Assembly (NCBI RefSeq): GCF_029871245.1
Contig: NZ_SSON01000050.1
Span: forward strand, 1 to 64,000
Reading direction: 5' to 3'
DNA: 64,000 nt
DNA from: Pseudomonas sp. BN102
GTDB taxonomy: Bacteria > Pseudomonadota > Gammaproteobacteria > Pseudomonadales > Pseudomonadaceae
Shown here: one piece after another, positions 1 through 64,000 of the stretch
Position numbering within the stretch: position 1 is the stretch's first letter
Layout of the letters: the number at the start of each line of letters is the position of its first letter
The notes under the pieces: model-generated
Databases searched by the model: none
Told to the model about the DNA's origin: nothing
What the model saw: the letters and a program-made list of their open reading frames with translations, nothing else
Translations under genes and position numbers: made by a program

Positions 1-1596
1 CGCTGGGAAGGCGTGCCCTCCCTGGCCGACGCCCTGCGCATGCTCAAGGCGCAGGCCGAGCGCACACCCTCGCCGCAGTGGGTGCGGGTGGTCGGCGGCT
101 GGAACGAGTTCCAGTTCGCCGAGAAACGCATGCCCACGCTGGACGAGCTCAACAAGGCCGCGCCGGACACTCCGGTGTTCGTCCTCCACCTCTACGACCG
201 CGCCCTGCTCAACCGCGCCGCACTCAAGGTGGTCGGCTACACCAAGGACACCCCCAATCCGCCCGGCGGCGAGATCCAGCGCGACGCCAATGGCGAGCCC
301 ACCGGCATGCTGGTCGCCCGGCCCAACGCGATGATCCTCTACTCGACGCTGAGCAAGGGGCCGAAGCTGCCGCTGGAGTACCAGGTCAACTCCACTCGCC
401 AGTTCATGCGCGAGCTCAATCGCCTGGGCCTCACCAGCGCCATCGATGCCGGCGGCGGCTACCAGAACTACCCGGACGACTACCAGGTGATCGAGGAACT
501 GGCCAAGCAGGGCCAGCTCAGCGTGCGCATCGCCTACAACCTGTTCACCCAGAAGCCCAAGGAAGAGCTGGCCGACTTCCAGGCCTGGAGCAAGTTGGTC
601 AAGCCCGGCCAGGGCGACGACTTCCTGCGCCACAACGGCGCCGGCGAGATGCTGGTGTTCTCCGCCGCCGACTTCGAGGACTTCCTCGAACCGCGCCCGG
701 ACCTGCCGCAGACCATGGAGCAGGAACTGGAGCCGGTGGTGCGTCACCTGGTGGAGCAGCGCTGGCCCTTCCGCCTGCACGCCACCTACGACGAATCCAT
801 CTCGCGCATGCTGGACGTGTTCGAGAAGGTCAACCGCGACATCCCGTTCAACGGCCTGCCCTGGTTCTTCGACCATGCCGAAACCATCTCGCCGAAGAAC
901 ATCGAGCGCGTTCGCGCCCTCGGCGGCGGCATCGCCATCCAGGACCGCATGGCCTTCCAGGGCGAGTACTTCGTCGACCGCTACGGCGCCAAGGCCGCCG
1001 AGCAGACCCCGCCGATCCAGCGCATGTTGGCCGAAGGCGTGCCGGTGGGCGCCGGCACCGACGCCACCCGGGTGTCCAGCTACAACCCCTGGACCTCGCT
1101 CTACTGGCTGGTCAGCGGCCGCACTGTCGGCGGGATGGAGCTGTACCCCCAGGGCCTTTCCCGCGAGACCGCGCTGCAGCTGTTCACCCACGGCAGCGCC
1201 TGGTTCTCCAGCGAGCAGGGCAAGAAGGGCCAGATCAAGGTGGGCCAGTTGGCCGATCTCGCGGCGCTGTCGGCGGATTTCTTCAGCGTCGAGGAGGAGG
1301 CCATCAAGTGGATCGAGTCGGTGCTGACCGTGGTCGACGGCAAGGTGGTCTATGCCGCCGCCGAGTTCGACAAGCTCGGCCCGCCGCAGCTGCCGGTGTT
1401 GCCCGAGTGGTCGCCGGTAGCCAAGGTCCCCGGCCACTGGAAGCCCGCCGCGCCGCTCGCCGCCCAGGTCCATCAGTGCGTCGGCGCCTGCGCCGTGCAT
1501 GCCCACAGCCACGAGCGGGCGCGCCAGTCGAATGTGCCGGTGAGTGACTACCAGGGCTTCTGGGGCGCGCTGGGCTGTTCCTGCTTCGCGTTCTGA
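1..1596 (+). CDS. Amidohydrolase family 3 (YtcJ-like), 5' end cut by window
   Basis: The reading frame is open from the first base, so the N-terminus, including the usual first metal-binding His pair, lies outside the window. What is seen is a long amidohydrolase-3 body. It has the late metal-site region with FDHAET and a conserved GAGTDAT segment, followed by the C-terminal return of the composite beta domain (GQLADLAAL, VDGKVVY). YtcJ-like proteins are metal-dependent hydrolases of about 600 residues whose substrates are mostly unknown. The last 40 residues are unusual, with a Cys/His-rich stretch (CVGAC, then GCSCF at the very end). No partner gene is visible downstream, where only repeats follow. 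Substrate cannot be inferred. Confidence 0.85.
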   Translation, partial: RWEGVPSLADALRMLKAQAERTPSPQWVRVVGGWNEFQFAEKRMPTLDELNKAAPDTPVFVLHLYDRALLNRAALKVVGYTKDTPNPPGGEIQRDANGEPTGMLVARPNAMILYSTLSKGPKLPLEYQVNSTRQFMRELNRLGLTSAIDAGGGYQNYPDDYQVIEELAKQGQLSVRIAYNLFTQKPKEELADFQAWSKLVKPGQGDDFLRHNGAGEMLVFSAADFEDFLEPRPDLPQTMEQELEPVVRHLVEQRWPFRLHATYDESISRMLDVFEKVNRDIPFNGLPWFFDHAETISPKNIERVRALGGGIAIQDRMAFQGEYFVDRYGAKAAEQTPPIQRMLAEGVPVGAGTDATRVSSYNPWTSLYWLVSGRTVGGMELYPQGLSRETALQLFTHGSAWFSSEQGKKGQIKVGQLADLAALSADFFSVEEEAIKWIESVLTVVDGKVVYAAAEFDKLGPPQLPVLPEWSPVAKVPGHWKPAAPLAAQVHQCVGACAVHAHSHERARQSNVPVSDYQGFWGALGCSCFAF

Positions 1597-1632
1597 CGGC
1601 AGCTGCCAACCAACGGCAGAACTACGTTCTGC

Positions 1633-1806
1633 TTGGCGATTGAAATCGCCCCTACAGGAAACGCGGGCCGAGCACCGCACAAGTCCAATCGGCGGCACCG
1701 TTACCTTGTAGGGGCGAATTCATTCGCCAAGGGCAGCCACGCTGCCCCCTGCGGACACGAAGGGCAGACCTTCGGCCTGCTTGGCGAATGAATTCGCCCC
1801 CACAGG
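1633..1806. repeat. Intergenic repeat cluster (GGGGCGAATTCATTCGCC family)
   Basis: Three copies of a short palindromic repeat occupy the gap after the amidohydrolase: GGCGATTGAAATCGCC near 1635, GGGGCGAATTCATTCGCC near 1710 and the inverted copy GGCGAATGAATTCGCCCC near 1784. The flanks read CTACAGG or TTGTAGG. The same family recurs near 9290, 21620-21760, 36650-36730, 37935 and 50260-50355. It is a REP-like Pseudomonas repeat, not coding. Confidence 0.8.
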
Positions 1807-1838
1807 AAAAGCGCCCCGTGCCGTTGTGCATATTCCCC

Positions 1839-2744
1839 TCACCTCATATCACTCCCCCTGAACGCCTCCGCCAGGAAATCGATCAGGGTCCTGACCGACG
1901 GCAGCAACCCGCGCCGGGATGGGAACGCGGCATGCACGATGCCGGTCCGCGGCGCCCAGTCTGGCGTCACCTGCACCAGCTTGCCGCTGGCCAGCTCGTC
2001 CCGCGCCACCACCCAGGGCATGTGCACCACGCCCACTCCCGCCTCGGCGGCCTGGCGCAGCACCAGCAGGTCGTCGGTGACCAGTCGCGGATGGTGGCGT
2101 ACGGCGGCGCTGGCGCCGTCCGGGCCTTCCAGCTGCCAGATGTACTCGCGCAGGGCCGCACCCCAGTGCAGGCTCGGCAGGCTGGCCAGGTCCGCCGGCA
2201 CCAGCGGCTGCGGCAAGCCCTCCAGCAACACCGGGCTGGCCACCAGGCACTGGGTGCTGTTGGCCAGCACCTTCATCACCAGGTCGGTGTCCTCCAGGGG
2301 CGGGAAGCGCACGCGCAGAGCAACGTCGATGCCCTCCTGGATCAGGTCCACCTGGCGGTTGGTGCTCTCGATGTGCAGCTCCACCAGTGGGTACTCCACC
2401 ATGAAGCGGGTCAGCATCGGCCCCACCCAGAAGTCCAGCAGCGCCGTGGGGCAGCTGATGCGCACCACGCCCTGGGGCTCGGAACGGTTGCGTTCGATCA
2501 CCTCCGCAGCGCCCTCGGCCTCCACCATCATGGCCACGCAATGGCGGTAATACTCCTGGCCGATCTCGGTGACCGAGAAGTGCCGCGTGGAGCGCTGGAT
2601 CAGGCGCACGCCGAGGCGCTCCTCCAGGTTGGCGATGCGCCGGCTGAGCTTGGACTTGGGCATGTCCAGGGCGCGCCCGGCCGGGGCGAAGCCACCATGC
2701 TCCACCACCTGGGCGAAGTAATAGAGGTCGTTGAGGTCTTCCAA
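1839..2744 (-). CDS. LysR-family transcriptional regulator
   Basis: A 301-residue protein with an N-terminal winged helix-turn-helix (about residues 1-60, containing the characteristic LSRRIANLEERLGVRL recognition helix region) and a C-terminal periplasmic-binding-like effector domain, the normal LysR length. I chose the TTG at 2744 because GGAGA lies 6 bases upstream. The frame stays open further upstream, but that extension overlaps the divergent pirin gene and does not look like protein. It is divergent from the pirin gene about 100 bp away, which by the usual LysR pattern is a likely target. The effector is unknown. The sequence resembles the AaeR/DsbR-type LysR proteins common in pseudomonads, but I would not assign a name. 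Confidence 0.88.
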   Translation of the reverse strand: MEDLNDLYYFAQVVEHGGFAPAGRALDMPKSKLSRRIANLEERLGVRLIQRSTRHFSVTEIGQEYYRHCVAMMVEAEGAAEVIERNRSEPQGVVRISCPTALLDFWVGPMLTRFMVEYPLVELHIESTNRQVDLIQEGIDVALRVRFPPLEDTDLVMKVLANSTQCLVASPVLLEGLPQPLVPADLASLPSLHWGAALREYIWQLEGPDGASAAVRHHPRLVTDDLLVLRQAAEAGVGVVHMPWVVARDELASGKLVQVTPDWAPRTGIVHAAFPSRRGLLPSVRTLIDFLAEAFRGSDMR

Positions 2745-2843
2745 CAGCGTTCTCCAAATAGGACTCTGAGACCAATTTAGTCGGTCTACTGCGACCAGCG
2801 TTGCAATTCTAAGGTGTGCTCCATGGATTTCAGGAGGCACACC

Positions 2844-3710
2844 ATGAAAAAGATCCTCGGTATCTACACCAGCCCCCGGCCGCATTGGGTCGGCGACGGC
2901 TTCCCGGTTCGCACGCTGTTTTCCTACGACAGCCTGGGCAAGCACATCAGCCCCTTCCTGCTGCTGGACTACGCAGGTCCCGCCGACTTCGAGCCCGCCG
3001 AGCGTCCCCGTGGCGTCGGCCAGCACCCGCACCGGGGTTTCGAGACGGTCACCATCGTCTACCAGGGCGAGCTGGAACACCGCGACTCCACCGGCGCCGG
3101 CGGGCGCATCGGCCCCGGCGACGTGCAGTGGATGACGGCGGCCTCGGGCATCCTCCACGAGGAGTTCCATTCCGAAGCCTTCACCCGCAGCGGCGGGACC
3201 CTGGAGATGGTCCAGCTCTGGGTCAACCTGCCGGCCCGCGACAAGCTGGCCGCGCCCGGCTACCAGACCCTCCTCGACGCCGATATCCCTACTCTGCCGC
3301 TGCCGGACAAGGCCGGCAGCCTGCGCCTGATCGCCGGCGAGTTCGCCGGCCAGCAGGGCCCGGCGCGCACTTTCACGGACATGGACGTCTGGGATATCCG
3401 CCTGAACCCCGGCAAGCCGGTGAACCTCGGCCTCGAGCCCGGTCGCAACACGGCGCTGGTGGTGCTGCGCGGCACCCTGCAGGTGAATGGCACGGAACTG
3501 GTGCGCGAAGGCCAGATGGTCCTGTTCGAGCCCGAAGGCGACGAGCTGCTACTGGAAGCCAACAACGAGGCCCTGGTGCTGCTGCTCTCCGGCGAGCCCA
3601 TCGACGAGCCGATCGTCGGCTACGGACCCTTCGTGATGAACAGCCAAGCCGAGATACGCCAGGCGATCCAGGCCTTCCAGGCCGGCGAGTTCGGTCGCAT
3701 GGACGACTGA
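2844..3710 (+). CDS. Pirin family protein (YhaK/PIR type)
   Basis: A 288-residue bicupin. The N-terminal cupin has the pirin signature HPHRGFETVT followed by the ELEHRDS segment; its His residues and Glu form the metal site in characterised pirins, some of which act as quercetin dioxygenases or redox sensors. The C-terminal cupin is intact to the end (GYGPFVMN motif near residue 250). The ATG at 2844 is preceded by a strong AGGAGG at 2832-2837. The gene is divergent from the LysR gene. Its role in the cell cannot be read from the context. Confidence 0.9.
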   Translation: MKKILGIYTSPRPHWVGDGFPVRTLFSYDSLGKHISPFLLLDYAGPADFEPAERPRGVGQHPHRGFETVTIVYQGELEHRDSTGAGGRIGPGDVQWMTAASGILHEEFHSEAFTRSGGTLEMVQLWVNLPARDKLAAPGYQTLLDADIPTLPLPDKAGSLRLIAGEFAGQQGPARTFTDMDVWDIRLNPGKPVNLGLEPGRNTALVVLRGTLQVNGTELVREGQMVLFEPEGDELLLEANNEALVLLLSGEPIDEPIVGYGPFVMNSQAEIRQAIQAFQAGEFGRMDD

Positions 3711-3829
3711 CGGTCACACGCTGGACTTGGCCGTTGCCTAGTCTGGTTAACCCCCACGACGGATTCGTGGGCCGGCGGGCGACCGCCCCGGCCAGGACGG
3801 CCATCACCCCGAAAAAGAGGTAAGAAGCC

Positions 3830-4516
3830 ATGAACAACTTTGCCCAAGTCGCGAATTTCAACGGCAAGATCCCGAAGATCGACCCGAATAACGCCGCGAT
3901 GCTGCTGATCGACCATCAGAGCGGGCTGTTCCAGACGGTCAAGGACATGCCCATGACCGAGCTGCGGGCCAACGCCATCACCCTGGCGAAGCTCGCTACC
4001 CTGGCCAGGATGCCGGTCATCACCACCGCGTCGGTGCCGCAAGGCCCCAACGGCCCGCTGATCCCCGAAATCCACGAAGCCGCTCCCCATGCCCAGTACG
4101 TGGCGCGCAAGGGCGAGATCAACGCCTGGGACAATCCCGAATTCGTCGCCGCGGTGGAAAAGACCGGGCGCAAGCAACTGATCATCGCCGGCACCATCAC
4201 CAGCGTGTGCATGGCCTTCCCCAGCATCAGCGCGGTGAATGCCGGCTACCAGGTGTTCGCTGTCATCGACGCGTCAGGCACCTACTCGAAGATGGCCCAG
4301 GAAATCACTCTGGCGCGCGTCGTCCAGGCCGGTGTGGTGCCCATGGATACCGCCGCCGTCTGCGCCGAAGTGCAGCAGACCTGGAACCGTCCGGACGCTG
4401 CCGAGTGGGCGGCCGCCTATAGTCAAGTGTTCCCGCACTACCAACTGCTGATCGAGAGCTACATGAAGGCGCAGCAGGTGGCCAAGGACAACGAAGTGCT
4501 GGATTCACAGCGCTGA
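3830..4516 (+). CDS. Isochorismatase-family cysteine hydrolase (YcaC-like), copy 1
   Basis: A 228-residue isochorismatase-fold hydrolase. The residues that match the Asp/Arg/Cys set of E. coli YcaC are visible: Asp28 in LLIDHQ, Arg93 in [10 protein letters not shown] and Cys127 in TSVCMAF. An AGAGG-type ribosome site precedes the ATG. The C-terminus is longer than in YcaC. It lies 56 bp before a second paralogue on the same strand, so the two are probably co-transcribed. YcaC-like enzymes form large ring-shaped oligomers and have no settled physiological substrate; amide or carbamate hydrolysis is only a guess. Confidence 0.88.
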
Positions 4517-4572
4517 CCCCGAGCTGTCCGCCCCACAAGGGCGGACGACCAACCGCAGCAAGGAGATTCACC

Positions 4573-5196
4573 ATGGCTTTCCAATACAAGCGTCTGGACA
4601 AGAACAACGCCGCCGTGCTCCTGGTCGATCACCAGGCCGGCCTGCTCTCACTGGTACGGGACATCGAGCCCGACAAGTTCAAGAACAACGTCCTGGCCCT
4701 GGGCGACCTGGCCAAGTACTTCAAGTTGCCCACCATCCTCACCACCAGCTTCGAGACCGGCCCTAACGGCCCCCTGGTGCCGGAGCTCAAGGAGCAGTTC
4801 CCCGACGCGCCCTACATCGCACGCCCCGGCAACATCAACGCCTGGGACAACGAAGACTTCGTCAAGGCGGTGAAGGCCACCGGCAAGAAGCAGCTGATCA
4901 TCGCCGGTGTAGTCACCGAGGTCTGCGTGGCCTTCCCGGCGCTGTCGGCCCTCGAGGAAGGCTTTGAGGTGTTCGTGGTCGCCGACGCTTCCGGCACTTT
5001 CAACGAAGTCACCCGTGACGCCGCCTGGCGCCGGATGGAAGCCGCCGGCGCCCAGCTGATGACCTGGTTCGGCGTGGCCTGCGAACTGCACCGTGACTGG
5101 CGCAACGACATCGAAGGCCTGGCCGCGTTGTTCTCCAACCACATCCCCGACTATCGCAACCTCATCACCAGCTACAGCACCCTCACCGCCAAGTGA
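4573..5196 (+). CDS. ycaC: Isochorismatase-family hydrolase YcaC, copy 2
   Basis: A 207-residue protein that looks very close to E. coli YcaC throughout. It has the catalytic set Asp19 (LLVDHQ), Arg84 (IARPGNINAW) and Cys118 (TEVCVAF) at the same numbers as in the E. coli protein. AGGAG precedes the ATG at a normal distance. It follows a more divergent paralogue with which it probably forms an operon. The family is an octameric cysteine hydrolase of unknown substrate. Differences between the two copies in the Arg loop (RPGN here, RKGE in copy 1) suggest they do not have identical specificity. Confidence 0.93.
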   Translation: MAFQYKRLDKNNAAVLLVDHQAGLLSLVRDIEPDKFKNNVLALGDLAKYFKLPTILTTSFETGPNGPLVPELKEQFPDAPYIARPGNINAWDNEDFVKAVKATGKKQLIIAGVVTEVCVAFPALSALEEGFEVFVVADASGTFNEVTRDAAWRRMEAAGAQLMTWFGVACELHRDWRNDIEGLAALFSNHIPDYRNLITSYSTLTAK

Positions 5197-5295
5197 GCCG
5201 CACGGGCGCCGCGTCGTATCGGCGCGGCGCCCTGCCCCAACGCCTCTCCCTGCTCTAAGATGTCGCCCCTCACGCAATGGACCAAGGAGTGACTC

Positions 5296-7107
5296 ATGCC
5301 CCATGACGGCGGCCTGTTGCAGGCAGCGGTGGTGTTCCTGTTCGCAGCCGTTATCACCGTCCCCCTGGCCAAGCGCCTGCAACTGGGTGCGGTGCTGGGC
5401 TACCTGCTGGCCGGGGTGCTGATCGGCCCGTCGGTGCTGCGCCTGGTCACCGACCCCGAAAGCGTGGCCCGAGTCTCCGAACTGGGCGTGGTGCTGCTGC
5501 TCTTCATCATCGGCCTGGAACTCTCGCCCAGGCGTCTCTGGGTGATGCGCCGTTCGGTATTCGGCGTGGGCCTGGCGCAAGTGCTGCTGACCGCGCTGGC
5601 CATTGGCTCGGTAGCCTGGCTGGTGTTCTCCCGTCCCCTGAACACTGCGGCCGTGCTGGGCTTCGGCCTGGCGCTCTCATCCACCGCATTCGGCCTGCAG
5701 ATACTCGCCGAACGCAAGGAACTCACCAGCCCCCACGGCCGGCTGGCCTTCGCCATCCTGCTGTTCCAGGACATCGCCGCCATTCCCTTGATCGCCCTGC
5801 TGCCGCTGCTCGCCGGTGCCCGCCACCTGGACGCCGGGGAGGTCGAACTGCGGGACATCCTCCTGGCGGTGGGCAGCATCGGCGCGGTGATCGTCGGCGG
5901 GCGTTACCTGCTGCGGCCGGTGTTCCGCATCGTGCTGAAGGCGGGGTTGAAGGAAGTCGCAACCGCCACGTCGCTGCTGGTGGTGATCGGTACGGCCTGG
6001 CTGATGGAGCTGGCCGGCATGTCCATGGCCCTCGGCGCCTTCATCGCCGGCCTGCTGCTGGCGGACTCGGAGTACCGCCACGAGCTGGAGGCCCAGATCG
6101 AACCGTTCAAGGGCCTGCTGCTGGGCCTGTTCTTCATGAGCGTGGGCATGAGCGCCGACCTCAGCCTGCTGCTGAACGAGCCCTTCGCGGTGCTGGTCCT
6201 GACCGTACTGCTGATGCTGCTGAAGCTGCCCTTGCTCTATCTGGTGGGGCACCTCGCCGGTGGGCTGGACCGCGTTCATGCGCTGCGCCTGGGCATCATC
6301 CTGGCCGCTGGCGGCGAGTTCGCCTTCGTCGTGTTCAAGCTGGCCCACGAACAGGGCCTGGTCGACACCCGCCTGCACGGCCTGCTGGTGCTCAGCATCA
6401 CCCTCTCCATGGCCGTCACGCCGCTGCTGGTACTGGGCCTGTTCCGGCTGTTCAAGGCCAAACCGTCACCCGTTTCCGTGCCGGATGAATATGCCCGCAT
6501 CGACAGCGATGCGCCGCGCGTGGTGATCGCCGGCATGGGGCGCATGGGCCAGATCATCGCGCGGGTGCTGCGCGCCCAGCGGGTGCCCTATGTGGCCCTC
6601 GATACGGCAGTGGAGATGATCGACTACGGCCGCAGCCTGAGCCTGGGCCACATGCCGATCTTCTACGGCGACCCGCTGCGACCGGAAATCCTCCGGGCGG
6701 CCAAGGTGGACAAGGCCGAGTTCCTGATCATTGCCACGGACGACCCGGACACCAACCTCAAGACCGCCGAACTGGTGAAGCAGCTGTATCCCCATATCAA
6801 GGTCATCGCCCGCGCGCGCAACCGCCAGCATGTGCACCGCCTGCTGGACCTGGGCGCCGTACCGGTGCGCGAGACCTTCCACTCCGCACTGGAGATGAGC
6901 CACCAGGCACTGCTCGGCCTTGGCCTGAACGAAGAACAGGCTGCGGCGCGGATCAGGCGCTTCCAGCGCCATGACGAGGAAGTGCTGGCAGCCCAGCACA
7001 AGGTCTATGACGACGATGCCGCGGTGATCCAGACCGCTCGCGAAGCCCGCGCCGAACTGGAACACCTGTTCGATGCCGACCTGATCGAGAACAAGGGAGT
7101 GAAGTAA
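5296..7107 (+). CDS. CPA2-family monovalent cation:proton antiporter (KefB/KefC type)
   Basis: A 603-residue inner-membrane protein. Residues 1 to about 385 are a run of hydrophobic helices typical of the Na+/H+ exchanger fold (LGAVLGYLLAGVLIGPS near the start, GGEFAFVVFKLA in the later helices). A cytoplasmic TrkA-N/RCK domain follows from about residue 405, with the nucleotide-binding GMGRMGQ glycine motif and the acidic strand end VALD. This arrangement is that of the glutathione-gated potassium effluxers KefB/KefC and YbaL; the gating ligand cannot be told from sequence. AGGAG lies before the ATG. It stands alone, on the same strand as ycaC. Confidence 0.9.
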   Translation: MPHDGGLLQAAVVFLFAAVITVPLAKRLQLGAVLGYLLAGVLIGPSVLRLVTDPESVARVSELGVVLLLFIIGLELSPRRLWVMRRSVFGVGLAQVLLTALAIGSVAWLVFSRPLNTAAVLGFGLALSSTAFGLQILAERKELTSPHGRLAFAILLFQDIAAIPLIALLPLLAGARHLDAGEVELRDILLAVGSIGAVIVGGRYLLRPVFRIVLKAGLKEVATATSLLVVIGTAWLMELAGMSMALGAFIAGLLLADSEYRHELEAQIEPFKGLLLGLFFMSVGMSADLSLLLNEPFAVLVLTVLLMLLKLPLLYLVGHLAGGLDRVHALRLGIILAAGGEFAFVVFKLAHEQGLVDTRLHGLLVLSITLSMAVTPLLVLGLFRLFKAKPSPVSVPDEYARIDSDAPRVVIAGMGRMGQIIARVLRAQRVPYVALDTAVEMIDYGRSLSLGHMPIFYGDPLRPEILRAAKVDKAEFLIIATDDPDTNLKTAELVKQLYPHIKVIARARNRQHVHRLLDLGAVPVRETFHSALEMSHQALLGLGLNEEQAAARIRRFQRHDEEVLAAQHKVYDDDAAVIQTAREARAELEHLFDADLIENKGVK

Positions 7108-7135
7108 CGGCCCGCACCCCCGAACTACCGCCCAC

Positions 7136-7167
7136 AAAAAAACCGGCAGGCGTGAAGCGCCTGCCGG
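7136..7167 (-). terminator. Rho-independent terminator of the aldehyde dehydrogenase gene
   Basis: A perfect 10-bp stem CCGGCAGGCG / CGCCTGCCGG with a 5-base loop. Read on the minus strand it is followed by a run of T residues (A7134-7142 on the plus strand). It lies just past the stop of the minus-strand aldehyde dehydrogenase. Confidence 0.85.
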
Positions 7168-7183
7168 AAATCGAGGGTCTTGC

Positions 7184-8674
7184 TCAGTGGGCGATGCAGA
7201 CCGATTTCAGCTCGGTGTAAGCCTCGATCACTGCACGGCCGAATTCACGGCCCATACCGGATTGCTTGACGCCGCCGAAGGGCATGTTCGGGTCCAGCAG
7301 CACATGGGCGTTGACCCAGACGGTGCCGGCCTCGATTCGCGGCACCAGGTTCATCGCCTTGGACAGGTCATTGGTCCAGAGGCTGGCCGCCAGGCCGTAG
7401 GGGCTGTCGTTGGCCAGTTCGATCATGGCGTCCTCGTCGGTGAAGGGGATCACCGACAGCACCGGGCCGAAGACTTCCTCACGGGCCACGGTCATGTCGT
7501 GGTTCACGTCCGCCAGCACGGTGGGCTGGACGAAGAAACCCTCGCCTTCCAGGCGCTCGCCGCCGGCCACCACGCGGGCGCCTTCCTGGCGGGCCAGGTC
7601 GATGTGCTTGAGCACGCTCTGCTGCTGCTTGTAGGACACCAGCGGGTTGATCGCCGCCTCCTGGTCCATGCCCGGACCGATGGACAGCCCCTTCACGGCA
7701 GCCGCCAGGCCCTGGACGAATTCCTCGTAGCGAGACTGGTGCACATAAAAGCGCGATGCCGCCGCGCAGACCTGGCCCTGGTTCAGCAGGCCGCCGAGCA
7801 GCGCGCCCTGCACCGCCTTCTCCACGTCGGCGTCTTCCAGCAGGATCATCGGGTTCTTGCCGCCCAGCTCCAGGGCGAAGCGGGTCATGTTCTCCATGCA
7901 AGCCACGCCGACGCTCTTGCCCACGGCGGTGGAGCCGGTGAAGGACACCTTGCTGATCAGCGGGTGCGAGGCCAGGGCGTTGCCCACAGTGCCGCCGCCG
8001 CCGGTGATGACGTTGAACACGCCGGCCGGAATGCCTGCCTCGAAGGCCAGCTCGGCCAGGCGCAGGGCGGTCAGCGGGGTCTCGCTGGCCGGCTTGATGA
8101 CCACGGTGCAGCCGCAGGCCAGGGCTGGCATGAGCTTCCAGGTGGTGATCATCAGCGGGAAGTTCCACGGCACGATGCCGGCCACCACACCCACCGGCTC
8201 TCGGCGGGCGAAGGCGGTGAAGCGCGAGCCCGGCGGAATCGGGATGGACACGTCCAGGGTCTGGCCTTCGATCTTGGTCGCCCAGCCGGACATGTAGCGC
8301 ATGAACTCCACGGTGGCGCCGACATCCAGCATGCGCGAGATGTTGATCGACTTGCCCTGGCTCAGGGTTTCCAGCTGGGCCAGTTCCTCGGCGTGCTCCT
8401 CCACCAGCGCGGTGAAGCGCAGCAGGATGCGCTCGCGGTCGGCCGGGCGCAGGCCGGACCAGACGCGAGACTTGAATGCCTGGTGGGCGGACTGCACGGC
8501 GCGCTCCAGATACTCCAGCGGCACGTCCGGCACGGCGGCGATGGTCTCGCCCGTGGCCGGGTTCAGCACCGGGGTGGTCGGGCCTTCCGGCAGCACCCAC
8601 TGACCATCGATGAAGCAGCCGTGGCGGCGCTCCAGGAATGCCGCGACCTGCGGCAGGATTTCAACCTTGCTCAT
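7184..8674 (-). CDS. feaB: Phenylacetaldehyde dehydrogenase (aldehyde dehydrogenase family)
   Basis: A 496-residue NAD-dependent aldehyde dehydrogenase, the normal family length. The active-site residues are present: Asn171 in VPWNFP, Glu269 in LELGGKNP and Cys303 in GQVCAAASR. The overall sequence is of the FeaB/StyD/PeaE type that oxidises phenylacetaldehyde to phenylacetate. Context supports this: a FeaR-like regulator lies upstream, a cytochrome c gene precedes it in the same operon (44-base gap), and the phenylacetate degradation genes begin 3 kb away. It would feed phenylethylamine- or styrene-derived aldehyde into the paa pathway. Other aromatic aldehydes are possible substrates. No amine dehydrogenase or oxidase gene is in the window. 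Confidence 0.85.
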   Translation of the reverse strand: MSKVEILPQVAAFLERRHGCFIDGQWVLPEGPTTPVLNPATGETIAAVPDVPLEYLERAVQSAHQAFKSRVWSGLRPADRERILLRFTALVEEHAEELAQLETLSQGKSINISRMLDVGATVEFMRYMSGWATKIEGQTLDVSIPIPPGSRFTAFARREPVGVVAGIVPWNFPLMITTWKLMPALACGCTVVIKPASETPLTALRLAELAFEAGIPAGVFNVITGGGGTVGNALASHPLISKVSFTGSTAVGKSVGVACMENMTRFALELGGKNPMILLEDADVEKAVQGALLGGLLNQGQVCAAASRFYVHQSRYEEFVQGLAAAVKGLSIGPGMDQEAAINPLVSYKQQQSVLKHIDLARQEGARVVAGGERLEGEGFFVQPTVLADVNHDMTVAREEVFGPVLSVIPFTDEDAMIELANDSPYGLAASLWTNDLSKAMNLVPRIEAGTVWVNAHVLLDPNMPFGGVKQSGMGREFGRAVIEAYTELKSVCIAH

Positions 8675-8718
8675 TCTCGATCCTCTTCATCCGAAAGCCG
8701 GGCGCCTGCCCGGCGCCA

Positions 8719-9111
8719 TCATTTCTGTGCGCCCAGGAAACAGCCCACCGCGCGACGGTCATCGGCGCCGGCCATTCCGGCATAGGGCATGTAGGTCCCG
8801 GTGACGAAGGCCTGGGGCTGGGCGATGAACTGCTCCAGGCTGTCCAGCTGCCATTCGACTGCCTTGTCCTTCATCGCCTGGGAGTAGCTGAAGCCGGCCA
8901 GGCTGCCGGACTTTCGCCCGTACAGGCCGTGCAGGTTCGGACCCATCATGGTCGGGCCGCCGGTCTTGGCCGAATGGCACACGGAGCAGTCGCTGCCGAA
9001 CAGCGCCGCCCCCTTCTGTACCTGCTCCGGAACGCAGTCCGCCGCCAGCACCGACTGAGTTGCCATCAGCGCCAGCACGGCGAACAGCGGCCCCGTATTG
9101 CGTTTGAACAT
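8719..9111 (-). CDS. Small secreted class I cytochrome c
   Basis: A 130-residue protein with an N-terminal signal peptide (about 22 residues, ending SVLA-A), one haem-attachment motif CSVCH and a likely Met axial ligand in GTYMPYAGM. It belongs to the soluble mitochondrial-like c-type cytochromes. The ATG at 9111 has a GGTGAG-like site upstream; an in-frame extension further upstream runs through repeats and is rejected. It is the first gene of a two-gene operon with the phenylacetaldehyde dehydrogenase, so it probably accepts electrons from a periplasmic amine or alcohol dehydrogenase acting upstream in the same route. That link is inference. Confidence 0.88.
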   Translation of the reverse strand: MFKRNTGPLFAVLALMATQSVLAADCVPEQVQKGAALFGSDCSVCHSAKTGGPTMMGPNLHGLYGRKSGSLAGFSYSQAMKDKAVEWQLDSLEQFIAQPQAFVTGTYMPYAGMAGADDRRAVGCFLGAQK

Positions 9112-9215
9112 CAACTCACCACCTCGATCGTCCACAAGCCCGCCCCGCGCAGTCGCAACGGCGTACGCGGAATCAGGGCCGATGTCCGGATTCTCGGTGC
9201 TGGAGAGAATCGAGG

Positions 9216-9255
9216 TTTTTTTGTCTGTGCCAGACGTGTTGGCAGGGCTGCCAGA
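9216..9255 (-). promoter_or_regulatory. Putative AraC/FeaR operator upstream of the cytochrome c gene
   Basis: On the minus strand two direct copies of TCTGGCA start 21 bp apart (plus-strand 9249-9255 and 9228-9234). The copy nearer the gene continues CAGAC followed by seven A residues, so it matches the TGNCA-N8-AAA pattern I recall for E. coli FeaR sites. Direct repeats two helical turns apart are typical for AraC-family activators. The site is about 105-145 bp before the start codon. Confidence 0.45.
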
Positions 9256-9282
9256 CAAAGCGGCATGGGGGCGAAGAACACC

Positions 9283-9410
9283 TGTAGGGGCGAATTCATT
9301 CGCCAAGCAGGACGCAGTCCTGCCGTAGGTTGGTGCAGAGCGAAGCGAAGCCCAACGTGGCGGCGTTCGAATCCGCGCGTTGGGCTTCGTGGCCTCAGCC
9401 AAAACCTACG
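9283..9410. repeat. Two adjacent intergenic repeats
   Basis: A copy of the GGGGCGAATTCATTCGCC family (about 9287-9305) is followed by a long inverted repeat from CGTAGGTTGG (9324) to AACCTACG (9410), with inner arms GCGAAGCCCAAC and GTTGGGCTTCG. The second family recurs at 32466-32555 and, degraded, at 52402. Both fill the gap between the FeaR-like gene and the cytochrome c gene. Confidence 0.8.
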
Positions 9411-9450
9411 AAGGTTCGCGCCCGTCAGGGTTTCCCTGGAGGGGCGAGCC

Positions 9451-10371
9451 TCAGCCCTTGCCGTACTGCCTGCGGTACTCGCTGGGTGATACGCCGAAGC
9501 GGCCCTTGAAGGCGGTGGAGAAGTAGCTGGAATCGGTGAAGCCCCAGGCATAGCCCAGGGCCGAGAGCTTCTGCTCGGCGGTGGCGTGGCGCAGGCTTTC
9601 GGCGCAGAAGTCGAGGCGGCGGTTCTTGATGTACTGGGCCACCACCAGGCCCTTCCTGGCGAACATGCGGTACAGGCCGCGCACCGATACCCCCACTTCA
9701 CGGGCGATGGTCTCGGGGCAGAGCTCCTCGGCGCAGATGTTCTCGTCGATAAAGCGCAGGGTCTTGCGGAACATGCGTTCGTGCACATCCTGCTCAGCCT
9801 CGGCGGCGCTGATGGCCGGACGCAGCAGGCTGACCACCGCCTCCAGCGTGGCTTCGCTTTCCGGCAGGCTGAGGCTGTCCTGGCGGGTGGATTCGAGGAT
9901 CAGCCGGTTGGCCAGCATCGCGACCGGCGAGCTGGCCGGGATGCGCTGGGCACAGCGTACGCCGGAGAAGCGCAGGCGCTGCTCCACCATATGGCGCGGC
10001 AGGATCAGCGACAGCTGGCAGGAATTCTCGCGGTAGACGAAGTCGCTGGGCTGGGTGGAGTCGATCAGGGTGATGTCGCCGGGCCCCATCTCGATGCTGT
10101 TGCCGCCCTGCTCCATGCCCGAATGACCATTGAGCTGGAGTGCCAGGTAGAAGTGCTTGCCGTCGCTCTGCGCCACCTCCTTCTGAGTGCGGAACAGACG
10201 CGCCTGGGCCACGTCCACGAAGCTCAGCTTGATGGCGCCGGCCTTGTATTCGCGGATGGCTCCGGAGAACTCCGAGCCCAGCAGCTTGGCGCCGAAGCGC
10301 CCGCAGACCTGGTTGATACCTTGCAGCCACTCGTCGAAGTGGTCTGCCCTCAGTGCTTGTGCAGTCGTCAT
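9451..10371 (-). CDS. feaR: FeaR-like AraC-family transcriptional activator
   Basis: A 306-residue regulator. Residues 1 to about 190 form the AraC-binding-like (cupin) domain, and residues 200-300 the two-helix-turn-helix AraC domain, ending with the family signature GFTDSSYFSTAFKGRFGVSP. The N-terminal domain and length are of the FeaR type, the activator of phenylethylamine catabolism in E. coli. It lies on the same strand just upstream of the cytochrome c-phenylacetaldehyde dehydrogenase pair, where direct repeats resembling FeaR sites are seen. The inducer is expected to be the aromatic aldehyde, by analogy only. Confidence 0.82.
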   Translation of the reverse strand: MTTAQALRADHFDEWLQGINQVCGRFGAKLLGSEFSGAIREYKAGAIKLSFVDVAQARLFRTQKEVAQSDGKHFYLALQLNGHSGMEQGGNSIEMGPGDITLIDSTQPSDFVYRENSCQLSLILPRHMVEQRLRFSGVRCAQRIPASSPVAMLANRLILESTRQDSLSLPESEATLEAVVSLLRPAISAAEAEQDVHERMFRKTLRFIDENICAEELCPETIAREVGVSVRGLYRMFARKGLVVAQYIKNRRLDFCAESLRHATAEQKLSALGYAWGFTDSSYFSTAFKGRFGVSPSEYRRQYGKG

Positions 10372-10478
10372 GGCTTTCTCAGCCTCACGCTAGGCATTGT
10401 TCTTGTCGTTATCCGGCCTGACGTCGTGGCAGGCCGGGTTTACCTCGTCCGTGATGAGTCGCCGAAAAAGCGGCGTGG

Positions 10479-11408
10479 CTACTTCAACCCACCGAAACGC
10501 TGATAAAAGCTCTCGCCGGCATCCGGCAACGGACCATCCGCGGTTTCCAACGCCGCGTTCAGCCATTCCTCTGCCTTGGCAAAGATGAGTCGGTAGATAT
10601 TGCGGCACAACTGGCGCGCCGCGCGGCCTTCCCAATCTCCCGGCAGCAGTTCGTCGGGGAGTTGCGGGTCGCGCAGCAGCAATTTGCGGTATTCGTGGAT
10701 GAGCAAGGTCCGGGCCAGGAAGCAATCGGCCGGTTGCAGGCTCTCCTGCTCGCGCAGCGCCTGCCAGAGCGGACGGAACAGCTGGATGAACTCGCTGTAG
10801 TGGGTACCCAGTTCATCGATGTTCCAGCTCTCGCGAACCTGCATGCGCAGGGCCTTGGAGGCGAGCACGTCCTGGGAACGGGTCTCGAACAGGATGCTGT
10901 CCTCCAGGGCGTCCAGCTCCTGCAGGGTGGCGCTCAGGTCCACCCGGTCGCAGCGCGGATTGGCCAGCACGGTGGGCGAGATTGCGCCAAAACCTTGCCA
11001 TTCCAGTTCCTCGCGCACCTGTTTGCGCTTGTCCTGGGGCAGCTGCGAGAGCACCACCAGGGACCAGGCGCCGTCCCAGGCCGGTACATTGGAGCTGTAG
11101 ACCCGCTTGAACGCCTTCTCGAAACGCCGCCGGCCGGCGCCGGTCAAGCTGTAGTAGCTGCGCCGGCCGACCTTTTCCGCACTCAGCCAACCTTCCTTGG
11201 TGAGGCGGAAGATGGAGGTGCGGATCAACCGCTCATTGATGCCCATGGGTTCCAGCAGCTGGATCAGGCTGCCCAGCCAGACAGTACCGCCGTGGGGTTC
11301 GATGGCATCGCCATAGAGGGTGATGATGAGCGAACTGGCGCGGATCGGCGTCTGCTGCTGGAAGCGGGTGACGAGTTGGTCCAAGGGCACGAGCGAAGTC
11401 ATGGGCAT
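10479..11408 (-). CDS. paaX: Phenylacetic acid degradation operon repressor PaaX
   Basis: A 309-residue protein matching PaaX over its full length. It has an N-terminal winged helix of the GntR-like PaaX type (INERLIRTSIFRLTKEGWL near residues 75-95), a central dimerisation domain (SLVVLSQLP) and a C-terminal PaaX_C domain with the HEYRKLLLRDPQLP segment. PaaX represses the paa genes and is released by phenylacetyl-CoA, the product of PaaK. It is the last gene of a minus-strand paaN-paaY-paaX series. The start could be 11408 or the ATG two codons inside; neither has a clear ribosome site. Confidence 0.95.
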   Translation of the reverse strand: MPMTSLVPLDQLVTRFQQQTPIRASSLIITLYGDAIEPHGGTVWLGSLIQLLEPMGINERLIRTSIFRLTKEGWLSAEKVGRRSYYSLTGAGRRRFEKAFKRVYSSNVPAWDGAWSLVVLSQLPQDKRKQVREELEWQGFGAISPTVLANPRCDRVDLSATLQELDALEDSILFETRSQDVLASKALRMQVRESWNIDELGTHYSEFIQLFRPLWQALREQESLQPADCFLARTLLIHEYRKLLLRDPQLPDELLPGDWEGRAARQLCRNIYRLIFAKAEEWLNAALETADGPLPDAGESFYQRFGGLK

Positions 11409-11493
11409 ACTGGAAACGGAAAAGATGCCGAATATACCCGCAGGCTCCTCGGCATGACCATTGGGGAAAGCCCCGGGTGTGCGAAGACCGCCC

Positions 11494-12093
11494 TCATTGC
11501 GACGAAGTACCCTTCGGACGCAGGCCGCGGTCGGCTATACGTGGCCGGTCGGATTCCACCTCCGCCAGCGGCTCGCACGCCACCAGGCTCTCCAGGCAGC
11601 GCTGGGCCAATACCTGGTACTCGCGGGTGCCGGCCTGCTTCCAGGCCACTTCCTCGTCGCTCAGGCGGCGCTTGGCCTGCGCCGGGGCCCCCATCACCAG
11701 CGATTGTTCCTCGCAGCTGAAACCGGCCTTGACGAAGGCGGTGGCGGAAACGAAGGAGCGCGCACCGATGCGCGCGCCGTCCATCACCACCGCGTTCATG
11801 CCTACCAGCGCGTCTTCGCCGATTCGGCAGCCGTGCAGGACGGCACCGTGGCCGATATGACCATTGCGTTCGACCACCGTGTCGCTCTCTGGGAATCCAT
11901 GCATCACGCAGGTGTCCTGGATGTTGGCGCCCTCCTCCAGGACGATCCGGCCGAAATCGCCGCGCAGGCTGGCCAGCGGGCCGACATAGCAGCCCGGACC
12001 GATGATCACGTCGCCGATCAGCACGGCGGTCGGGTGCACGTAGGCGGTGGGATGGACCACCGGGGTCAGGCCATCGAGGCTGTAGCAGGTCAT
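11494..12093 (-). CDS. paaY: Thioesterase PaaY (left-handed beta-helix, gamma-carbonic-anhydrase fold)
   Basis: A 199-residue protein made largely of hexapeptide repeats ([20 protein letters not shown] and following). The metal-binding His residues of the fold sit in the MHGFPE and [12 protein letters not shown] segments. PaaY proteins are trimeric hydrolases that act as thioesterases on dead-end CoA thioesters arising from the unstable ring-opened phenylacetyl-CoA intermediates, a proofreading role beside PaaI. It lies 26 bases after paaN and 85 bases before paaX on the same strand. The length is that of the family. Confidence 0.93.
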
Positions 12094-12119
12094 CGCGGAT
12101 TCCTTCTTCTTATAGGGGC

Positions 12120-13802
12120 TTATGCGCCGTGTCGGCGGCTCTGCACGGTGACGAAGCGACGAGCGACGAAGGCACCATCGGTGATGGAGGCATTGGCCGC
12201 CGGGTTGCCGCCGCTGGCGTGGAAGTCGCTGAAGGCGGCGGACTGGTTGACGAAGACGCCACCGTCGAAGTTGATCGACAGGGCCACGGCTGCATCAAAG
12301 GACAGCCGCTCGGCGCGGTCCAGCACGCTGTCGTCGGTGGAGTACACGCCCAGGGTCAGGGCGCCCTTATCGGCAATCACCTCACCGGCCAGACGCAGGC
12401 TGTGCTCGGTGTCGTCGGTGGCAATGACGAAGGCAATGGGGCCGAAGCGCTCCTCGGAATAGGCGTCCCGATCGGCTGCATCCACCTTCAGCAGTAGCGG
12501 CGTGTGGATGCGCGCACCGGGGAACTGCGGATGCTCGCGGGCCTCGCTGTCCAGCAGCACCTCACCCAGCTGGCGACAGGCCTGGATACGCTGGGCGGTG
12601 GCCTCGGACTGGATGGCACCGATCACCGCGCAGGCGCGCTCGTTATCGGCGAGGAAGCTACGGATCGCGCCGGCCAGCGCCTGGGCGACATCGTCGAAGC
12701 TCATCTGCTCGTCGCCGTTGCGGATGCCCCCGCGCGGCACATAGATAGCTTGGGTAGTGGTGCACATCTGCCCGGAATAGAGGCTGAGGGAGAACGCCAG
12801 GTTGCGCGCCACGGCCTTGAGGTCGCGCACGCTGTCGATGATGACGCTATTGATGCCGGCCTTCTCGGTGAAGACCTGCGCCTGGCGGGCGTTGTCCTCC
12901 AGCCAATTGCCGAAGGCGGTGGAACCGGTGAAGTCCACCAGCTTCACCCGCGGGTCCAGGGCCAGGCGCTGGCTGACCGGGGCGTCAGGACTGTCCACCA
13001 CCAGGCTCACCAGCGCCGGATCGAAACCGAGTTCGGCCAGGACCTCCTGGGCGACCTTGACGCTCATGGCCACCGGCAGGATCGCGCCCGGATGCGCCTT
13101 GACCAGTACCGGGTTGCCGGTGGCCAGGCTGGCGAACAGGCCGGGATAGGTGTTCCAGGTGGGGAAGGTGGAGCAGGCGATCACCAGCGACAGGCCGCGC
13201 GGGACGATGTGCCAGCGCTTGTCCAGCACCAGCGGGTCCTGCTTGCCCTGGGGTTTGCTCCAGCGCGCCACTTCCGGCACCTCGTTCATGGCGCGCCAGG
13301 CATAGGCCAGTACTTCCAGACCCCGGTCCTGGGCATGGGGGCCACCAGCCTGGAACGCCATCATGTAGGCCTGGCCGCTGGTGTGCATCACCGCATGGGC
13401 CAGGGTCGGGCTGAGGGCGTTGAGACGCTGGAGGATTTCCAGGCAGGCGCCGACCCGCGCCTTGGGGCCAGCGTCGCGCCAGGCCGGCAACGCCGCCTGC
13501 AGGCGCGACAGCAGTTGATCCGCATCGTACTGGTCATAGCTCACATTCAGGTCGAAGCCGTAGGGCGAGCGCTCGGCGCCGGCGCGGCCCACCGGCTGCG
13601 GGCCGGCCAGGACGAAATGCTGGCCGAGCAGCGCCTCGAAGGCCGCCTGGGCGCCCTTCACCGCCTCTTCCGGGTACTGCTTGAGGCTTTCCGGGAAGGG
13701 CGACCAGTAGCCGCGCTCGCTGATCGCCTGAACGGCGCGCTCGAGGGTGCCACGGTGGTGCTCGAACAGTTCGAGGGCGGCAGCACGGGCGGTGGTCGAC
13801 AT
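12120..13802 (-). CDS. paaN: PaaN-type aldehyde dehydrogenase (single-domain form, no MaoC domain)
   Basis: A 560-residue aldehyde dehydrogenase superfamily protein of the PaaN type found in many Pseudomonas paa clusters. The candidate nucleophile is Cys in [11 protein letters not shown] and the general base Glu in [13 protein letters not shown] and STAFGNW segments are family-typical. Unlike PaaZ (also in this window) it has no hydratase domain. GAGGAG lies just before the ATG at 13802; a longer in-frame start is not needed. It leads the minus-strand paaN-paaY-paaX group and is divergent from paaF. Its reaction is not well established; it may handle ring-opened semialdehydes that escape PaaZ. 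Confidence 0.88.
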
Positions 13803-13868
13803 GGGGAAACTCCTCAACAAGGCGGATGGGGCCACAAGATGGCACAAAGCGATTCGCTCGATGATGGA

Positions 13869-13916
13869 TTTTGTATCACATCAATCTGAAACATAAAAGC
13901 TCAGGCAGCTGTATCA
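13869..13916. promoter_or_regulatory. TGTATCA repeats upstream of paaN, possible PaaX site
   Basis: TTTTGTATCA at 13869-13878 and TGTATCA at 13910-13916 lie in the 407-bp divergent region between paaN and paaF. The same TTTTGTATC core recurs in the paaF promoter (14073) and twice, inverted, before paaA (23069 and 23112). Sharing among three paa promoters suggests a common operator, most simply for PaaX. Confidence 0.45.
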
Positions 13917-14069
13917 GATGACGACCGGTCATCGGCGAACTTTTCAGGCCATCCAAAGGCACGCAAACCCATAAAACACAGGCAGCGCGCGCCACCGGCG
14001 AATACCAGCAACCTGCCCTAAGGTAGTAAAGGCGCCACACTTTAGACACATAAATAATATGTTCAGTTA

Positions 14070-14097
14070 TTGTTTTGTATCGCTTTATGGATATACT
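14070..14097 (+). promoter_or_regulatory. Putative paaF promoter with embedded PaaX-like site
   Basis: TTGTTT at 14070-14075 and TATACT at 14092-14097 are separated by 16 bp and would make a sigma-70 promoter about 110 bp before paaF. The spacer begins inside TTTTGTATC (14073-14081), so a protein bound there would block RNA polymerase. The surrounding 60 bp are markedly AT-rich against a GC-rich background. Confidence 0.5.
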
Positions 14098-14209
14098 CCA
14101 GCCAAAGTCGCCCCGGCCATTGCGTCAGGGGGACACAGGAAGGGGCCCACCCCGAACCCACTAATAAGAGTGGCCATCGAGGCCGCGCGCGCACCTGAGG
14201 ACAGTCGAC

Positions 14210-14983
14210 ATGCCTCGTACCCTTGCCGTCCTGCCGCCCGAGCAGGGTGTCCGCCTGATCACCCTGCAGCGTCCGGAGGCGCTCAATGCCCTCAATACCG
14301 AACTGCTGGGCGAGCTGGCCGCCGAACTAGACGCCGCCGAGCAGGACGCCGAGACCCGCGTCGTGGTCATCACCGGCAGCCGCAAGGCCTTCGCCGCCGG
14401 CGCGGATATCAAGGAAATGGCCGAGCGCGACCTGGTGGGCATCCTCAATGACCCGCGCCTGGCCCACTGGCAGCGCATCACCCGCTTCGGCAAACCGCTG
14501 ATCGCTGCCATCAATGGCTTCTGCCTGGGCGGCGGCTGCGAACTGGCCATGCACGCCGACATCCTCATCGCTGGCGAAGACGCCCGCTTCGGCCAGCCGG
14601 AAATAAACCTCGGGATCATGCCCGGCGCTGGCGGCACCCAGCGCCTGCTGCGCGCCGTGGGCAAGTCCCTGGCCATGCAGATGGTGCTTACCGGCGAAGC
14701 CATCGGCGCCCGCCATGCCCTGCGCGCCGGTCTGGTCAGCGAAGTGACCCAGCCCGAGTTCACCGTCGAGCGCGCCATCGCCATCGCCCGCGTCATCGCG
14801 CAAAAGGCGCCGCTGGCCGTGCGCCTGGCCAAGGAAGCGCTGCTCAAGGCCGAGGACACCGACCTCGCCAGCGGGCTGCGCTTCGAGCGCCACGCTTTCA
14901 CCCTGCTGGCCGGCACCCGCGACCGCGCGGAAGGCATCCAGGCCTTCCAGGAAAAGCGCCGCCCCGAATTCACCGGCCAGTAA
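14210..14983 (+). CDS. paaF: 2,3-dehydroadipyl-CoA hydratase PaaF
   Basis: A 257-residue crotonase-family enzyme. It shows the CoA-binding and oxyanion-hole segment AFAAGADIKEM, the second oxyanion motif GFCLGGGCELAMHAD, and catalytic Glu residues in QPEINLG and its neighbourhood, as in classical enoyl-CoA hydratases. It hydrates 2,3-dehydroadipyl-CoA in the beta-oxidation part of phenylacetate breakdown. GAGGA precedes the ATG. It is the first gene of paaFGHIJK, all on the plus strand with short or negative spacing. Confidence 0.92.
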   Translation: MPRTLAVLPPEQGVRLITLQRPEALNALNTELLGELAAELDAAEQDAETRVVVITGSRKAFAAGADIKEMAERDLVGILNDPRLAHWQRITRFGKPLIAAINGFCLGGGCELAMHADILIAGEDARFGQPEINLGIMPGAGGTQRLLRAVGKSLAMQMVLTGEAIGARHALRAGLVSEVTQPEFTVERAIAIARVIAQKAPLAVRLAKEALLKAEDTDLASGLRFERHAFTLLAGTRDRAEGIQAFQEKRRPEFTGQ

Positions 14984-15026
14984 TCGCTGACCGCCCTCTT
15001 TCGACAGACCTGGAGCGCCTTTGCCC

Positions 15027-15818
15027 ATGAATTTCGAGCACATCCTGTTTTCCATCGAGGCTGGCGTCGCCACCCTCAGCCTCAACCGTCCGGAGCAGCT
15101 GAACAGCTTCAACGCCAAGATGCATGGTGAGGTCCGCGAAGCCCTCAAGCTGGTGCGGCAGAACCCCGAGGCGCGCGTGCTGCTGCTCACCGCCGAGGGC
15201 CGCGGCTTCTGCGCGGGCCAGGACCTGGGCGACCGCAATGTCGCCCCGGGCGCCGCCGCCCCGGATCTCGGCGAGTCCATCGAGAAGTTCTACAACCCGC
15301 TGATCCGCGCGCTGCGCGACCTGCCGCTGCCGGTAATCTGCGCAGTGAACGGCGTGGCCGCCGGTGCCGGCGCCAATATCCCGCTGGCCTGCGACCTGGT
15401 CCTGGCCGCCCGCTCCGCCAGCTTCATCCAGGCCTTCTGCAAGATCGGTCTGATCCCGGACTCAGGCGGCACCTGGACCCTCCCCCGCCTGGTCGGCATG
15501 GCCCGCGCCAAGGCCCTGACCCTGCTGGGTGACCGTCTGACCGCCGAACAGGCCGAGCAATGGGGTCTGATCTACCGCGTGGTGGATGATGCCGCCCTGC
15601 GCGAGGAGTCCCTGAAGCTCGCCCGCCACCTGGCCACCCAGCCCACCTACGGCCTGGCCCTGATCAAGCGCAGCCTCAACGCCAGCCTGAACAACAGCTT
15701 CGACGAGCAGCTGGATATGGAGCGCGACCTGCAGCGCCTGGCCGGGCGCAGCGAGGATTACCGCGAGGGCGTAAGCGCCTTCATGGAAAAGCGCACCCCA
15801 GCCTTCAAAGGACGCTGA
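15027..15818 (+). CDS. paaG: 1,2-epoxyphenylacetyl-CoA isomerase PaaG
   Basis: A 263-residue crotonase-family isomerase that turns ring-1,2-epoxyphenylacetyl-CoA into the oxepin form; PaaG also shifts the double bond of a later dehydrosuberyl-CoA intermediate. Visible motifs are GFCAGQDLGD, NGVAAGAGANIPLACD and IPDSGGTWTLPRL, the last with the catalytic Asp that replaces the hydratase Glu. GGAG at 15012 is 11 bases before the ATG at 15027; a TTG at 15021 is better spaced and would add two residues, so the start is slightly uncertain. It follows paaF by 43 bases. Confidence 0.93.
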   Translation: MNFEHILFSIEAGVATLSLNRPEQLNSFNAKMHGEVREALKLVRQNPEARVLLLTAEGRGFCAGQDLGDRNVAPGAAAPDLGESIEKFYNPLIRALRDLPLPVICAVNGVAAGAGANIPLACDLVLAARSASFIQAFCKIGLIPDSGGTWTLPRLVGMARAKALTLLGDRLTAEQAEQWGLIYRVVDDAALREESLKLARHLATQPTYGLALIKRSLNASLNNSFDEQLDMERDLQRLAGRSEDYREGVSAFMEKRTPAFKGR

Positions 15819-15822
15819 TCCC

Positions 15823-17337
15823 ATGCCCGCCCTGAATATTTGCGTCCCCGTTGCCGTGATCGGCGCCGGCGCCATGGGTGCCGGCATCGCCCAGGTGGCC
15901 GCCCAGGCAGGTCATCCGGTCAGGCTTTATGACAACCGCCCCGGCGCGGCCGCCCAGGCCATCGACGGTATCGACCGCCAGCTCGGCCGCGTGGTGGAGA
16001 AAGGCAAACTCTCCGCCGAAACCCGCGCCGCCATCGTCGCCCGCTTGCAACCGGCGGAGTCCATCGACGCCCTGGCCGACTCCGGCCTGGTGATCGAGGC
16101 CATCGTCGAGAACCTTGAGGTCAAGCGCGGCCTGCTGCGCCAGCTGGAAGCGCTGTGCGGTAAAGACTGCATCCTTGCCAGCAATACCTCGTCGCTGTCC
16201 ATTACCAGCCTGGCGGCCGGCCTCGAACATCCGGGCCGGGTGATCGGCATGCACTTCTTCAACCCGGCGCCGCTGATGGCCCTGGTGGAAATCGTCTCCG
16301 GTCTGGCCAGCGATCCCGCGCTCGCCCAGTGCCTCTACGAAACCGCGAAGGCCTGGGGCAAGCAGCCGGTGCACACGAAGTCCACGCCGGGCTTCATCGT
16401 CAACCGCGTGGCGCGCCCCTTCTATGCCGAAAGCCTGCGCCTGCTGCAGGAAGGCGCCGCCGACTGCGCCACCCTCGACGCGCTGATGCGTGACGCCGGC
16501 GGTTTCCGCATGGGCGCCTTCGAGCTCACCGACCTGATTGGCCATGACGTCAACTACGCCGTCACCTGCTCGGTGTTCGACGCCTACTACGGCGACTTCC
16601 GCTTCCAGCCCTCGCTGATCCAGAAGGAACTGGTGGACGCCGGCCGTCTGGGCCGCAAGACCGGTCGCGGCTTCTATGACTACGCCGAACGCGCCGAGCG
16701 CCCGCAGCCGGCCGAGCTGGCCGGTACCGCCGCCGTGGACGCCTGCGTGGTGGAAGGCAACCTCGGCGTGGCCGAACCCCTGGTGCAGCGCCTGGCGGAT
16801 GCCGGCGTGACGATCGTGCGCCGCGATGGCAACGGTCTGCTGCGCGTCGGTGACGCGGTGCTTTCCCTGTCCGACGGCCGCCTGGCCAGCCAGCGCGCCG
16901 GCGAAGACGGCCTCGCCAACCTCGTGCTGCTGGACCTCGCCCTCGACTACGCCAAGGCCACTCGCCTGGGCATCAGCTGGGCAGCGGGCACCGCCGAAGG
17001 CGCACTGGACCAGGCAGTGGCGCTGCTGCAACGCGCCGGCCTCAAGGTCAGCCCCCTGGCCGACATTCCCGGCCTCGCTGTGCTGCGTACCGTGGCCATG
17101 CTGGCCAACGAAGGCGCCGACGCGGTGCTGCAGGGTGTCGGCTCGGCCGGCGACATCGACCTCGCCATGCGCGCAGGCGTGAATTACCCGCAGGGCCCGC
17201 TGGCCTGGGCCGACGCCATTGGCCTGCCGGCCGTGTTGCGCACCCTGGAAAACCTCCAGGCCAGCTATGGCGAAGAGCGCTACCGCCCTTCCCTGCTGCT
17301 GCGCCGCCAGGTGGCCGAAGGGAGGAACTTCCGATGA
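15823..17337 (+). CDS. paaH: 3-hydroxyadipyl-CoA dehydrogenase PaaH
   Basis: A 504-residue NAD-dependent 3-hydroxyacyl-CoA dehydrogenase. The N-terminal Rossmann domain has VIGAGAMGAGIAQVAA, followed by the substrate region with NTSSLSIT, GMHFFNPAPLM and the catalytic His therein. A duplicated C-terminal domain gives the long PaaH form (LIGHDVNYAV, GRGFYDY, then a second copy near the end with GVNYPQGP). It oxidises 3-hydroxyadipyl-CoA to 3-oxoadipyl-CoA. It begins 4 bases after paaG and overlaps paaI by 4, indicating translational coupling. Confidence 0.94.
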   Translation: MPALNICVPVAVIGAGAMGAGIAQVAAQAGHPVRLYDNRPGAAAQAIDGIDRQLGRVVEKGKLSAETRAAIVARLQPAESIDALADSGLVIEAIVENLEVKRGLLRQLEALCGKDCILASNTSSLSITSLAAGLEHPGRVIGMHFFNPAPLMALVEIVSGLASDPALAQCLYETAKAWGKQPVHTKSTPGFIVNRVARPFYAESLRLLQEGAADCATLDALMRDAGGFRMGAFELTDLIGHDVNYAVTCSVFDAYYGDFRFQPSLIQKELVDAGRLGRKTGRGFYDYAERAERPQPAELAGTAAVDACVVEGNLGVAEPLVQRLADAGVTIVRRDGNGLLRVGDAVLSLSDGRLASQRAGEDGLANLVLLDLALDYAKATRLGISWAAGTAEGALDQAVALLQRAGLKVSPLADIPGLAVLRTVAMLANEGADAVLQGVGSAGDIDLAMRAGVNYPQGPLAWADAIGLPAVLRTLENLQASYGEERYRPSLLLRRQVAEGRNFR

Positions 17338-17783
17338 CCAACCACGAAGCCCTTTCCCTCGCCGAAGCCTGCGGCAGCGCCCTGTTCGAGCGCGACGCCG
17401 CCAGCCAGGCCATGGGCATGCGCCTGCTCTCCGTGGCACCGGGGCAGGCCCGGGTCGGCATGACCGTGCGTTCGGACATGGTCCAGGGCCACGGCACCTG
17501 CCACGGCGGCTACCTGTTCGCCCTGGCGGACTCCGCCTTTGCCTTCGCCTGTAACAGCTACAACGAGGCCACCGTGGCCATCGGCTGCAGCATCGACTAC
17601 GTGGCGCCAGCGCGCCTGGGTGACACCCTCACCGCCCAGGCCACCGAGCAGAGCCGCAGCGGCCGCACCGGCAACTACGACGTGCGCATCGAGAACCAGA
17701 ACGGGCAACTGATCGCCCTCTTCCACGGCAAGTCCTACAAAGTGCGCGGCCCGGTACTCGCGCAGGAGAACCCTGATGAATGA
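17334..17783 (+). CDS. paaI: Hydroxyphenylacetyl-CoA thioesterase PaaI
   Basis: A 149-residue hotdog-fold thioesterase. The catalytic region [20 protein letters not shown] carries the conserved Gly and Asp of PaaI/4HBT hydrolases. PaaI releases CoA from hydroxyphenylacetyl-CoAs and related dead-end products, and so protects the CoA pool when epoxidation goes wrong. Its ATG overlaps the paaH stop (ATGA) and its end overlaps paaJ by 8 bases, so it is firmly inside the operon. Confidence 0.93.
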
Positions 17784-18981
17784 CGCCCTGATAATCGACG
17801 CCGTGCGCACGCCCATCGGCCGCTACGCCGGTGCGCTGTCCGGCGTGCGCGCCGACGATCTCGGCGCCGTGCCGATCCGCGCCCTGATGGCCCGCCATCC
17901 GGAGCTGGACTGGAGCGCCATCGACGACGTGATCTACGGCTGCGCCAACCAGGCCGGCGAAGACAACCGCAACGTCGCGCGCATGTCTTCCCTGTTGGCC
18001 GGCCTGCCGCTGAGCGTGCCGGGCACCACACTCAACCGCCTCTGCGGCTCCGGCCTGGACGCCATCGGCAACGCCGCCCGTGCCCTACGCTGCGGCGAGG
18101 CGGGGCTGATGCTCGCCGGCGGCGTGGAGTCCATGTCTCGCGCGCCGCTCGTGATGGGCAAGGCGGAGACTGCTTTCTCCCGCCAGGCCGAAATCTTCGA
18201 CACAACCATCGGCTGGCGCTTCGTCAACCCGCTGCTGAAGGCGCAGTTCGGCATCGACTCCATGCCGGAAACCGCCGAGAACGTGGCCGAGCAGTTCAAT
18301 GTTTCCCGCGAGGACCAGGACGCCTTCGCCCTGCGCAGCCAGCAGCGCGCCGCCACCGCACAGGCCAATGGCCGCCTGGCCAAGGAAATCGTCCCGGTGG
18401 AGATTCCCCAGCGTAAAGGCGCGCCCAAGCTGGTCGAGCACGACGAGCACCCGCGCGGCGACACCACCCTGGAACAGCTGGCCAAACTGGGCACGCCGTT
18501 CCGCCAGGGTGGCAGCGTCACCGCCGGCAACGCCTCGGGTGTCAACGACGGCGCCTGCGCCTTGTTGCTGGCCAGCAGCGAAGCCGCCAAGCGCCACGGT
18601 CTGAAGGCCCGCGCGCGGGTGGTCGGCATGGCCACCGCCGGCGTCGAGCCGCGCATCATGGGCATCGGCCCGGTGCCGGCAACCCGCAAGGTGCTGGAGC
18701 TGACCGGCCTGTCCCTGGCCGACATGGACGTCATCGAACTCAACGAAGCCTTCGCCGCCCAGGGCCTGGCCGTCCTGCGCGAACTGGGTCTCGCCGACGA
18801 AGACCCTCGCGTGAATCCCAATGGCGGCGCCATCGCCCTCGGCCACCCGCTGGGCATGAGCGGCGCGCGGCTGGTCACCACCGCGCTGCACGAACTGGAA
18901 GAGCGCCAGGGCCGCTACGCCCTCTGCACCATGTGCATAGGCGTTGGCCAAGGCATCGCCCTGGTCATTGAAAGGCTCTGA
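17776..18981 (+). CDS. paaJ: 3-oxoadipyl-CoA thiolase PaaJ
   Basis: A 401-residue thiolase of normal length. The nucleophilic Cys sits in [11 protein letters not shown] (near residue 90), the catalytic His in [17 protein letters not shown] and the second Cys in TMCIGVGQG. It cleaves 3-oxoadipyl-CoA to succinyl-CoA and acetyl-CoA, and in phenylacetate breakdown also 2,3-dehydro-3-oxosuberyl-CoA. It would equally serve the beta-ketoadipate pathway (PcaF-type). The first codons overlap paaI. A GC-rich hairpin follows before paaK. Confidence 0.94.
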
Positions 18982-19078
18982 AACGCAAGAACCGAGATCG
19001 ACGAAAGGGGTGAGGAGTATCCTCTTCCTCAGCACTCAGGGGCCCAAGGGCCCCCACAAAAACAATTTGAGTGAAACC

Positions 19079-20389
19079 ATGAACATGATTGCCAATACCG
19101 CCTTGCTTGACCCGATGGAAACCGCCAGCGTCGACGAACTGCGCCAGCACCAGCTGGAGCGTCTGCGCTGGAGCCTGAAGCACGCCTACGAGAACGTCCC
19201 GCTGTACCGCCAGCGCTTCGACGAGGCAGGCGTGCATCCGGATGATCTGAAATCCCTCGAAGACCTGGCCAAGTTCCCCTTCACCGGAAAGAACGACCTG
19301 CGCGACAACTACCCGTTCGGCATGTTCGCCGTGCCCCAGAGCGAAATCGTGCGCATCCATGCTTCCAGCGGCACCACCGGCAAACCCACCGTGGTCGGCT
19401 ACACGCAGAACGACATCGACACCTGGGCCAACGTGGTAGCGCGCTCGATCCGCGCCGCCGGCGGCCGCAAGGGCGACAAGGTGCACATCTCCTATGGCTA
19501 CGGCCTGTTCACCGGCGGCCTGGGCGCCCACTACGGCGCCGAGCGCCTGGGCTGCACCGTGATCCCGATGTCCGGCGGCCAGACCGAGAAGCAGGTCCAG
19601 CTGATCCGCGACTTCCAGCCGGACATCATCATGGTCACCCCGTCCTACATGCTGAACCTGGCTGACGAGATCGAGCGCCAGGGCATCGACCCGCACAAGC
19701 TGGCTCTGCGCCTCGGCATCTTCGGCGCCGAGCCCTGGACCGCCGAACTGCGCCGCGCCATCGAGGAGCGCATGGGCATCACCGCCCTGGATATCTACGG
19801 CCTGTCGGAAATCATGGGACCGGGCGTCGCCATGGAATGCGCCGAGACCAAGGACGGCCCGACCATCTGGGAAGACCACTTCTACCCCGAGATCATCGAC
19901 CCGGTGACCGGCGAAGTGCTGCCGGACGGCCAACTGGGCGAGCTGGTATTCACCTCGCTGTCCAAGGAAGCCCTGCCGATGATCCGCTACCGCACCCGCG
20001 ACCTGACCCGCCTGCTGCCGGGCACCGCGCGGCCGATGCGGCGCATGGACAAGATCACCGGCCGTAGCGACGACATGCTGATCATCCGTGGCGTGAACGT
20101 GTTCCCGACCCAGATCGAGGAGCAGGTGCTGAAGATCCGACAGCTGTCCGAGAACTACGAGATCCACCTGTCCCGCAGCGGCAACCTGGACAGCATCGAA
20201 GTCCACGTCGAACTCAAGCACGAGCACGAAGGCCTCGGCGAGCAGCAGCAACAAGCGCTGTGCAGCGAGCTGGGCAAGTACATCAAGACCTACATCGGTA
20301 TCAGCTCGCGCATCGTCCTGCGTCCCTGCTTCTCGCTGAAGCGCTCCGAGGGCAAGGCCTGCCACGTTTACGACAATCGCAACAAGTAA
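19079..20389 (+). CDS. paaK: Phenylacetate-CoA ligase PaaK
   Basis: A 436-residue AMP-forming ligase with the adenylate-binding loop ASSGTTGKPTVVGYT (about residues 95-110), the GAEPWT and YGLSEIMGPGVAMEC segments and a C-terminal lid domain (GRSDDMLIIRGVNVFP). It activates phenylacetate to phenylacetyl-CoA, the first committed step and the PaaX inducer. The start ATG at 19079 has only a weak GAGTG-like site; a second ATG lies two codons inside. It is last in the paaFGHIJK series and is followed by a clear terminator. Confidence 0.95.
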   Translation: MNMIANTALLDPMETASVDELRQHQLERLRWSLKHAYENVPLYRQRFDEAGVHPDDLKSLEDLAKFPFTGKNDLRDNYPFGMFAVPQSEIVRIHASSGTTGKPTVVGYTQNDIDTWANVVARSIRAAGGRKGDKVHISYGYGLFTGGLGAHYGAERLGCTVIPMSGGQTEKQVQLIRDFQPDIIMVTPSYMLNLADEIERQGIDPHKLALRLGIFGAEPWTAELRRAIEERMGITALDIYGLSEIMGPGVAMECAETKDGPTIWEDHFYPEIIDPVTGEVLPDGQLGELVFTSLSKEALPMIRYRTRDLTRLLPGTARPMRRMDKITGRSDDMLIIRGVNVFPTQIEEQVLKIRQLSENYEIHLSRSGNLDSIEVHVELKHEHEGLGEQQQQALCSELGKYIKTYIGISSRIVLRPCFSLKRSEGKACHVYDNRNK

Positions 20390-20404
20390 TCGCCAGAGCT
20401 GAAG

Positions 20405-20432
20405 AAAAGCCCCGCGTATGCGGGGCTTTTTC
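20405..20432 (+). terminator. Rho-independent terminator after paaK
   Basis: Stem AGCCCCGC / GCGGGGCT with loop GTAT, followed by five T residues and preceded by A residues, 18 bases after the paaK stop. It closes the paaFGHIJK transcript and, with its A-rich left flank, may also work for the minus-strand kinase-like gene that ends at 20450. Confidence 0.9.
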
Positions 20433-20449
20433 ATGGGCAGGGCAATTGG

Positions 20450-20959
20450 CTAGAAGGTAGCGCGGGACAAGTGCTCGATGATTGCCTCCACCGCCTCATC
20501 CGGCGAGATCACGGCGGAATCCAGCCGCAACGGCCCTTCGCCCCATGCTTCATAGTCATGTTCCAGAACCGATTTCCAGGTCGGAGGTTTCAGGCCAGGC
20601 ACATCGACCGACCGGGTTTCCACCCTGAGTCGATGTACTCGCGCGTCAGAGCAAACCACCTCGATATCCAGCAAGGGCACGCCGGCCCGTGTCGCAATTT
20701 CGCGCCATGCCTCGCGACTTTCAGCGACCGGATTGACGCAGTCGACGATCACCACGCGGCCAAAGCCGAGATTCGATTGAGCCAGGGCGATAGCGACCAG
20801 ATATCCGCTACGACCGACATCATGGGCAAGGACCTCGGCATCACGTAGAGCCTGTTCGATGGCATCCACTCTCAGGTAGGTCGCGTCCAGCCGGGATGCC
20901 AATCGACGCGCGATCGTTGTTTTCCCTGTGCCGGGCAGCCCGCTGAAGACAATGAGCAT
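20450..20959 (-). CDS. AAA/P-loop kinase-like protein (zeta-toxin/Zeta_toxin-like NTPase)
   Basis: A 169-residue soluble protein with an N-terminal Walker A motif GLPGTGKTTIARRLA at residues 7-21 and an Asp-rich central segment VVIVDCVNP that may be Walker B. This layout is that of small P-loop kinases (AAA_33 family) that phosphorylate small molecules or nucleotides; the substrate is unknown. A longer in-frame start exists, but the ATG at 20959 places Walker A at the expected distance. It is the first of four genes lying between the two halves of the paa cluster and has no evident tie to phenylacetate. Confidence 0.75.
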   Translation of the reverse strand: MLIVFSGLPGTGKTTIARRLASRLDATYLRVDAIEQALRDAEVLAHDVGRSGYLVAIALAQSNLGFGRVVIVDCVNPVAESREAWREIATRAGVPLLDIEVVCSDARVHRLRVETRSVDVPGLKPPTWKSVLEHDYEAWGEGPLRLDSAVISPDEAVEAIIEHLSRATF

Positions 20960-21243
20960 TTCATTTCCCGAAAAGACGGTTGTGAGGGGCTCTATCCTAA
21001 TTTCCAACGGGCATGTTGAGCGAGCCTGAGCCCATGCCATCGATGGATATCGTTGCGCTCGCCTCATCCTGCGGCCCAATGAAAGCGAGGCTGTGGCGCT
21101 CGACCGTCGGTCGGGTCGGATGCCTCCTTGCGAGCGAGCCTGTCGAATGGCGACTACCACTATCGACTCTTAGGTAGATCGGCCGGAAGGATCTGTCTGG
21201 CCGACTCCAATCGACAGCACGGAATCCAGACAGGAGATCGATC

Positions 21244-21597
21244 ATGACCTATGTAGATGGCTTCGTAGTCCCCGTCCCCACCGCCAACCGTGAGGCCTAC
21301 CGCAAGGTAGCCGAGATGGCCGCGGGGGTCTTCAAGGAATGCGGCGCCTTGAGCGTCGTCGAGTGCTGGGGCGACGATGTGCCCGAGGGGAAGGTGACCT
21401 CCTTCCCGATGGCGGTGAAACGCAAGGACGACGAAACGGTGGTGCTCTCATGGATCACCTGGCCCTCGAAGCAGGTGCGGGATGAGGGCATGAAGAAGGC
21501 GATGGAAGACCCGCGGATGCAACCCAACCCGAGCAATATGCCCTTCGATGGGCAGCGGATGATCTATGGCGGGTTCGAGGTGCTGGTGAGTGCTTGA
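21244..21597 (+). CDS. DUF1428 family protein (YbaA-like)
   Basis: A 117-residue protein beginning MTYVDGFVVPVP, the hallmark start of the DUF1428/YbaA family of alpha+beta dimeric-barrel-like proteins. It continues with VVECWGDDVPEG and ends MIYGGFEVLV, all family-typical, and full length is present. AGGAG precedes the ATG. The function of the family is not known. It lies in the block between paaK and paaA, alone on its strand, with a repeat-filled gap behind it. Confidence 0.88.
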   Translation: MTYVDGFVVPVPTANREAYRKVAEMAAGVFKECGALSVVECWGDDVPEGKVTSFPMAVKRKDDETVVLSWITWPSKQVRDEGMKKAMEDPRMQPNPSNMPFDGQRMIYGGFEVLVSA

Positions 21598-21600
21598 GAG

Positions 21601-21770
21601 GGCAGCTGCGCTGCCCTCAGCAAATGAATTCGCCCCCACAAGGAAGCCTGATGCCTGGCCCGCTCCCTGTGAGGGCGATTTCAATCGCCAAGCGGACCGC
21701 AGGTTCGCCCTTCGGCCTTGAAGAGGGATGGCTCCACTGCCATTGACGAATGAATTCGCCCCACCAAACA
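21601..21770. repeat. Intergenic repeat cluster (GAATTCGCC family)
   Basis: Three copies of the palindromic family: AAATGAATTCGCCCCCACA near 21624, GAGGGCGATTTCAATCGCC near 21671 and GACGAATGAATTCGCCCC near 21745. They are interspersed with GC-rich inverted arms (GGCAGCTGCGCTGCC). They fill the gap between the convergent DUF1428 and Mth938-like genes. Confidence 0.8.
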
Positions 21771-21787
21771 AACAGTCCCGGTGCGAC

Positions 21788-22135
21788 CTAGCAGGTGAGA
21801 TGCAGGATCGCGTTGGTGTGCTTCTGCCCCTCCTGCAGCATCTCGATGGCCTCCGCCGTCGGCCTCACGATCAACTCGATGCCGCGCCGCTCGGCCTCGC
21901 GCCTGACCTCCGACATGACCGGCAAGGCCCCGGCGCCGGTCCCGATCACCAGACGCCGGCAGTCCCAGGGAATCTCCTCCTCGATCGACAATGGCGTATG
22001 GCCGTAGGCATCGCGGAACCTTTTGGACGGTTTCTTCCTGCGCTTGCGGACCTCGCCATGATCAATCACTACGTCATGGGGGTAGGTGACCCCGTCGATG
22101 CTGATGGAGCCGAAGGAAAATGCATCGAAGCGCAT
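21788..22135 (-). CDS. Mth938-like (DUF498) domain protein
   Basis: A 115-residue protein of the Mth938/DUF498 fold. Seen features are the opening FGSISIDGVTYPHDVVI, the central LVIGTGAGALPV loop and the closing ILHLTC. Single-domain bacterial members are of unknown role; related human AAMDC and the NDUFAF3 assembly factor share the fold. The ATG at 22135 was chosen because GGAGGG sits 8-13 bases upstream; the frame extends further but without protein-like sequence. It is divergent from the His-rich gene. Confidence 0.82.
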   Translation of the reverse strand: MRFDAFSFGSISIDGVTYPHDVVIDHGEVRKRRKKPSKRFRDAYGHTPLSIEEEIPWDCRRLVIGTGAGALPVMSEVRREAERRGIELIVRPTAEAIEMLQEGQKHTNAILHLTC

Positions 22136-22336
22136 AGCCACCGCCCTCCGCTTTTCATGGCCAGCGGTAGATTGGGTCGCATCCACCGGAGCCGGCACTC
22201 GACCCGTTAAGTATGGCCCCCAGCGGAGGCGACATAGGCCAAGAACCATCCCGCCCAAGACACGATTGGTCAAAAACTATACTGCTTCGTATGGGGGCAA
22301 CATCCTCGGGGAGGATTAGATTCAGGAGGGTTCGCC

Positions 22337-22726
22337 ATGCGTATCCTCAAGCTTTTACTGGTGTTTTTCGCCTGCCTCGGCGGGGGCCAGGTGATGGCCG
22401 AAACACCCTGGCCCGGCATTGACACCAGCGGTGCCATGACACTGGCCGGCGGCAGCCACTTCAAGGGCCACCACCGGCACAGCCACGGTTTCATGAAACA
22501 TCATCATCATGGCTTCAAGTTTCATTCCCATGGGTTCAAACGCGGGTTCATTGGCCATTCGCATCGGTTCCATCACAAGCATCACCGCATCTTCGTGGTG
22601 GAGGATCCGCGTTTCGTTCGGCACCACCACTCCCACCGCGTTCATAGCATTCACGACCGTAGCGACGGGATCGTGATCCGATTCCACGATTCGCGCTCGC
22701 GGATGTTCAAGGGTTCCGATTTCTAA
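22337..22726 (+). CDS. Small secreted histidine-rich protein
   Basis: A 129-residue protein with a clear signal peptide (MRILKLLLVFFACLGGGQVMA) and a mature chain in which about one residue in four is His between positions 43 and 105, often as HH, HHH or HHHH, with Phe, Arg and Lys between. AGGAGG lies 8 bases before the ATG. I do not recognise a named family. Such composition suggests periplasmic binding of zinc, nickel, copper or haem, but this is inference from composition only. Codon use is less GC-biased than in the flanking paa genes. It stands alone ahead of the paaA promoter region. Confidence 0.75.
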   Translation: MRILKLLLVFFACLGGGQVMAETPWPGIDTSGAMTLAGGSHFKGHHRHSHGFMKHHHHGFKFHSHGFKRGFIGHSHRFHHKHHRIFVVEDPRFVRHHHSHRVHSIHDRSDGIVIRFHDSRSRMFKGSDF

Positions 22727-22909
22727 AGCCGATGAGCCCGGCTGCCGACCAGCGCCAGCTTCGACTCCGGTCCAGGTCGGAGGATGCATTGAGCCTCGGA
22801 TGACAGGGAGTCATTTCTTGTGCCTTCGATCAGCACAAGCGCCACCGCAAGTCGCGCTCACCCCAGACATCACAAACAGAACACCAATCAGGCAATACAT
22901 CTAAATACG

Positions 22910-23122
22910 TGTATCGCTTTGTGAGCCACCACAAAACACAGTCCTTCGCCAGCCGTCCCTCTGCTTCGAACCCCTCGCCTTGACCCAGCCAAGCCCTTAA
23001 ATACAGAGGTCCTTGCACGCCTTGCCCGTGCCTTATGCCCGGATCCCCGCCCTGCCACTCGTCAATCCGATACAAAAACTCTTACGACACACGTTTTATT
23101 GTTTGATATTTGTTTTTGTATC
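22910..23122 (+). promoter_or_regulatory. paaA upstream region with inverted TTTTGTATC sites
   Basis: The 455-bp gap before paaA has no gene. It holds a perfect 11-bp inverted repeat, GATACAAAAAC (23069-23079) and GTTTTTGTATC (23112-23122), with centres 43 bp apart, about four helical turns. It also holds TGTATCGCTTT at 22910-22920, identical over 11 bases to 14076-14086 in the paaF promoter. The 23090-23135 stretch is AT-rich. A PaaX operator and the paaA promoter are the likely content; the exact -10/-35 boxes are not clear. Confidence 0.55.
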
Positions 23123-23181
23123 ATTTAAAAATAGCGCCATGGCCAAGCCACCCCACGAACCCTGCATGGCTGGAGAACGGC

Positions 23182-24174
23182 ATGTACGCACAATTGGTTG
23201 AGACCGGCGTGAAGCGCGTGAAGGCGCTGGAGGAGATGTCCTCCGAGGAACGCGCCTTCCAGGAAAAGATCGACGCGGAAATCAAGATCGAGGCGAAGAA
23301 CTGGATGCCGGAAGCTTACCGGCAGACCCTGATCCGCCAGATTTCCCAACACGCCCACTCCGAGATCGTCGGCATGCTGCCGGAAGGCAACTGGGTGACC
23401 CGCGCCCCGACGCTCAAGCGCAAGCTGCAGCTGATGGCCAAGATCCAGGACGAGGCCGGCCACGGCCTCTACCTCTACAGCGCCATGGAAACCCTCGGCG
23501 CCGACCGTGACGAGGAAATCGCCAAGCTGCACAGCGGCCGCGCCAAGTACTCGAGCATCTTCAATTACCCGACCCTGAACTGGGCCGACATGGGCGCGGT
23601 GGGCTGGCTGGTGGATGGCGCCGCCATCGTCAACCAGGTGGTGCTGCAGCGCACCTCCTACGGCCCCTACTCCCGCGCCATGATCCGCATCTGCAAGGAA
23701 GAGAGCTTCCACCAGCGCCAGGGCTACGAAATCCTCCTGACCATGATGCGTCACGGCACCCAGGCGCAGAAGGACATGGTCCAGGACGCCATCAACCGCC
23801 TCTGGTGGCCATCCCTGATGATGTTCGGCCCGAGCGACGCCGACTCCCCCAACAGCGCCCAGTCCATGGCCTGGAAGATCAAGCGCCAGAGCAACGACGA
23901 GCTGCGCCAGCGCTTCATCGACCAGACCGTGCCGCAACTGGAGCTGCTCGGCTGCACCGCCCCGGACCCGCACCTGAAATGGAACGAGGAACGCGGCCAC
24001 TACGACTTCGGCGACATCGACTGGAGCGAGTTCTACGAAGTGCTCAAGGGCAACGGCCCCTGCAACGTCGAACGCGTCGCCACCCGTCGCAAGGCCATCG
24101 AAGACGGCGCCTGGGTCCGCGAAGCCGCGGTGGCCCACGCCCGCAAACAACAACGCAAAGCGGACGCCGCTTGA
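23182..24174 (+). CDS. paaA: 1,2-phenylacetyl-CoA epoxidase subunit PaaA (catalytic)
   Basis: A 330-residue ferritin-like diiron oxygenase subunit. The two ExxH iron-binding motifs are visible in [13 protein letters not shown] and [13 protein letters not shown], with further carboxylate ligands in the helices before each. PaaA holds the active site that epoxidises the ring of phenylacetyl-CoA, with PaaC as structural partner and PaaE as electron donor. The ATG at 23182 has GGAGA at 23172, 5-6 bases upstream; longer in-frame starts overlap the operator region. It leads paaABCDE. Confidence 0.96.
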
Positions 24175-24201
24175 CCTGCCCCTGATCTGGAGATTCCCGC
24201 C

Positions 24202-24483
24202 ATGTCCGAATGGACCCTTTTCGAAGTCTTCGTGCGCAGCAAGCACGGCCTGAATCACAAGCACGTCGGCAGCGTGCATGCCGCCGACGCGCGCATGGCC
24301 ATCGAGAACGCCCGCGAGCTCTACACCCGTCGCAACGAAGGCGTGAGCCTGTGGGTGGTGCCCTCGGCGCTGATCACGGCCTCCTCCCCGGACGAGAAAG
24401 AGCCGCTGTTCGACCCGGCCCAGGACAAGGTCTACCGCCACGCCAGCTTCTACGAGCTGCCGGCCGAAGTCGGCCACATGTGA
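24202..24483 (+). CDS. paaB: Phenylacetyl-CoA epoxidase subunit PaaB
   Basis: A 93-residue protein, the normal PaaB length, with the family opening WTLFEVFVRSKHGLNHKHVGS and the central LYTRRNEGVSLWVV. PaaB is a small accessory subunit of the epoxidase complex and may bridge or organise PaaA-PaaC heterodimers. TGGAG lies before the ATG. It is 27 bases after paaA and 10 before paaC. Confidence 0.95.
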   Translation: MSEWTLFEVFVRSKHGLNHKHVGSVHAADARMAIENARELYTRRNEGVSLWVVPSALITASSPDEKEPLFDPAQDKVYRHASFYELPAEVGHM

Positions 24484-24493
24484 GGCCGCTGCC

Positions 24494-25255
24494 ATGACCC
24501 AACGCGAAGACCTCATCCAATACTTGCTGCATCTGGGCGACAGTGCCCTGATCCAGGGCCAGCGCCTCTGCGAATGGTGTGGCCACGCGCCCGCCATCGA
24601 GGAAGAACTGGCGCTGATGAACGTCGGCCTCGACCTGGTCGGCCAGGCCCGCAACTGGCTGGAATACGCCGCCGAGCTGATTGCCGACGGCCGTGACGCC
24701 GATCACCTGGCCTTCCGCCGTGACGAACGTGCCTACCGCAACCTGCTGCTGGTGGAGCAGCCCAACGGCGACTACGCCGTGACCATCACCAAGCAGTTTT
24801 TCTTCGACGCCTGGCACTTCCAGGTGCTGCACGGCCTGAGCCAGTCGAGCGACGAGCGCGTGGCCGGCATTGCCGCCAAGGCCCTGAAGGAAGTCACCTA
24901 CCACCTGCGTCGCTCCGGCGAGTGGGTCGAGCGCCTCGGCGACGGCACCGAGGAAAGCCACCAGCGCATGCTGGCGGCCGTTCGCGACCTCTGGCGCTTC
25001 ACCGTCGAGCTGGTGAACGGCGACGAGGTGGAACAGCGCCTGTTCGAGGCCGGCATCGCGCCGAACCCGGCAGACATCGCCGCGGCCTGGAAGGCCAAGG
25101 TCGCCGACATCTTCGCCAGCGCGACCCTGCCGCTGCCGGAGCCGGCCAGCTACTTCTACCTGTCCGGCCGCAAGGGCCTGCACACCGAGCACCTCGGTCT
25201 GCTGCTGGCCGAAATGCAGTTCCTCCAGCGGGCCTACCCCGATGCGTCCTGGTGA
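24494..25255 (+). CDS. paaC: Phenylacetyl-CoA epoxidase subunit PaaC (structural)
   Basis: A 253-residue ferritin-like helical protein related to PaaA. Family segments seen are LIQYLLHLGDSALIQGQRL, the helix EWCGHAPAIEEELALMN and FFFDAWHFQVL. PaaC pairs with PaaA in the heterodimer that binds substrate, but it lacks a working diiron centre. GAGG precedes the ATG. Its 3' end overlaps paaD by 14 bases. Confidence 0.95.
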   Translation: MTQREDLIQYLLHLGDSALIQGQRLCEWCGHAPAIEEELALMNVGLDLVGQARNWLEYAAELIADGRDADHLAFRRDERAYRNLLLVEQPNGDYAVTITKQFFFDAWHFQVLHGLSQSSDERVAGIAAKALKEVTYHLRRSGEWVERLGDGTEESHQRMLAAVRDLWRFTVELVNGDEVEQRLFEAGIAPNPADIAAAWKAKVADIFASATLPLPEPASYFYLSGRKGLHTEHLGLLLAEMQFLQRAYPDASW

Positions 25256-25775
25256 GCTGATCGCCAGCGACCGCGGCGCCAGGCCCGGCGCGCCGGATGA
25301 TCTGGCGCACGCCTGGTCGGTGCTGGGCGAGGTGATGGACCCGGAAGTGCCGGTGGTCAGCGTGGTCGACCTCGGCATCGTCCGCGGCCTCGACTGGCAG
25401 GACGGGCACCTCCACGTGGTGGTCACCCCGACCTACTCCGGCTGCCCGGCCACCGAGGTGATCGAGCACGACATCGAGCAGGCCCTGCAAGGCGCCGGTT
25501 TCGCCGCGCCGCAGCTGGAGCGCCGCCTGACCCCGGCCTGGACCACCGACTGGATCAGCGAGGACGGCCGCGAACGCCTGCGCGCCTACGGCATCGCCCC
25601 GCCGGCCGGCAGCACCAGCAAGCGCAGCCTGCTGGGCGACTCCGGTGATGTCTGCTGCCCGCAATGCGGCAGCGCGCACACCGAGCTGCTCAGCCAGTTC
25701 GGCTCCACGGCCTGCAAGGCGCTGTACCGCTGCCGCGACTGCCTGGAACCTTTCGACTATTTCAAGTGCATCTGA
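25242..25775 (+). CDS. paaD: PaaD, Fe-S/MIP18-type maturation factor for the epoxidase
   Basis: A 177-residue protein. Residues 20-110 form a MIP18/DUF59 domain (VMDPEVPVVSVVDLGIVR, then YSGCPATEVIEHD with the conserved Cys). The C-terminal 45 residues are a four-Cys zinc-ribbon-like module (CCPQCGS then YRCRDC). PaaD is needed for a functional complex, probably for Fe-S assembly of PaaE or metal loading. There is no separate ribosome site; the start lies within the paaC end, so translation is likely coupled. Confidence 0.94.
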   Translation: MRPGELIASDRGARPGAPDDLAHAWSVLGEVMDPEVPVVSVVDLGIVRGLDWQDGHLHVVVTPTYSGCPATEVIEHDIEQALQGAGFAAPQLERRLTPAWTTDWISEDGRERLRAYGIAPPAGSTSKRSLLGDSGDVCCPQCGSAHTELLSQFGSTACKALYRCRDCLEPFDYFKCI

Positions 25776-25801
25776 GTGGCTTGCCACCGGAGACGACGAC
25801 A

Positions 25802-26878
25802 ATGAGCAAATTCCATAGCCTGACGATCAAGGAAGTGCGCCCGGAAACCCGTGACGCGGTGTCCATCGCCTTCGACATTCCCGCTGATCTCGCCGACAGC
25901 TTCCGCTTCACCCAGGGCCAGCACCTGGTGATGCGCACCCAGTTGGACGGCGAGGAAGTGCGCCGCTCCTATTCCATCTGCACCGGCGTCAACGACGGCG
26001 AACTGCGCGTGGCGATCAAGCGCGTGGCCGGCGGCCGTTTCTCCGCCTATGCCAACGACAGCCTGAAGGCCGGCCAGAGCCTCGAAGTCATGCCGCCGTC
26101 CGGCCACTTCTTCGTGGAGCTGGATGCCGCGCGCCACGGCAACTACCTGGCTGTGGCCGCCGGCAGCGGCATCACGCCGATCCTGTCGATCATCAAGACC
26201 ACCCTGGAAGCCGAGCCCCACAGCAGCGTCACCCTGCTCTACGGCAACCGTTCCAGCGGCTCGGCGCTGTTCCGCGAGCAGCTGGAAGACCTGAAGAACC
26301 GCTACCTGCAGCGCCTCAACCTGATCTTCGTGTTCAGCCGCGAACAGCAGGACGTGGACCTCTACAACGGCCGTATCGACGCCGACAAGTGCGGCCAGCT
26401 GTTCTCCCGCTGGATCGATGTGAAGTCCCTGGACGCCGCCTTCATCTGCGGCCCCCAGGCCATGACCGAGACCGTACGTGACCAGTTGAAAGCCAACGGC
26501 ATGGCCGCCGAGCGCATCCACTTCGAGCTGTTCGCCGCCGCCGGCAGCGCCCAGAAGCGCGAAGCCCGCGAGGCCGCCCGTGAAACCGACAGCGCCGTGA
26601 GCCAGGTCACCGTGATCAGCGATGGCCGCGAACTGTCCTTCGAGCTGCCGCGCAACAGCCAGAGCGTGCTCGACGCCGGCAACGCCCAGGGCCTCGAGCT
26701 GCCCTACTCCTGCAAGGCCGGCGTCTGCTCCACCTGCAAATGCAAGGTGATCGAAGGCGAGGTGGAGATGGACAGCAACTTCGCCCTGGAGGACTACGAA
26801 GTGGCCGCCGGGTACGTGCTGTCCTGCCAGACCTTCCCCATCAGCGAAAAAGTGGTCCTCGATTTCGACCAGCTCTAA
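25802..26878 (+). CDS. paaE: Phenylacetyl-CoA epoxidase reductase subunit PaaE
   Basis: A 358-residue NADPH-dependent reductase with three domains: an FAD-binding barrel (RRSYSICTG near residue 60), a NAD(P)-binding domain (AAGSGITPILSIIK, later CGPQAMTE) and a C-terminal plant-type [2Fe-2S] ferredoxin with the CKAGVCSTC cluster loop and a fourth Cys in VLSCQTFP. It passes electrons to the PaaA diiron site. The start at 25802 follows a GAGAC-type site; longer in-frame reading overlaps paaD. Confidence 0.96.
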   Translation: MSKFHSLTIKEVRPETRDAVSIAFDIPADLADSFRFTQGQHLVMRTQLDGEEVRRSYSICTGVNDGELRVAIKRVAGGRFSAYANDSLKAGQSLEVMPPSGHFFVELDAARHGNYLAVAAGSGITPILSIIKTTLEAEPHSSVTLLYGNRSSGSALFREQLEDLKNRYLQRLNLIFVFSREQQDVDLYNGRIDADKCGQLFSRWIDVKSLDAAFICGPQAMTETVRDQLKANGMAAERIHFELFAAAGSAQKREAREAARETDSAVSQVTVISDGRELSFELPRNSQSVLDAGNAQGLELPYSCKAGVCSTCKCKVIEGEVEMDSNFALEDYEVAAGYVLSCQTFPISEKVVLDFDQL

Positions 26879-26886
26879 GCAAAACC

Positions 26887-26951
26887 CGTAGGAGCAAGCT
26901 TGCTCGCGAAGCTGTTTGACAGACCCCGTTCGCCAGCAAGCTGGCTCCTAC
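26887..26951. repeat. REP-like inverted repeat between paaE and the DUF485 gene
   Basis: GTAGGAGCAAGCTTGCTCGCG at the left pairs with CGCCAGCAAGCTGGCTCCTAC at the right, so the element can fold into a long hairpin. It is the common pseudomonad GTAGGAGC repeat and is the only copy in the window. It sits within the paa transcript, where it could stabilise the upstream mRNA or lower downstream expression. Confidence 0.75.
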
Positions 26952-27030
26952 AAAAACCAGAGCAACACCCGGGCCTTGCCGTCGGCCCCTTGAAGCACCG
27001 CCTCGACAATCACAAAAAGAGAGAGCAACC

Positions 27031-27339
27031 ATGACCCCGCAAGACCTCGATCGCATCCGGCAACACCCGGACTTCATCCAGCTGGTCCGGCGCAAGCAGC
27101 GCCTGACCTGGTCCCTGACCCTGGCCATGCTGGTGATCTACTACGGCTTCGTGCTGCTGGTGGCCTTCGCCCCCGGCGTGCTCGGCCAGACCCTGAACGG
27201 TGGTGTCACCAGCGTCGGCATGCTGGTGGGCGTGGTCATCGTCCTGCTTTCCTTCGCCCTGACCGGCCTCTACGTGCAACGCACCAACGCCGTGCTCGAC
27301 CCGCTGAATGACAAACTGAAGCAGGAGTGCGGCCAATGA
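27031..27339 (+). CDS. DUF485 inner-membrane protein (YjcH-like), symporter partner
   Basis: A 102-residue protein with two transmembrane helices (about residues 27-50 and 63-85), the opening [14 protein letters not shown] and the closing [12 protein letters not shown], all diagnostic of DUF485/YjcH. This family is almost always encoded just before an ActP-type sodium:solute symporter, as here, where its stop overlaps the symporter start (ATGA). It probably helps assemble or regulate the transporter. It belongs to the paa transcript. Confidence 0.9.
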
Positions 27340-28982
27340 AGACCCTGCGCAATCTGCTCCTCGCCGCCGGCCTGCTGGCCGCCGAAAACGCCCTGGCCGC
27401 CGACGCCGCCGCGCGCCCGCTGAACTGGAACGCCATCGGCATGTTCCTGCTGTTCGTACTCTTCACCCTCGGCATCACCCGCTGGGCCGCCCTGCGCACC
27501 CGCTCGGCCGCCGACTTCTACACCGCCGGCGGCGGCCTCACCGGCTTCCAGAACGGCCTGGCTATCGCCGGCGACATGATCAGCGCGGCCTCCTTCCTCG
27601 GCATCTCCGCGATGATGTTCATGAACGGCTACGACGGCCTGCTCTACGCCCTGGGCGTGCTCGCCGGCTGGCCGATCATCCTGTTCCTGATCGCCGAACG
27701 CCTGCGCAACCTCGGCAAGTACACCTTCGCCGACGTGGTCTCCTATCGCCTGGAACAGAGCCCGATCCGCATCACCGCGGCCTTCGGCACCCTGACCGTG
27801 GCGCTGATGTACCTGGTGGCGCAGATGGTCGGCGCCGGCAAGCTGATCGAGCTGCTGTTCGGCCTCTCCTACTTCCAGGCCGTCATGCTGGTGGGCGCGC
27901 TGATGGTCTGCTACGTGACCTTCGGCGGCATGCTGGCCACCACCTGGGTGCAGATCATCAAGGCGATCCTGCTGCTGTCCGGCACCACCTTCATGGCCTT
28001 CATGGTGCTCAAGCATTTCGGCTTCAGCACCGAAGCCATGTTCGTCGCCGCCACCTCGGTGCATGCCAAGGGCACCGCCATCATGGCGCCTGGCGGCCTG
28101 CTGTCGAACCCCATCGATGCGATTTCCCTGGGGCTGGGCATGATGTTCGGCACCGCCGGCCTGCCGCACATCCTGATGCGCTTCTTCACCGTCAGCAACG
28201 CCAAGGAAGCGCGCAAGAGCGTGTTCTACGCCACCGGTTTCATCGGCTACTTCTACCTGCTGCTGATCGTGGTCGGCTTCGGTTCCATCGTCATGGTCGG
28301 CACCAACCCGGACTTCCGCGACGCGGCCGGCGCCATCATCGGCGGCGGCAACATGGTCGCCGTGCACCTGTCCCACGCCGTGGGCGGCAGCCTGTTCCTC
28401 GGCTTCATCTCCGCCGTGGCCTTCGCCACCATCCTCGCCGTGGTCGCGGGCCTGGCACTCTCCGGCGCTTCGGCGGTGTCCCACGACCTCTATGCCTGCG
28501 TGATCCGCAAGGGAAAGGCGACCGAGCGCGAGGAAATGCGCGTGTCGCGCATCGCCACCCTCGGCATCGGCGTGCTGGCGGTGATCCTCGGCCTGCTGTT
28601 CGAGTCGCAGAACATCGCCTTCCTCTCCGGCCTGGTGCTGGCCATCGCCGCCTCGGTCAACTTCCCGGTGCTGTTCCTCTCCATGTTCTGGAAAGGCCTG
28701 ACCACCCGGGGCGCCGTGGCCGGCAGCGTGATGGGCCTGCTCTCGGCCATCGTCCTGCTGGTGCTGAGCCCGGCGGTCTGGGTCAACGTGCTGCACCACG
28801 ACAAGGCGCTCTTCCCCTACTCCAACCCGGCGCTGTTCTCCATGGGCCTGGCCTTCTTCAGTGCCTGGCTGTTCTCGGTGACCGACGCCTCCGAGCGTGC
28901 CAAGGAAGAACGCGGCCGCTACCTGGCGCAGTTCATTCGCTCCATGACCGGCATCGGCGCAGCCGCTGCCAGCCGCCACTGA
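27336..28982 (+). CDS. paaL: Sodium:solute symporter (ActP-like), probable phenylacetate permease PaaL
   Basis: A 548-residue member of the sodium:solute symporter family with a signal-like first helix and about 13 further membrane segments. Family stretches are [33 protein letters not shown] and [13 protein letters not shown]. It resembles acetate permease ActP. The position inside the paa genes between a DUF485 partner and an OprD-type porin points to uptake of phenylacetate, as for PaaL/PhaJ in P. putida. AGGAG lies just before the ATG at 27336. Confidence 0.88.
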
Positions 28983-28997
28983 GCCCAGACGAACCGG

Positions 28998-30251
28998 ATG
29001 ATGGATACAAGAACAATGACCCACAGCCGTACCTGCGCGCCGCTCCTTGCGGCGCTCACCCTGCCCTTCGCCACCTCGGCCCTGGCGGGTTTCATCGAAG
29101 ACAGCAAGGGCAGCCTGGAGCTGCGCAACCACTACATCAACCGCGACTTCCGCCAGGACGGAGCGCCCCAGTCCAAGGCCGAGGAATGGGGCCAGGGCTT
29201 TACCGCGCGGATCGAGTCCGGCTTCACCGAAGGCACGGTCGGCGTCGGCCTGGACGCCATCGGCGAGCTGGGCGTGAAGCTCGACTCCAGCCGCGACCGT
29301 CGCGGCACCGGCCTGCTGCCCTTCGGCCCCACCAGCAAGGAGCCGGTGGACGACTACAGCGAGCTGGGCGTGACCGCCAAGCTGCGCGCGTCGAAGAGCG
29401 TGCTGCGCCTCGGCACCCTGCAGCCGCTGCTGCCAGTGGCCACCTACAACGACACCCGGCTGCTCTCCTCCACCTTCCAGGGCGGCATGCTGACCAGCCA
29501 GGAACTGGACGGCCTGACCTTCAACGGCGGCCGCCTGACGCGGACCAACCTGCGCGACTCCTCCGGCCGCGACGATATCGGCCTGGGCGCCGCCACCAGC
29601 GATGCCTTCGACTTCGCCGGTGGCACCTACGCGATCAACCCGCAACTGGCGCTCAGTTACTACTACGGCACGCTGGACGAGATCTACCGCCAGCAGTTCG
29701 CCGGGCTGCTGCACACGCTGCCGCTGCCTGGCGGCTTCAGCCTGAAGAGCGACGTCCGCTACTTCGATAGCCGCGGCGACGGCGTGGAGCGCGCCGGCAA
29801 GATCGACAACCGCAACTTCAACGGCATGTTCAGCCTGACCAAGGGGCCGCACCGCGTCAGCGCGGCCTGGCAGCAGCTATCGGGCGACAGCGCCTTCCCC
29901 TTCCTCAATGGCGGCGACCCCTACGTGGTCAACCTGGTGACCTTCAACACCTTCACCCGCGCCGAAGAGGACTCCTGGCAACTGCGCTACGACTACGACT
30001 TCGCTGCCCTCGGCATCCCCGGCCTGACCTTCATGACCCGCTATGTCGACGGCCGTAACGTCAAGACCGCGACCGGCGACGACGGCGAGGAATGGGAGCG
30101 CGACAGCGACCTCGCCTACGTGATCCAGAGCGGCACCCTCAAGGGCCTGAGCCTGCGCTGGCGCAACGTCACCTTCCGTTCCGGCAATGGCCTGACCACC
30201 GACCTCGACGAGAACCGCCTCATCCTCGGCTACACCCTGGCCCTCTGGTAA
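28998..30251 (+). CDS. paaM: OprD-family outer-membrane porin, probable phenylacetate channel (PhaK/PaaM)
   Basis: A 417-residue outer-membrane protein with a signal peptide ending TSALA and the OprD-family opening GFIEDSKGSLELRNHYINRDF. Repeated aromatic beta strands end in the C-terminal aromatic residue required for barrel insertion (LALW). The start could be 28998 or the ATG at 29016; both leave the signal peptide intact. Placed between the symporter and paaZ, it is most likely the phenylacetate-selective porin of the cluster. Confidence 0.87.
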   Translation: MMDTRTMTHSRTCAPLLAALTLPFATSALAGFIEDSKGSLELRNHYINRDFRQDGAPQSKAEEWGQGFTARIESGFTEGTVGVGLDAIGELGVKLDSSRDRRGTGLLPFGPTSKEPVDDYSELGVTAKLRASKSVLRLGTLQPLLPVATYNDTRLLSSTFQGGMLTSQELDGLTFNGGRLTRTNLRDSSGRDDIGLGAATSDAFDFAGGTYAINPQLALSYYYGTLDEIYRQQFAGLLHTLPLPGGFSLKSDVRYFDSRGDGVERAGKIDNRNFNGMFSLTKGPHRVSAAWQQLSGDSAFPFLNGGDPYVVNLVTFNTFTRAEEDSWQLRYDYDFAALGIPGLTFMTRYVDGRNVKTATGDDGEEWERDSDLAYVIQSGTLKGLSLRWRNVTFRSGNGLTTDLDENRLILGYTLALW

Positions 30252-30320
30252 GGCAGACGAAACCACAGGCCGGCCGTCGCGAAGGCGGCGCCGGCCCCAA
30301 CCCTTCACGGAGAAATCCTC

Positions 30321-32381
30321 ATGAACAATGCCCTCACGCTGCAAAGCTTCATCGGCGGTCGCTGGATCGGCCAGCAAGGCGCCCAGGCACTGCGCAGCGC
30401 CATCGACGGCAGCCCCCTCTTCCGCGCCCACGAGGAAGCCCTGGACTTCTCCGAAGCGGTCGAACACGGCCGCAAACGTGGCATCGCCAGCCTCATGGCC
30501 CTGGACTTCCAGCAGCGTGCGGCGCGCCTCAAGGCCCTGGCGCTCTACCTGAACGAGCACAAGGAGCAGCTCTACACCCTGTCCCGCCACAGCGGCGCCA
30601 CCCGCGCCGACAGCTGGATCGACATCGAAGGCGGCAGCAGCACCCTGTTCAGCTACGCCGGCCTCGGCGCCCGCGAACTGCCGTCCGGCAACATCGTCCA
30701 TGAAGGCCCGGCCATGCCGCTGGGCAAGCAGGGCACCTTCGCCGGCACCCATATCCTGGTGCCGCGCGGAGGCCTGGCGGTGCACATCAACGCCTTCAAC
30801 TTCCCCATCTGGGGAATGCTGGAGAAGTTCGCCCCGAGCTTCCTCGCCGGCATGCCCTGCATCGTCAAACCGGCCACCGCCACCAGCTACCTGACCGAGG
30901 CCGCCGTGCGCCTGATGCACGAATCCGGCCTGCTACCCGAGGGCAGCCTGCAGCTGATCATCGGCGGCACCGGCGACCTGCTGGACCGCCTGCAGGGCCA
31001 GGACGTGGTGACCTTCACCGGCTCCGCCGACACCGCCGCCAAGCTTCGGGTGAACGCCAATCTGGTGCGCAACTCCATCCCCTTCAATGCCGAGGCGGAC
31101 TCGCTGAACTGCGCCATCCTCGCCCCGGAAATCACGCCGGACGATCCGGAGTTCGACCTCTTCGTCAAGGAAGTCGCCCGCGAGATGACAGTCAAGGCCG
31201 GGCAGAAGTGCACCGCCATCCGCCGTGCCATCGTCCCGGCGAAACACATCGACGCCGTGGCCGAGCGCCTGCGCGAGCGCCTCTCCAAGGTGGTGGTCGG
31301 TGATCCGGCCGTAGAAGGCGTGAAGATGGGCGCCCTGGCTTCCCACGCCCAGCAGGCCGACGTGGCCGAGCGCCTCGACGCCCTGCTGGCGAGCAGCGAG
31401 CTGCTGTTCGGCGCCCGCGACGGTTTCGCCCCACGCGGCGAAGGCGTCAACGAAGGCGCCTTCTTCGCCCCCACCCTGCTGCGTGCCCGCGACCCGCATG
31501 CCGAGGGCGGCGCCCACGATATCGAGGCCTTCGGCCCGGTCAGCACCCTGATGGCCTACGACGACATCGACGAAGCCATCGCCCTGGCCGCCCGTGGCAA
31601 GGGCAGCCTGGTAGCCAGCCTGGTCACCAAGGACCCGCAGGTGGCCGCCCGCGTGGTGCCGCAAGCCGCCGCCCTGCACGGCCGTCTGCACATCCTGGAT
31701 CGCGAATCCGCCGCCGAATCCACTGGCCACGGCTCGCCGCTGCCGGTGCTCAAGCACGGCGGCCCCGGCCGCGCCGGTGGTGGCGAAGAGCTGGGTGGCC
31801 TGCGCGCCGTGAAGCACTACCTGCAGCGCGCCGCCGTGCAGGGTTCGCCCACCATGCTGGCCGCGGTGACCCGCGAGCACGTGCGCGGCGCCAAGGTGAT
31901 CGAGACCGAGGTACACCCGTTCCGCCGCTACTTCGACGAGCTGCAGATCGGCGAATCCCTGCTGACCCACCGTCGCACCGTCACCGAGGCCGACATCGTC
32001 AACTTCGGTTGCCTGTCGGGCGACCACTTCTACATGCACTTCGATGAGCAGGCCGCCCGCGACTCGCAGTTTGGCAAGCGCATCGCCCACGGCTACTTCG
32101 TGCTCTCGGCCGCCGCCGGCCTGTTCGTTTCCCCGGGCGTCGGCCCGGTACTGGCCAACTACGGCCTGGACACCCTGCGCTTCATCACCCCGGTGGGCAT
32201 CGGCGACACCATCCAGGCGCGCCTGACCTGCAAGCGCAAGATCGACCAGGGCAAGAAGAGCCCGAAGGGCGAGCCGCAAGGCGTGGTGGCGTGGGACGTG
32301 GAAGTCACCAACCAGCACGGCGAACTGGTGGCCAGCTACGACATCCTCACCCTGGTGCTGAAACGCCCGGAAACCGTGTGA
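30321..32381 (+). CDS. paaZ: Bifunctional oxepin-CoA hydrolase / semialdehyde dehydrogenase PaaZ
   Basis: A 686-residue fusion. Residues 1 to about 520 are an aldehyde dehydrogenase with the base Glu258 (FNAEADSLN) and nucleophile Cys297 (GQKCTAIRR). Residues 545-686 are a MaoC-like hydratase with the GDHFYMHFD and AHGYFVLS segments that supply the Asp/His pair. The hydratase opens oxepin-CoA to a semialdehyde, which the dehydrogenase oxidises with NADP. GGAG lies upstream of the ATG. It is the last gene of the paaA group and is followed by a strong terminator. Confidence 0.95.
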
Positions 32382-32404
32382 ACCGAGTCGCTGCGTGAGT
32401 TTTC

Positions 32405-32431
32405 GACCGGCCCTTGGGCCGGTCTTTTTTT
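32405..32431 (+). terminator. Rho-independent terminator after paaZ
   Basis: A 9-bp perfect stem GACCGGCCC / GGGCCGGTC with a 2-base loop and seven T residues, 23 bases after the paaZ stop. It ends the paaABCDE-transport-paaZ transcript. Confidence 0.92.
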
Positions 32432-32465
32432 GCCTCGCGGCACGGCGGCACTCACCCCAGGCTCC

Positions 32466-32555
32466 CGTAGGTTGGCGCTGAGCACAGCGAAGCCCAACAA
32501 ACCCGAGCGCACGAGCCATGGTCGTTGGGCTTCGCTGCGCTCTGCCCAACCTACG
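32466..32555. repeat. Long inverted intergenic repeat (CGTAGGTTGG family)
   Basis: Left arm CGTAGGTTGGCGCTGAGC...GCGAAGCCCAAC, right arm GTTGGGCTTCGCTGCGC...CCAACCTACG. It is the second copy of the family at 9324-9410 and can form a long stem-loop. Confidence 0.8.
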
Positions 32556-32603
32556 AAGTAGGCGCCCAATCCATGGGGGCGCCCGGAGGCAACTTCATCC
32601 CGG

Positions 32604-32963
32604 CTACGGTCGCCGCAGAAACCTCAAGCTGCGAAGGTCCCCCAGCAACCGTCTCAGAAAAGCTGGCTGGTACTGCTTGAATGCCCTTTCAACATCCGCG
32701 AAGTCCATATCCCGCTCCGCTTCCTGCGGACCGAACCAGTAACGGCTTTTGAGGCCGAAGGGCTCCCAAACCACGCAGCCCTTACCCCTGAATTGAAAGG
32801 AAACCAGGTATTTCGCGGAGCCGGAGGGATTCCGGCGCAATACCTCCGACACACCGTCGACCCGCGCCAGGGTGGAAACAACGTCCGTAACCGAGATGTA
32901 GGCATTCTCTATCTCGAAGGCATAGGTCGTGTCGGCCTCATTCTTGATTGGGAATGTACGCAT
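32604..32963 (-). CDS. Small protein of unknown function
   Basis: A 119-residue soluble protein that I do not recognise. It starts MRTFPIKNEADTTYAFEIEN and has a well-behaved alpha/beta sequence with a central YLVSFQFRGKGCVVWEPFG and a basic C-terminal tail (FLRRLLGDLRSLRFLRRP). AAGGA lies before the ATG at 32963. It stands alone on the minus strand. The C-terminal Arg/Leu pattern would fit an amphipathic helix. It may be a short immunity- or adaptor-like protein, but nothing in the context supports a role. Confidence 0.6.
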   Translation of the reverse strand: MRTFPIKNEADTTYAFEIENAYISVTDVVSTLARVDGVSEVLRRNPSGSAKYLVSFQFRGKGCVVWEPFGLKSRYWFGPQEAERDMDFADVERAFKQYQPAFLRRLLGDLRSLRFLRRP

Positions 32964-33167
32964 GCGCTGAGAATCCTTCGCCCGAAGTACCGCCGTTAAG
33001 ATTGCCCGCTCCACCAGTATTGAACCTCCGCGCCTGACCGGCACGCCGCTTATCACCCCCTCCTCCCCGCCGTAACGTCGCCTTGCCTGGCAGCCATGCC
33101 GGTGGGTGCACCCAACAACAAGAAAAGGCGAGGAAACAAATATGCTCAAACAAGGCGTTCTCGGCTG

Positions 33168-33440
33168 GCCAGACCGCTGTCCATCATGGAGCTCTGCCAG
33201 GTCCTCAACACCAGCCATCGCACCCTGCAGTACTGCTTCCGACAGATCTGCCAGGCCACGCCGATGCAGTTTTTCCTCTCGCTGCGCCTGGCCGAGGCAA
33301 GACGGCGCCTGAAGCTCGCCCCGCAGCAGAGCATCACCACCCTGGCGCTCGACCTCGGCTTCGCCAGTTCCAGCCACTTCTCCTCGCTGTACAAACGGCT
33401 GTATGCCGAACAGCCCTCGCTGATCAACCGCCGCAGCTAG
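33168..33440 (+). pseudogene. Remnant of an AraC-family regulator (C-terminal DNA-binding domain only)
   Basis: The frame encodes the last 90 or so residues of an AraC-type regulator: RPLSIMELCQVLNTSHRTLQ (first helix-turn-helix), MQFFLSLRLAEARRRL and the signature TTLALDLGFASSSHFSSLYK. Intact relatives have about 200 further N-terminal residues; upstream here is non-protein-like DNA. The remnant ends in an ordinary stop. A short expressed DNA-binding peptide is possible, but a decayed gene is more likely. It sits just before a porin-like gene that it may once have controlled. Confidence 0.75.
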
Positions 33441-33646
33441 GCCGGAACGCTAGGGTTCCAACCGCACCTTCCTTCTCCCTCCGAAAGCCCTGGAACCCGC
33501 CAGCACGCCGGGCTTTCCGCACCCCGCGAATCTGGCACGCAGCATCAAGGCGTTGGCAAGCAGGCACAAGGCCAGCTGCCTGCAACTCCTTAGTATCCGG
33601 ACGCAGAAACGCTCCGCAGCCAATACCTACAAGAAGGAAGCCACGC

Positions 33647-34972
33647 ATGCTCCGGTCCCCGCTGTTTCGTCTTTCCACCCTCGCGCTACTGATCGGCGCC
33701 ACCGCGCAGGTCGGTGCCTTCGAGCTTTACGCCGATGACGACACCCATCTGAACGCTGACCTGGAGGCCGTGTTCGGCTTCTTCCACAGCGAGGAGAACT
33801 ACGCCATCACCGGTTCCAAGAGCGAGGGCTCGTCGTCCTGGCGCGAGGGCTACGCCAAGTACGGCATCAGCTTCGACCAGGGCCTGGCGGGTGCCGGCAC
33901 CGGCTACGGCAAGTTCAACCTGCTCAGCTCCGGCACCTGGGGCGATGGCGACGCGGCGGGCTTCACCGACGGTTCCGAGCGCACCACCAAGATCGAGGAC
34001 GCCTACCTCGGCTGGCGCTCCGGCAGTCTGGTCGAGGCCCTGGGCGAAGATGGCGTGGACGTCTCCTTCGGCCGGCAGAACGTCATGATCGGCGACGGTT
34101 TCCTCATCAACGGCGACGCCCTGAACCTCGGCAAGGGCCTCGCCGACGGCGAATTCAACCGTGGCGGCGCCTACTGGCTGGCCGCGCGCAAGGCGTTCGA
34201 CCAGACCGCCGTGCTGCGCCTGGGTGGCAAGGACGGCCTGCGCGGCGACCTGATGTGGCTGAAGTCCGACAACCGCGCCCAGGCCAAGCCCGAGCTGCTG
34301 GTGGGCAACCTGGAGCACGTCTCCGAGGCCGGCACCCTGGGCCTGACCGCCATCGACATTCGCGACATCGACGAAGAGTTCGCCTCGCCCTTCCAGGCCG
34401 AGCGCGACGGCATGAAGACCTACAGCGTGCGCGGCCAGGGCAATGCCGGCGTGGAGAACCTGTTCCTCTCCGGCGAATACGCCTGGCAGGACAAGAAGGA
34501 CGTCGACGACGAGAACGCCTGGTACCTGGAAGCCGGCTGGACCTTTGCCGACGTGGCCTGGAGCCCGAACCTCAGCTACCGCTACAGCCGCTTCTCGGAA
34601 GGTTTCGACCCGCTGTTCACCGGTTTCAGCCGTGGCTACGGCACCTGGTTCCAAGGTGAGGTGGCGGCCAACTACGCCGGCCCCTTCAACACCAATACCC
34701 AGGTCCACCACGTCGCCTTCAAGGTCTCGCCGCTGGAGAACCTCAGCGTCGGCGCGCTCTGGTTCGACTTCAACACCCTGGACCGCGACCTCGGCAACTT
34801 CGATGGCCGCGAGCTGGACCTCTACGCCGAATGGGCGGTGAGCGACCACCTGATCGTCATGCCTGTGGTCGGCCTCTACCAGCCGGACAGGAGCGCGGAC
34901 GAAGGCGGCACCCAGATCGGTGGCGACGACAGCAACCTCTATAGCCAGCTGGTGTTCGTCAGCATGTTCTAA
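33647..34972 (+). CDS. Outer-membrane beta-barrel protein, alginate-export/porin-like
   Basis: A 441-residue protein with a signal peptide ([24 protein letters not shown]) and many alternating beta strands ending in a C-terminal Phe (VFVSMF), as outer-membrane barrels do. [22 protein letters not shown] at the mature start and [16 protein letters not shown] in the first third are like the alginate-export (AlgE-like) porin family; I would not name it. AAGGAAG precedes the ATG at 33647. Fragments of an AraC regulator and a chemoreceptor flank it, so its original neighbourhood has been lost. Confidence 0.75.
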
Positions 34973-34985
34973 CCCTGCCCGGGGC

Positions 34986-35219
34986 GGCGCCGACCAGTCG
35001 GCGCTGATCGCCCGCCAGACCAGCGAAATGAATTTGCAGATTGCCAGTGCCGCCGAGGAGCAAAGCAGCGTCGCAGAAGAGATCAATCGAAATGTCGAGG
35101 CCATCCGCGACGTCACCGGGTCGCTCTCCGGCCAGGCCGAGCAGTCGGCCCGGGCCAGTCGCCAACTCAATGAGCTGGCCAACCATCAGCAAGGGCTGAT
35201 GCAGCAGTTTCGCGTCTGA
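34986..35219 (+). pseudogene. Remnant of a methyl-accepting chemotaxis protein (C-terminal end)
   Basis: About 77 codons match the last part of an MCP signalling domain: [20 protein letters not shown] is the classical methylation-helix segment, followed by [18 protein letters not shown] and a short tail. The ligand-binding, transmembrane and tip regions are all missing; the fragment begins abruptly just after the porin stop. It has no plausible start codon and is a deletion remnant. Confidence 0.85.
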
Positions 35220-35398
35220 GACCCACAAGGTCTCGTCGTGTCCAAGGGCAGCCTCGCTGCCACTCCCCGTCGCCACCGATCTGAAGGGTTACCCGCCCCG
35301 ACTGATCGGTGGCACCCCAGCCTTCCGCCACAAAGGTGTGACCGACGCCCGGGCAGGCCGCGTCATCCAGAAAAACCTCCCTGTTCGCAGAAGCCTCC

Positions 35399-36628
35399 AT
35401 GCATACACTTCGCAAAGCCCTGCACAACGAGCTTCACTCGCGCCCGTCGATCTATTTCCGCGATCCGGCCCACGTCTACCACTTCGCCTTCGCCGATACC
35501 GAAGACGTCTGCGATGCCCTGGTCGATCGCCTCAACCAGGCCGCCGATGCGCCCCTGGCCACCAACGGCTCCCAGGGTCTGTTACGCCTTGGCGAGAACA
35601 CCCTGAAATGGGAACGCCATACCGAGTTCTTCACCCTCACCCTGGTGGTGCCACGCAATGCCGGCGGCGAATACTGGCCGCCTCTGCCCCCCGCGCTGGA
35701 AAGCCTGGTGACCGACCATCGCCATCTGCTGATCAACGCCGACCAGGTGCTGGTGGAATCCGAAGCGGACTGGACCGGTGACCCCAGCGCCTATGGCTTC
35801 AAGGACCCTTCAGGCTCCAACCTGGGCGGTGGCGATGCCGCCGCCTGGTCGGACTTCCGCCTGACCGAGGAAGGGGTGAACCGCATCCTCCTGGTCAACC
35901 GCCGGCTCAATGCGTACCGCCTCGGCCGGATGATCCGTCGCCTGCTGGAGATCGAGACCTACCGGATGATGGCCTCCCTCACCCTGCCGGTGGCCCAGGC
36001 GGTGAGCGTGCAACTGAAGGACTACGACAAGGAACTGACCCAGCTTTCCGACCGCAATGCCGAGGGCAAGAGCAGCGCCAAGGCAGTCTCGGCCGATATC
36101 GCCGCGCTTTCTGCGCGCATCGTGCGCAGCACCGCTCGCACCCGGCAGCGTTTCAGCGCCACCGAGGCCTATGCGCAGATCGTCTTCGAACGCATCAACG
36201 AGTTGCGCGAATCCCATGTTGGCGACTGCCAGCGCCTAGGTGTGTTCATCGAACGGCGCTTCCGTCCCACCGTGCGTTACTGCGCCGCCACCGACCAGCG
36301 CCTGGTGCGTCTGGGCCAGAGCGTCGCCAACCTGGGCGACCTGCTGCAGGCGCGGGTGCAGGTGGAAGTGGAGGAGCAGAACTCCGAGATCCTGCGCAGC
36401 CTGAATGCCCGCGCCGACACCCAGATCAAGATCCAGAAGGCGGTGGAAGGCCTGTCCATCATCGCCATCAGCTACTACCTGCTGAGCCTGTTCAAGCTGT
36501 TCTACGGTGGCCTGCACACCCTCGGGCTGGATGTCTCGGCGAAGACCGCGATCCTGGTGATGACGCCTGTGGTGGTGCTGATTCTTGGCGGGATCTTCCT
36601 GCGCATCAGGAAGGCGAAGCGGCATTGA
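35399..36628 (+). CDS. DUF3422 family membrane-anchored protein
   Basis: A 409-residue protein. The N-terminal part opens HNELHSRPSIYFRDPAHVYHFAF, the DUF3422 signature. The middle is helical and probably coiled-coil (about residues 190-330). Two transmembrane helices close the chain (about residues 355-375 and 385-402). The function of the family is not known. The ATG at 35399 gives the family's normal start; its ribosome site is weak (AGAAG). It is a single gene, ending in a repeat-filled gap. Confidence 0.85.
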   Translation: MHTLRKALHNELHSRPSIYFRDPAHVYHFAFADTEDVCDALVDRLNQAADAPLATNGSQGLLRLGENTLKWERHTEFFTLTLVVPRNAGGEYWPPLPPALESLVTDHRHLLINADQVLVESEADWTGDPSAYGFKDPSGSNLGGGDAAAWSDFRLTEEGVNRILLVNRRLNAYRLGRMIRRLLEIETYRMMASLTLPVAQAVSVQLKDYDKELTQLSDRNAEGKSSAKAVSADIAALSARIVRSTARTRQRFSATEAYAQIVFERINELRESHVGDCQRLGVFIERRFRPTVRYCAATDQRLVRLGQSVANLGDLLQARVQVEVEEQNSEILRSLNARADTQIKIQKAVEGLSIIAISYYLLSLFKLFYGGLHTLGLDVSAKTAILVMTPVVVLILGGIFLRIRKAKRH

Positions 36629-36635
36629 TCGCGCT

Positions 36636-36735
36636 TTTCCTGTGGGGGCGATTTCAATCGCTGAGCAGGTCGCAGACCTGCCTTGATCACAGGGGCAGCT
36701 TCGCTGCCCATAGCGAATGAATTCGCCCCCACAAG
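36636..36735. repeat. Intergenic repeat pair (GGGGCGATTTCAATCGC / GAATGAATTCGCCCC)
   Basis: Two copies of the palindromic family in opposite orientation, GTGGGGGCGATTTCAATCGC near 36643 and GCGAATGAATTCGCCCCCAC near 36713, enclose an inner inverted repeat GGGCAGCTTCGCTGCCC. They separate the DUF3422 gene from the PrrF RNA. Confidence 0.8.
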
Positions 36736-36771
36736 TTTCCTGCGCCCGCAATTCGACAAATCCCAGGCAAA

Positions 36772-36883
36772 AAAAGACCCGGCAAAGTGCCGGGTCAATA
36801 ACCGTGATTAGCCTGATGAGGAGATAATCTGATGAGTCCGAAATCTGGGCTTGTCAGCTTATCCAGCTGGCCGCGAGGCCAGT
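36772..36883 (-). ncRNA. prrF: PrrF-type iron-responsive small RNA
   Basis: About 112 nt on the minus strand. The 5' end folds as CTGGCC-TCGC-GGCCAG. The middle holds the conserved single-stranded core with TCAGATTATCTCCTCATCAG and GGCTAATCACGG, which I recall as the PrrF core. The 3' end is a terminator, GACCCGGCA / TGCCGGGTC, followed by seven T residues. PrrF RNAs are made in low iron and, with Hfq, repress mRNAs of iron-containing enzymes such as sodB and TCA-cycle genes. Only one copy is present here, not the tandem pair of P. aeruginosa. A lipoate-ligase-like gene lies just upstream on the same strand. Confidence 0.9.
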
Positions 36884-36918
36884 GATTTGAATAATAACGA
36901 TTCTCATTTCTTAGTCAA
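36884..36918 (-). promoter_or_regulatory. PrrF promoter with Fur box
   Basis: On the minus strand TTGACT (36918-36913) and TATTAT (36896-36891) are 16 bp apart, with the predicted start at A36883, 7 bases beyond. Between and over the -10 box lies AATGAGAATCGTTATTATT, which fits the Fur consensus well. Iron-loaded Fur would thus block the promoter. Confidence 0.85.
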
Positions 36919-36993
36919 GCGCGATTTTGCAGATTCTGAGAAATCAATGGCATTCGCCTGTCGCTCAACCTCACCTGCTCTCCTCCAGCCCAC

Positions 36994-37704
36994 TCAATCC
37001 AGCGTCATCCCCGCCTCGGCCAGAGTGCGGCGATAGCACTCGTACAATGAGTCCACGCGACTCCAGACCTGCCCCGCGCATTCATCCAAGGCGATATGGC
37101 TGCTGGCGCGGCAGCGGGCCTCCAGGCCGCAGCCCTGATAGAAGGCGTTCACCACCTCGACCATGGGCTCGCGCTGGTTCTCCATCAGCACCGCGGCGTG
37201 GGCCAGCACCACGTGCCGGCTGTCCGCGCGGCGGCGCCGCCAGCGCTGGGCGGTGCCCACCAGCTTGCGCGCCTCCAGGTTGACGTTGTAGCGACCATCG
37301 CAGAAGGCGCCGTCTACCTCGCCCAGCCCACCTTCCAGGTCCAGGTCGGCGAGCCAGTTGAGCATGGGCTGGCAAAGACGCAGGTAGGCGGTTTCGATGC
37401 GGGTCAGTTCCCCTTCGTGGGGAGGCAAGGCATAAGCCAGGGCCACGTTGAGCACCGCGGGTGACTGGGGCACGGGCTCGCCGCCGCTGTCTCGCAGCGC
37501 AATCGGCCAGCCGAGGGCCACGCATTCGGCTTCGGCGGCGGCGAAACCGGCCAGCCGGCTCATCCGCTGCGGCATCACCAGTGCCGCCTCGGTAGGCCGC
37601 CAGAGCAGCAGCCCGCATTCCAATTCGCCCTGCTGGACGCGGTCCAGCAAGTGGCGCTCCGCGTCCAGGCCTTCGATCACGGCGAAGCGTGAAATCTGCT
37701 GCAT
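36994..37704 (-). CDS. Lipoate-protein ligase A-like (BPL/LplA fold) protein
   Basis: A 236-residue protein of the biotin/lipoate A/B ligase family. Seen are the early LLLWRPTEAALVMPQRMSRL strand-helix region, the central GAFCDGRYNVNLEARKLVGTAQRWRR, where the Lys of the KLxG motif is the substrate-binding residue, and the following HAAVLM. These fit LplA-like ligases or octanoyltransferases. The usual RRxSGGG loop is not recognisable (GWPIALRDSGGEPVPQSP stands in its place), so the exact acyl substrate is unsure. It lies upstream of prrF on the same strand, about 110 bp from the RNA start. Confidence 0.8.
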   Translation of the reverse strand: MQQISRFAVIEGLDAERHLLDRVQQGELECGLLLWRPTEAALVMPQRMSRLAGFAAAEAECVALGWPIALRDSGGEPVPQSPAVLNVALAYALPPHEGELTRIETAYLRLCQPMLNWLADLDLEGGLGEVDGAFCDGRYNVNLEARKLVGTAQRWRRRRADSRHVVLAHAAVLMENQREPMVEVVNAFYQGCGLEARCRASSHIALDECAGQVWSRVDSLYECYRRTLAEAGMTLD

Positions 37705-37914
37705 GAGTGCTCTCCAGTTCCGTCAAATTTACAGCGGCTTGCAATCGAAAAGGCTTTGCGGCGCCGGCGATACCCGATACCCAGAAGGCCACGTTCCCTC
37801 GACGACAACCATCGGCGCTCCTTCCTAACATGGTCCGCCGCCGCCGGCGTCCTGCCCTTCCTGCTGGGCGAGCGTAGCAGCCTGGCAGACCGAGAGTTTA
37901 CCCATCGGACTGTC

Positions 37915-37958
37915 AGGGGGCGGCTTCGCCGCCCTTGGCAAATGAATTCGCCCCTACA
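37915..37958. repeat. Single intergenic repeat copy (AAATGAATTCGCCCC)
   Basis: GGGCGGCTTCGCCGCCC, a perfect inverted arm, is followed by GGCAAATGAATTCGCCCCTAC, one copy of the window's most common repeat. It abuts the end of the MalM-domain gene. The rest of the 255-bp gap (37705-37959) shows no gene. Confidence 0.75.
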
Positions 37959-37959
37959 C

Positions 37960-39120
37960 CTACTTCACGATGGCCAGCTCGAAGGAACCCTGGTCGGCGT
38001 GCTCGTGCACCTGCATGCCCGACTCGCTCAGGGCCAGGTCCTGCAGGGGGCGTTTGAAGGGCTTGTTGTCCAGGGTCTGCAGGCTGCGGTCCTCGTTGGT
38101 GGTGAGCAGCAGCACATAGCGTTCGCCCTGGTTGGCGCGGACCTGCACCGTGCCTTCGATATAGGCGTAGCGATACCAGGTTTCGCCGTGCAGTTGGTAG
38201 ACGGCGTCGCTCACCAGGCGGGTCGGGCGCTTGGCGTCGTCGAGGAACAGCAGCGAGGGATAAACCACCTGGCGGTTGGCGAAGCTGCGAATGCGCAAGC
38301 CGTAGCTATGCTGCGAGCGCGGCAGCTTGAGGGCGCTGTAGTAACTCCGGCCCATGGGGAAATCGAAGCTGGGGGACAGGTTGTTCAACTCCTCGAAGCG
38401 CGGCTCCTCGGCCGAGACCTCAGTGAAGGCGTCGTCCGCCAGTTGGCCGCAGCAGCGGTCCACCAGGCTCTGGTAGAGGGCCTCGCCACGCTCCTCGCTG
38501 CCTTCGAGCAAAGCCTTCATGGCGGCGCTGGGTTGGCCGTCCAGGGAAGGCAGCAGTGCGGCCTTGCGCTTGAACTCCAGTTCGCGGCTCTCGGTGTAGG
38601 CGATGGGGCCCGGTCCTTGAGCGTCGCTGCCCTGCTCCCGGCCACGCGCCGGCACCGGTGAGTTGTGGGTGCGGCCCTGTTCATCGACCCAGGTGAAATA
38701 GGCCGGCCCCTGTTCCGGTCGGGAATAGCCGCGCCCTTCCAGCACGTCGGCGTCTATGTACTCGGCCGAACGCTGGCCATTGGGCAGGACGAAATCGCGC
38801 TGGCCCGACTCCACCTGGCCGGCGGCGTAGAAGCTGTTCTGCAGGTTGCCGCTGGCGTCCACCCAGGTGAAGTAGCGCCGCTTGCTCTCGCCACTGGTTT
38901 GGCTGCCGGGCCAGCGGGTGCCGTCGTCATCCTGCAGGCGCGCCTGGTCGCTCTGCGCGATGCGCTTGGCGGCCTGGCGCTGCTGCTCGCTGTAGCGGCC
39001 GTCGACGAAGGTGTTGTGTACCCGGCCCTGGTCGTCGATCCAGGTCAGGTAGCGACCGCTGGTGGCCTGGGCGGCGCCGGTAAGGGTCAGGGCGATGAGC
39101 AGGATGGGCGCTTTCATCAT
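37960..39120 (-). CDS. MalM-domain protein with three YFTWVD repeats, last gene of fil-like cluster
   Basis: A 386-residue exported protein with a signal peptide (MMKAPILLIALTLTGAAQA). Residues 24-154 contain three copies of a short motif, YLTWIDDQGRVHN (24), YFTWVDASGNLQN (83) and YFTWVDEQGRTHN (141), like DUF4124 units. The C-terminal half from about residue 215 is of the MalM type (FPMGRSYYSALKLP, YRYAYIEGTVQV). The start overlaps the stop of the FadL-like gene by one base. It resembles proteins annotated as pilus-system FilE in Acinetobacter; that link is from memory. It probably acts in the periplasm or at the outer membrane. Confidence 0.75.
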   Translation of the reverse strand: MMKAPILLIALTLTGAAQATSGRYLTWIDDQGRVHNTFVDGRYSEQQRQAAKRIAQSDQARLQDDDGTRWPGSQTSGESKRRYFTWVDASGNLQNSFYAAGQVESGQRDFVLPNGQRSAEYIDADVLEGRGYSRPEQGPAYFTWVDEQGRTHNSPVPARGREQGSDAQGPGPIAYTESRELEFKRKAALLPSLDGQPSAAMKALLEGSEERGEALYQSLVDRCCGQLADDAFTEVSAEEPRFEELNNLSPSFDFPMGRSYYSALKLPRSQHSYGLRIRSFANRQVVYPSLLFLDDAKRPTRLVSDAVYQLHGETWYRYAYIEGTVQVRANQGERYVLLLTTNEDRSLQTLDNKPFKRPLQDLALSESGMQVHEHADQGSFELAIVK

Positions 39121-40712
39121 CAGAAGGTCGTCTGGTAGGTCAGGGCGAGGATGTAGGCCTTCACCGAGGTCTCGACGTTCTGGCCCGCGTAGGGGTTGTA
39201 GACCAGGTTGTCGATGCCGGTGCAGTTGAGGTTGCAGCTGCTGTCGGCCTTGGTGCTCTGCCTGGAGGTGAAGTAGTTGAAGCCGATGTCGATGTTGGTG
39301 TCCTTGTCCCAGCGGTAACCGAGACCCAGGCCGTAGAGGTGGGCATCGCCTATGGGCGCGAGCACATCGGCCTTGTCGTCGGGGATGGCCGAGGGGCGCC
39401 ATTCGTAGCCGGCGCGCAGGGCCAGCCGGTCGTTCCACTGGTACTGCACGCCCAGGGCCCAACTCCAGGTATCGCGGTAGCCACGGTCGAGGATGATGCT
39501 GGTATCGGTGGCCTTGCCGCCACCGAAGGTCTTGGCGATGCGCAGCAGGTCCAGCTCGCGGTCGAACTCGATCTCGAACTCGTTCCAGTCGCTGTAGCCG
39601 CTCCACTTCAGGTCGACGTTGACCTGCCAGCGTTCGGAAGGCTTGAGCTTGATGCCGGTGGAGAAGTTGTCCGGATAGGTCATGTCGAGGGAGGCGTTGC
39701 CAGATTCTTCGTCGACATTGCCGTAAGGGAATATCGGGCTCAGCACCTGGCCGAACAACGAGGATTGCAGGCCGGACCAGAAGCCCTGCCATTGCTGGCT
39801 GTAGTCGACCCGGTACTTGCCCTGCAGGTGCATGCGCGCCTCGCTCTGGTAGGTGGCGCCCCAGGCGAACCAGTCGGTGGGCTCCCAGAGCACGCCGATG
39901 TTGTAGGTAGGCGACAGCGACTGCTGCAGGTCGAGATCCATATTGGCGAGGCTGTCGAAGGGGCCGATCTTGCCGCCGCAGACGTTGATCAGGCCGGACA
40001 CTACTTCGCCCATCCCCGGCAGGCAGAGGAACTCGTTGAATAGCCGGGTCAGGCCGGTGAGGAAGCCCGGGTTGCGGAAGTCCTGGTTGAGCGCCATGGC
40101 CTGGTGGGAGAAACCGATCGACAGGCCCAGCGCCAGCTCGTCGTTCATCTGGTAGCCCACCGAGGGCGAGAAGTAGGTGATGCGCTGCAGGGCCACTTCA
40201 CGTCCCTGGTAACGCGCCGGGTCGCTGTCCGAGTCCCGCGAGTAGCCCAGGGCCATGGGCGCGTAGACGTTGGTGGCGAAGGTGAACTTGGAGCCCGGCG
40301 GGTTGATCGAGAGCCCGGCCAGCGGCGCGAAGAGCACCGGCACCTCGGTCATGCCGCCCATGCCGGGCAGGTACATGGCCGGGGTCATGGTGCGGCTGCT
40401 GGAGTTCTTCACCGGATCGTCGTCGTAGCCGAGGAAGCCGTAGTCCTCCGGCGCCTCGAATCGGGCGCGGATATCCATCACCCCGGTGAGGAGCTTCACC
40501 GTGCTCTGGCGACCCTTGAGCTTGGTCAGGGCGGCCGGGTTGTAGTGCACGGCGTCGATCCCGGAGGAATCTGCCGTGACGGCGTTGGCCATTGCCATGG
40601 CCTTGGGGTTGCCGATGGTCAGGTCGTTGGCCAGTTGCGCCTGGGCCAGGCCCGCCCAGCACAAGCCGACCCCGGCAATCGCCCGCGCAAGCGGCGACAG
40701 TTGCATGCTCAT
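39120..40712 (-). CDS. FadL/OmpP1-family outer-membrane protein of the fil-like cluster
   Basis: A 530-residue barrel with a signal peptide ending AGLAQA and the FadL-type N-terminus (ANAVTADSSGIDAVHYNPAALTKL, with the NPA motif). It ends in the aromatic LTYQTTF. It is longer than fatty-acid FadL and carries two Cys pairs in loops (CLPGMG...NVCGG and CNLNC). FadL proteins let hydrophobic molecules cross the outer membrane; the cluster context suggests it may instead serve the secreted small protein. It is 18 bases after the next barrel gene. Confidence 0.85.
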   Translation of the reverse strand: MSMQLSPLARAIAGVGLCWAGLAQAQLANDLTIGNPKAMAMANAVTADSSGIDAVHYNPAALTKLKGRQSTVKLLTGVMDIRARFEAPEDYGFLGYDDDPVKNSSSRTMTPAMYLPGMGGMTEVPVLFAPLAGLSINPPGSKFTFATNVYAPMALGYSRDSDSDPARYQGREVALQRITYFSPSVGYQMNDELALGLSIGFSHQAMALNQDFRNPGFLTGLTRLFNEFLCLPGMGEVVSGLINVCGGKIGPFDSLANMDLDLQQSLSPTYNIGVLWEPTDWFAWGATYQSEARMHLQGKYRVDYSQQWQGFWSGLQSSLFGQVLSPIFPYGNVDEESGNASLDMTYPDNFSTGIKLKPSERWQVNVDLKWSGYSDWNEFEIEFDRELDLLRIAKTFGGGKATDTSIILDRGYRDTWSWALGVQYQWNDRLALRAGYEWRPSAIPDDKADVLAPIGDAHLYGLGLGYRWDKDTNIDIGFNYFTSRQSTKADSSCNLNCTGIDNLVYNPYAGQNVETSVKAYILALTYQTTF

Positions 40713-40730
40713 GAGGTACTCGCTCGCCGG

Positions 40731-41735
40731 TTACTGGGCCTTGAGGCCCTTGATGTCGAGAGGCACGGAGAGCCCCAGGAGTACGTCCGGTGAATCCTCG
40801 GTCATGCCGAAGCCGGCGTTGACGTTGACGATGTAGTCAGGCGACGTCCGCAGGCCGAGGGAGAAGTTCATGATCGAACTGGTCTGTTCGGTGCCCTCCA
40901 GGTTGTCGTTCTCGAACCTGTAGGTAGGCGCCATGCTGTAGGCCATCTGGTAGGAGGTGGCCAGGGACACGTCGTAGGACAGCGCGTAAGCGAAGCCCAT
41001 GCTGAAGTTGATCGTGTCGCCCGGCTCCACGTCTTCCAGGATGCGCCCGCCGCGCATCTGGTGGATGTCGTGCACCGGCATGTTGTAGGTGTACCCGACC
41101 GAGCCGAACAGCACGACCGGGTCGATCACGTAGGACATGTTGGCGCCGACGCCCAGGCTGTAATAGCCGCTGCCGGTGGACAGGTCATTCTCGGAGTTGA
41201 TGTCGTACGGGCTCTCGCCGGTGGGCAGACCGAGGGTGGCGAAGAGCGTGGTGACCGGGCGCCCGCGGGTGGAGGACCAGGGCTGCCAGCGCAGGGAGGC
41301 GGAGATGTCGCCGAGGCTGTAGACGTTGAGGTCGCGCTCGGTGTCGTACTTGGCGACGAAGGGCAGGCGCACGCTGAAGGTCAGGTTGTCCCACACCCCG
41401 TAGTCGAAGGTGAAGGAGTTGGTGAAGGTGTGCTGGGCCTCACTTTGGCTGAGCACGCTGTAGACGTTGCTGCCGGTGCGGAAGGTCTCGATCTGGGTGT
41501 CGCGCACCTGCGAGTAGTCGAAGCCGTAGGTGAGCGTGCGCTCGCCCTTCTTCAGCAGCGTGTAGCTCTTCTCCGATGCCTGGAAGACTTCCTCCAACGC
41601 CTTGGCGCTGTCGGCGTCGTCCTCCTTCTTGCTCAGCGCGTCACGCGCGTCTTCCACCGAGGCTTCCTCGGCTTGCAGCGGCAGACTGGTACAGAGCACC
41701 AGCATGGCCAGCCATGCGTATTCCCTTGGTCCCAT
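40731..41735 (-). CDS. Outer-membrane beta-barrel with N-terminal helical segment (FapF/FilC-like position)
   Basis: A 334-residue protein with a signal peptide ending PLQAEEA. A charged helical stretch follows at residues 25-60 (EDARDALSKKEDDADSAKAL) that may form a short coiled coil, then regular amphipathic strands (LTYGFDYSQVRDTQ onward) to residue 334. The strand half resembles the transporter barrels of the phenol-pathway type. The plan of helix plus barrel recalls FapF, the amyloid exporter, but is shorter; I could not see sequence identity. It lies 37 bases after the C39 gene. Confidence 0.72.
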   Translation of the reverse strand: MGPREYAWLAMLVLCTSLPLQAEEASVEDARDALSKKEDDADSAKALEEVFQASEKSYTLLKKGERTLTYGFDYSQVRDTQIETFRTGSNVYSVLSQSEAQHTFTNSFTFDYGVWDNLTFSVRLPFVAKYDTERDLNVYSLGDISASLRWQPWSSTRGRPVTTLFATLGLPTGESPYDINSENDLSTGSGYYSLGVGANMSYVIDPVVLFGSVGYTYNMPVHDIHQMRGGRILEDVEPGDTINFSMGFAYALSYDVSLATSYQMAYSMAPTYRFENDNLEGTEQTSSIMNFSLGLRTSPDYIVNVNAGFGMTEDSPDVLLGLSVPLDIKGLKAQ

Positions 41736-41772
41736 GGTGCTATCCCCAGGCCTTTCTTGTTATGTGCGGGTG

Positions 41773-42534
41773 TCACTTGCGGCGGATGTAGCGGATATCG
41801 CCCCCCGAGCCGAGTTCATCGATTTCGTTCTCGGTGAATTTGGTGATCTGCGGAAATGTCTGGAACGCCAGCAGGCTGACGGTGCGATCGTCCACCAGGC
41901 GCAGGTCGCGCTCGGTCAGGGCCATGGCGTTCTGTGGTTCGTTGCCCGAAGGGAAGATCACGAAGAGGACGTTCTGGTCCCAGATTTCCCCGAAACGGGC
42001 ACGGGTGAAACTGATGTTGCCAAGGGCGGGGTCGGCGACGAACACATGGTCGTTGTAGACATCGCGCACCACCACGAAATGTTTGAAGCCGCCATAGTGG
42101 ATCGGAACGATGGCCGGGTGCTCCAGGGCGTCGAGGTCGCCGAACTCGGCACGGAAGCCGCCGCTCTTGTAGCCCAGGGCACTGACGAAGCGCTTCATGT
42201 CGAGCAGCGAGAAACCACGGCGCTCGACGATCTTGTCGGCCTCGCCGTAACGCAGCAGGCCTTCCATCACCTGGCGCTCTTCCAGGTTGCGGCCCAGGTA
42301 GTAGTCCAGCATCGTGGTCAGCGCGGCGGAGCCACAGCTGTAGTCATAGGCCTGGCGGATGACGTTGCGGAATTGCAACTGGCTCATGGGCTCGACCACC
42401 GCCGTTTCGCGATAGGGCCCGTTGGGTGAAAGCGGCTGGCTGATATTCACCGCGCCTTGCGGCTGCGGCTTGGTATCCACCGCCTGGGTGAAGCCGAACA
42501 GACCCAGCAAACTGCCAACCAGGATTTCGATCAT
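41773..42534 (-). CDS. C39-family cysteine peptidase-like protein (FapD/FilB-like)
   Basis: A 253-residue protein with a hydrophobic N-terminal segment, then a full peptidase C39 core. It has Gln61 and Cys67 in QAYDYSCGSAALTTML, His152 in GGFKHFVVVRD and Asp168 in VFVADPA, so the catalytic set appears intact. C39 peptidases cut double-glycine-type leaders, and the amyloid operon fap has a comparable FapD. Here it probably processes or escorts the small secreted protein encoded just upstream. A stable hairpin separates the two genes. Confidence 0.82.
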   Translation of the reverse strand: MIEILVGSLLGLFGFTQAVDTKPQPQGAVNISQPLSPNGPYRETAVVEPMSQLQFRNVIRQAYDYSCGSAALTTMLDYYLGRNLEERQVMEGLLRYGEADKIVERRGFSLLDMKRFVSALGYKSGGFRAEFGDLDALEHPAIVPIHYGGFKHFVVVRDVYNDHVFVADPALGNISFTRARFGEIWDQNVLFVIFPSGNEPQNAMALTERDLRLVDDRTVSLLAFQTFPQITKFTENEIDELGSGGDIRYIRRK

Positions 42535-42562
42535 TGCCGTTCCGACTACAGGGCTTGCGGGG

Positions 42563-42595
42563 AAAGACCCCGTCGGCAGGAGCCGACGAGGTTTT
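42563..42595 (-). other. Hairpin between the FilA-like gene and the C39 peptidase gene
   Basis: CGTCGGC (42571-42577), a 4-base loop and GCCGACG (42582-42588) form a 7-bp GC-rich stem 30-50 bases after the FilA-like stop. Read on the minus strand it is followed by GGGTCTTT, a poor T run. It could be a weak terminator or an RNA-processing site that lets the secreted protein be made in excess of the downstream machinery. Confidence 0.55.
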
Positions 42596-42620
42596 CCGGG
42601 TTACAGGATGAACGCGGCTA

Positions 42621-43073
42621 TCAGTGGCCCCAGACCTTGATGGTGGAACCGGACATGTTCATGTTGTTGACGGCCAGGGAACCGATGCTGGCGGCGCTCG
42701 CGTCGCCGACGCGGATGGCGCCGACGGCGAGCTGGCCGGTGATGGCCGGCAAACTGATCTGCAGCTTGTCGTTGCCGCCGGCGCCACCGTCGATGACGTC
42801 GATCTTCAGCGGGTCGCTGTCGAGGATGTCGAAGCCGGTGAAGGAAATGGTTTCCAGGCGCAAGGTGCCGGAGGTGGTGGTGCCACCGGTGGTTTCGGAG
42901 TCGGTGTAGACCACGCTGCCGATGCTGCCGTTGAAGCTGCCGGAGATGCTGATGCCGTCCTGGCCGGTCACACCGGACAGCGCGGAATCGTCCATGGCCC
43001 GAAGGTCGGCCTGGGCCATGAAGGGAGCAGCGAGTACAGCAGCAGCCAGAGCCAGTTGTTTGAAGCTTTTCAT
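42621..43073 (-). CDS. Small secreted DUF6160/FilA-like protein
   Basis: A 150-residue protein with a signal peptide (MKSFKQLALAAAVLAAPFMAQA). It then has LRAMDDSALSGVTGQDGISI, the motif typical of DUF6160/FilA proteins of Acinetobacter and relatives. The rest is Gly/Ser/Thr/Asp-rich, with short alternating strands and no Cys, as in fibre-forming or beta-solenoid surface proteins. GGAG lies 10-11 bases before the ATG at 43073. It is the first gene of the five-gene cluster and directly follows two LuxR regulators. FilA proteins have been called pilus-system components; direct function is unproven. Confidence 0.8.
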   Translation of the reverse strand: MKSFKQLALAAAVLAAPFMAQADLRAMDDSALSGVTGQDGISISGSFNGSIGSVVYTDSETTGGTTTSGTLRLETISFTGFDILDSDPLKIDVIDGGAGGNDKLQISLPAITGQLAVGAIRVGDASAASIGSLAVNNMNMSGSTIKVWGH

Positions 43074-43248
43074 ATTTTTCTTATCTCCAAAGTTCACAGG
43101 AGGGTTGCCCCAGGGCCTGCCGTCGACTCCTGTCAGTGGCAGTCGGACCGGCTGACGCCGATCTCCAGGCCGGACACTGCTTCCCTAGGCGCATCCGGCG
43201 AGGATTCGTGAAGCACCGGGCTTCTCGACCTGGGAACAAAGCTACTGA

Positions 43249-43297
43249 CCCCCTCCCCGCCTGCCAGCCCATCCAAGGGATGGAGGCCAGCGGGGTC
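43249..43297 (-). promoter_or_regulatory. Hairpin and MalT-box-like sequence upstream of the FilA-like gene
   Basis: An imperfect stem-loop spans 43255-43297 just after the second LuxR gene and may act as its terminator, though no T run follows. Overlapping it, minus-strand GGGGAGGGGG (43249-43258) differs at one position from the MalT box GGGGA(T/G)GAGG. Since both upstream regulators have MalT-like architecture it may be an operator. The 233-bp gap shows no convincing -10/-35 pair. Confidence 0.35.
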
Positions 43298-43305
43298 ACC
43301 CCACC

Positions 43306-46017
43306 TCAGGCCTCACTCAGAAGACCCAGGCTCTTCCCTTTCAGTACCGCCTGGGTGCGGCTGCGCACGCCGAGCTTGGCGAACAGGTTGTGCAGGTGCC
43401 ACTTGATGGTGGCTTCCGACAGGTGCACCGCCTGGGCGATATCGCGGTTGGAAAGACCGGCTGCGACATAGCGCAGGATCTCCCGCTCACGATGGCTAAC
43501 GTCTTGATTTTCATCGAAAGTATCCGGATCAACCGAGAGCCGGCGGCACTGTTCGCGAAGGCTTTCGGCCACCCCCTGCCAGGCGCTGGCGCGCTTCGGC
43601 TCGGCGGCGCGCCAGGCGTCCCAAAACGGCAGCAGCCAAAGTGCGTCGTCCTGGAACAGCCGGCGGTAACCACGGTTCCAGGCTTCTTCCAGGGTGTTCT
43701 GGAACAAGGCGAAGGCTTTCTCGCTGTTACCTCTGCGCCAATACGCCACAGAAAGTAACAGCGACAGGCGTAGCCGCCGGTCGCGTTGATGCTCGTCCTG
43801 CTGTCGCGCCAGGCAGTTTTCCAGACTGGCCTGGGCCCGCTCCGGGCGCCGCTCGCTGAGGGCCAGGTGGGCTTCGGTCAGGGCCAAGGCGGTATGGGCA
43901 TCGGCGTAGCGCGCCAGCGGCAACACGGCCAGGTGCTGCTGCAATTGCAGGCAGATGCGCTCGGCCTCGTTGGGCCGCCGCAGCCAGAGCAGGAACTGCA
44001 CCTTGCAGGCCATGCCATGGGCGAACACCCGTTCGTAGCCGGCACCCTGCAAGCCAGCCAACCATTCGTCGAGCTGGGCCAGGGCCTGCTCCGGCTCGCC
44101 GGCGAAGAAGCGCGCCCGCGCCATCACCAGCTGGCCGCGGCTGATCAGCTCTACCGGCGTCGCCACATCGCGCCAGGTGGTGGCCAAGGGCAGCTCGGCG
44201 AGAATCGCCGCGTGGCGATCCTGTTCGTAGAGCAGGTCGGCATAGGCCAGGGCCAAGGGCCCGCCCACCCGGCTGCGCCGGCCGAACACCCGCTCGACCC
44301 GCGCCCGCGCGGTTTCGGCGATGGCACGGCCGCGCTCCAGCTCGCCGCTTTCCTTGCAGATCAGCGCCTCGATCAGGCTGGTCATTACGTGCAGGTATTC
44401 GCTGTCCACCAGCTTGAGGTTGTCGCGGGCCACGGCTATGGCCTTGGCCGCTTCGCCGAATTCGCCCATCAGCGCATAGGCCGCGGCCTGCACGCAGGCC
44501 AGGCTGGCACGGAACACCGGCTGGCTGTCCGGCACCATGCCGAGCCACTGGCGGGCGACCTTGAGGCAGGCCTCCAGCTTGTCCTGGTAGAGCATCACCA
44601 GCGCCTTGAGCACCTGGGACGCGGCCAGCAGTTCGCCGAGGCCGAAATGGATCACTTTGCCGCGTCCCTGCAGGAGGCGCGTATTGACTTCCTCGATCAG
44701 CGCCTCGGACTCAGCGAAGCGCTGCTCGAAGGCCAGCTGCCAGGCATAGAAGATCTGGAACACCGGATGCTCGCGGATAACCTCGGCCGGTACCGCCTTG
44801 AGCATGGAGAGGATGCCGTAGACCCGGTTGCCGGCGATCAGCCGCGCGCCCTGGCGCTCCAGCAGCTCGGCGGCGAAGGCAAAGTCGCGGCCGCGCAGGG
44901 CGTACTTGATGGCACGGTCCGGCAGGTCGCGGCCTTCGCACCAGCGCGCGGCGGCATGCAGCAGCGGCGTCGCGTCGGTCCGGCGCAGCAACCGACCCTG
45001 GAGGAATTCGGCGAACAGGTGGTGGTAACGGAACCAGTCGCCCTGCTCGTCCAGGGGAATGACAAAGAGCTGCTCGCGCTGCAGGCGCATCAGCATGTCG
45101 AGGCCATCGCGGCGGCCGGTCAGGGCATTGCACAGGTCGGCGCAAAACTCGTCCAGCACCGAGGTCTGCTCGAGGAACTGCTGCAGCGGTTGCGGCAGGC
45201 TGTCGAGCACGTCCTCGGTCAGGTAGTCGGCGATGTCGCGCTCGGTGCCGCTGAGGCTGGCGAGGAACGCCGCGCGGTCGGGATGTCGCGCCAGCGCCAG
45301 GCTGGCCAGGTGCAGGGCGGTGATCCAGCCCTCGGTACGGGTGTGCAACTGGCGAATCTCGCCAGCGGACAGCTGCAACTGGCGGACCTCGCGGAAGTAG
45401 GCTTCGGCTTCCTCCAGGGTCAGACGCAGGTCTTCGGCCTTGAACAGCAGCGACTCGGCCTCGCTGAACAGCAGACGGGGGGTGTAGCGCGTGCTGCTGA
45501 CCAGGTGCACCCGCGGCGGCAGGTTCTCGATCAGGTAGCGCGCGCCCTGGTCCAGGGCGACATGGCGGATGCGGTGGAAGTCGTCGAGCATCAGGTAGAG
45601 CTCGCCCTCGATGCGCTTGAGGTCGCCGACGAAGGCATCGATCACGGCTTCGATGGGCCAGTTCACATCGCCCTGCAACAGCCCCACGGTATTCCCGCCG
45701 AACCCCGGCAGGGCCGCATCCACCGCGGCCACCAGGTACTGCAGCAGGCGCTGCGGCTCGCTGTCGGCCTCGTCGCAGGACAGCCAGGCGACGTGCGCGC
45801 CCTCGGCCTGCAGGTGCTGGCGGAACAGACTGAGCACCGTGCTCTTGCCGAAGCCGGCCGGGGCGCTGAGGATCAGCACGCGGCGGTCACGGGCGGCGAG
45901 CAGGCGCTCGATCAGGGCGCGGCGCGGCAGCAGCGGGCGGCCCCCTGCATCGGCCGGGAACAGTTTGGTGCGCAGCAAGGGAATCTGGTGCGGACGGGAC
46001 AGGCAGAGATCGGTCAT
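43306..46017 (-). CDS. MalT-like LuxR-family transcriptional regulator (second of pair)
   Basis: A 903-residue signal-transduction ATPase. Near residue 52 is Walker A (APAGFGKST), then a Walker B-like LYLMLDDFHRI near residue 140. A winged-helix and TPR-like helical middle follows, and a C-terminal LuxR helix-turn-helix (REREILRYVAAGLSNRDIAQ, then ATIKWHLHNLFAKLGVRSRT). This is the MalT/AlkS architecture, activated by a small inducer and ATP. Its start overlaps the stop of the preceding regulator by 4 bases. It lies just before the FilA-like gene. Confidence 0.92.
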   Translation of the reverse strand: MTDLCLSRPHQIPLLRTKLFPADAGGRPLLPRRALIERLLAARDRRVLILSAPAGFGKSTVLSLFRQHLQAEGAHVAWLSCDEADSEPQRLLQYLVAAVDAALPGFGGNTVGLLQGDVNWPIEAVIDAFVGDLKRIEGELYLMLDDFHRIRHVALDQGARYLIENLPPRVHLVSSTRYTPRLLFSEAESLLFKAEDLRLTLEEAEAYFREVRQLQLSAGEIRQLHTRTEGWITALHLASLALARHPDRAAFLASLSGTERDIADYLTEDVLDSLPQPLQQFLEQTSVLDEFCADLCNALTGRRDGLDMLMRLQREQLFVIPLDEQGDWFRYHHLFAEFLQGRLLRRTDATPLLHAAARWCEGRDLPDRAIKYALRGRDFAFAAELLERQGARLIAGNRVYGILSMLKAVPAEVIREHPVFQIFYAWQLAFEQRFAESEALIEEVNTRLLQGRGKVIHFGLGELLAASQVLKALVMLYQDKLEACLKVARQWLGMVPDSQPVFRASLACVQAAAYALMGEFGEAAKAIAVARDNLKLVDSEYLHVMTSLIEALICKESGELERGRAIAETARARVERVFGRRSRVGGPLALAYADLLYEQDRHAAILAELPLATTWRDVATPVELISRGQLVMARARFFAGEPEQALAQLDEWLAGLQGAGYERVFAHGMACKVQFLLWLRRPNEAERICLQLQQHLAVLPLARYADAHTALALTEAHLALSERRPERAQASLENCLARQQDEHQRDRRLRLSLLLSVAYWRRGNSEKAFALFQNTLEEAWNRGYRRLFQDDALWLLPFWDAWRAAEPKRASAWQGVAESLREQCRRLSVDPDTFDENQDVSHREREILRYVAAGLSNRDIAQAVHLSEATIKWHLHNLFAKLGVRSRTQAVLKGKSLGLLSEA

Positions 46018-48791
46018 GGTTCGAGCAGCCCCAGCTCGCGGGCACGCCGGATCGCCTGGGTCCGGTTACGTACCTTGAGCTTTTCGTAGATGTTGTGCAG
46101 GTGCCACTTCACGGTCCCCAGCGCCAGGGCGAGCTGGTGACCTATCTCTTCGTTGGACAGCCCCTTGGCGGCGAGGCAGACCACCTCGCGCTCGCGGTCG
46201 GTGAGGCCTTCCTCGAGCACATCCTGGGACTTGCGCGCGTCCTGCCCCGGCCAGGCCGCCAGCAGGTCGCGGATGAAACCCTGCAACGCCGGCTGCCGCT
46301 CGGCCGCCTCCAGTTGCTGGAGCAACTGGCGAATGGCGTCGCCCTCTTCGATGAAGAGGCTGCGCACCCCTTCGCGCTCGGCGCTGAGCAGGCACTGCAC
46401 CAGCAGGCTCTGGGCCCGCTCCTGGTAGCCCAGGCGCTGGTAGCTGAGGGCCGCCAGCAGGTCGAGGCGCAGACGCAGCAGGCCGTGCCAGTTGGGTTGC
46501 AGCTTGCCGCGCAACTGGCTGATCTCGTGCAGCGCTTCGCTGAAATGGCCGCGGGCCTGCTGCAGACGCACGCGGATCAAGCCCTGCACCCAGAGCGCCG
46601 AGTTGGCGCCGTGCTGGCTGCCACCTCCGGCCAGCTTGTTCCAGTCCACGCCCTTGAAACGCTGCTCGGCGCGCTTGACGCGATCGGCGCCCGGTTCCTG
46701 GAGGATCAGCGATATCTCGTCGGCCACCGCCCGCGCGTAGTAGCGCCAGGACTGGTTGCGCGCGGCGAGATTCTGCATCAGCACCAGGGTGGCCTGGGCT
46801 TCCTTGGGCTTGTCGTGCATGCGCTGGATGCGCGCGAGGAAGAGCATGCCCCGGGCGTAGATGTCGATGGGACGGATGACGTCGATATGGGTCAGGGCGG
46901 CGGCCAGGCGTTCTTCCAGGCCGGCGAGGCGGCCCTGCTGGTAGGCGATCAGGGATTCGACTATCACCGGCAGCGCCATGGCCCGGGACTTCTCGCCGAG
47001 TGCAGGCATGACCTGGGCGCGCATCTGCTCATAGAGCTTCTGCGCCTGCTTGACCTGCCCCTGCTCCAGCGCCAGGAGGATTTCCACGTTGGCCAGTTGC
47101 ATGTCCAGGTAGCGGCCTTCGAGAAAGTGGTTGCGCTGCTGGGCCAGGGCCAGCAGGCGTCGGGCTTGCCCCGGCTGGACAAGGGCCACCTGGGCCATGG
47201 CGCCGATCACCAGGATGGCCACTTCGAGGAAGGCCTGGTTGCGGCCGAGCTGGGCCTCCACCCGGCGGGCGATGGTCACGCAGAGGTCCAGGTCGTCCTT
47301 CTGCAGGGCGATGGCGGCCTTGACCGCCAGGGTGGCCAGGTACTTGTCGCTCAGTTGGGTTTCGGCACGGGCCCCGCCCCAGCGCTCCAGCAGCTCGTCG
47401 AGCATCCGGTTGGCTTCCGGCAGGGCCATTTCCGTAGCGCGGTTCCAGACATCGGCCAGTATCAGGGTCGGGTAACGCTCGGCGATCTCGTCCGGCACCT
47501 TCTGCCGCCAGCGGTAGATCTTGTTCAGCTGGCCGCGGTTGATCAGGTCCAGGCCGCAGCCGTCCACCAGGGCGGCGAGCATCTCCGGGTCTTCGGCGAG
47601 GCTTGCGTGCTCGATGGCGAGGTTCTGCATGTGGTGGTTGGTGAACCACAGGCTGGCGTTGAAGTGCAGCTGCTTGAGGCGCTCCGGGTCGCTGGCCTTG
47701 AGGCGGCCGCGGAGGAAGTCGGCGAACAAGTGGTGGAAGCGGTACCACTGGCGCTCACGGTCGAGCGGCAGGAGGAACAGCTGCATGGTTTCCAACTGCT
47801 CCAACAAGGCCTGGCCGTCGTGGCGGCCGATCAGGGCATTGGCCAGGTCGCCGCTGAGCTGGCTGGCGATGCCGAGCGCCAGCAGGGCGTCCTGCAGTTC
47901 GGCGGGCAATTGTTCGAAGACGCTCGCCAGCAGGTACTGGCCGACCGTGGCCTGGTCGCAGCCCAGGCGTTCCATCTGCTCGGCGGCCTGGGGCTGGTGG
48001 CGCAACCAGAGGCTCGCCAACTGCACCCCAATCGCCCACCCTTCGGTATGGCTGTGCAGCGCCGCCAATACAGCATCATCCAGTTGCAGGCCGGAGCGGG
48101 CCAGGTAGTCACGGGTTTCTTCGGCGGAAAGGCGCAGCTCGTCGAGGCCGATCTCCAGCAGCCAGCCCTTGGCCCGTAGGGTGGCCAGGCTGAGCGGCGG
48201 CAACGAACGGCTGCCGACCGCCAGGCTGAAGCTGGCCGGGGCCAGGCGCACCAGCCGGCCGAGGGCGGCGTAGAGTTCCGGGTCCTTGATCAGGTGCAGG
48301 TCGTCCAGCACCAGCAGGAGCGGGCCGCTGTGCCGGGCAAGATCCACCAGCAGGCTTTCCAGCACGGCGTTGACCGGCACCTGCATGGTGTTCTGCAGGT
48401 AACCCCGGGCGTAGTCGCCCAATCCGGGCACGGCTTCGCCGAGGGTCTTGATCAGTTGCTGGAAGAAGCGCGCCGGGTCGTCGTCCTCGGCTTCCAGGGA
48501 GAACCAGGCGACGGCGCTGCCGGCGGCACGGCGCTGTTCGGCCAGGGCCGCCAGGGCGGTGGTCTTGCCGAATCCGGCCGGGGCCGAGAACAGCAGAAGA
48601 CGAGCATGGGGATGGGCGGCCAGTGCGGCCTGGACCTGGGGCCTGGGCAAGTAATCGGCTGATGCCTGGGGGGTTACGAGTTTGGAGCGCTGACGGCTAC
48701 CGGCTGCGGGGTTGAGAACTGCGTCCACTGCCTGAATCCCTATGTCGTTATCGTTGTGGAACGGAGGTACATCTCCGTGGGATTTATCCAT
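46014..48791 (-). CDS. MalT-like LuxR-family transcriptional regulator (first of pair)
   Basis: A 925-residue paralogue with the same plan: Walker A SAPAGFGKTTAL near residue 70, Walker B LLLVLDDLHLIKDPEL near residue 160, a long helical repeat middle and a C-terminal LuxR helix-turn-helix (DREREVVCLAAKGLSNEEIG and VKWHLHNIYEKLKVRNRTQ). It has about 45 extra N-terminal residues before the ATPase domain; the start ATG at 48791 has AGGA only at long spacing, so it could be shorter. It is divergent from pabB, with 101 bp between. Confidence 0.9.
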   Translation of the reverse strand: MDKSHGDVPPFHNDNDIGIQAVDAVLNPAAGSRQRSKLVTPQASADYLPRPQVQAALAAHPHARLLLFSAPAGFGKTTALAALAEQRRAAGSAVAWFSLEAEDDDPARFFQQLIKTLGEAVPGLGDYARGYLQNTMQVPVNAVLESLLVDLARHSGPLLLVLDDLHLIKDPELYAALGRLVRLAPASFSLAVGSRSLPPLSLATLRAKGWLLEIGLDELRLSAEETRDYLARSGLQLDDAVLAALHSHTEGWAIGVQLASLWLRHQPQAAEQMERLGCDQATVGQYLLASVFEQLPAELQDALLALGIASQLSGDLANALIGRHDGQALLEQLETMQLFLLPLDRERQWYRFHHLFADFLRGRLKASDPERLKQLHFNASLWFTNHHMQNLAIEHASLAEDPEMLAALVDGCGLDLINRGQLNKIYRWRQKVPDEIAERYPTLILADVWNRATEMALPEANRMLDELLERWGGARAETQLSDKYLATLAVKAAIALQKDDLDLCVTIARRVEAQLGRNQAFLEVAILVIGAMAQVALVQPGQARRLLALAQQRNHFLEGRYLDMQLANVEILLALEQGQVKQAQKLYEQMRAQVMPALGEKSRAMALPVIVESLIAYQQGRLAGLEERLAAALTHIDVIRPIDIYARGMLFLARIQRMHDKPKEAQATLVLMQNLAARNQSWRYYARAVADEISLILQEPGADRVKRAEQRFKGVDWNKLAGGGSQHGANSALWVQGLIRVRLQQARGHFSEALHEISQLRGKLQPNWHGLLRLRLDLLAALSYQRLGYQERAQSLLVQCLLSAEREGVRSLFIEEGDAIRQLLQQLEAAERQPALQGFIRDLLAAWPGQDARKSQDVLEEGLTDREREVVCLAAKGLSNEEIGHQLALALGTVKWHLHNIYEKLKVRNRTQAIRRARELGLLEP

Positions 48792-48892
48792 AATTATCAG
48801 AATGCTTTTCCTCAGTAAACTTCGGAAATGGCTCTAGGATCAACACTGCCGGCAGACTAGAATCCGCGCTTGCATCCTGCCCGCGTCCCCCT

Positions 48893-50242
48893 ATGCCTGA
48901 CTGCCATCTGCACGCCCTGCCCTACCACGAATCTCCCGGCGAACGCTTCGCCCTGCTCCGCCAGGCGCCCGGCGCCGTGTTGCTGGATGCCGGCCGCCCG
49001 GTCGCCAACCGTGGACGCTATGACCTATTCAGCGCCTGGCCATTGGCAGCGTTTGCGGCGGAGCCGGGCGAATCGGCCAACGACTTCGCCCAGCGCCTTC
49101 GGGAGGCTCTGGCAGGGCTTGGCAAGGCCGAGTTGCCTGCTGGAATCGAGCTACCGTTCGTCGGCGGACTCATCGGTTACCTGGCCTATGACTTCGGTCG
49201 CCGCGTGGAGCACCTGCCGGAGCAGGCCATCGACGACCTGCAATTGCCGGATGCGCAGCTCGGCCTCTATGCCTGGGCGCTGATCAGCGACCATCAGGCG
49301 CGCACCAGTCAGCTGGTGTTCCACCCGAGCCTGGACGAAGGGGAGCGGCAGCGCCTGATCGCCCTGTTCAATGAGCCCGGCAGCGCGCCCGCCGGCCCCT
49401 TCCGCCTGCGAGCCCCCTTTGCCGCCAACCTGGCGGAAAGCACCTACCGAAAGGCGATCGAGCGGGTACAAACCTATATCCAGGCCGGCGACTGCTATCA
49501 GGTGAACTTCACCCAGCGCTTCCAGGCACCCTGCGAGGGCGACCCCTGGACGGCCTACCAGGCCCTGCGCACTGCCTGCCCGACACCCTTCGCCGGCTAC
49601 CAGGCGCTGGCCGGTGGTGGCGCGATCCTCAGCCTGTCGCCGGAGCGCTTCATCAAGGTCAGCCAGGGGCAGGTGGAAACCCGCCCGATCAAGGGCACCC
49701 GGCCACGCGGGGGCACGCCGGAGGAAGACCGCGCCCAGGCGGATGAACTGCTGGCCAGCCGCAAGGACCGCGCCGAAAACCTGATGATCGTCGATCTCCT
49801 GCGCAACGACCTGGGACGCAGCTGCGCCATAGGTTCGGTGCGGGTGCCTGAGCTCTTCGCCCTGGAGAGCTACCCCAACGTGCACCACCTGGTCAGCGCC
49901 ATCACCGGCCGCCTGGCCGCGGACAAGGACGCCCTGGACCTGATCACCGGCAGCTTCCCCGGCGGCTCCATCACCGGCGCCCCGAAGATCCGCGCCATGC
50001 AGATCATCGATGAGCTGGAACCGACCCGCCGTTCGATCTACTGCGGCTCCCTGCTCTATCTGGACGTGCGTGGCGAACTGGACAGCTCCATCGCCATCCG
50101 CACCGTGCTGGTGAAGGATGGCCAGGCCAGCTGCTGGGGCGGCGGCGGCATAGTCGCCGACTCCGACTGGCAGGAGGAGTACCGGGAATCCATCACCAAG
50201 GTGAAGGTGTTGATGGAGACGCTGGAGGGTCTTGAGAATTGA
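48893..50242 (+). CDS. pabB: Aminodeoxychorismate synthase component I PabB
   Basis: A 449-residue chorismate-using enzyme of the anthranilate synthase I/PabB family. Seen are the N-terminal half with FVGGLIGYLAYDFGRR, then the catalytic half: CYQVNFTQRF, SLSPERFI, RPIKGTRPRGG, IVDLLRNDLGR, GSFPGGSITGAPKIRAM and the closing GGGIVADSDWQEEY. PIKGT (Lys at position 2 of the motif) marks PabB rather than TrpE, so it makes aminodeoxychorismate for folate synthesis with a PabA partner encoded elsewhere. No strong ribosome site is seen before the ATG. Confidence 0.94.
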   Translation: MPDCHLHALPYHESPGERFALLRQAPGAVLLDAGRPVANRGRYDLFSAWPLAAFAAEPGESANDFAQRLREALAGLGKAELPAGIELPFVGGLIGYLAYDFGRRVEHLPEQAIDDLQLPDAQLGLYAWALISDHQARTSQLVFHPSLDEGERQRLIALFNEPGSAPAGPFRLRAPFAANLAESTYRKAIERVQTYIQAGDCYQVNFTQRFQAPCEGDPWTAYQALRTACPTPFAGYQALAGGGAILSLSPERFIKVSQGQVETRPIKGTRPRGGTPEEDRAQADELLASRKDRAENLMIVDLLRNDLGRSCAIGSVRVPELFALESYPNVHHLVSAITGRLAADKDALDLITGSFPGGSITGAPKIRAMQIIDELEPTRRSIYCGSLLYLDVRGELDSSIAIRTVLVKDGQASCWGGGGIVADSDWQEEYRESITKVKVLMETLEGLEN

Positions 50243-50257
50243 GCGGTTTCCTCTTTT

Positions 50258-50358
50258 GTGGGGGCGAATTCATTCGCTAAGGGCAGCTCAGCTGCCCCCG
50301 TGGAGACTCTGCTGGACAGACCTGCGGTCTGTTTAGCGATTGAAATCGCCCCCACAGG
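50258..50358. repeat. Intergenic repeat pair (GGGGCGAATTCATTCGC / GCGATTGAAATCGCCCC)
   Basis: Two copies of the common repeat, GTGGGGGCGAATTCATTCGC near 50260 and GCGATTGAAATCGCCCCCAC near 50336, enclose short inverted arms GGGCAGCTCAGCTGCCC and CAGACCTGCGGTCTG. They lie after pabB and before the shared terminator. Confidence 0.8.
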
Positions 50359-50386
50359 ATTGCCCCCTCACCCTTCCCCCAGAAAC

Positions 50387-50414
50387 GAAAAAGCCCGCTT
50401 TCGCGGGCTTTTTC
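50387..50414. terminator. Bidirectional terminator between pabB and thrH
   Basis: Stem AAGCCCGC / GCGGGCTT with loop TTTC, flanked by A residues on the left and T residues on the right, so it can serve plus-strand pabB and minus-strand thrH, which converge here. Confidence 0.88.
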
Positions 50415-50426
50415 ATGGGCGGTGAC

Positions 50427-51044
50427 TCAGAGGCTCAGCTGGCGGTCGGAGGCCTTGATGAACTCGCGCTTGAGGTCTTCGTAGGTGTGCACCGCCGGGA
50501 ACTGTGGGAACTCGCGAATCACGTTTTCCGGGGCATGGAAGAGGATGCCGGCGTGGGCTTCGCTGAGCATGGTGGTGTCGTTGTAGGAGTCGCCGGCCGC
50601 GATCACGCGGTAGTAGAGGCTCTTGAAGGCGATCACGGACTGGCGCTTGGGGTCCTTCTGGCGCAGCTGGTAGCCGACGACACGATCGGTCTCGTCGGTG
50701 ATCAGACGGTGGCAGAGCAGCGTCGGGAAGCCCAGCTGGCGCATCAGCGGCTGGGAGAACTCGTAGAAGGTGTCGGAGAGGATGACCACCTGGAAGCGCT
50801 CACGCAGCCAGTCGACGAACTCGACGGCGCCTTCCAGCGGCTTGAGCGTGGCGATCACTTCCTGGATGTCGGAAAGCTTCAGGCCATGTTCGTCGAGGAT
50901 GCGCAGGCGCTGTTTCATCAGGACGTCGTAGTCCGGGATGTCACGGGTGGTCGCCTTGAGCGCTTCGATTCCGGTTTTTTCCGCGAAGGCAATCCAGATT
51001 TCCGGAACCAGTACACCTTCAAGGTCGAGACAGGCGATTTCCAC
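50427..51044 (-). CDS. thrH: Phosphoserine phosphatase / homoserine phosphotransferase ThrH
   Basis: A 205-residue HAD-family enzyme. HAD motif I is CLDLEGVLVPE with Asp and Glu (DxE rather than DxD, as in ThrH), motif II is VVILSDTFYEF with the Ser, and motif IV is GDSYNDTTML. In P. aeruginosa ThrH transfers phosphate from phosphoserine to homoserine and can rescue threonine synthesis. Length and sequence match. It ends at the shared terminator and is divergent from cysH. Confidence 0.94.
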   Translation of the reverse strand: MEIACLDLEGVLVPEIWIAFAEKTGIEALKATTRDIPDYDVLMKQRLRILDEHGLKLSDIQEVIATLKPLEGAVEFVDWLRERFQVVILSDTFYEFSQPLMRQLGFPTLLCHRLITDETDRVVGYQLRQKDPKRQSVIAFKSLYYRVIAAGDSYNDTTMLSEAHAGILFHAPENVIREFPQFPAVHTYEDLKREFIKASDRQLSL

Positions 51045-51238
51045 GAGCAGTTTCCCCGCATGGCATTTTTGATTGGAGGCGGCACTCTATCCGCTCGCCC
51101 CTGGCGGCGCAACGCGGCCCTTATAGCCGAATATGGCAGCGCTACTTCCTGATGGTTATTTAGTGGCATAACTCCCCTTTGTTAAGATGCGCGCCATAGA
51201 GCGCGCCCAGCGCCATCCCATAATAGGAAGCCTGCCTG

Positions 51239-51973
51239 ATGAGCCACCCCTTCGACGTCACCGAACTGGCGACGGCCTACGCCAGCAAGTCCCCCCAGGA
51301 CATCCTCAAGCTCGCGTTCGAGCATTTCGGCGACGAGCTGTGGATCTCCTTCAGCGGCGCCGAGGACGTGGTGCTGGTGGACATGGCCTGGAAACTGAAC
51401 AAGAACGTCAAGGTCTTCAGCCTCGACACCGGCCGCCTGCATCCCGAGACCTACCGTTTCATCGAGCAGGTCCGCGAGCACTACGGCATCGCCATCGAGG
51501 TGCTGTCGCCGGACCCGCGCCTGCTGGAGCCCCTGGTCAAGGAAAAGGGCCTGTTCAGCTTCTACAAGGACGGCCATGGCGAGTGCTGCGGCATCCGCAA
51601 GATCGAACCGCTGCGGCGCAAACTGTCCACGGTCAAGGCCTGGGCCACCGGCCAGCGCCGCGACCAGAGCCCGGGCACCCGCTCCCAGGTCGCCGTGCTG
51701 GAAGTGGACGGCGCCTTCTCCACGCCGGACAAGCCGCTGTACAAGTTCAACCCCCTGGCGCAGATGACCAGCGAGGAAGTCTGGGCCTATATCCGCATGC
51801 TGGAGATTCCCTACAACCCGCTGCACGAGCGCGGTTTCGTCAGCATCGGCTGCGAGCCCTGCACCCGCCCAGTGCTGCCGAACCAGCACGAGCGCGAAGG
51901 CCGCTGGTGGTGGGAGGAAGCCACCCAGAAGGAATGCGGGCTGCACGCCGGCAACCTGATCAGCAAGGCCTGA
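51239..51973 (+). CDS. cysH: Adenylylsulfate (APS) reductase CysH, [4Fe-4S] type
   Basis: A 244-residue PAPS/APS-reductase-family protein. [10 protein letters not shown] is the phosphate-binding loop. Cys116-Cys117 (GECCGIRK) and Cys205/Cys208 (GCEPCTR) are the four [4Fe-4S] ligands found in APS- but not PAPS-specific enzymes, and Cys233 in KECGLH is the catalytic nucleophile. It reduces APS to sulfite with thioredoxin in sulfate assimilation. TAGGAAG precedes the ATG. P. aeruginosa CysH is slightly longer at the N-terminus. A CXXC protein gene follows 4 bases on, and cysB lies nearby. Confidence 0.95.
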
Positions 51974-51977
51974 GGCC

Positions 51978-52331
51978 ATGCGCATCACCCTGGTGAAGAA
52001 GGTCCTGGCCGACGGCCAGGACTGCCGCAAGTGCCGGGATGTGATGGAGCGCCTGGAGCGCGGCGGCCACCTAGGACGGATCGACCGCATCCTGGTGGCC
52101 GACGAGCGCAACCCGGCCAGCGCCGGCTGGATGGCCGCGCAACACTACGGCGTGGATACCGCACCCTTCTTCGTGGTGCGCCATGACGATGGGCGGGAGC
52201 AGGTCTACACCGTCTTCCTCGCCTTTCTCCACGAGGTGCTGCAATCGCCCTCGCCCGCTCCGGCTGCCAGCGCCGAGGAAGTCGAAGGACTCAAGGATCT
52301 GGCCAACCTCGATGGACTGGACAGGCTCTAG
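51978..52331 (+). CDS. Small thioredoxin-fold protein downstream of cysH
   Basis: A 117-residue protein with a short beta strand, a redox-type Cys16-X-X-Cys19 (GQDCRKCRD) and, about 45 residues later, VDTAPFFVVRHDDG, whose Pro fits the cis-Pro of the thioredoxin fold. It has no signal peptide and is therefore cytoplasmic. It begins 4 bases after cysH and must be in the same operon, so a role as dedicated reductant or partner of APS reductase is an attractive inference. I do not know a named family for it. Confidence 0.75.
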   Translation: MRITLVKKVLADGQDCRKCRDVMERLERGGHLGRIDRILVADERNPASAGWMAAQHYGVDTAPFFVVRHDDGREQVYTVFLAFLHEVLQSPSPAPAASAEEVEGLKDLANLDGLDRL

Positions 52332-52401
52332 CTGACGCCTGGGCACGGATATCGGGGGGCTTCGTCGAACTCAGACCAATCTTCGACGCGCCGGTATGCC
52401 C

Positions 52402-52524
52402 CGTAGGTTGTGGCTGAGCTACGCGAAGCCCAGCGAATGTGCGCAGGACCGCGAAACGCGATCCCATCAGCCCTGAGCTATGGATAACGCTCCGCTCGCG
52501 GACCGCCGCCCGCCCATCCTATGA
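52402..52524. repeat. Degraded copy of the CGTAGGTTG inverted repeat
   Basis: CGTAGGTTGTGGCTGAGC followed by GCGAAGCCCAGCG is the left arm of the family at 9324 and 32466. The right arm is worn beyond clear pairing. It occupies the gap between the thioredoxin-fold gene and the cysB terminator. Confidence 0.55.
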
Positions 52525-52535
52525 ACGGCCCCAAT

Positions 52536-52562
52536 GAAAAAGCCCGGCAATCGCCGGGCTTT
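52536..52562 (-). terminator. Terminator of cysB
   Basis: Stem AGCCCGGC / GCCGGGCT with loop AATC. Read on the minus strand it is followed by five T residues. It lies 17 bases past the cysB stop. Confidence 0.88.
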
Positions 52563-52578
52563 CCTATGCAAACCGCAC

Positions 52579-53562
<984 letters not shown>

Positions 53563-53672
53563 TCAAAGCAATGACGCCGCAGGAGGTCGACGGCGTTTAT
53601 AACCATATTAATGGTTTGCTGAATAAAACTAGACGTTTTTTTCTGCTTTGCACGTGGCACGACCAGCGGCGA

Positions 53673-54173
53673 TCAGAAGTCGCCACGTCCGCGATGCTGG
53701 AGCATGGGGACCAGGTACACCGGCACTTCCGACAACTGCACCAGACGCGCCGCCGTCCGGCCGAGCGGGGTGTCCAGCGATGTGCCATGGCTGTGGCTCC
53801 CCACCACGAGCAGGTCCACCGAGAGTTTCTGCACTTCTTCCAGGATGACCAGCGGTGGATCTCCCTGAACCACGCGCACGGCGCGGATCATGTCGAGGTC
53901 ATGGAGAGCTTCGCCCATCTCGTCGCGAAAGCCTTCCAGCACTCGCTGTTCGATGCTCGACATGACGGTGCCAAGGCCCTTGGCGCGCAGCTCCTTCAGC
54001 GTGTCGTCATCAAGGTAGGTCTGCAGCACCGACTCGGCGAACAGGCCGAGGGGCTCGACCGCGTGCACCACATAAAGCTGGGCGTTGAAGGCCCGGGCGA
54101 GGGAAAGGGCGTGTTGCAATACATAGGGAGCATAGAGACCGAGGTCCGTGGCATACAGAATGGAGCGGATCAT
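53673..54173 (-). CDS. Universal stress protein family (UspA-like)
   Basis: A 166-residue single-domain Usp. It starts MIRSILYATDLGLYAPYVLQHALSLA, the usual first strand and helix, and has the ATP-loop region LLVVGSHSHGTSLDTPLGRTAARLV and the final strand VPVYLVPM. The G-2X-G-9X-G(S/T) nucleotide motif is only partly kept. AGGAGG is 5 bases before the ATG at 54173. It lies between cysB and a 5'-nucleotidase on the same strand. Role is general stress; specifics unknown. Confidence 0.88.
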   Translation of the reverse strand: MIRSILYATDLGLYAPYVLQHALSLARAFNAQLYVVHAVEPLGLFAESVLQTYLDDDTLKELRAKGLGTVMSSIEQRVLEGFRDEMGEALHDLDMIRAVRVVQGDPPLVILEEVQKLSVDLLVVGSHSHGTSLDTPLGRTAARLVQLSEVPVYLVPMLQHRGRGDF

Positions 54174-54217
54174 GAGGCCTCCTACCGCCATGCTTGGCTG
54201 GCCTCAAATGAGCTTAG

Positions 54218-55123
54218 TCAGAACTGTGGCTCGTTGCTCACACCATGGGGAACGTGCCCGGTGGCCACCACGTCGCGGGCTTTTTCGCAGTGCCCAGCCT
54301 GGTCGTCGAAGAACACGTCGGCGCCGAAGGTCTCGAGAATGGCGGCCTTTTCCAGCCCGCCGAGGAAGAAGGACTCGTCCAGGCGGATATCCCAGTCGCG
54401 CAGGGTGCGGATGACCCGCTCGTGGGCCGGCGCGGAACGTGCGGTGACCAGCGCCGTGCGGATCGGGCAGGCATCCGGCGGGAACTCCTGCTGCAGCCTG
54501 TTGAGGGCCGACAGGAAGGGCTTGAAGGGGCCGCCGTCCAGCGGTTCGCGAGCGGAATCGCGCTCGTGGGCCTGGAAGGCTTCGAGGCCGCCGCTCTGGT
54601 AGATGCGCTCGGAGTGGTCGGAGAAGAGCACGGCGTCGCCGTCGAAGGCGATGCGCAGCTCATTGCTCGCCGCCCGACGCGGCCCGCCGGAGAGGATGGT
54701 CGCGGCGGCATAGCCGCTCTGCAGCGCCCGGCGCACATCCTCGGCATGAGTGGAAAGGAAGAGATGACAGCCGAAGGCGCGCAGGTAGGGCTCCGGGCTG
54801 CGGCCGCCGACAAAGGCCGCGCGGGAGATGCCCAGGCCGTAGTGCTGGATGGAGTTGAAGGCGCGCAGGCCGGTGTCGGCGCTGTTGCGCGAGACCAGGA
54901 TGACTTCCACCCGCGGCTGGTCCAGCGCCTCGTTCAGGCGCAGCAGCTTTTCCACCAGGGGATAGGCATCGCCGGGGGCCAGCACCTCGTCCTCGTGGTC
55001 GATCTGGTACTGGCGGTAGGCCTCGATGCCTTCCGCCTCATAGACCCTGTGGCTCTCGTCCAGGTCGAACAGCGCCCGCGACGAAATCGCCAGTACCAGC
55101 TTGTCACCCAGTCCTGCGCCCAT
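54218..55123 (-). CDS. Cytosolic 5'-nucleotidase (5_nucleotid/cN-I-like)
   Basis: A 301-residue protein of the 5'-nucleotidase family that includes animal cN-I. The opening LVLAISSRALFDLDESH gives the HAD-like nucleophile Asp; ILVSRNSADTGLRAFNSI, GDAVLFSDHSE and DVFFDDQAGHCE supply the further phosphate- and Mg-binding Asp residues. It should remove phosphate from nucleoside monophosphates in the cytoplasm. It is 11 bases before the ketopantoate-reductase-like gene end, on the same strand, so the genes probably share a transcript. Confidence 0.88.
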   Translation of the reverse strand: MGAGLGDKLVLAISSRALFDLDESHRVYEAEGIEAYRQYQIDHEDEVLAPGDAYPLVEKLLRLNEALDQPRVEVILVSRNSADTGLRAFNSIQHYGLGISRAAFVGGRSPEPYLRAFGCHLFLSTHAEDVRRALQSGYAAATILSGGPRRAASNELRIAFDGDAVLFSDHSERIYQSGGLEAFQAHERDSAREPLDGGPFKPFLSALNRLQQEFPPDACPIRTALVTARSAPAHERVIRTLRDWDIRLDESFFLGGLEKAAILETFGADVFFDDQAGHCEKARDVVATGHVPHGVSNEPQF

Positions 55124-55134
55124 TTAGTCCCGCC

Positions 55135-56088
55135 TCAGTCTTGGTTGCGTGCATCGATGAAGCGTAGCGCCTGGTAGAGCGCGCGGATGCGCGGCATCTC
55201 GAAGCCAGCCGCAGCAGCCGCAGCGAGTGGCGCTTCGTAGATGGCCCCGAGTTCCAGCGGACGCTTCTGCACGAAGTCGTGGTACATGCTCGGCAGGTAG
55301 TCGGGCATGCGGTCGGTGGAGCTCAGCAGCTTGGCGGCGAAGTTTTCCGGGATGCGGTGGCCGCAGGCGGTGGCGGCGTCCACCACTTCCTGCATGATCG
55401 CCTGGATCAGCTCGCGGCTATCCGGATTGCCCATCAGCGCAGTAGTGCCGGCATTCAGCAGCACCGACAAGCCGTTGTAGGGCACGTTCCAGACCAGCTT
55501 TTGCCAGCGCGCCTGCTCCAGGTTGGCCATGGCCGCCGAGTCGATACCGGCGGCCTTGAACAGGGCCGAGCCCTCCTCTGCCAGCGCCTGGCGCTCCGCG
55601 TCGTCGCGAGCCGGCCCGGAGTGGTAACCGAGGTTCACCGCGCCCAGGGACTGGTGCTCGATGACCCCGGGCGCCGATCGGTGCACGCAGATGTAGCAGA
55701 GGCCGCCGAGCAGGTGCAGGGAGTCGGGCAGCAGCGGACGCAGCCCGTCCTCCACGGCCAGGCCGTTCTGCAGCAGCACCACCTTGGCGCCCGGCGCCGC
55801 GGCCTGGGCGATGACCGGCGCCAGGGCGGCGTTGCTGGTGGTCTTGGCGCCCACCAGCAGCCAGTCGCAGGGCGGCATCTCGACGGCCTCACGATAGGCC
55901 TGCACCGGGAACAGCGCCTGGGCGCCATGAACCATACTGTTCAGCTGCAGGCCACGGGCGGCCACGGCGTCGAACTCGCTGCGCAGCAGGAAATGCACAT
56001 CGAAGCCGGCACGGGCCAGCATCACGCCATAAAAGCCGCCGATGGCGCCGGTGCCGATGATGCCGATGCGCGGTTTGCTTGAACTCAT
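55135..56088 (-). CDS. 2-dehydropantoate 2-reductase family protein (PanE/ApbA-like)
   Basis: A 317-residue NADP-dependent reductase. The Rossmann motif is IGIIGTGAIGGFYGVML at the N-terminus, and the catalytic Lys region is RWQKLVWNVPYNGLSVLLN. A C-terminal helical domain carries the conserved HDFVQKRPLELGAIY. Sequence and length fit ketopantoate reductases, which make pantoate for coenzyme A. Pseudomonads have several paralogues and this one may use another keto acid, so I do not give panE. It follows the thioredoxin-like gene directly. Confidence 0.87.
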   Translation of the reverse strand: MSSSKPRIGIIGTGAIGGFYGVMLARAGFDVHFLLRSEFDAVAARGLQLNSMVHGAQALFPVQAYREAVEMPPCDWLLVGAKTTSNAALAPVIAQAAAPGAKVVLLQNGLAVEDGLRPLLPDSLHLLGGLCYICVHRSAPGVIEHQSLGAVNLGYHSGPARDDAERQALAEEGSALFKAAGIDSAAMANLEQARWQKLVWNVPYNGLSVLLNAGTTALMGNPDSRELIQAIMQEVVDAATACGHRIPENFAAKLLSSTDRMPDYLPSMYHDFVQKRPLELGAIYEAPLAAAAAAGFEMPRIRALYQALRFIDARNQD

Positions 56089-56475
56089 CTAGGGAAGCTC
56101 CTCTGCTGGCCGGGCCAGTGCCCGGTCCAGGGCTTGAATCAGATCGTCGCGCCGCAGGCTGGAATGCAGCGCGCCATGGAAACGGCCATTGCGGACCACG
56201 AATAACGCAGGCAGGTGAAATACCTCATAACGCTGGACCAGCCCACCATTATTGCCGGCATCTATCCAGCACAATCGTTCCACTGGCAGCGCGGCGCCCG
56301 GCAGATGCTGGCGGGCCCAGCGGCAGCTGGCACAGCCCGTGCTAGTGAATACCACCAGGGATGTGCCCTGCAGGTCGAGCAGGCGGTGATCGGCGTCGAA
56401 GTCGGTCAGCTCCAGCTCGGCCACTATAGTGTCTTGTGCGATGCCGATTTCCTGGCATCGGGAGTTCGCGGTCAT
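56089..56475 (-). CDS. Thioredoxin-fold protein (CASC motif)
   Basis: A 128-residue cytoplasmic thioredoxin-like protein with VVFTSTGCASCRWARQHL (Cys48-Ala-Ser-Cys51) and the cis-Pro segment VFHLPALFVVRNG near residue 83. It lacks the Trp of true thioredoxin. AGGA is 8 bases before the ATG at 56475. That start codon shares its CATG with the start of the divergent PilZ gene. It ends next to the PanE-like gene, with which it probably forms an operon. Confidence 0.82.
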   Translation of the reverse strand: MTANSRCQEIGIAQDTIVAELELTDFDADHRLLDLQGTSLVVFTSTGCASCRWARQHLPGAALPVERLCWIDAGNNGGLVQRYEVFHLPALFVVRNGRFHGALHSSLRRDDLIQALDRALARPAEELP

Positions 56476-56884
56476 GCGTCAGTTCCTGCGTCACCCCACG
56501 GAGATGCCCGTGGAGCTGGTTCCGCGCAAGGGCAGGCATATGCCCCTGCAGCGGCTGCACGATATCAGCCTGGGTGGGGTTGCGTGCAACTCCGTGCGGG
56601 CCTTTCGCCGCGGCACCGCCATAGAGTTGTGCATTCCCCTGCTGGGAGAGCAGGCGCGCTTCTCCGGGACGGTCGCCTGGTGCCGCAAGGAGGCCGAGGA
56701 CTACATGATCGGCGTGGCCTTCACCGATGAGGAGAACATGTTCCGCGCACGGATGGTGGAGCAGATCTGCCTGATCGAGCAGTACCGCAAGCAGCGCGAG
56801 GAGGCCATTGGCCACGCTCTGGCTCCGGAGGCGGTGGCGCAGGAATGGATCGCCCTGCACGCGGCGGACTTCGCCCCCGTCTGA
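56474..56884 (+). CDS. PilZ-domain protein (c-di-GMP-binding type)
   Basis: A 136-residue single PilZ domain. RQFLRHP at the N-terminus (residues 2-8) is the RxxxR arm that binds c-di-GMP, and about 25 residues on is DISLGGVAC, the D/NxSxxG motif on the beta barrel, so both binding parts are intact. GGAG precedes the ATG. It will act as a small effector in the c-di-GMP network, perhaps on motility or exopolysaccharide; no neighbour shows which. Confidence 0.9.
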   Translation: MRQFLRHPTEMPVELVPRKGRHMPLQRLHDISLGGVACNSVRAFRRGTAIELCIPLLGEQARFSGTVAWCRKEAEDYMIGVAFTDEENMFRARMVEQICLIEQYRKQREEAIGHALAPEAVAQEWIALHAADFAPV

Positions 56885-57052
56885 AATCATGCAAATTCCC
56901 CGTCCGGCGCGCGCATTCGCCATTGTCGAGGCCGCGTGGAAAGCGTTAAGGTTCCCCACCCCGCCGCGTTATTACTGCTGTGCTCTCCGCCGTACGGGGA
57001 TCGCTGGCGGCCGGCACCCGTGACCTGACGACCCTGACCGATGAAAAGCACG

Positions 57053-58129
57053 ATGGCTGATTTACAGATCGACGACCTTAACGTTGCCTCCAACGAGACC
57101 CTGATCACGCCGGAGCAGTTGAAACGCGAGATTCCCCTGACCGATGAAGCCCTGGGCACCGTAGTCAACGGTCGCCAGGTGGTCCGCAACATCCTCGATG
57201 GCAAGGACCATCGCCTGTTCGTGGTCGTGGGCCCTTGCTCCATCCACGACATCAAGGCCGCCCACGAGTATGCCGACCGCCTCAAGGGCCTGGCCGCCGA
57301 GCTGTCCGACACTCTCGTCCTGGTCATGCGCGTGTACTTCGAGAAGCCGCGCACCACCGTCGGCTGGAAAGGCCTGATCAACGACCCCTACCTGGACGAC
57401 TCCTTCAAGATCCAGGACGGCCTGCACATCGGCCGCCAGTTGCTGCGCGACCTGGCCGAAAAAGGCCTGCCCACCGCCACCGAAGCGCTGGACCCGATCT
57501 CCCCGCAGTACCTGCAGGACCTGATCAGCTGGTCGGCCATCGGCGCCCGCACCACCGAATCCCAGACCCACCGCGAAATGGCGTCCGGCCTGTCCTCCGC
57601 GGTCGGCTTCAAGAACGGCACAGACGGCAGCCTGACCGTGGCGATCAACGCCCTGCAGTCGGTTTCCAGCCCGCACCGTTTCCTCGGTATCAACCAGGAA
57701 GGCGGCGTCTCTATCGTCACCACCAAGGGCAACGCCTATGGCCACGTGGTGCTGCGCGGCGGCAATGGCAAGCCCAACTACGATTCGGTCAGCGTTGCCA
57801 TTTGCGAGCAGGAACTGACAAAGGCGGGCATCCGCCCGAACATCATGGTCGACTGCAGCCACGCCAACTCCAACAAGGACCCGGCCCTGCAGCCGCTGGT
57901 CATGGACAACGTCGCCAACCAGATCCTGGAAGGCAACAACTCCATCGTCGGCCTGATGGTGGAAAGCCACCTGGGCTGGGGCAGCCAGTCGATCCCGAAG
58001 GACCTCGACCAGCTGAAGTACGGCGTGTCCGTCACCGATGCCTGCATCGACTGGGACACCACCGAGAAAGCCCTGCGCAGCATGCACGCCAAACTCAAGG
58101 ACGTCCTGCCCAAGCGCCAGCGCGGCTGA
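57053..58129 (+). CDS. aroF: 3-deoxy-7-phosphoheptulonate synthase (class I DAHP synthase)
   Basis: A 358-residue class I DAHP synthase, the first enzyme of aromatic amino-acid synthesis. Seen are VVGPCSIHD with the metal-ligand Cys, MRVYFEKPRTTVGWKGLINDP, GARTTESQTHREMASGLSS, GFKNGTDG and IMVDCSHANSNKDP with the His. I chose the ATG at 57053, which gives MADLQIDDLN as in P. aeruginosa homologues; an ATG at 57041 adds four residues. Which aromatic end-product inhibits it (Phe, Tyr or Trp) cannot be told safely, so the gene name is by family only. Confidence 0.92.
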   Translation: MADLQIDDLNVASNETLITPEQLKREIPLTDEALGTVVNGRQVVRNILDGKDHRLFVVVGPCSIHDIKAAHEYADRLKGLAAELSDTLVLVMRVYFEKPRTTVGWKGLINDPYLDDSFKIQDGLHIGRQLLRDLAEKGLPTATEALDPISPQYLQDLISWSAIGARTTESQTHREMASGLSSAVGFKNGTDGSLTVAINALQSVSSPHRFLGINQEGGVSIVTTKGNAYGHVVLRGGNGKPNYDSVSVAICEQELTKAGIRPNIMVDCSHANSNKDPALQPLVMDNVANQILEGNNSIVGLMVESHLGWGSQSIPKDLDQLKYGVSVTDACIDWDTTEKALRSMHAKLKDVLPKRQRG

Positions 58130-58148
58130 AGCAGACGCAGAAACGAAA

Positions 58149-58176
58149 ACGCCGGGCGATTGCCCGGCGTTTTTCT
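58149..58176 (+). terminator. Terminator after the DAHP synthase gene
   Basis: A 9-bp perfect stem ACGCCGGGC / GCCCGGCGT with a short loop, followed by four T residues, C and three more T. It lies 20 bases after the stop and also faces the end of the minus-strand GNAT gene. Confidence 0.9.
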
Positions 58177-58188
58177 TTGCGCCCCGTC

Positions 58189-58473
58189 TCAGCCGTTGCG
58201 CTGGACCTGACGCTGGCGACGCTCGATGTAGCGTTCCACGTACGAGCAGGATGGGATCACGGTGTAGCCATGATCTTCGGCGTATTCCAGCGCGGTTTCG
58301 GTCAGCTTCGCGGCGATTCCGCGACCGCGCAGGACATTCGGCACGAAGGTGCGATAGATGTCCAACGTCTGTTTACCCAAGTCCATATAGGCCAGGTATG
58401 CACGATGACCGTCCACGGTGGTCTCGAACTGATGACCTGCCTGGTCATGGTGGATGGACAATGCCTCGCTCAT
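58189..58473 (-). CDS. Small GNAT-family N-acetyltransferase (YjdJ-like)
   Basis: A 94-residue minimal GNAT domain. It contains the acetyl-CoA pyrophosphate-binding loop VPNVLRGRGIAAKLTETAL and the following ALEYAEDHGYTVIPSCSYVERYI, the standard pattern of the very short YjdJ/YidJ-type acetyltransferases. GAGGAG lies 5 bases before the ATG at 58473. Substrate unknown. It begins 19 bases after the membrane-anchored gene on the same strand. Confidence 0.88.
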   Translation of the reverse strand: MSEALSIHHDQAGHQFETTVDGHRAYLAYMDLGKQTLDIYRTFVPNVLRGRGIAAKLTETALEYAEDHGYTVIPSCSYVERYIERRQRQVQRNG

Positions 58474-58492
58474 CACTTCTCCTCAGTGGGCC

Positions 58493-59764
58493 TTAAAACC
58501 TTACCCGTACCTTATCTATCTTTTCCAGCCGAAGGAACATCTCAGCCGTGCCTGAACCGAATTGGACGCTGAGATAGGCCTTCCCGCTCTCCACCTTGTG
58601 TAATACACCCTGGTAATAGGCGCCATCGAAGGTGATGAACTGCAGCCGTTTGCCGGCATAGCTCGGCAGGTCGGCAACATTGACGAACTCATACTGCTGC
58701 ACGGCACGTACAGCTTCCTCATTCTCTTGCGCCGCGGTGATCTTCTCCAGCGCCGCCGGTTCGTTGCGCGCCGCCGGGTCGACCCAGGCGAATTCGACCG
58801 GTTGCACCAGCTCCTGGTTCACCAGCACTGCCGGCTTCAGCATGGCCACCACATCCTTGGCGTCGAAGAACTGCAGACCGTCCCAGGCCATGCCTTCGCT
58901 CGGCGTCAGCTCCACCCGCAATGACTGCGGATCCTTCAGGTAACGGCCGTAGGCGTCGAGCATCGGCTGGCCCAGTGCGATCCGTTGGCTGCGCAACACG
59001 CTATCGAACCGCTGCATCGCAGTCTGCAGATAGGCATCGGCAGACTGCCCGAGCTTGCCGGCGCAGAACTGCTGGAGCTTGCGCTGATATTGGTTGTCGT
59101 TCAGTTCGAAGATCACGCTGGACAGGTGCGGCGGATTGGCCCGCAGGTCACCCGGTTTCTCCGACATGTTAGACAAGGACAGGCTGAGGCGCACCTCGCC
59201 CATGTCCCGGGTATCGGACGTGAGGTTCAGGCTGAGCTTCTGCGCACCCGGCTGGAACAGGTAAGAGAACTCCGCGTCCGTCTCCAGGGTGCGGTAGCCC
59301 ATCTCCAGCAACTCGCTGGTGCCAATGTTACGCACCGGGCCGCAAGCCACCTCGCTCATCGAAGTGAAGACACTGCGCTCGGCCGGGGTGTCATATAGCT
59401 GCTGCATGAAGGGGCCGTGTACTTCCAGGGCGACGCCCTTCAGGCTGACCGACATCTGCTCGGGGAACTTGCCCTCGGCCAGGCGCTCCTTGAAGCTGAG
59501 GAGTTCGCCCAGGCTCTTGAACTTCAGTTCGGCCTGCCGCACCTGCAGGCTATCGCCCATCGCCGGTACTCGAAGTTGCAGGTTCTCGAGACCGACCCGG
59601 CCATCGAAGGAAGAAGTTATGCCGCCGTAAGTGATATCCATCACCGGCGACAACTTGCTGATCGCATCGTCCATGATGGATCTGACCGACCACCAGAGCG
59701 ACAACTTGATGATCAGGCCCACGGCCAGAACCGACAGCAATCCCCACTTGAGAATCTTCGACAT
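58493..59764 (-). CDS. Membrane-anchored periplasmic protein of unknown function
   Basis: A 423-residue protein with one N-terminal transmembrane helix (KWGLLSVLAVGLIIKLSLWW, residues 6-25) and a large, probably periplasmic, beta-rich remainder. Strand repeats such as ISKLSPVMDITYGGITSSF and LENLQLRVPAM recall the AsmA/DUF945-like lipid-transfer folds, but I cannot assign a family. The last 60 residues form a small beta domain (AGKRLQFITFDGAYYQGVLH). It sits upstream of the GNAT gene on the same strand. Confidence 0.7.
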   Translation of the reverse strand: MSKILKWGLLSVLAVGLIIKLSLWWSVRSIMDDAISKLSPVMDITYGGITSSFDGRVGLENLQLRVPAMGDSLQVRQAELKFKSLGELLSFKERLAEGKFPEQMSVSLKGVALEVHGPFMQQLYDTPAERSVFTSMSEVACGPVRNIGTSELLEMGYRTLETDAEFSYLFQPGAQKLSLNLTSDTRDMGEVRLSLSLSNMSEKPGDLRANPPHLSSVIFELNDNQYQRKLQQFCAGKLGQSADAYLQTAMQRFDSVLRSQRIALGQPMLDAYGRYLKDPQSLRVELTPSEGMAWDGLQFFDAKDVVAMLKPAVLVNQELVQPVEFAWVDPAARNEPAALEKITAAQENEEAVRAVQQYEFVNVADLPSYAGKRLQFITFDGAYYQGVLHKVESGKAYLSVQFGSGTAEMFLRLEKIDKVRVRF

Positions 59765-60110
59765 AGTGACGTCCTTGAAGTCTGCGCTTCGCTACGGATA
59801 TCGGAAGCGGCGCAAGCTTATCAGCGCCCTGCTGGCACAACCATGGCAGCTCTTTGTATAGGCGAAGATATTTCTCGGTTCTCTGAAGAAAGTTCCACTT
59901 TTATGACGAATTACCGCACCGACACTATCCTTGCCAACCCGGCTCAGCAACGCTTGTCAGAATATGGAGCAGAATCCCGCCACGGCGCTGGCACGGGCCT
60001 ACACTTGCAGTTTCGACTGATCAAAGAACAGTCAGACTGGCTGTTTTTTGACCAGCGACCTCGCTGTTTGCTCGTGAACTAGCCGGCAAGCTGAAAAAAA
60101 TGTGCTTGCC

Positions 60111-60152
60111 TTGCACAAGGTCAGTTTACTTACTACAAGTTATGGGTAGTAT
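60111..60152 (+). promoter_or_regulatory. Possible oprI promoter in the 455-bp gap
   Basis: Between 59765 and 60219 no convincing gene is seen. TTTACT (60125-60130), a 16-bp spacer and TAGTAT (60147-60152) would make a promoter about 70 bp before oprI. TTGCAC at 60111 is an alternative -35. The gap is less GC-rich than the genes, as expected before a very highly expressed gene. Confidence 0.35.
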
Positions 60153-60219
60153 GTACGCCGGCTAATTTCCCAAGCTCGGGGAATTGCTTTATGGAAATGT
60201 CCACCTTAAGGGGAACACG

Positions 60220-60471
60220 ATGAACAACGTTCTGAAATTCTCTGCTCTGGCTCTGGCCGCAGTTCTGGCCACCGGTTGCAGCAGCGTATCCAAAGAAACT
60301 GAAGCCCGTCTGACTGCAACTGAAGATGCAGCTGCTCGCGCTCAAGCCCGTGCTGACGAAGCCTACCGCAAGGCTGACGAAGCTCTGGCCGCAGCTCAGA
60401 AAGCCCAGCAGACCGCTGACGAGGCTAACGAGCGCGCCCTGCGCATGCTGGAAAAAGCCAGCCGCAAGTAA
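60220..60471 (+). CDS. oprI: Major outer-membrane lipoprotein OprI (Lpp-like)
   Basis: An 83-residue lipoprotein identical in plan to Pseudomonas OprI. Signal peptide [20 protein letters not shown] has the lipobox ATGC. Then comes a helical coiled-coil rich in Ala, Glu, Asp and Lys (about residues 25-78), and a C-terminal Lys (ASRK) that can be joined to peptidoglycan like Braun's lipoprotein. It anchors the outer membrane to the wall and is among the most abundant proteins of the cell. AAGGGG lies before the ATG. Confidence 0.97.
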
Positions 60472-60489
60472 TAGCCTTCCAGGCTATCG

Positions 60490-60521
60490 AGCCGATCCAG
60501 CTTGCTGGGTCGGCTTTTTTA
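60490..60521 (+). terminator. Terminator after oprI
   Basis: A long stem AGCCGATCCAGC / GCTGGGTCGGCT with one internal mismatch, followed by six T residues, 18 bases after the oprI stop. Confidence 0.92.
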
Positions 60522-60616
60522 TTGCCCGCGATTTCTCTCCGCCCTCTTCCACGAGTTGGCCGACTGCGTTAGCTCGATCGGCGCTGCAACTTGCAGGGAG
60601 TGCCGAAAGACAGGCA

Positions 60617-60656
60617 AAAGAAAAGCCCGCTGGCGCATGGCGCTCAGCGGGCTTTT
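60617..60656 (-). terminator. Terminator of the L,D-transpeptidase gene
   Basis: AAAAGCCCGCTG and CAGCGGGCTTTT form a 12-bp stem around GCGCATGGCGCT, which itself pairs. On the minus strand it ends in TTTTC followed by more T. It is 18 bases past the stop of the transpeptidase gene. Confidence 0.88.
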
Positions 60657-60674
60657 CCTGGAACCCGGCGCTGC

Positions 60675-61637
60675 TTAGAGTTCGGTGTTCGGCGTGCTGG
60701 CCGCCACCGCCGAATTGGGCTCGGCGATTTCCACCGGCAGTCCGTCTTCGGCGGCAACCACTTCACGCACCACGTCCCAGTCCAGGCGGATGGTGTTGAC
60801 CAGCTCCTCACGCTTGAGCAGTGCGTTGATCACCGCGGTGTGCTTGTCCACCACCGACGGGTCGCCATTATCGTCCAGTGGCGCGTGGGCTTCCAGGTAG
60901 ACCTTGCCGCCACTCACGCCGAACTTGTAGGGCTCGTTCATGATGTGCACCGGGGTACCCACCGGGGCCATGGCCGCCAGCGCCAGCACGTTGTTGTTGA
61001 GCATGCGGAAGCAGCCGTGGCTGACGCGCATGCCGATGCCGAACTTTTTGTTCGAGCCGTGGATCAGGTAGCCCGGCACGCCCAGCTTGAACTTGAACGG
61101 ACCCAGCGGGTTGTCCGGACCCGGCGGCACCATGGTGGGCAGCGGATCGCCGTCGGCGGCGTGCTCTTCGCGGATGGACTTGGGCGGGTACCAGGCCGGA
61201 TTGGGAAACTTGGCGGTGATGGTGGTGGCCGCGATGGGTGAACCCCAGCCTTCACGGCCGATACCGAGCGGATAGGTATGCACGACGTTCTGCCCTTTCG
61301 GGTAGTAGTACATGCGGTACTCGGCGAGGTTGATCACAATGCCTTCGCGCGGGCCCGGCGGCAGGATATAACGGGTCGGCAGGATAATCTCGGTGCCGGC
61401 ACCCGGCAGCCAGGGGTCGACACCGGGGTTGGCGGCGACCATTTCCAGGTAGCCCAGGTCATGGGCGACGCCGATGTCGGCGAAGGTGTCTTCGTAGTTG
61501 GCCTTGATCACCTGAACCTGGCCGACGATGTCTTCGCCGGGCGGGGGCAGAGGCAGCTCCAGGGCTGCGACGGGGCCTGCCACCAGCAGGGACGCTAATG
61601 ACAGGGAGCGGGCGACGGCTGGAAAGCGCGGCAACAT
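60675..61637 (-). CDS. L,D-transpeptidase (YkuD/ErfK-YbiS type) with LysM-like domain
   Basis: A 320-residue periplasmic enzyme. A signal peptide (ending VAALE) is followed by a LysM-like wall-binding region (about 35-85, IKANYEDTFADIGVAHDLGYLEM style). The YkuD catalytic domain has IHGSN and the nucleophile in VSHGCFRM. Related ErfK/YbiS enzymes join the C-terminal Lys of Braun's lipoprotein to peptidoglycan. It lies next to oprI, whose product ends in Lys, so it is a good candidate for the OprI anchoring enzyme. AGGA precedes the ATG at 61637. Confidence 0.92.
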   Translation of the reverse strand: MLPRFPAVARSLSLASLLVAGPVAALELPLPPPGEDIVGQVQVIKANYEDTFADIGVAHDLGYLEMVAANPGVDPWLPGAGTEIILPTRYILPPGPREGIVINLAEYRMYYYPKGQNVVHTYPLGIGREGWGSPIAATTITAKFPNPAWYPPKSIREEHAADGDPLPTMVPPGPDNPLGPFKFKLGVPGYLIHGSNKKFGIGMRVSHGCFRMLNNNVLALAAMAPVGTPVHIMNEPYKFGVSGGKVYLEAHAPLDDNGDPSVVDKHTAVINALLKREELVNTIRLDWDVVREVVAAEDGLPVEIAEPNSAVAASTPNTEL

Positions 61638-61710
61638 CCGGGAATCCTTGGCAAATTGACTGAATAAAAGACTCGGAATTCTACACTGGCGCGGGCCCTG
61701 CCGGGAGCCC

Positions 61711-61992
61711 TCAGGCTTCCGACCAGACCGAGTGCTGCCCATGGCGCTGCGACTCCAGGGTGGAGCGGCAGTTGGAGCACAGGCGCCGGTCACGCAAAAG
61801 ACCTTGCTCCAGATTACTCCAGCGCGGCTGCGCTGGCAGCAGGCCACCGCACAGGGTCCGGTCGGCGAAGCCGCCCAACTCGAGCTGGCGCACTACCAGG
61901 TGCAAGCGCACTTCGCGGCAAGCGAACAGGTCGAGTTGCTCGTCGGGCTCTATCACTTTGTAGCCAAACAGGGACCAGGCGGTGCGCGGCAT
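61711..61992 (-). CDS. Small conserved protein of unknown function with CXXC motif
   Basis: A 93-residue soluble protein with SLFGYKVIEPDEQLDLFACREVRLHLVVRQ at the start and a Cys-X-X-Cys pair in RRLCSNCRSTL near residue 72. I recall a similar small gene between the transpeptidase and tesA genes in P. aeruginosa, which supports it being real. The two Cys may bind zinc with the earlier Cys44/48 residues. No function is known to me. Confidence 0.68.
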   Translation of the reverse strand: MPRTAWSLFGYKVIEPDEQLDLFACREVRLHLVVRQLELGGFADRTLCGGLLPAQPRWSNLEQGLLRDRRLCSNCRSTLESQRHGQHSVWSEA

Positions 61993-62048
61993 GGAGGACT
62001 CCAGGGAGGGTGCGCAACATTAGCCGAAAGCGGGCCTCGGGAAAAGCG

Positions 62049-62654
62049 TCAGAGCATGGGTTCGAGGGTCGGCCAGAGGTTGTCGAGCAGCCGCGGCTGG
62101 GCCTTGGCCTGGGGATGGATGCCATCGGGCTGCATCATGTCCGGCACCCCACCCACCCCCTCCAGAAAGAACGGCACCAACGGCACCTGCTTCTCTGTCG
62201 CCAGGGTGCTATAGACGTTGGCGAAGGCCGTGGTGTAGCGGGCGCCATAGTTGGGCGGCAGGCGCATGCCGAGCAGGAGCACCGTAGCGCCCTGACCCCG
62301 GGCGCTGTCGATCATGCCGGCAAGATTCTGTTGCAATTGCGCAGGGGGCTGACCACGCAGACCATCGTTGCCGCCAAGCTCGATGATCACCAGTTCCGGC
62401 TTGTGTTCGGCGAGCAGGGCGGGAAGCCTGGCAAGCCCGCCAGCACTGGTGTCGCCGCTGATGGAGGCGTTCACCACCCGCTGCTGGTATCCCTTCTCGG
62501 CAAGGCGTTTTTCCAGCAGCGAGACCCAGCCCTGGCTGGTTTCCAGCCCAAGAGCAGCGCTGATACTATCGCCGACGACCAGCAAGGTCCCCGCCATGGC
62601 CTGCTGCGCCAGCAGCATCAGGGACAGGCATCCGCCCAACAACCAGGCACGCAT
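62049..62654 (-). CDS. tesA: Periplasmic SGNH-family esterase/lysophospholipase TesA
   Basis: A 201-residue protein with a signal peptide (MRAWLLGGCLSLMLLAQQAMA) and the four SGNH blocks: GDSISAALG with the Ser, the Gly region, ELGGNDGLRG with the Asn, and PDGIHPQ with Asp and His. TesA is a thioesterase/lysophospholipase L1/protease I with broad activity. GGAG lies before the ATG at 62654; another ATG at 62666 would overlap the divergent ABC gene. It starts 10 bp from that gene's start codon. Confidence 0.93.
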   Translation of the reverse strand: MRAWLLGGCLSLMLLAQQAMAGTLLVVGDSISAALGLETSQGWVSLLEKRLAEKGYQQRVVNASISGDTSAGGLARLPALLAEHKPELVIIELGGNDGLRGQPPAQLQQNLAGMIDSARGQGATVLLLGMRLPPNYGARYTTAFANVYSTLATEKQVPLVPFFLEGVGGVPDMMQPDGIHPQAKAQPRLLDNLWPTLEPML

Positions 62655-62664
62655 TGGAATCTCC

Positions 62665-63348
62665 ATGAGCGCAAGCATTCTCGATGCGCGGAACCTTAGC
62701 AAAGTGGTTCCCAGCGCGGAAGGCGAGCTGACCATCCTTCACGATCTCTCCTTCAGCCTCGCCAAGGGCGACAGCCTGGCCATAGTCGGCAGCTCGGGCT
62801 CAGGCAAATCCACCCTACTCGGCCTGCTCGCCGGCCTCGACCTGCCCAGTAACGGCGACGTGAGCCTGGCCGGCCGCAGCCTGTCCAACCTCGACGAAGA
62901 CGAGCGCGCACGGGTTCGCGCGGAGCACGTCGGCTTCGTCTTCCAGTCGTTCCAGTTGCTCGACAACCTCAACGCCCTGGAGAACGTCATGCTGCCGCTG
63001 GAGCTGGAAGGCCAGCGGGACGCCCGCGCCCACGCGCGCCACCTGCTCGACCGGGTCGGCCTGGGCCAACGTCTCAGCCATTACCCGCGCCAGCTCTCCG
63101 GCGGTGAACAGCAGCGCGTGGCCATCGCCCGAGCTTTCGCCGCCGAGCCCGACGTGCTCTTCGCCGACGAGCCCACCGGCAACCTCGACAGCCACACCGG
63201 CGAGCGCATCAGCGACCTGCTGTTCCAGCTCAACCAGGAGCGCGGCACCACCCTGGTGCTGGTGACCCACGACGAGCGCCTGGCACACCGCTGCCGACGC
63301 CTGATCCGCCTCGAGGGCGGCCGCCTGGTCGACCAGGTGGAGCCCTGA
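62665..63348 (+). CDS. ABC transporter ATP-binding protein (LolD/YbbA type)
   Basis: A 227-residue ATPase with Walker A VGSSGSGKSTLLGLLAG, Q-loop FVFQSFQLL, signature LSGGEQQRVAIARAF, Walker B DVLFADEPTGNLD and the switch His in THDERL. It is YbbA-like, partner of the large FtsX-type permease that follows (1-base overlap, TGATG). Such YbbA-YbbP pairs are always next to tesA and are thought to move lipids or lipoproteins to the periplasm. The GGAAT-type ribosome site lies inside the tesA leader. Confidence 0.93.
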   Translation: MSASILDARNLSKVVPSAEGELTILHDLSFSLAKGDSLAIVGSSGSGKSTLLGLLAGLDLPSNGDVSLAGRSLSNLDEDERARVRAEHVGFVFQSFQLLDNLNALENVMLPLELEGQRDARAHARHLLDRVGLGQRLSHYPRQLSGGEQQRVAIARAFAAEPDVLFADEPTGNLDSHTGERISDLLFQLNQERGTTLVLVTHDERLAHRCRRLIRLEGGRLVDQVEP

Positions 63349-64000
63349 TGCGGCGCCTGCCCATCGTCCGGCTGCTGTCCATGGCCGCCCGCCAACTGCT
63401 GCGGGATGCCCACGGCGGCGAACTGCGGGTGCTGTTCTTCTCCCTGCTGGTGGCCGTCGCCGCCAGCAGCGCCATCGGCTATTTCAGCGCCCGGCTGAAT
63501 GCCGCCATGTTGCTGCGCGCCACGGAATTCCTCGGCGCCGACCTGCTGCTCAGTGGCTCCTCCCCGGCCAATGCCGAACAGGTCGACAGCGGCCTGCGCC
63601 TTGGGCTGAAGCATGCCCGCGCGGTGGAATTCTCCAGCGTAATCGCCGCCGACAGTGGCATTCAGCTGGCCAGCGTCAAGGCCACCGACGCGGCCTATCC
63701 GCTGCGCGGCGAACTCAGGAGCGCGGCGCAACCCTATGGCGACGAACAAGCCGGCAGCGGCCCCAAGGCCGGCGAGGCCTGGGCCGAGGCACGCCTGTTC
63801 GCCACCCTCGGGCTGAAACCCGGCGACAGCATCGACGTGGGGCAGAAGACCCTGCGCCTCACCCGCGTACTGACCTACGAGCCCGACCGCGCCGGCGACT
63901 TCTACAGCCTGACCCCACGGGTAATGATGAACCTGGACGACCTGGAGGCCACGGGCATAGTGCAGCCCGGCAGCCGGGTGCGCTACCGCGAGCTCTGGAG
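63348..64000 (+). CDS. FtsX-family ABC transporter permease (YbbP type), 3' end cut by window
   Basis: The window holds the first 217 or so codons of a long permease, starting MRRLPIVRLLSMAARQLLRDAH, with a first membrane helix at about residues 27-47 (LRVLFFSLLVAVAASSAIGYF). A periplasmic MacB-like domain with ATEFLGADLLLSG and later RAGDFYSLTPRVMMNLDDL follows. YbbP proteins have about 800 residues and ten membrane helices. Its start overlaps the ATPase stop by one base, so the two are co-translated. Confidence 0.9.
   Translation, partial: MRRLPIVRLLSMAARQLLRDAHGGELRVLFFSLLVAVAASSAIGYFSARLNAAMLLRATEFLGADLLLSGSSPANAEQVDSGLRLGLKHARAVEFSSVIAADSGIQLASVKATDAAYPLRGELRSAAQPYGDEQAGSGPKAGEAWAEARLFATLGLKPGDSIDVGQKTLRLTRVLTYEPDRAGDFYSLTPRVMMNLDDLEATGIVQPGSRVRYRELW

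Follow-up and report, generated by a model that had tools for sequence, protein, structure and literature searches.

Our analyses indicate that filA to filE of Pseudomonas sp. BN102 probably form a Fap-related export locus acting in trans for leader-bearing proteins dispersed through the genome. The exported substrates would be dispersed surface proteins, probably rich in β-strand. The five ORFs are real and conserved and are located on the minus strand at positions 37960 to 43073 of the window (the whole stretch of DNA that was analysed, 64,000 nucleotides), in agreement with the single-strand arrangement of the original prediction. The features of the locus are as follows.

42621..43073, minus strand: filA-like gene, 150 aa; Sec-type signal at about residues 1 to 22 (by eye), leader at residues 27 to 38, a part that is β-rich in the structural model, and a C-terminal KVWGH
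42960..42995, minus strand: C39-type leader motif MDDSALSGVTGQ, positions −12 to −1, with a predicted cut after Q38
42624..42638, minus strand: KVWGH C terminus of FilA, identical in the unlinked paralogue C30 and similar in FilA across Pseudomonas
41773..42534, minus strand: filB, 253 aa; C39 peptidase whose N terminus includes a hydrophobic segment
42334..42336, 42079..42081 and 42031..42033, minus strand: FilB Cys67, His152 and Asp168, respectively
42190..42222, minus strand: FilB residues 105 to 115, RRGFSLLDMKR, opposite the leader-binding region of PCAT1; putative groove
40731..41735, minus strand: filC, 334 aa; FapF-like outer-membrane barrel preceded by a conserved N-terminal segment
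39120..40712, minus strand: filD, 530 aa; FadL/TodX-family outer-membrane protein
37960..39120, minus strand: filE position, 386 aa; signal-like start, DUF4124 and MalM domains
43306..46017, minus strand: MalT-like LuxR-family regulator, with a homologue near FilB in 46 of 80 loci (best 80 of 497)
46014..48791, minus strand: second MalT-like LuxR-family regulator, with a homologue near FilB in 44 of 80 loci (best 80 of 497)

Pfam searches recovered DUF6160 in FilA (E = 7.4e-27), Peptidase_C39 in FilB (1.6e-19), Toluene_X/FadL in FilD (2.3e-106), and both MalM (1.9e-27) and DUF4124 (6.1e-08) in the protein at the filE position, confirming the DUF6160, C39, FadL-family and MalM assignments that had been proposed. 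The FilC protein matched no Pfam family over the cut-off. The near-zero spacing also attributed to the cluster better describes the last three junctions (gaps of ~37 bp for filB-filC and ~18 bp for filC-filD, and a 1-bp overlap of filD and filE), because ~86 bp separate filA from filB. The next minus-strand gene past the filE position is lipoate-ligase-like (LplA-B_cat match). Pfam and NCBIfam matches of FilA were confined to the DUF6160 and FilA families, with no match to any Fap subunit family. The AlphaFold model of FilA (pTM 0.44) contains a helix (residues 2 to 36) that ends just before GQ and is followed by strands; no PDB structure matched this model better than E = 1.4. Sec-type signals were assigned by visual inspection or with a regular expression.

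Conservation of the cluster was analysed in the best 80 of 497 confirmed FilB loci, ranked against the FilB of genome G155. Among these 80 loci, FilC, FilD and FilE were present near FilB in 79, 74 and 48, respectively, and a leader-bearing ORF was found inside the examined flanks of filB in 72. The order leader, FilB, FilC, FilD on one strand was observed in all 70 loci having the four parts, and the leader ORF was located at most 300 bp upstream of filB in 58 of the 70 loci with FilC and FilD. FilE, for which the profile was built from the MalM/DUF4124 protein of the window and one protein of genome G024 without a Pfam match, was not scored as present in 32 of the 80 loci, some of which are cut by contig ends. 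Since FilC, FilD, the leader ORF and FilE recur beside FilB in these loci, the five-gene grouping is not due to chance. FilD was absent from three loci with several kb of sequence beyond FilC (L132, L133 and L136), and the genomes carrying them contain 7, 12 and 2 DUF6160 matches, respectively. FilD was therefore rejected as the core of the system and, because FilE-less loci also exist, both FilD and FilE look accessory.

The N terminus of DUF6160 proteins is an [M/L]-D-D-x-x-L-x-x-V-x-G-Q leader, or more broadly [M/L]xDxx[L/M]xx[V/I]xGQ, located directly behind a Sec-type signal. The motif was partly imposed: the input sequences had been collected with a DUF6160 or leader profile, the pattern accepted at −1 no residue but Q, E, R or A and at −2 none but G, A or V, and the score favored G and Q. 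In the 77 distinct motifs obtained in this way, we found M/L at −12 in 75, L/M at −7 in 77, V/I at −4 in 64 (A or T in 12), G at −2 in 77 and Q at −1 in 73. Position −8 was mainly occupied by A (38 motifs), S (10), E (9) or D (8), indicating that Glu is not conserved there. The pattern was not matched by 3 of 133 proteins, two of which have M or F at −4; of 81 distinct motifs, 4 were excluded as low-scoring, leaving the 77. One leader protein of the window genome, outside the 77-motif count, ends in GA, and the leader of locus L102 has VAQ. Conservation extends beyond GQ as (A/D/G)-G-I-S in many DUF6160 proteins. Among 17 proteins of three genomes, pairwise identity was 48% in the leader and 7% in the 12 residues from position +4; the post-leader parts were mostly unrelated, with 2 of the 136 pairs alike. 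At the level of sequence, the DUF6160 leader is common to many proteins and portable. Pfam scans of 30 leaders returned DUF6160 in 28 and, apart from that family, six single weak matches with E between 0.023 and 0.22, of which five concerned unrelated families. Bacteriocin-signal matches were weak (2 of the 30 leaders, best E = 0.059) and were equalled or bettered by unrelated Pfam families, and comparison of the leader profile with PDB sequences returned no C39 substrate, the two matches both being phosphoribosyltransferases.

Leader-bearing proteins and the locus occur together. Besides FilA, at least five proteins with this kind of leader are encoded in the genome of the window, on two contigs other than its own, and one member of the class has 17 DUF6160 matches, arguing against the route dedicated to the FilA-like protein that had first been envisaged. 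Co-occurrence in other genomes, which the original prediction had proposed as a check and whose lack it took as a refutation, was found. In a class-wide sample of 274 genomes, FilB (at least 211 bits, next score 130.5), FilC (at least 198 bits, next score 88) and DUF6160 (E threshold 1e-3) were all present in the same 6 genomes, for which the chance is 1/C(274,6) = 1.8e-12, Fisher values ignoring shared ancestry. In 178 Pseudomonadaceae, DUF6160 was detected in all 48 FilC-positive genomes versus 1 of the 130 others, this single genome being 1 of 36 FapF-only genomes. Genome G001 lacks FilC, yet has one below-cut-off leader protein ending in GR; in genome G027, every DUF6160 match was under the Pfam cut-off. 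A search of 24 named FilB genomes, representing 24 of the best 80 of 497 loci, recovered DUF6160 proteins in every one. The 8 loci without a leader ORF near filB (within the best 80 of 497) belong to genomes that all contain DUF6160 proteins elsewhere, and in 5 of these loci the contig extends at least 6 kb upstream of filB. Four single-contig genomes together have 22 DUF6160 matches, 18 of them far from the filB cluster.

FilB consists of a C39 domain only, ABC transporter parts being absent according to Pfam, and is predicted to be periplasmic and probably membrane-tethered. Cys67, His152 and Asp168 are intact, as had been noted originally, and their equivalents, together with that of Gln61, are conserved without exception in 80 FilB relatives (best 80 of 497). 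The predicted structure of the FilB of G155 (mean pLDDT 68) has ComA and PCAT1 as its nearest matches, among them the leader-bound structures 6mpz and 6v9z. The consensus of C39 leaders given in the available text of PMC6959990 comprises L−12, E−8, L−7, G−2 and G−1, with specificity from −4. The DUF6160 leader agrees with this consensus in its hydrophobic residues at −12, −7 and −4 and in Gly at −2, an agreement partly imposed by the pattern, and mostly departs from it at −1, where C39 leaders have Gly or sometimes Ala, and at −8, where they have Glu. In the same text, the authors attribute the double-glycine specificity of PCAT1 to a very narrow cleft (PMC6959990). A leader with Gln at −1 would call for an S1 site of another kind. 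Alignment columns of FilB and FapD (31 FapD loci giving 7 distinct sequences) revealed no interpretable change of the S1 pocket. Recognition of the leader by FilB is suggested by co-occurrence, motif register and homology. Among the titles, abstract openings and passages listed in a search of open-access literature (with passages from PMC8926400, PMC11687729 and PMC12431658, among others), none describes a leader in DUF6160 proteins, the specificity of FilB or cleavage of the FapE leader.

NCBIfam comparisons related FilB to FapD (E = 3e-34) and FilC to FapF (1.5e-18), with scores below the equivalog cut-offs (118.2 of 330 bits and 66.9 of 700 bits, respectively), and a six-member FilC profile that included the FilC of the window matched FapF structures at ~1e-24. 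The claim that the FadL and MalM parts set the cluster apart from fap is not supported as it stands: FilB and FilC are themselves relatives of FapD and FapF, and the additional parts look accessory. The broader proposal was supported, in that a C39 protein, a FapF-like barrel and a secreted, predicted β-rich protein are encoded together in a conserved cluster resembling fil and fap. FapE, encoded beside FapD, carries a similar leader with the same spacing ending in G-R/K; the FapE-like leader was found in 10 of 10 cases (background, 0 of 157). FapE is a likely target of FapD, and was suggested as its substrate by Rouse et al. The active-site mutation C38A of FapD abolishes secretion of FapC, according to the available text of PMC5557850.

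Other readings of the locus were considered. The leader may be an uncut docking tag, in which case FilB would be a chaperone or gate of C39-like type, passing leader-bearing chains to FilC. Gln at −1, unlike the PCAT1 double-glycine cut site, and the conservation past GQ, as if the whole were one element, speak for this reading, but we consider it rather unlikely in view of the invariant Cys, His, Asp and preceding Gln of FilB and of the effect of C38A in FapD. It is very improbable that the locus is a secretion route or surface fibre for FilA only, the other DUF6160 proteins being unrelated paralogues: although the frequent position of a leader ORF just upstream of filB and the kinship with FapF and FapD are compatible with a fibre system, DUF6160 proteins accompany FilB in every genome checked, are nearly confined to FilC-positive genomes, mostly lie far from filB in the four single-contig genomes and persist where no leader ORF flanks it.

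We also regard as very unlikely a periplasmic envelope-stress or lipid-handling module in which FilD would import or export hydrophobic molecules that are bound by FilE and the leader proteins, and the barrels would not export proteins. FilD belongs to the FadL family and MalM is periplasmic by family name. We take PA1764 to be filD, and PA1759-PA1765 and PA3793-PA3794 presumably correspond to genes of these systems. PA1764 is grouped with the P. aeruginosa FadL proteins in the available text of PMC6137939. However, the genomes of L132, L133 and L136 retain DUF6160 proteins without FilD, and FilC matches the protein exporter FapF. Vertical descent alone, with the leader belonging to the conserved N terminus of an ancient domain family unlinked to FilB, would account for the clustering of FilC/DUF6160 presence by genus, but is hardly credible, since FilC and DUF6160, distant copies included, are jointly absent from members of genera that otherwise carry them, such as G002 and G006 of the window's own genus, co-occurrence spans five families of the class sample, and the post-leader regions are mostly unrelated.

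In the preferred reading, export in trans, Sec would carry each substrate across the inner membrane, and signal peptidase would take off the ordinary signal, as judged from the N termini by eye. The second leader would then sit near the new N terminus. FilB, probably tethered to the membrane, may dock the leader helix in the groove used by cytoplasmic C39 peptidases and probably cuts after G-Q, at a putative site. The freed chain would exit via FilC, as suggested by the homology of this barrel to FapF and by the near-constant pairing of FilB and FilC, with FilD and FilE as accessory proteins acting, speculatively, in surface capture or periplasmic handling. More generally, and with about even chances of being correct, the Gram-negative periplasm may use a second-leader sorting code, in which proteins bearing a Sec signal plus a C39-type leader are matured by a stand-alone periplasmic C39 peptidase (FilB for leaders ending in GQ, FapD for those ending in GR/K) for export via a dedicated FapF-type barrel, one locus per genome serving up to more than 12 unrelated surface proteins. 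If so, the FapE leader would be the missing target of FapD, and the "putative pilus system" would become a testable export pathway. DUF6160, instead of an unknown domain, would be an address label by which the route's surface or secreted substrates could be listed from sequence in Pseudomonas (including P. aeruginosa PA7), Alcanivorax, Thalassolituus, relatives of the Moraxellaceae and others.

The closest named genes are those of the NCBIfam Fil "putative pilus system" (NF050077-NF050080), and the suggestion that the cluster is undescribed is not supported as it stands. FilA, FilB, FilC and FilD of the window matched these families with E values of 1.5e-16, 1.6e-85, 7.8e-102 and 1.6e-159, at scores far below the cut-offs (60.7 of 220, 286.9 of 475, 341.4 of 630 and 531.7 of 970 bits, respectively); they are homologous to the Fil families and are not members by NCBI's rule. 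The family names presumably derive from the fil operon of Acinetobacter baumannii. That operon comprises six genes in the available text of PMC4751259. The order FilA-FilB-FilC-FilD is kept in the window, whereas its fifth place is occupied by the MalM/DUF4124 protein, with the lipoate-ligase-like gene next. In G024, a genome with the same order, four FilA-like genes precede FilB, FilC and FilD, after which come two more. Pfam and NCBIfam scans detected no pilin, usher, pilus chaperone or pilus ATPase in the five genes, and a chaperone-usher or type IV pilus was rejected for lack of such parts.

In comparison to Fap, the peptidase, the barrel and the leader spacing are shared, whereas the fil-like locus adds FilD and FilE, its leader ends in Q rather than R/K, and its substrates are scattered through the genome. 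The double-glycine leader peptidases of the PCAT/ComA type share with FilB the C39 fold, the catalytic residues and the −12/−7/−4/−2 register; FilB differs in being stand-alone and predicted periplasmic, and its leader in following a Sec-type signal and in having Gln at −1. PEP-CTERM/exosortase and type IX CTD sorting also rely on one machine for many dispersed substrates bearing a short homologous tag, and the type IX protein PorV is FadL-like; FilD itself has a weak PorV-family match in NCBIfam (8.6e-08, under the cut-off). In contrast to these systems, the fil-like tag is N-terminal rather than C-terminal, and the enzyme is a C39 peptidase rather than a sortase.

The window carries the genes filA to filE as one compact cluster:

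43073 to 37960, minus strand, five-gene cluster, downstream of two genes for MalT-like LuxR-family regulators

In gene order, Pfam assigned the products to DUF6160, to Peptidase_C39, to no family above the cut-off, to FadL/TodX, and to DUF4124 plus MalM. The first four are distantly related to FilA, FilB, FilC, and FilD (NCBIfam), and FilB and FilC are also kin to FapD and FapF, respectively, of the Fap functional-amyloid secretion system. A FilC profile built from six sequences retrieved all four solved FapF sequences (~1e-24); a single further chain followed at 0.002. Every NCBIfam cut-off for Fil and Fap names exceeds the scores of the window's proteins, which are therefore homologues and not members by the NCBIfam rule. 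A repeat with the pattern Y(L/F)TW(I/V)Dx(Q/S)GxxxN(S/T) occurs three times in the MalM-domain protein (37960-39120), and one copy is matched by DUF4124.

Of 497 confirmed FilB relatives in named genomes, the best 80 were analyzed, a non-random sample selected for similarity to FilB from genome G155. The cluster originally noted is real and well conserved. In these 80 loci, FilC was found near FilB in 79 and FilD in 74. The sole locus without FilC (L187) lies where its contig ends. A contig end likewise intervenes in three of the six loci without FilD (L134, L187, and L202); in the others (L132, L133, and L136), FilD is absent despite 5.8 to 8.8 kb beyond FilC. The minimal unit is thus FilB plus FilC, as in these three loci and in G155. 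In the last genome, filB-filC is flanked by a pilMNOPQ-like operon and pilT/pilU-like ATPase genes (L127:916-11030, read by eye). Among the same best 80 of 497, an open reading frame (ORF) encoding a leader of the DUF6160 type was present in the fetched flanks of filB in 72 loci, and two MalT-like regulators were present in 46 and 44. FilE was counted in 48, with a profile made of two proteins only and weak matches (19 to 34 bits) scored as absent; a Kistimonas protein at the FilE place matched MalM at 8.5e-20, and an uncultured Alcanivorax protein with a weak FilE-profile match did so at 1.6e-4, below the cut-off. Leader, FilB, FilC, and FilD occurred in this order on one strand in all 70 loci of this sample having all four, with the leader ORF at most 300 bp from FilB in 58. 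Hosts among the best 80 of 497 include Pseudomonas (with P. aeruginosa PA7), Alcanivorax, Thalassolituus, Oleispira, and Kistimonas, as well as a Moraxellaceae MAG and a single betaproteobacterium, Ideonella oryzae.

Leader proteins followed FilB and FilC closely. Across 274 class-wide genomes, FilC scores were bimodal (six genomes scoring at least 198 bits and no other above 88) and FilB scores were likewise split (six at 211 bits or more, the next at 130.5). DUF6160 matches (E 1e-3) were confined to the same six genomes (0/268 others), five of them exceeding the Pfam cut-off and G027 falling below it. One member of this class sample, G063, encodes seven short C39-like ORFs scoring 54 to 60 bits to FilB; class-wide searches found neither FilC nor DUF6160 matches there. 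FilC scored at least 287 bits in 48 of 178 Pseudomonadaceae, and DUF6160 was present in every one of the 48; the 130 FilC-less genomes gave a single weak match, in G001, with a motif ending GR. The 36 genomes with FapF only provide a natural control, and 35 of them lacked DUF6160. The P values for co-occurrence (1.8e-12 and 6e-43) ignore shared ancestry and are therefore descriptive. DUF6160 also exceeded the cut-off, with 1 to 12 matches each, in all 24 named FilB genomes searched, which represent 24 of the 80 loci (best of 497) picked for spread. These include all eight loci without a leader ORF found near filB, five of which have at least 6 kb of contig upstream of filB, the other three (L132, L188, and L207) being cut short.

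Leader proteins are not restricted to the cluster. The window genome encodes DUF6160 proteins at filA and at two further places:

contig 30, a DUF6160 protein of 185 aa
contig 65 (L054:4718-9728), a run of four tandem leader-bearing proteins (774, 202, ~341, and ~347 aa)

The ~341-aa protein scores below the Pfam DUF6160 cut-off and its leader ends GA. The run adjoins a gene read by eye as leuA (2-isopropylmalate synthase), and no barrel or C39 gene was recognized by eye among the ORFs listed there. DUF6160 clusters whose ORFs are of similar size occur repeatedly within the genus. Four of its single-contig genomes (G003, G009, G014, and G017) together hold 22 DUF6160 matches, 18 of them far from filB.

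All DUF6160 proteins of the window genome display a signal-like start followed directly by the leader-type motif. Of 133 proteins (58 DUF6160 hits plus leader hits from named loci), 130 contained the leader pattern; of the three without it, two carry M or F at position -4. Among 81 distinct motifs, 77 passed the score, with M 51, L 24, V 1, and I 1 at -12; D 56, E 10, and N 9 at -10; L 64 and M 13 at -7; V 56, I 8, A 6, T 6, and L 1 at -4; G 77 at -2; and Q 73, R 2, and E 2 at -1. These fractions are partly imposed, because the pattern limited residues at -12, -7, -4, -2, and -1 and the score favored G and Q. At the other end, most Pseudomonas FilA proteins share a (K/R)(V/I)WGH C terminus (42624-42638 in the window), and Alcanivorax and Thalassolituus leader proteins mostly end ...(I/V)(S/T)G(H/K/R); no such end was seen in the short G155 and G268 leader proteins examined. 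The conserved C terminus is possibly a second signal. The AlphaFold model of FilA places a beta-rich part after the leader helix and had no PDB match.

Beyond the leader, the proteins have little in common. Among 17 proteins of G155, G268, and G027 (for G155 and G268, the 7 of 15 and 7 of 17 matches fetched as loci), 2 of 136 pairs showed post-leader similarity at E 1e-3; mean pair identity was 48% over the 12 leader residues and 7% over the 12 residues from +4. A wider set of 30 proteins from six genomes gave 6 similar pairs of 435. The leader is thus a tag carried by different proteins and not a conserved domain. A putative Fap-related machine-plus-leader system with dispersed substrates is a stronger result than the cluster itself.

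The Fap system offers a parallel. Among 25 loci carrying FapF or FapD, searching ORFs for a downstream FGV motif yielded 10 FapE-like proteins (two, in L064 and L067, from one genus and nearly identical), and the remaining 15 loci had no such ORF within the fetched flanks. All 10 carry the leader [VLI]x[DES]xx[LM]xxxRG[R/K], with the third x before RG variable, and the search pattern was found in 0 of 157 other signal-like ORFs of the named loci. In two of the 15 (L017 and L066), FapE has the leader together with a variant FG motif. With NCBIfam matches accepted up to E 10, 10 of 11 FapE fragments matched FapE. Within L062-L084 and in L017, the FapE proteins that lie beside FapD/FapF have a C39-type leader ending RG-R/K behind a signal-like stretch. 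In fap-like loci (L123:1033-1374, L125:1014-1361, and L122:355-693), small proteins (112-115 aa) that begin with a signal-like stretch have a leader like that of FapE, e.g., VADSELNHSRGR, and lack the FapE body. According to Rouse et al. (PMC5557850), FapC secretion requires the Cys of FapD, the FapD target is described as unclear with FapE suspected, and no peptides are reported from the first ~70 residues of FapE. The leader of the G001 FapE precursor ends at residue 42, which agrees with those data and shows nothing beyond that. The FapE leader may be what FapD cuts.

FilB is likely the reader of the DUF6160 leader. The structures nearest to the AlphaFold model of G155 FilB (mean pLDDT 68) are the peptidase domains of the exporters ComA and PCAT1, including the leader-bound 6mpz and 6v9z. 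Weak hints toward peptides of a kind that carries C39-type leaders came from NCBIfam and Pfam matches: the bacteriocin signal model with 2 of 30 leaders (best E, 0.059), a RiPP model with one of the 30 (0.088), Mersacidin with one leader (0.18, alongside five unrelated Pfam families at 0.023 to 0.22), and a lantibiotic family with 1 of 11 FapE fragments (0.052).

The PCAT1 paper (PMC6959990) gives the leader consensus as L(-12), E(-8), L(-7), G(-2), and G(-1); the leader helix (-10 to -4) occupies a groove, L-12 and L-7 make a hydrophobic knot with A55 and I59 of PCAT1, and position -4 confers specificity. The DUF6160 motif shares the register of this consensus. Profile alignment, with placement across gaps, tentatively sets the FilB stretch RRGFSLLDMKR opposite A55-I59; 8 of its 11 positions are invariant in all 80 FilB proteins (best 80 of 497), and its GFSLLDMKR part is largely common to FapD. 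The Q at -1 lies outside the C39 specificity described for PCAT1 (PMC6959990). Position -1 also separates the two systems compared here, being Q with the FilB family and R or K with the FapD family (nine R and three K among 12 FapE proteins), as expected if the peptidase reads this residue.
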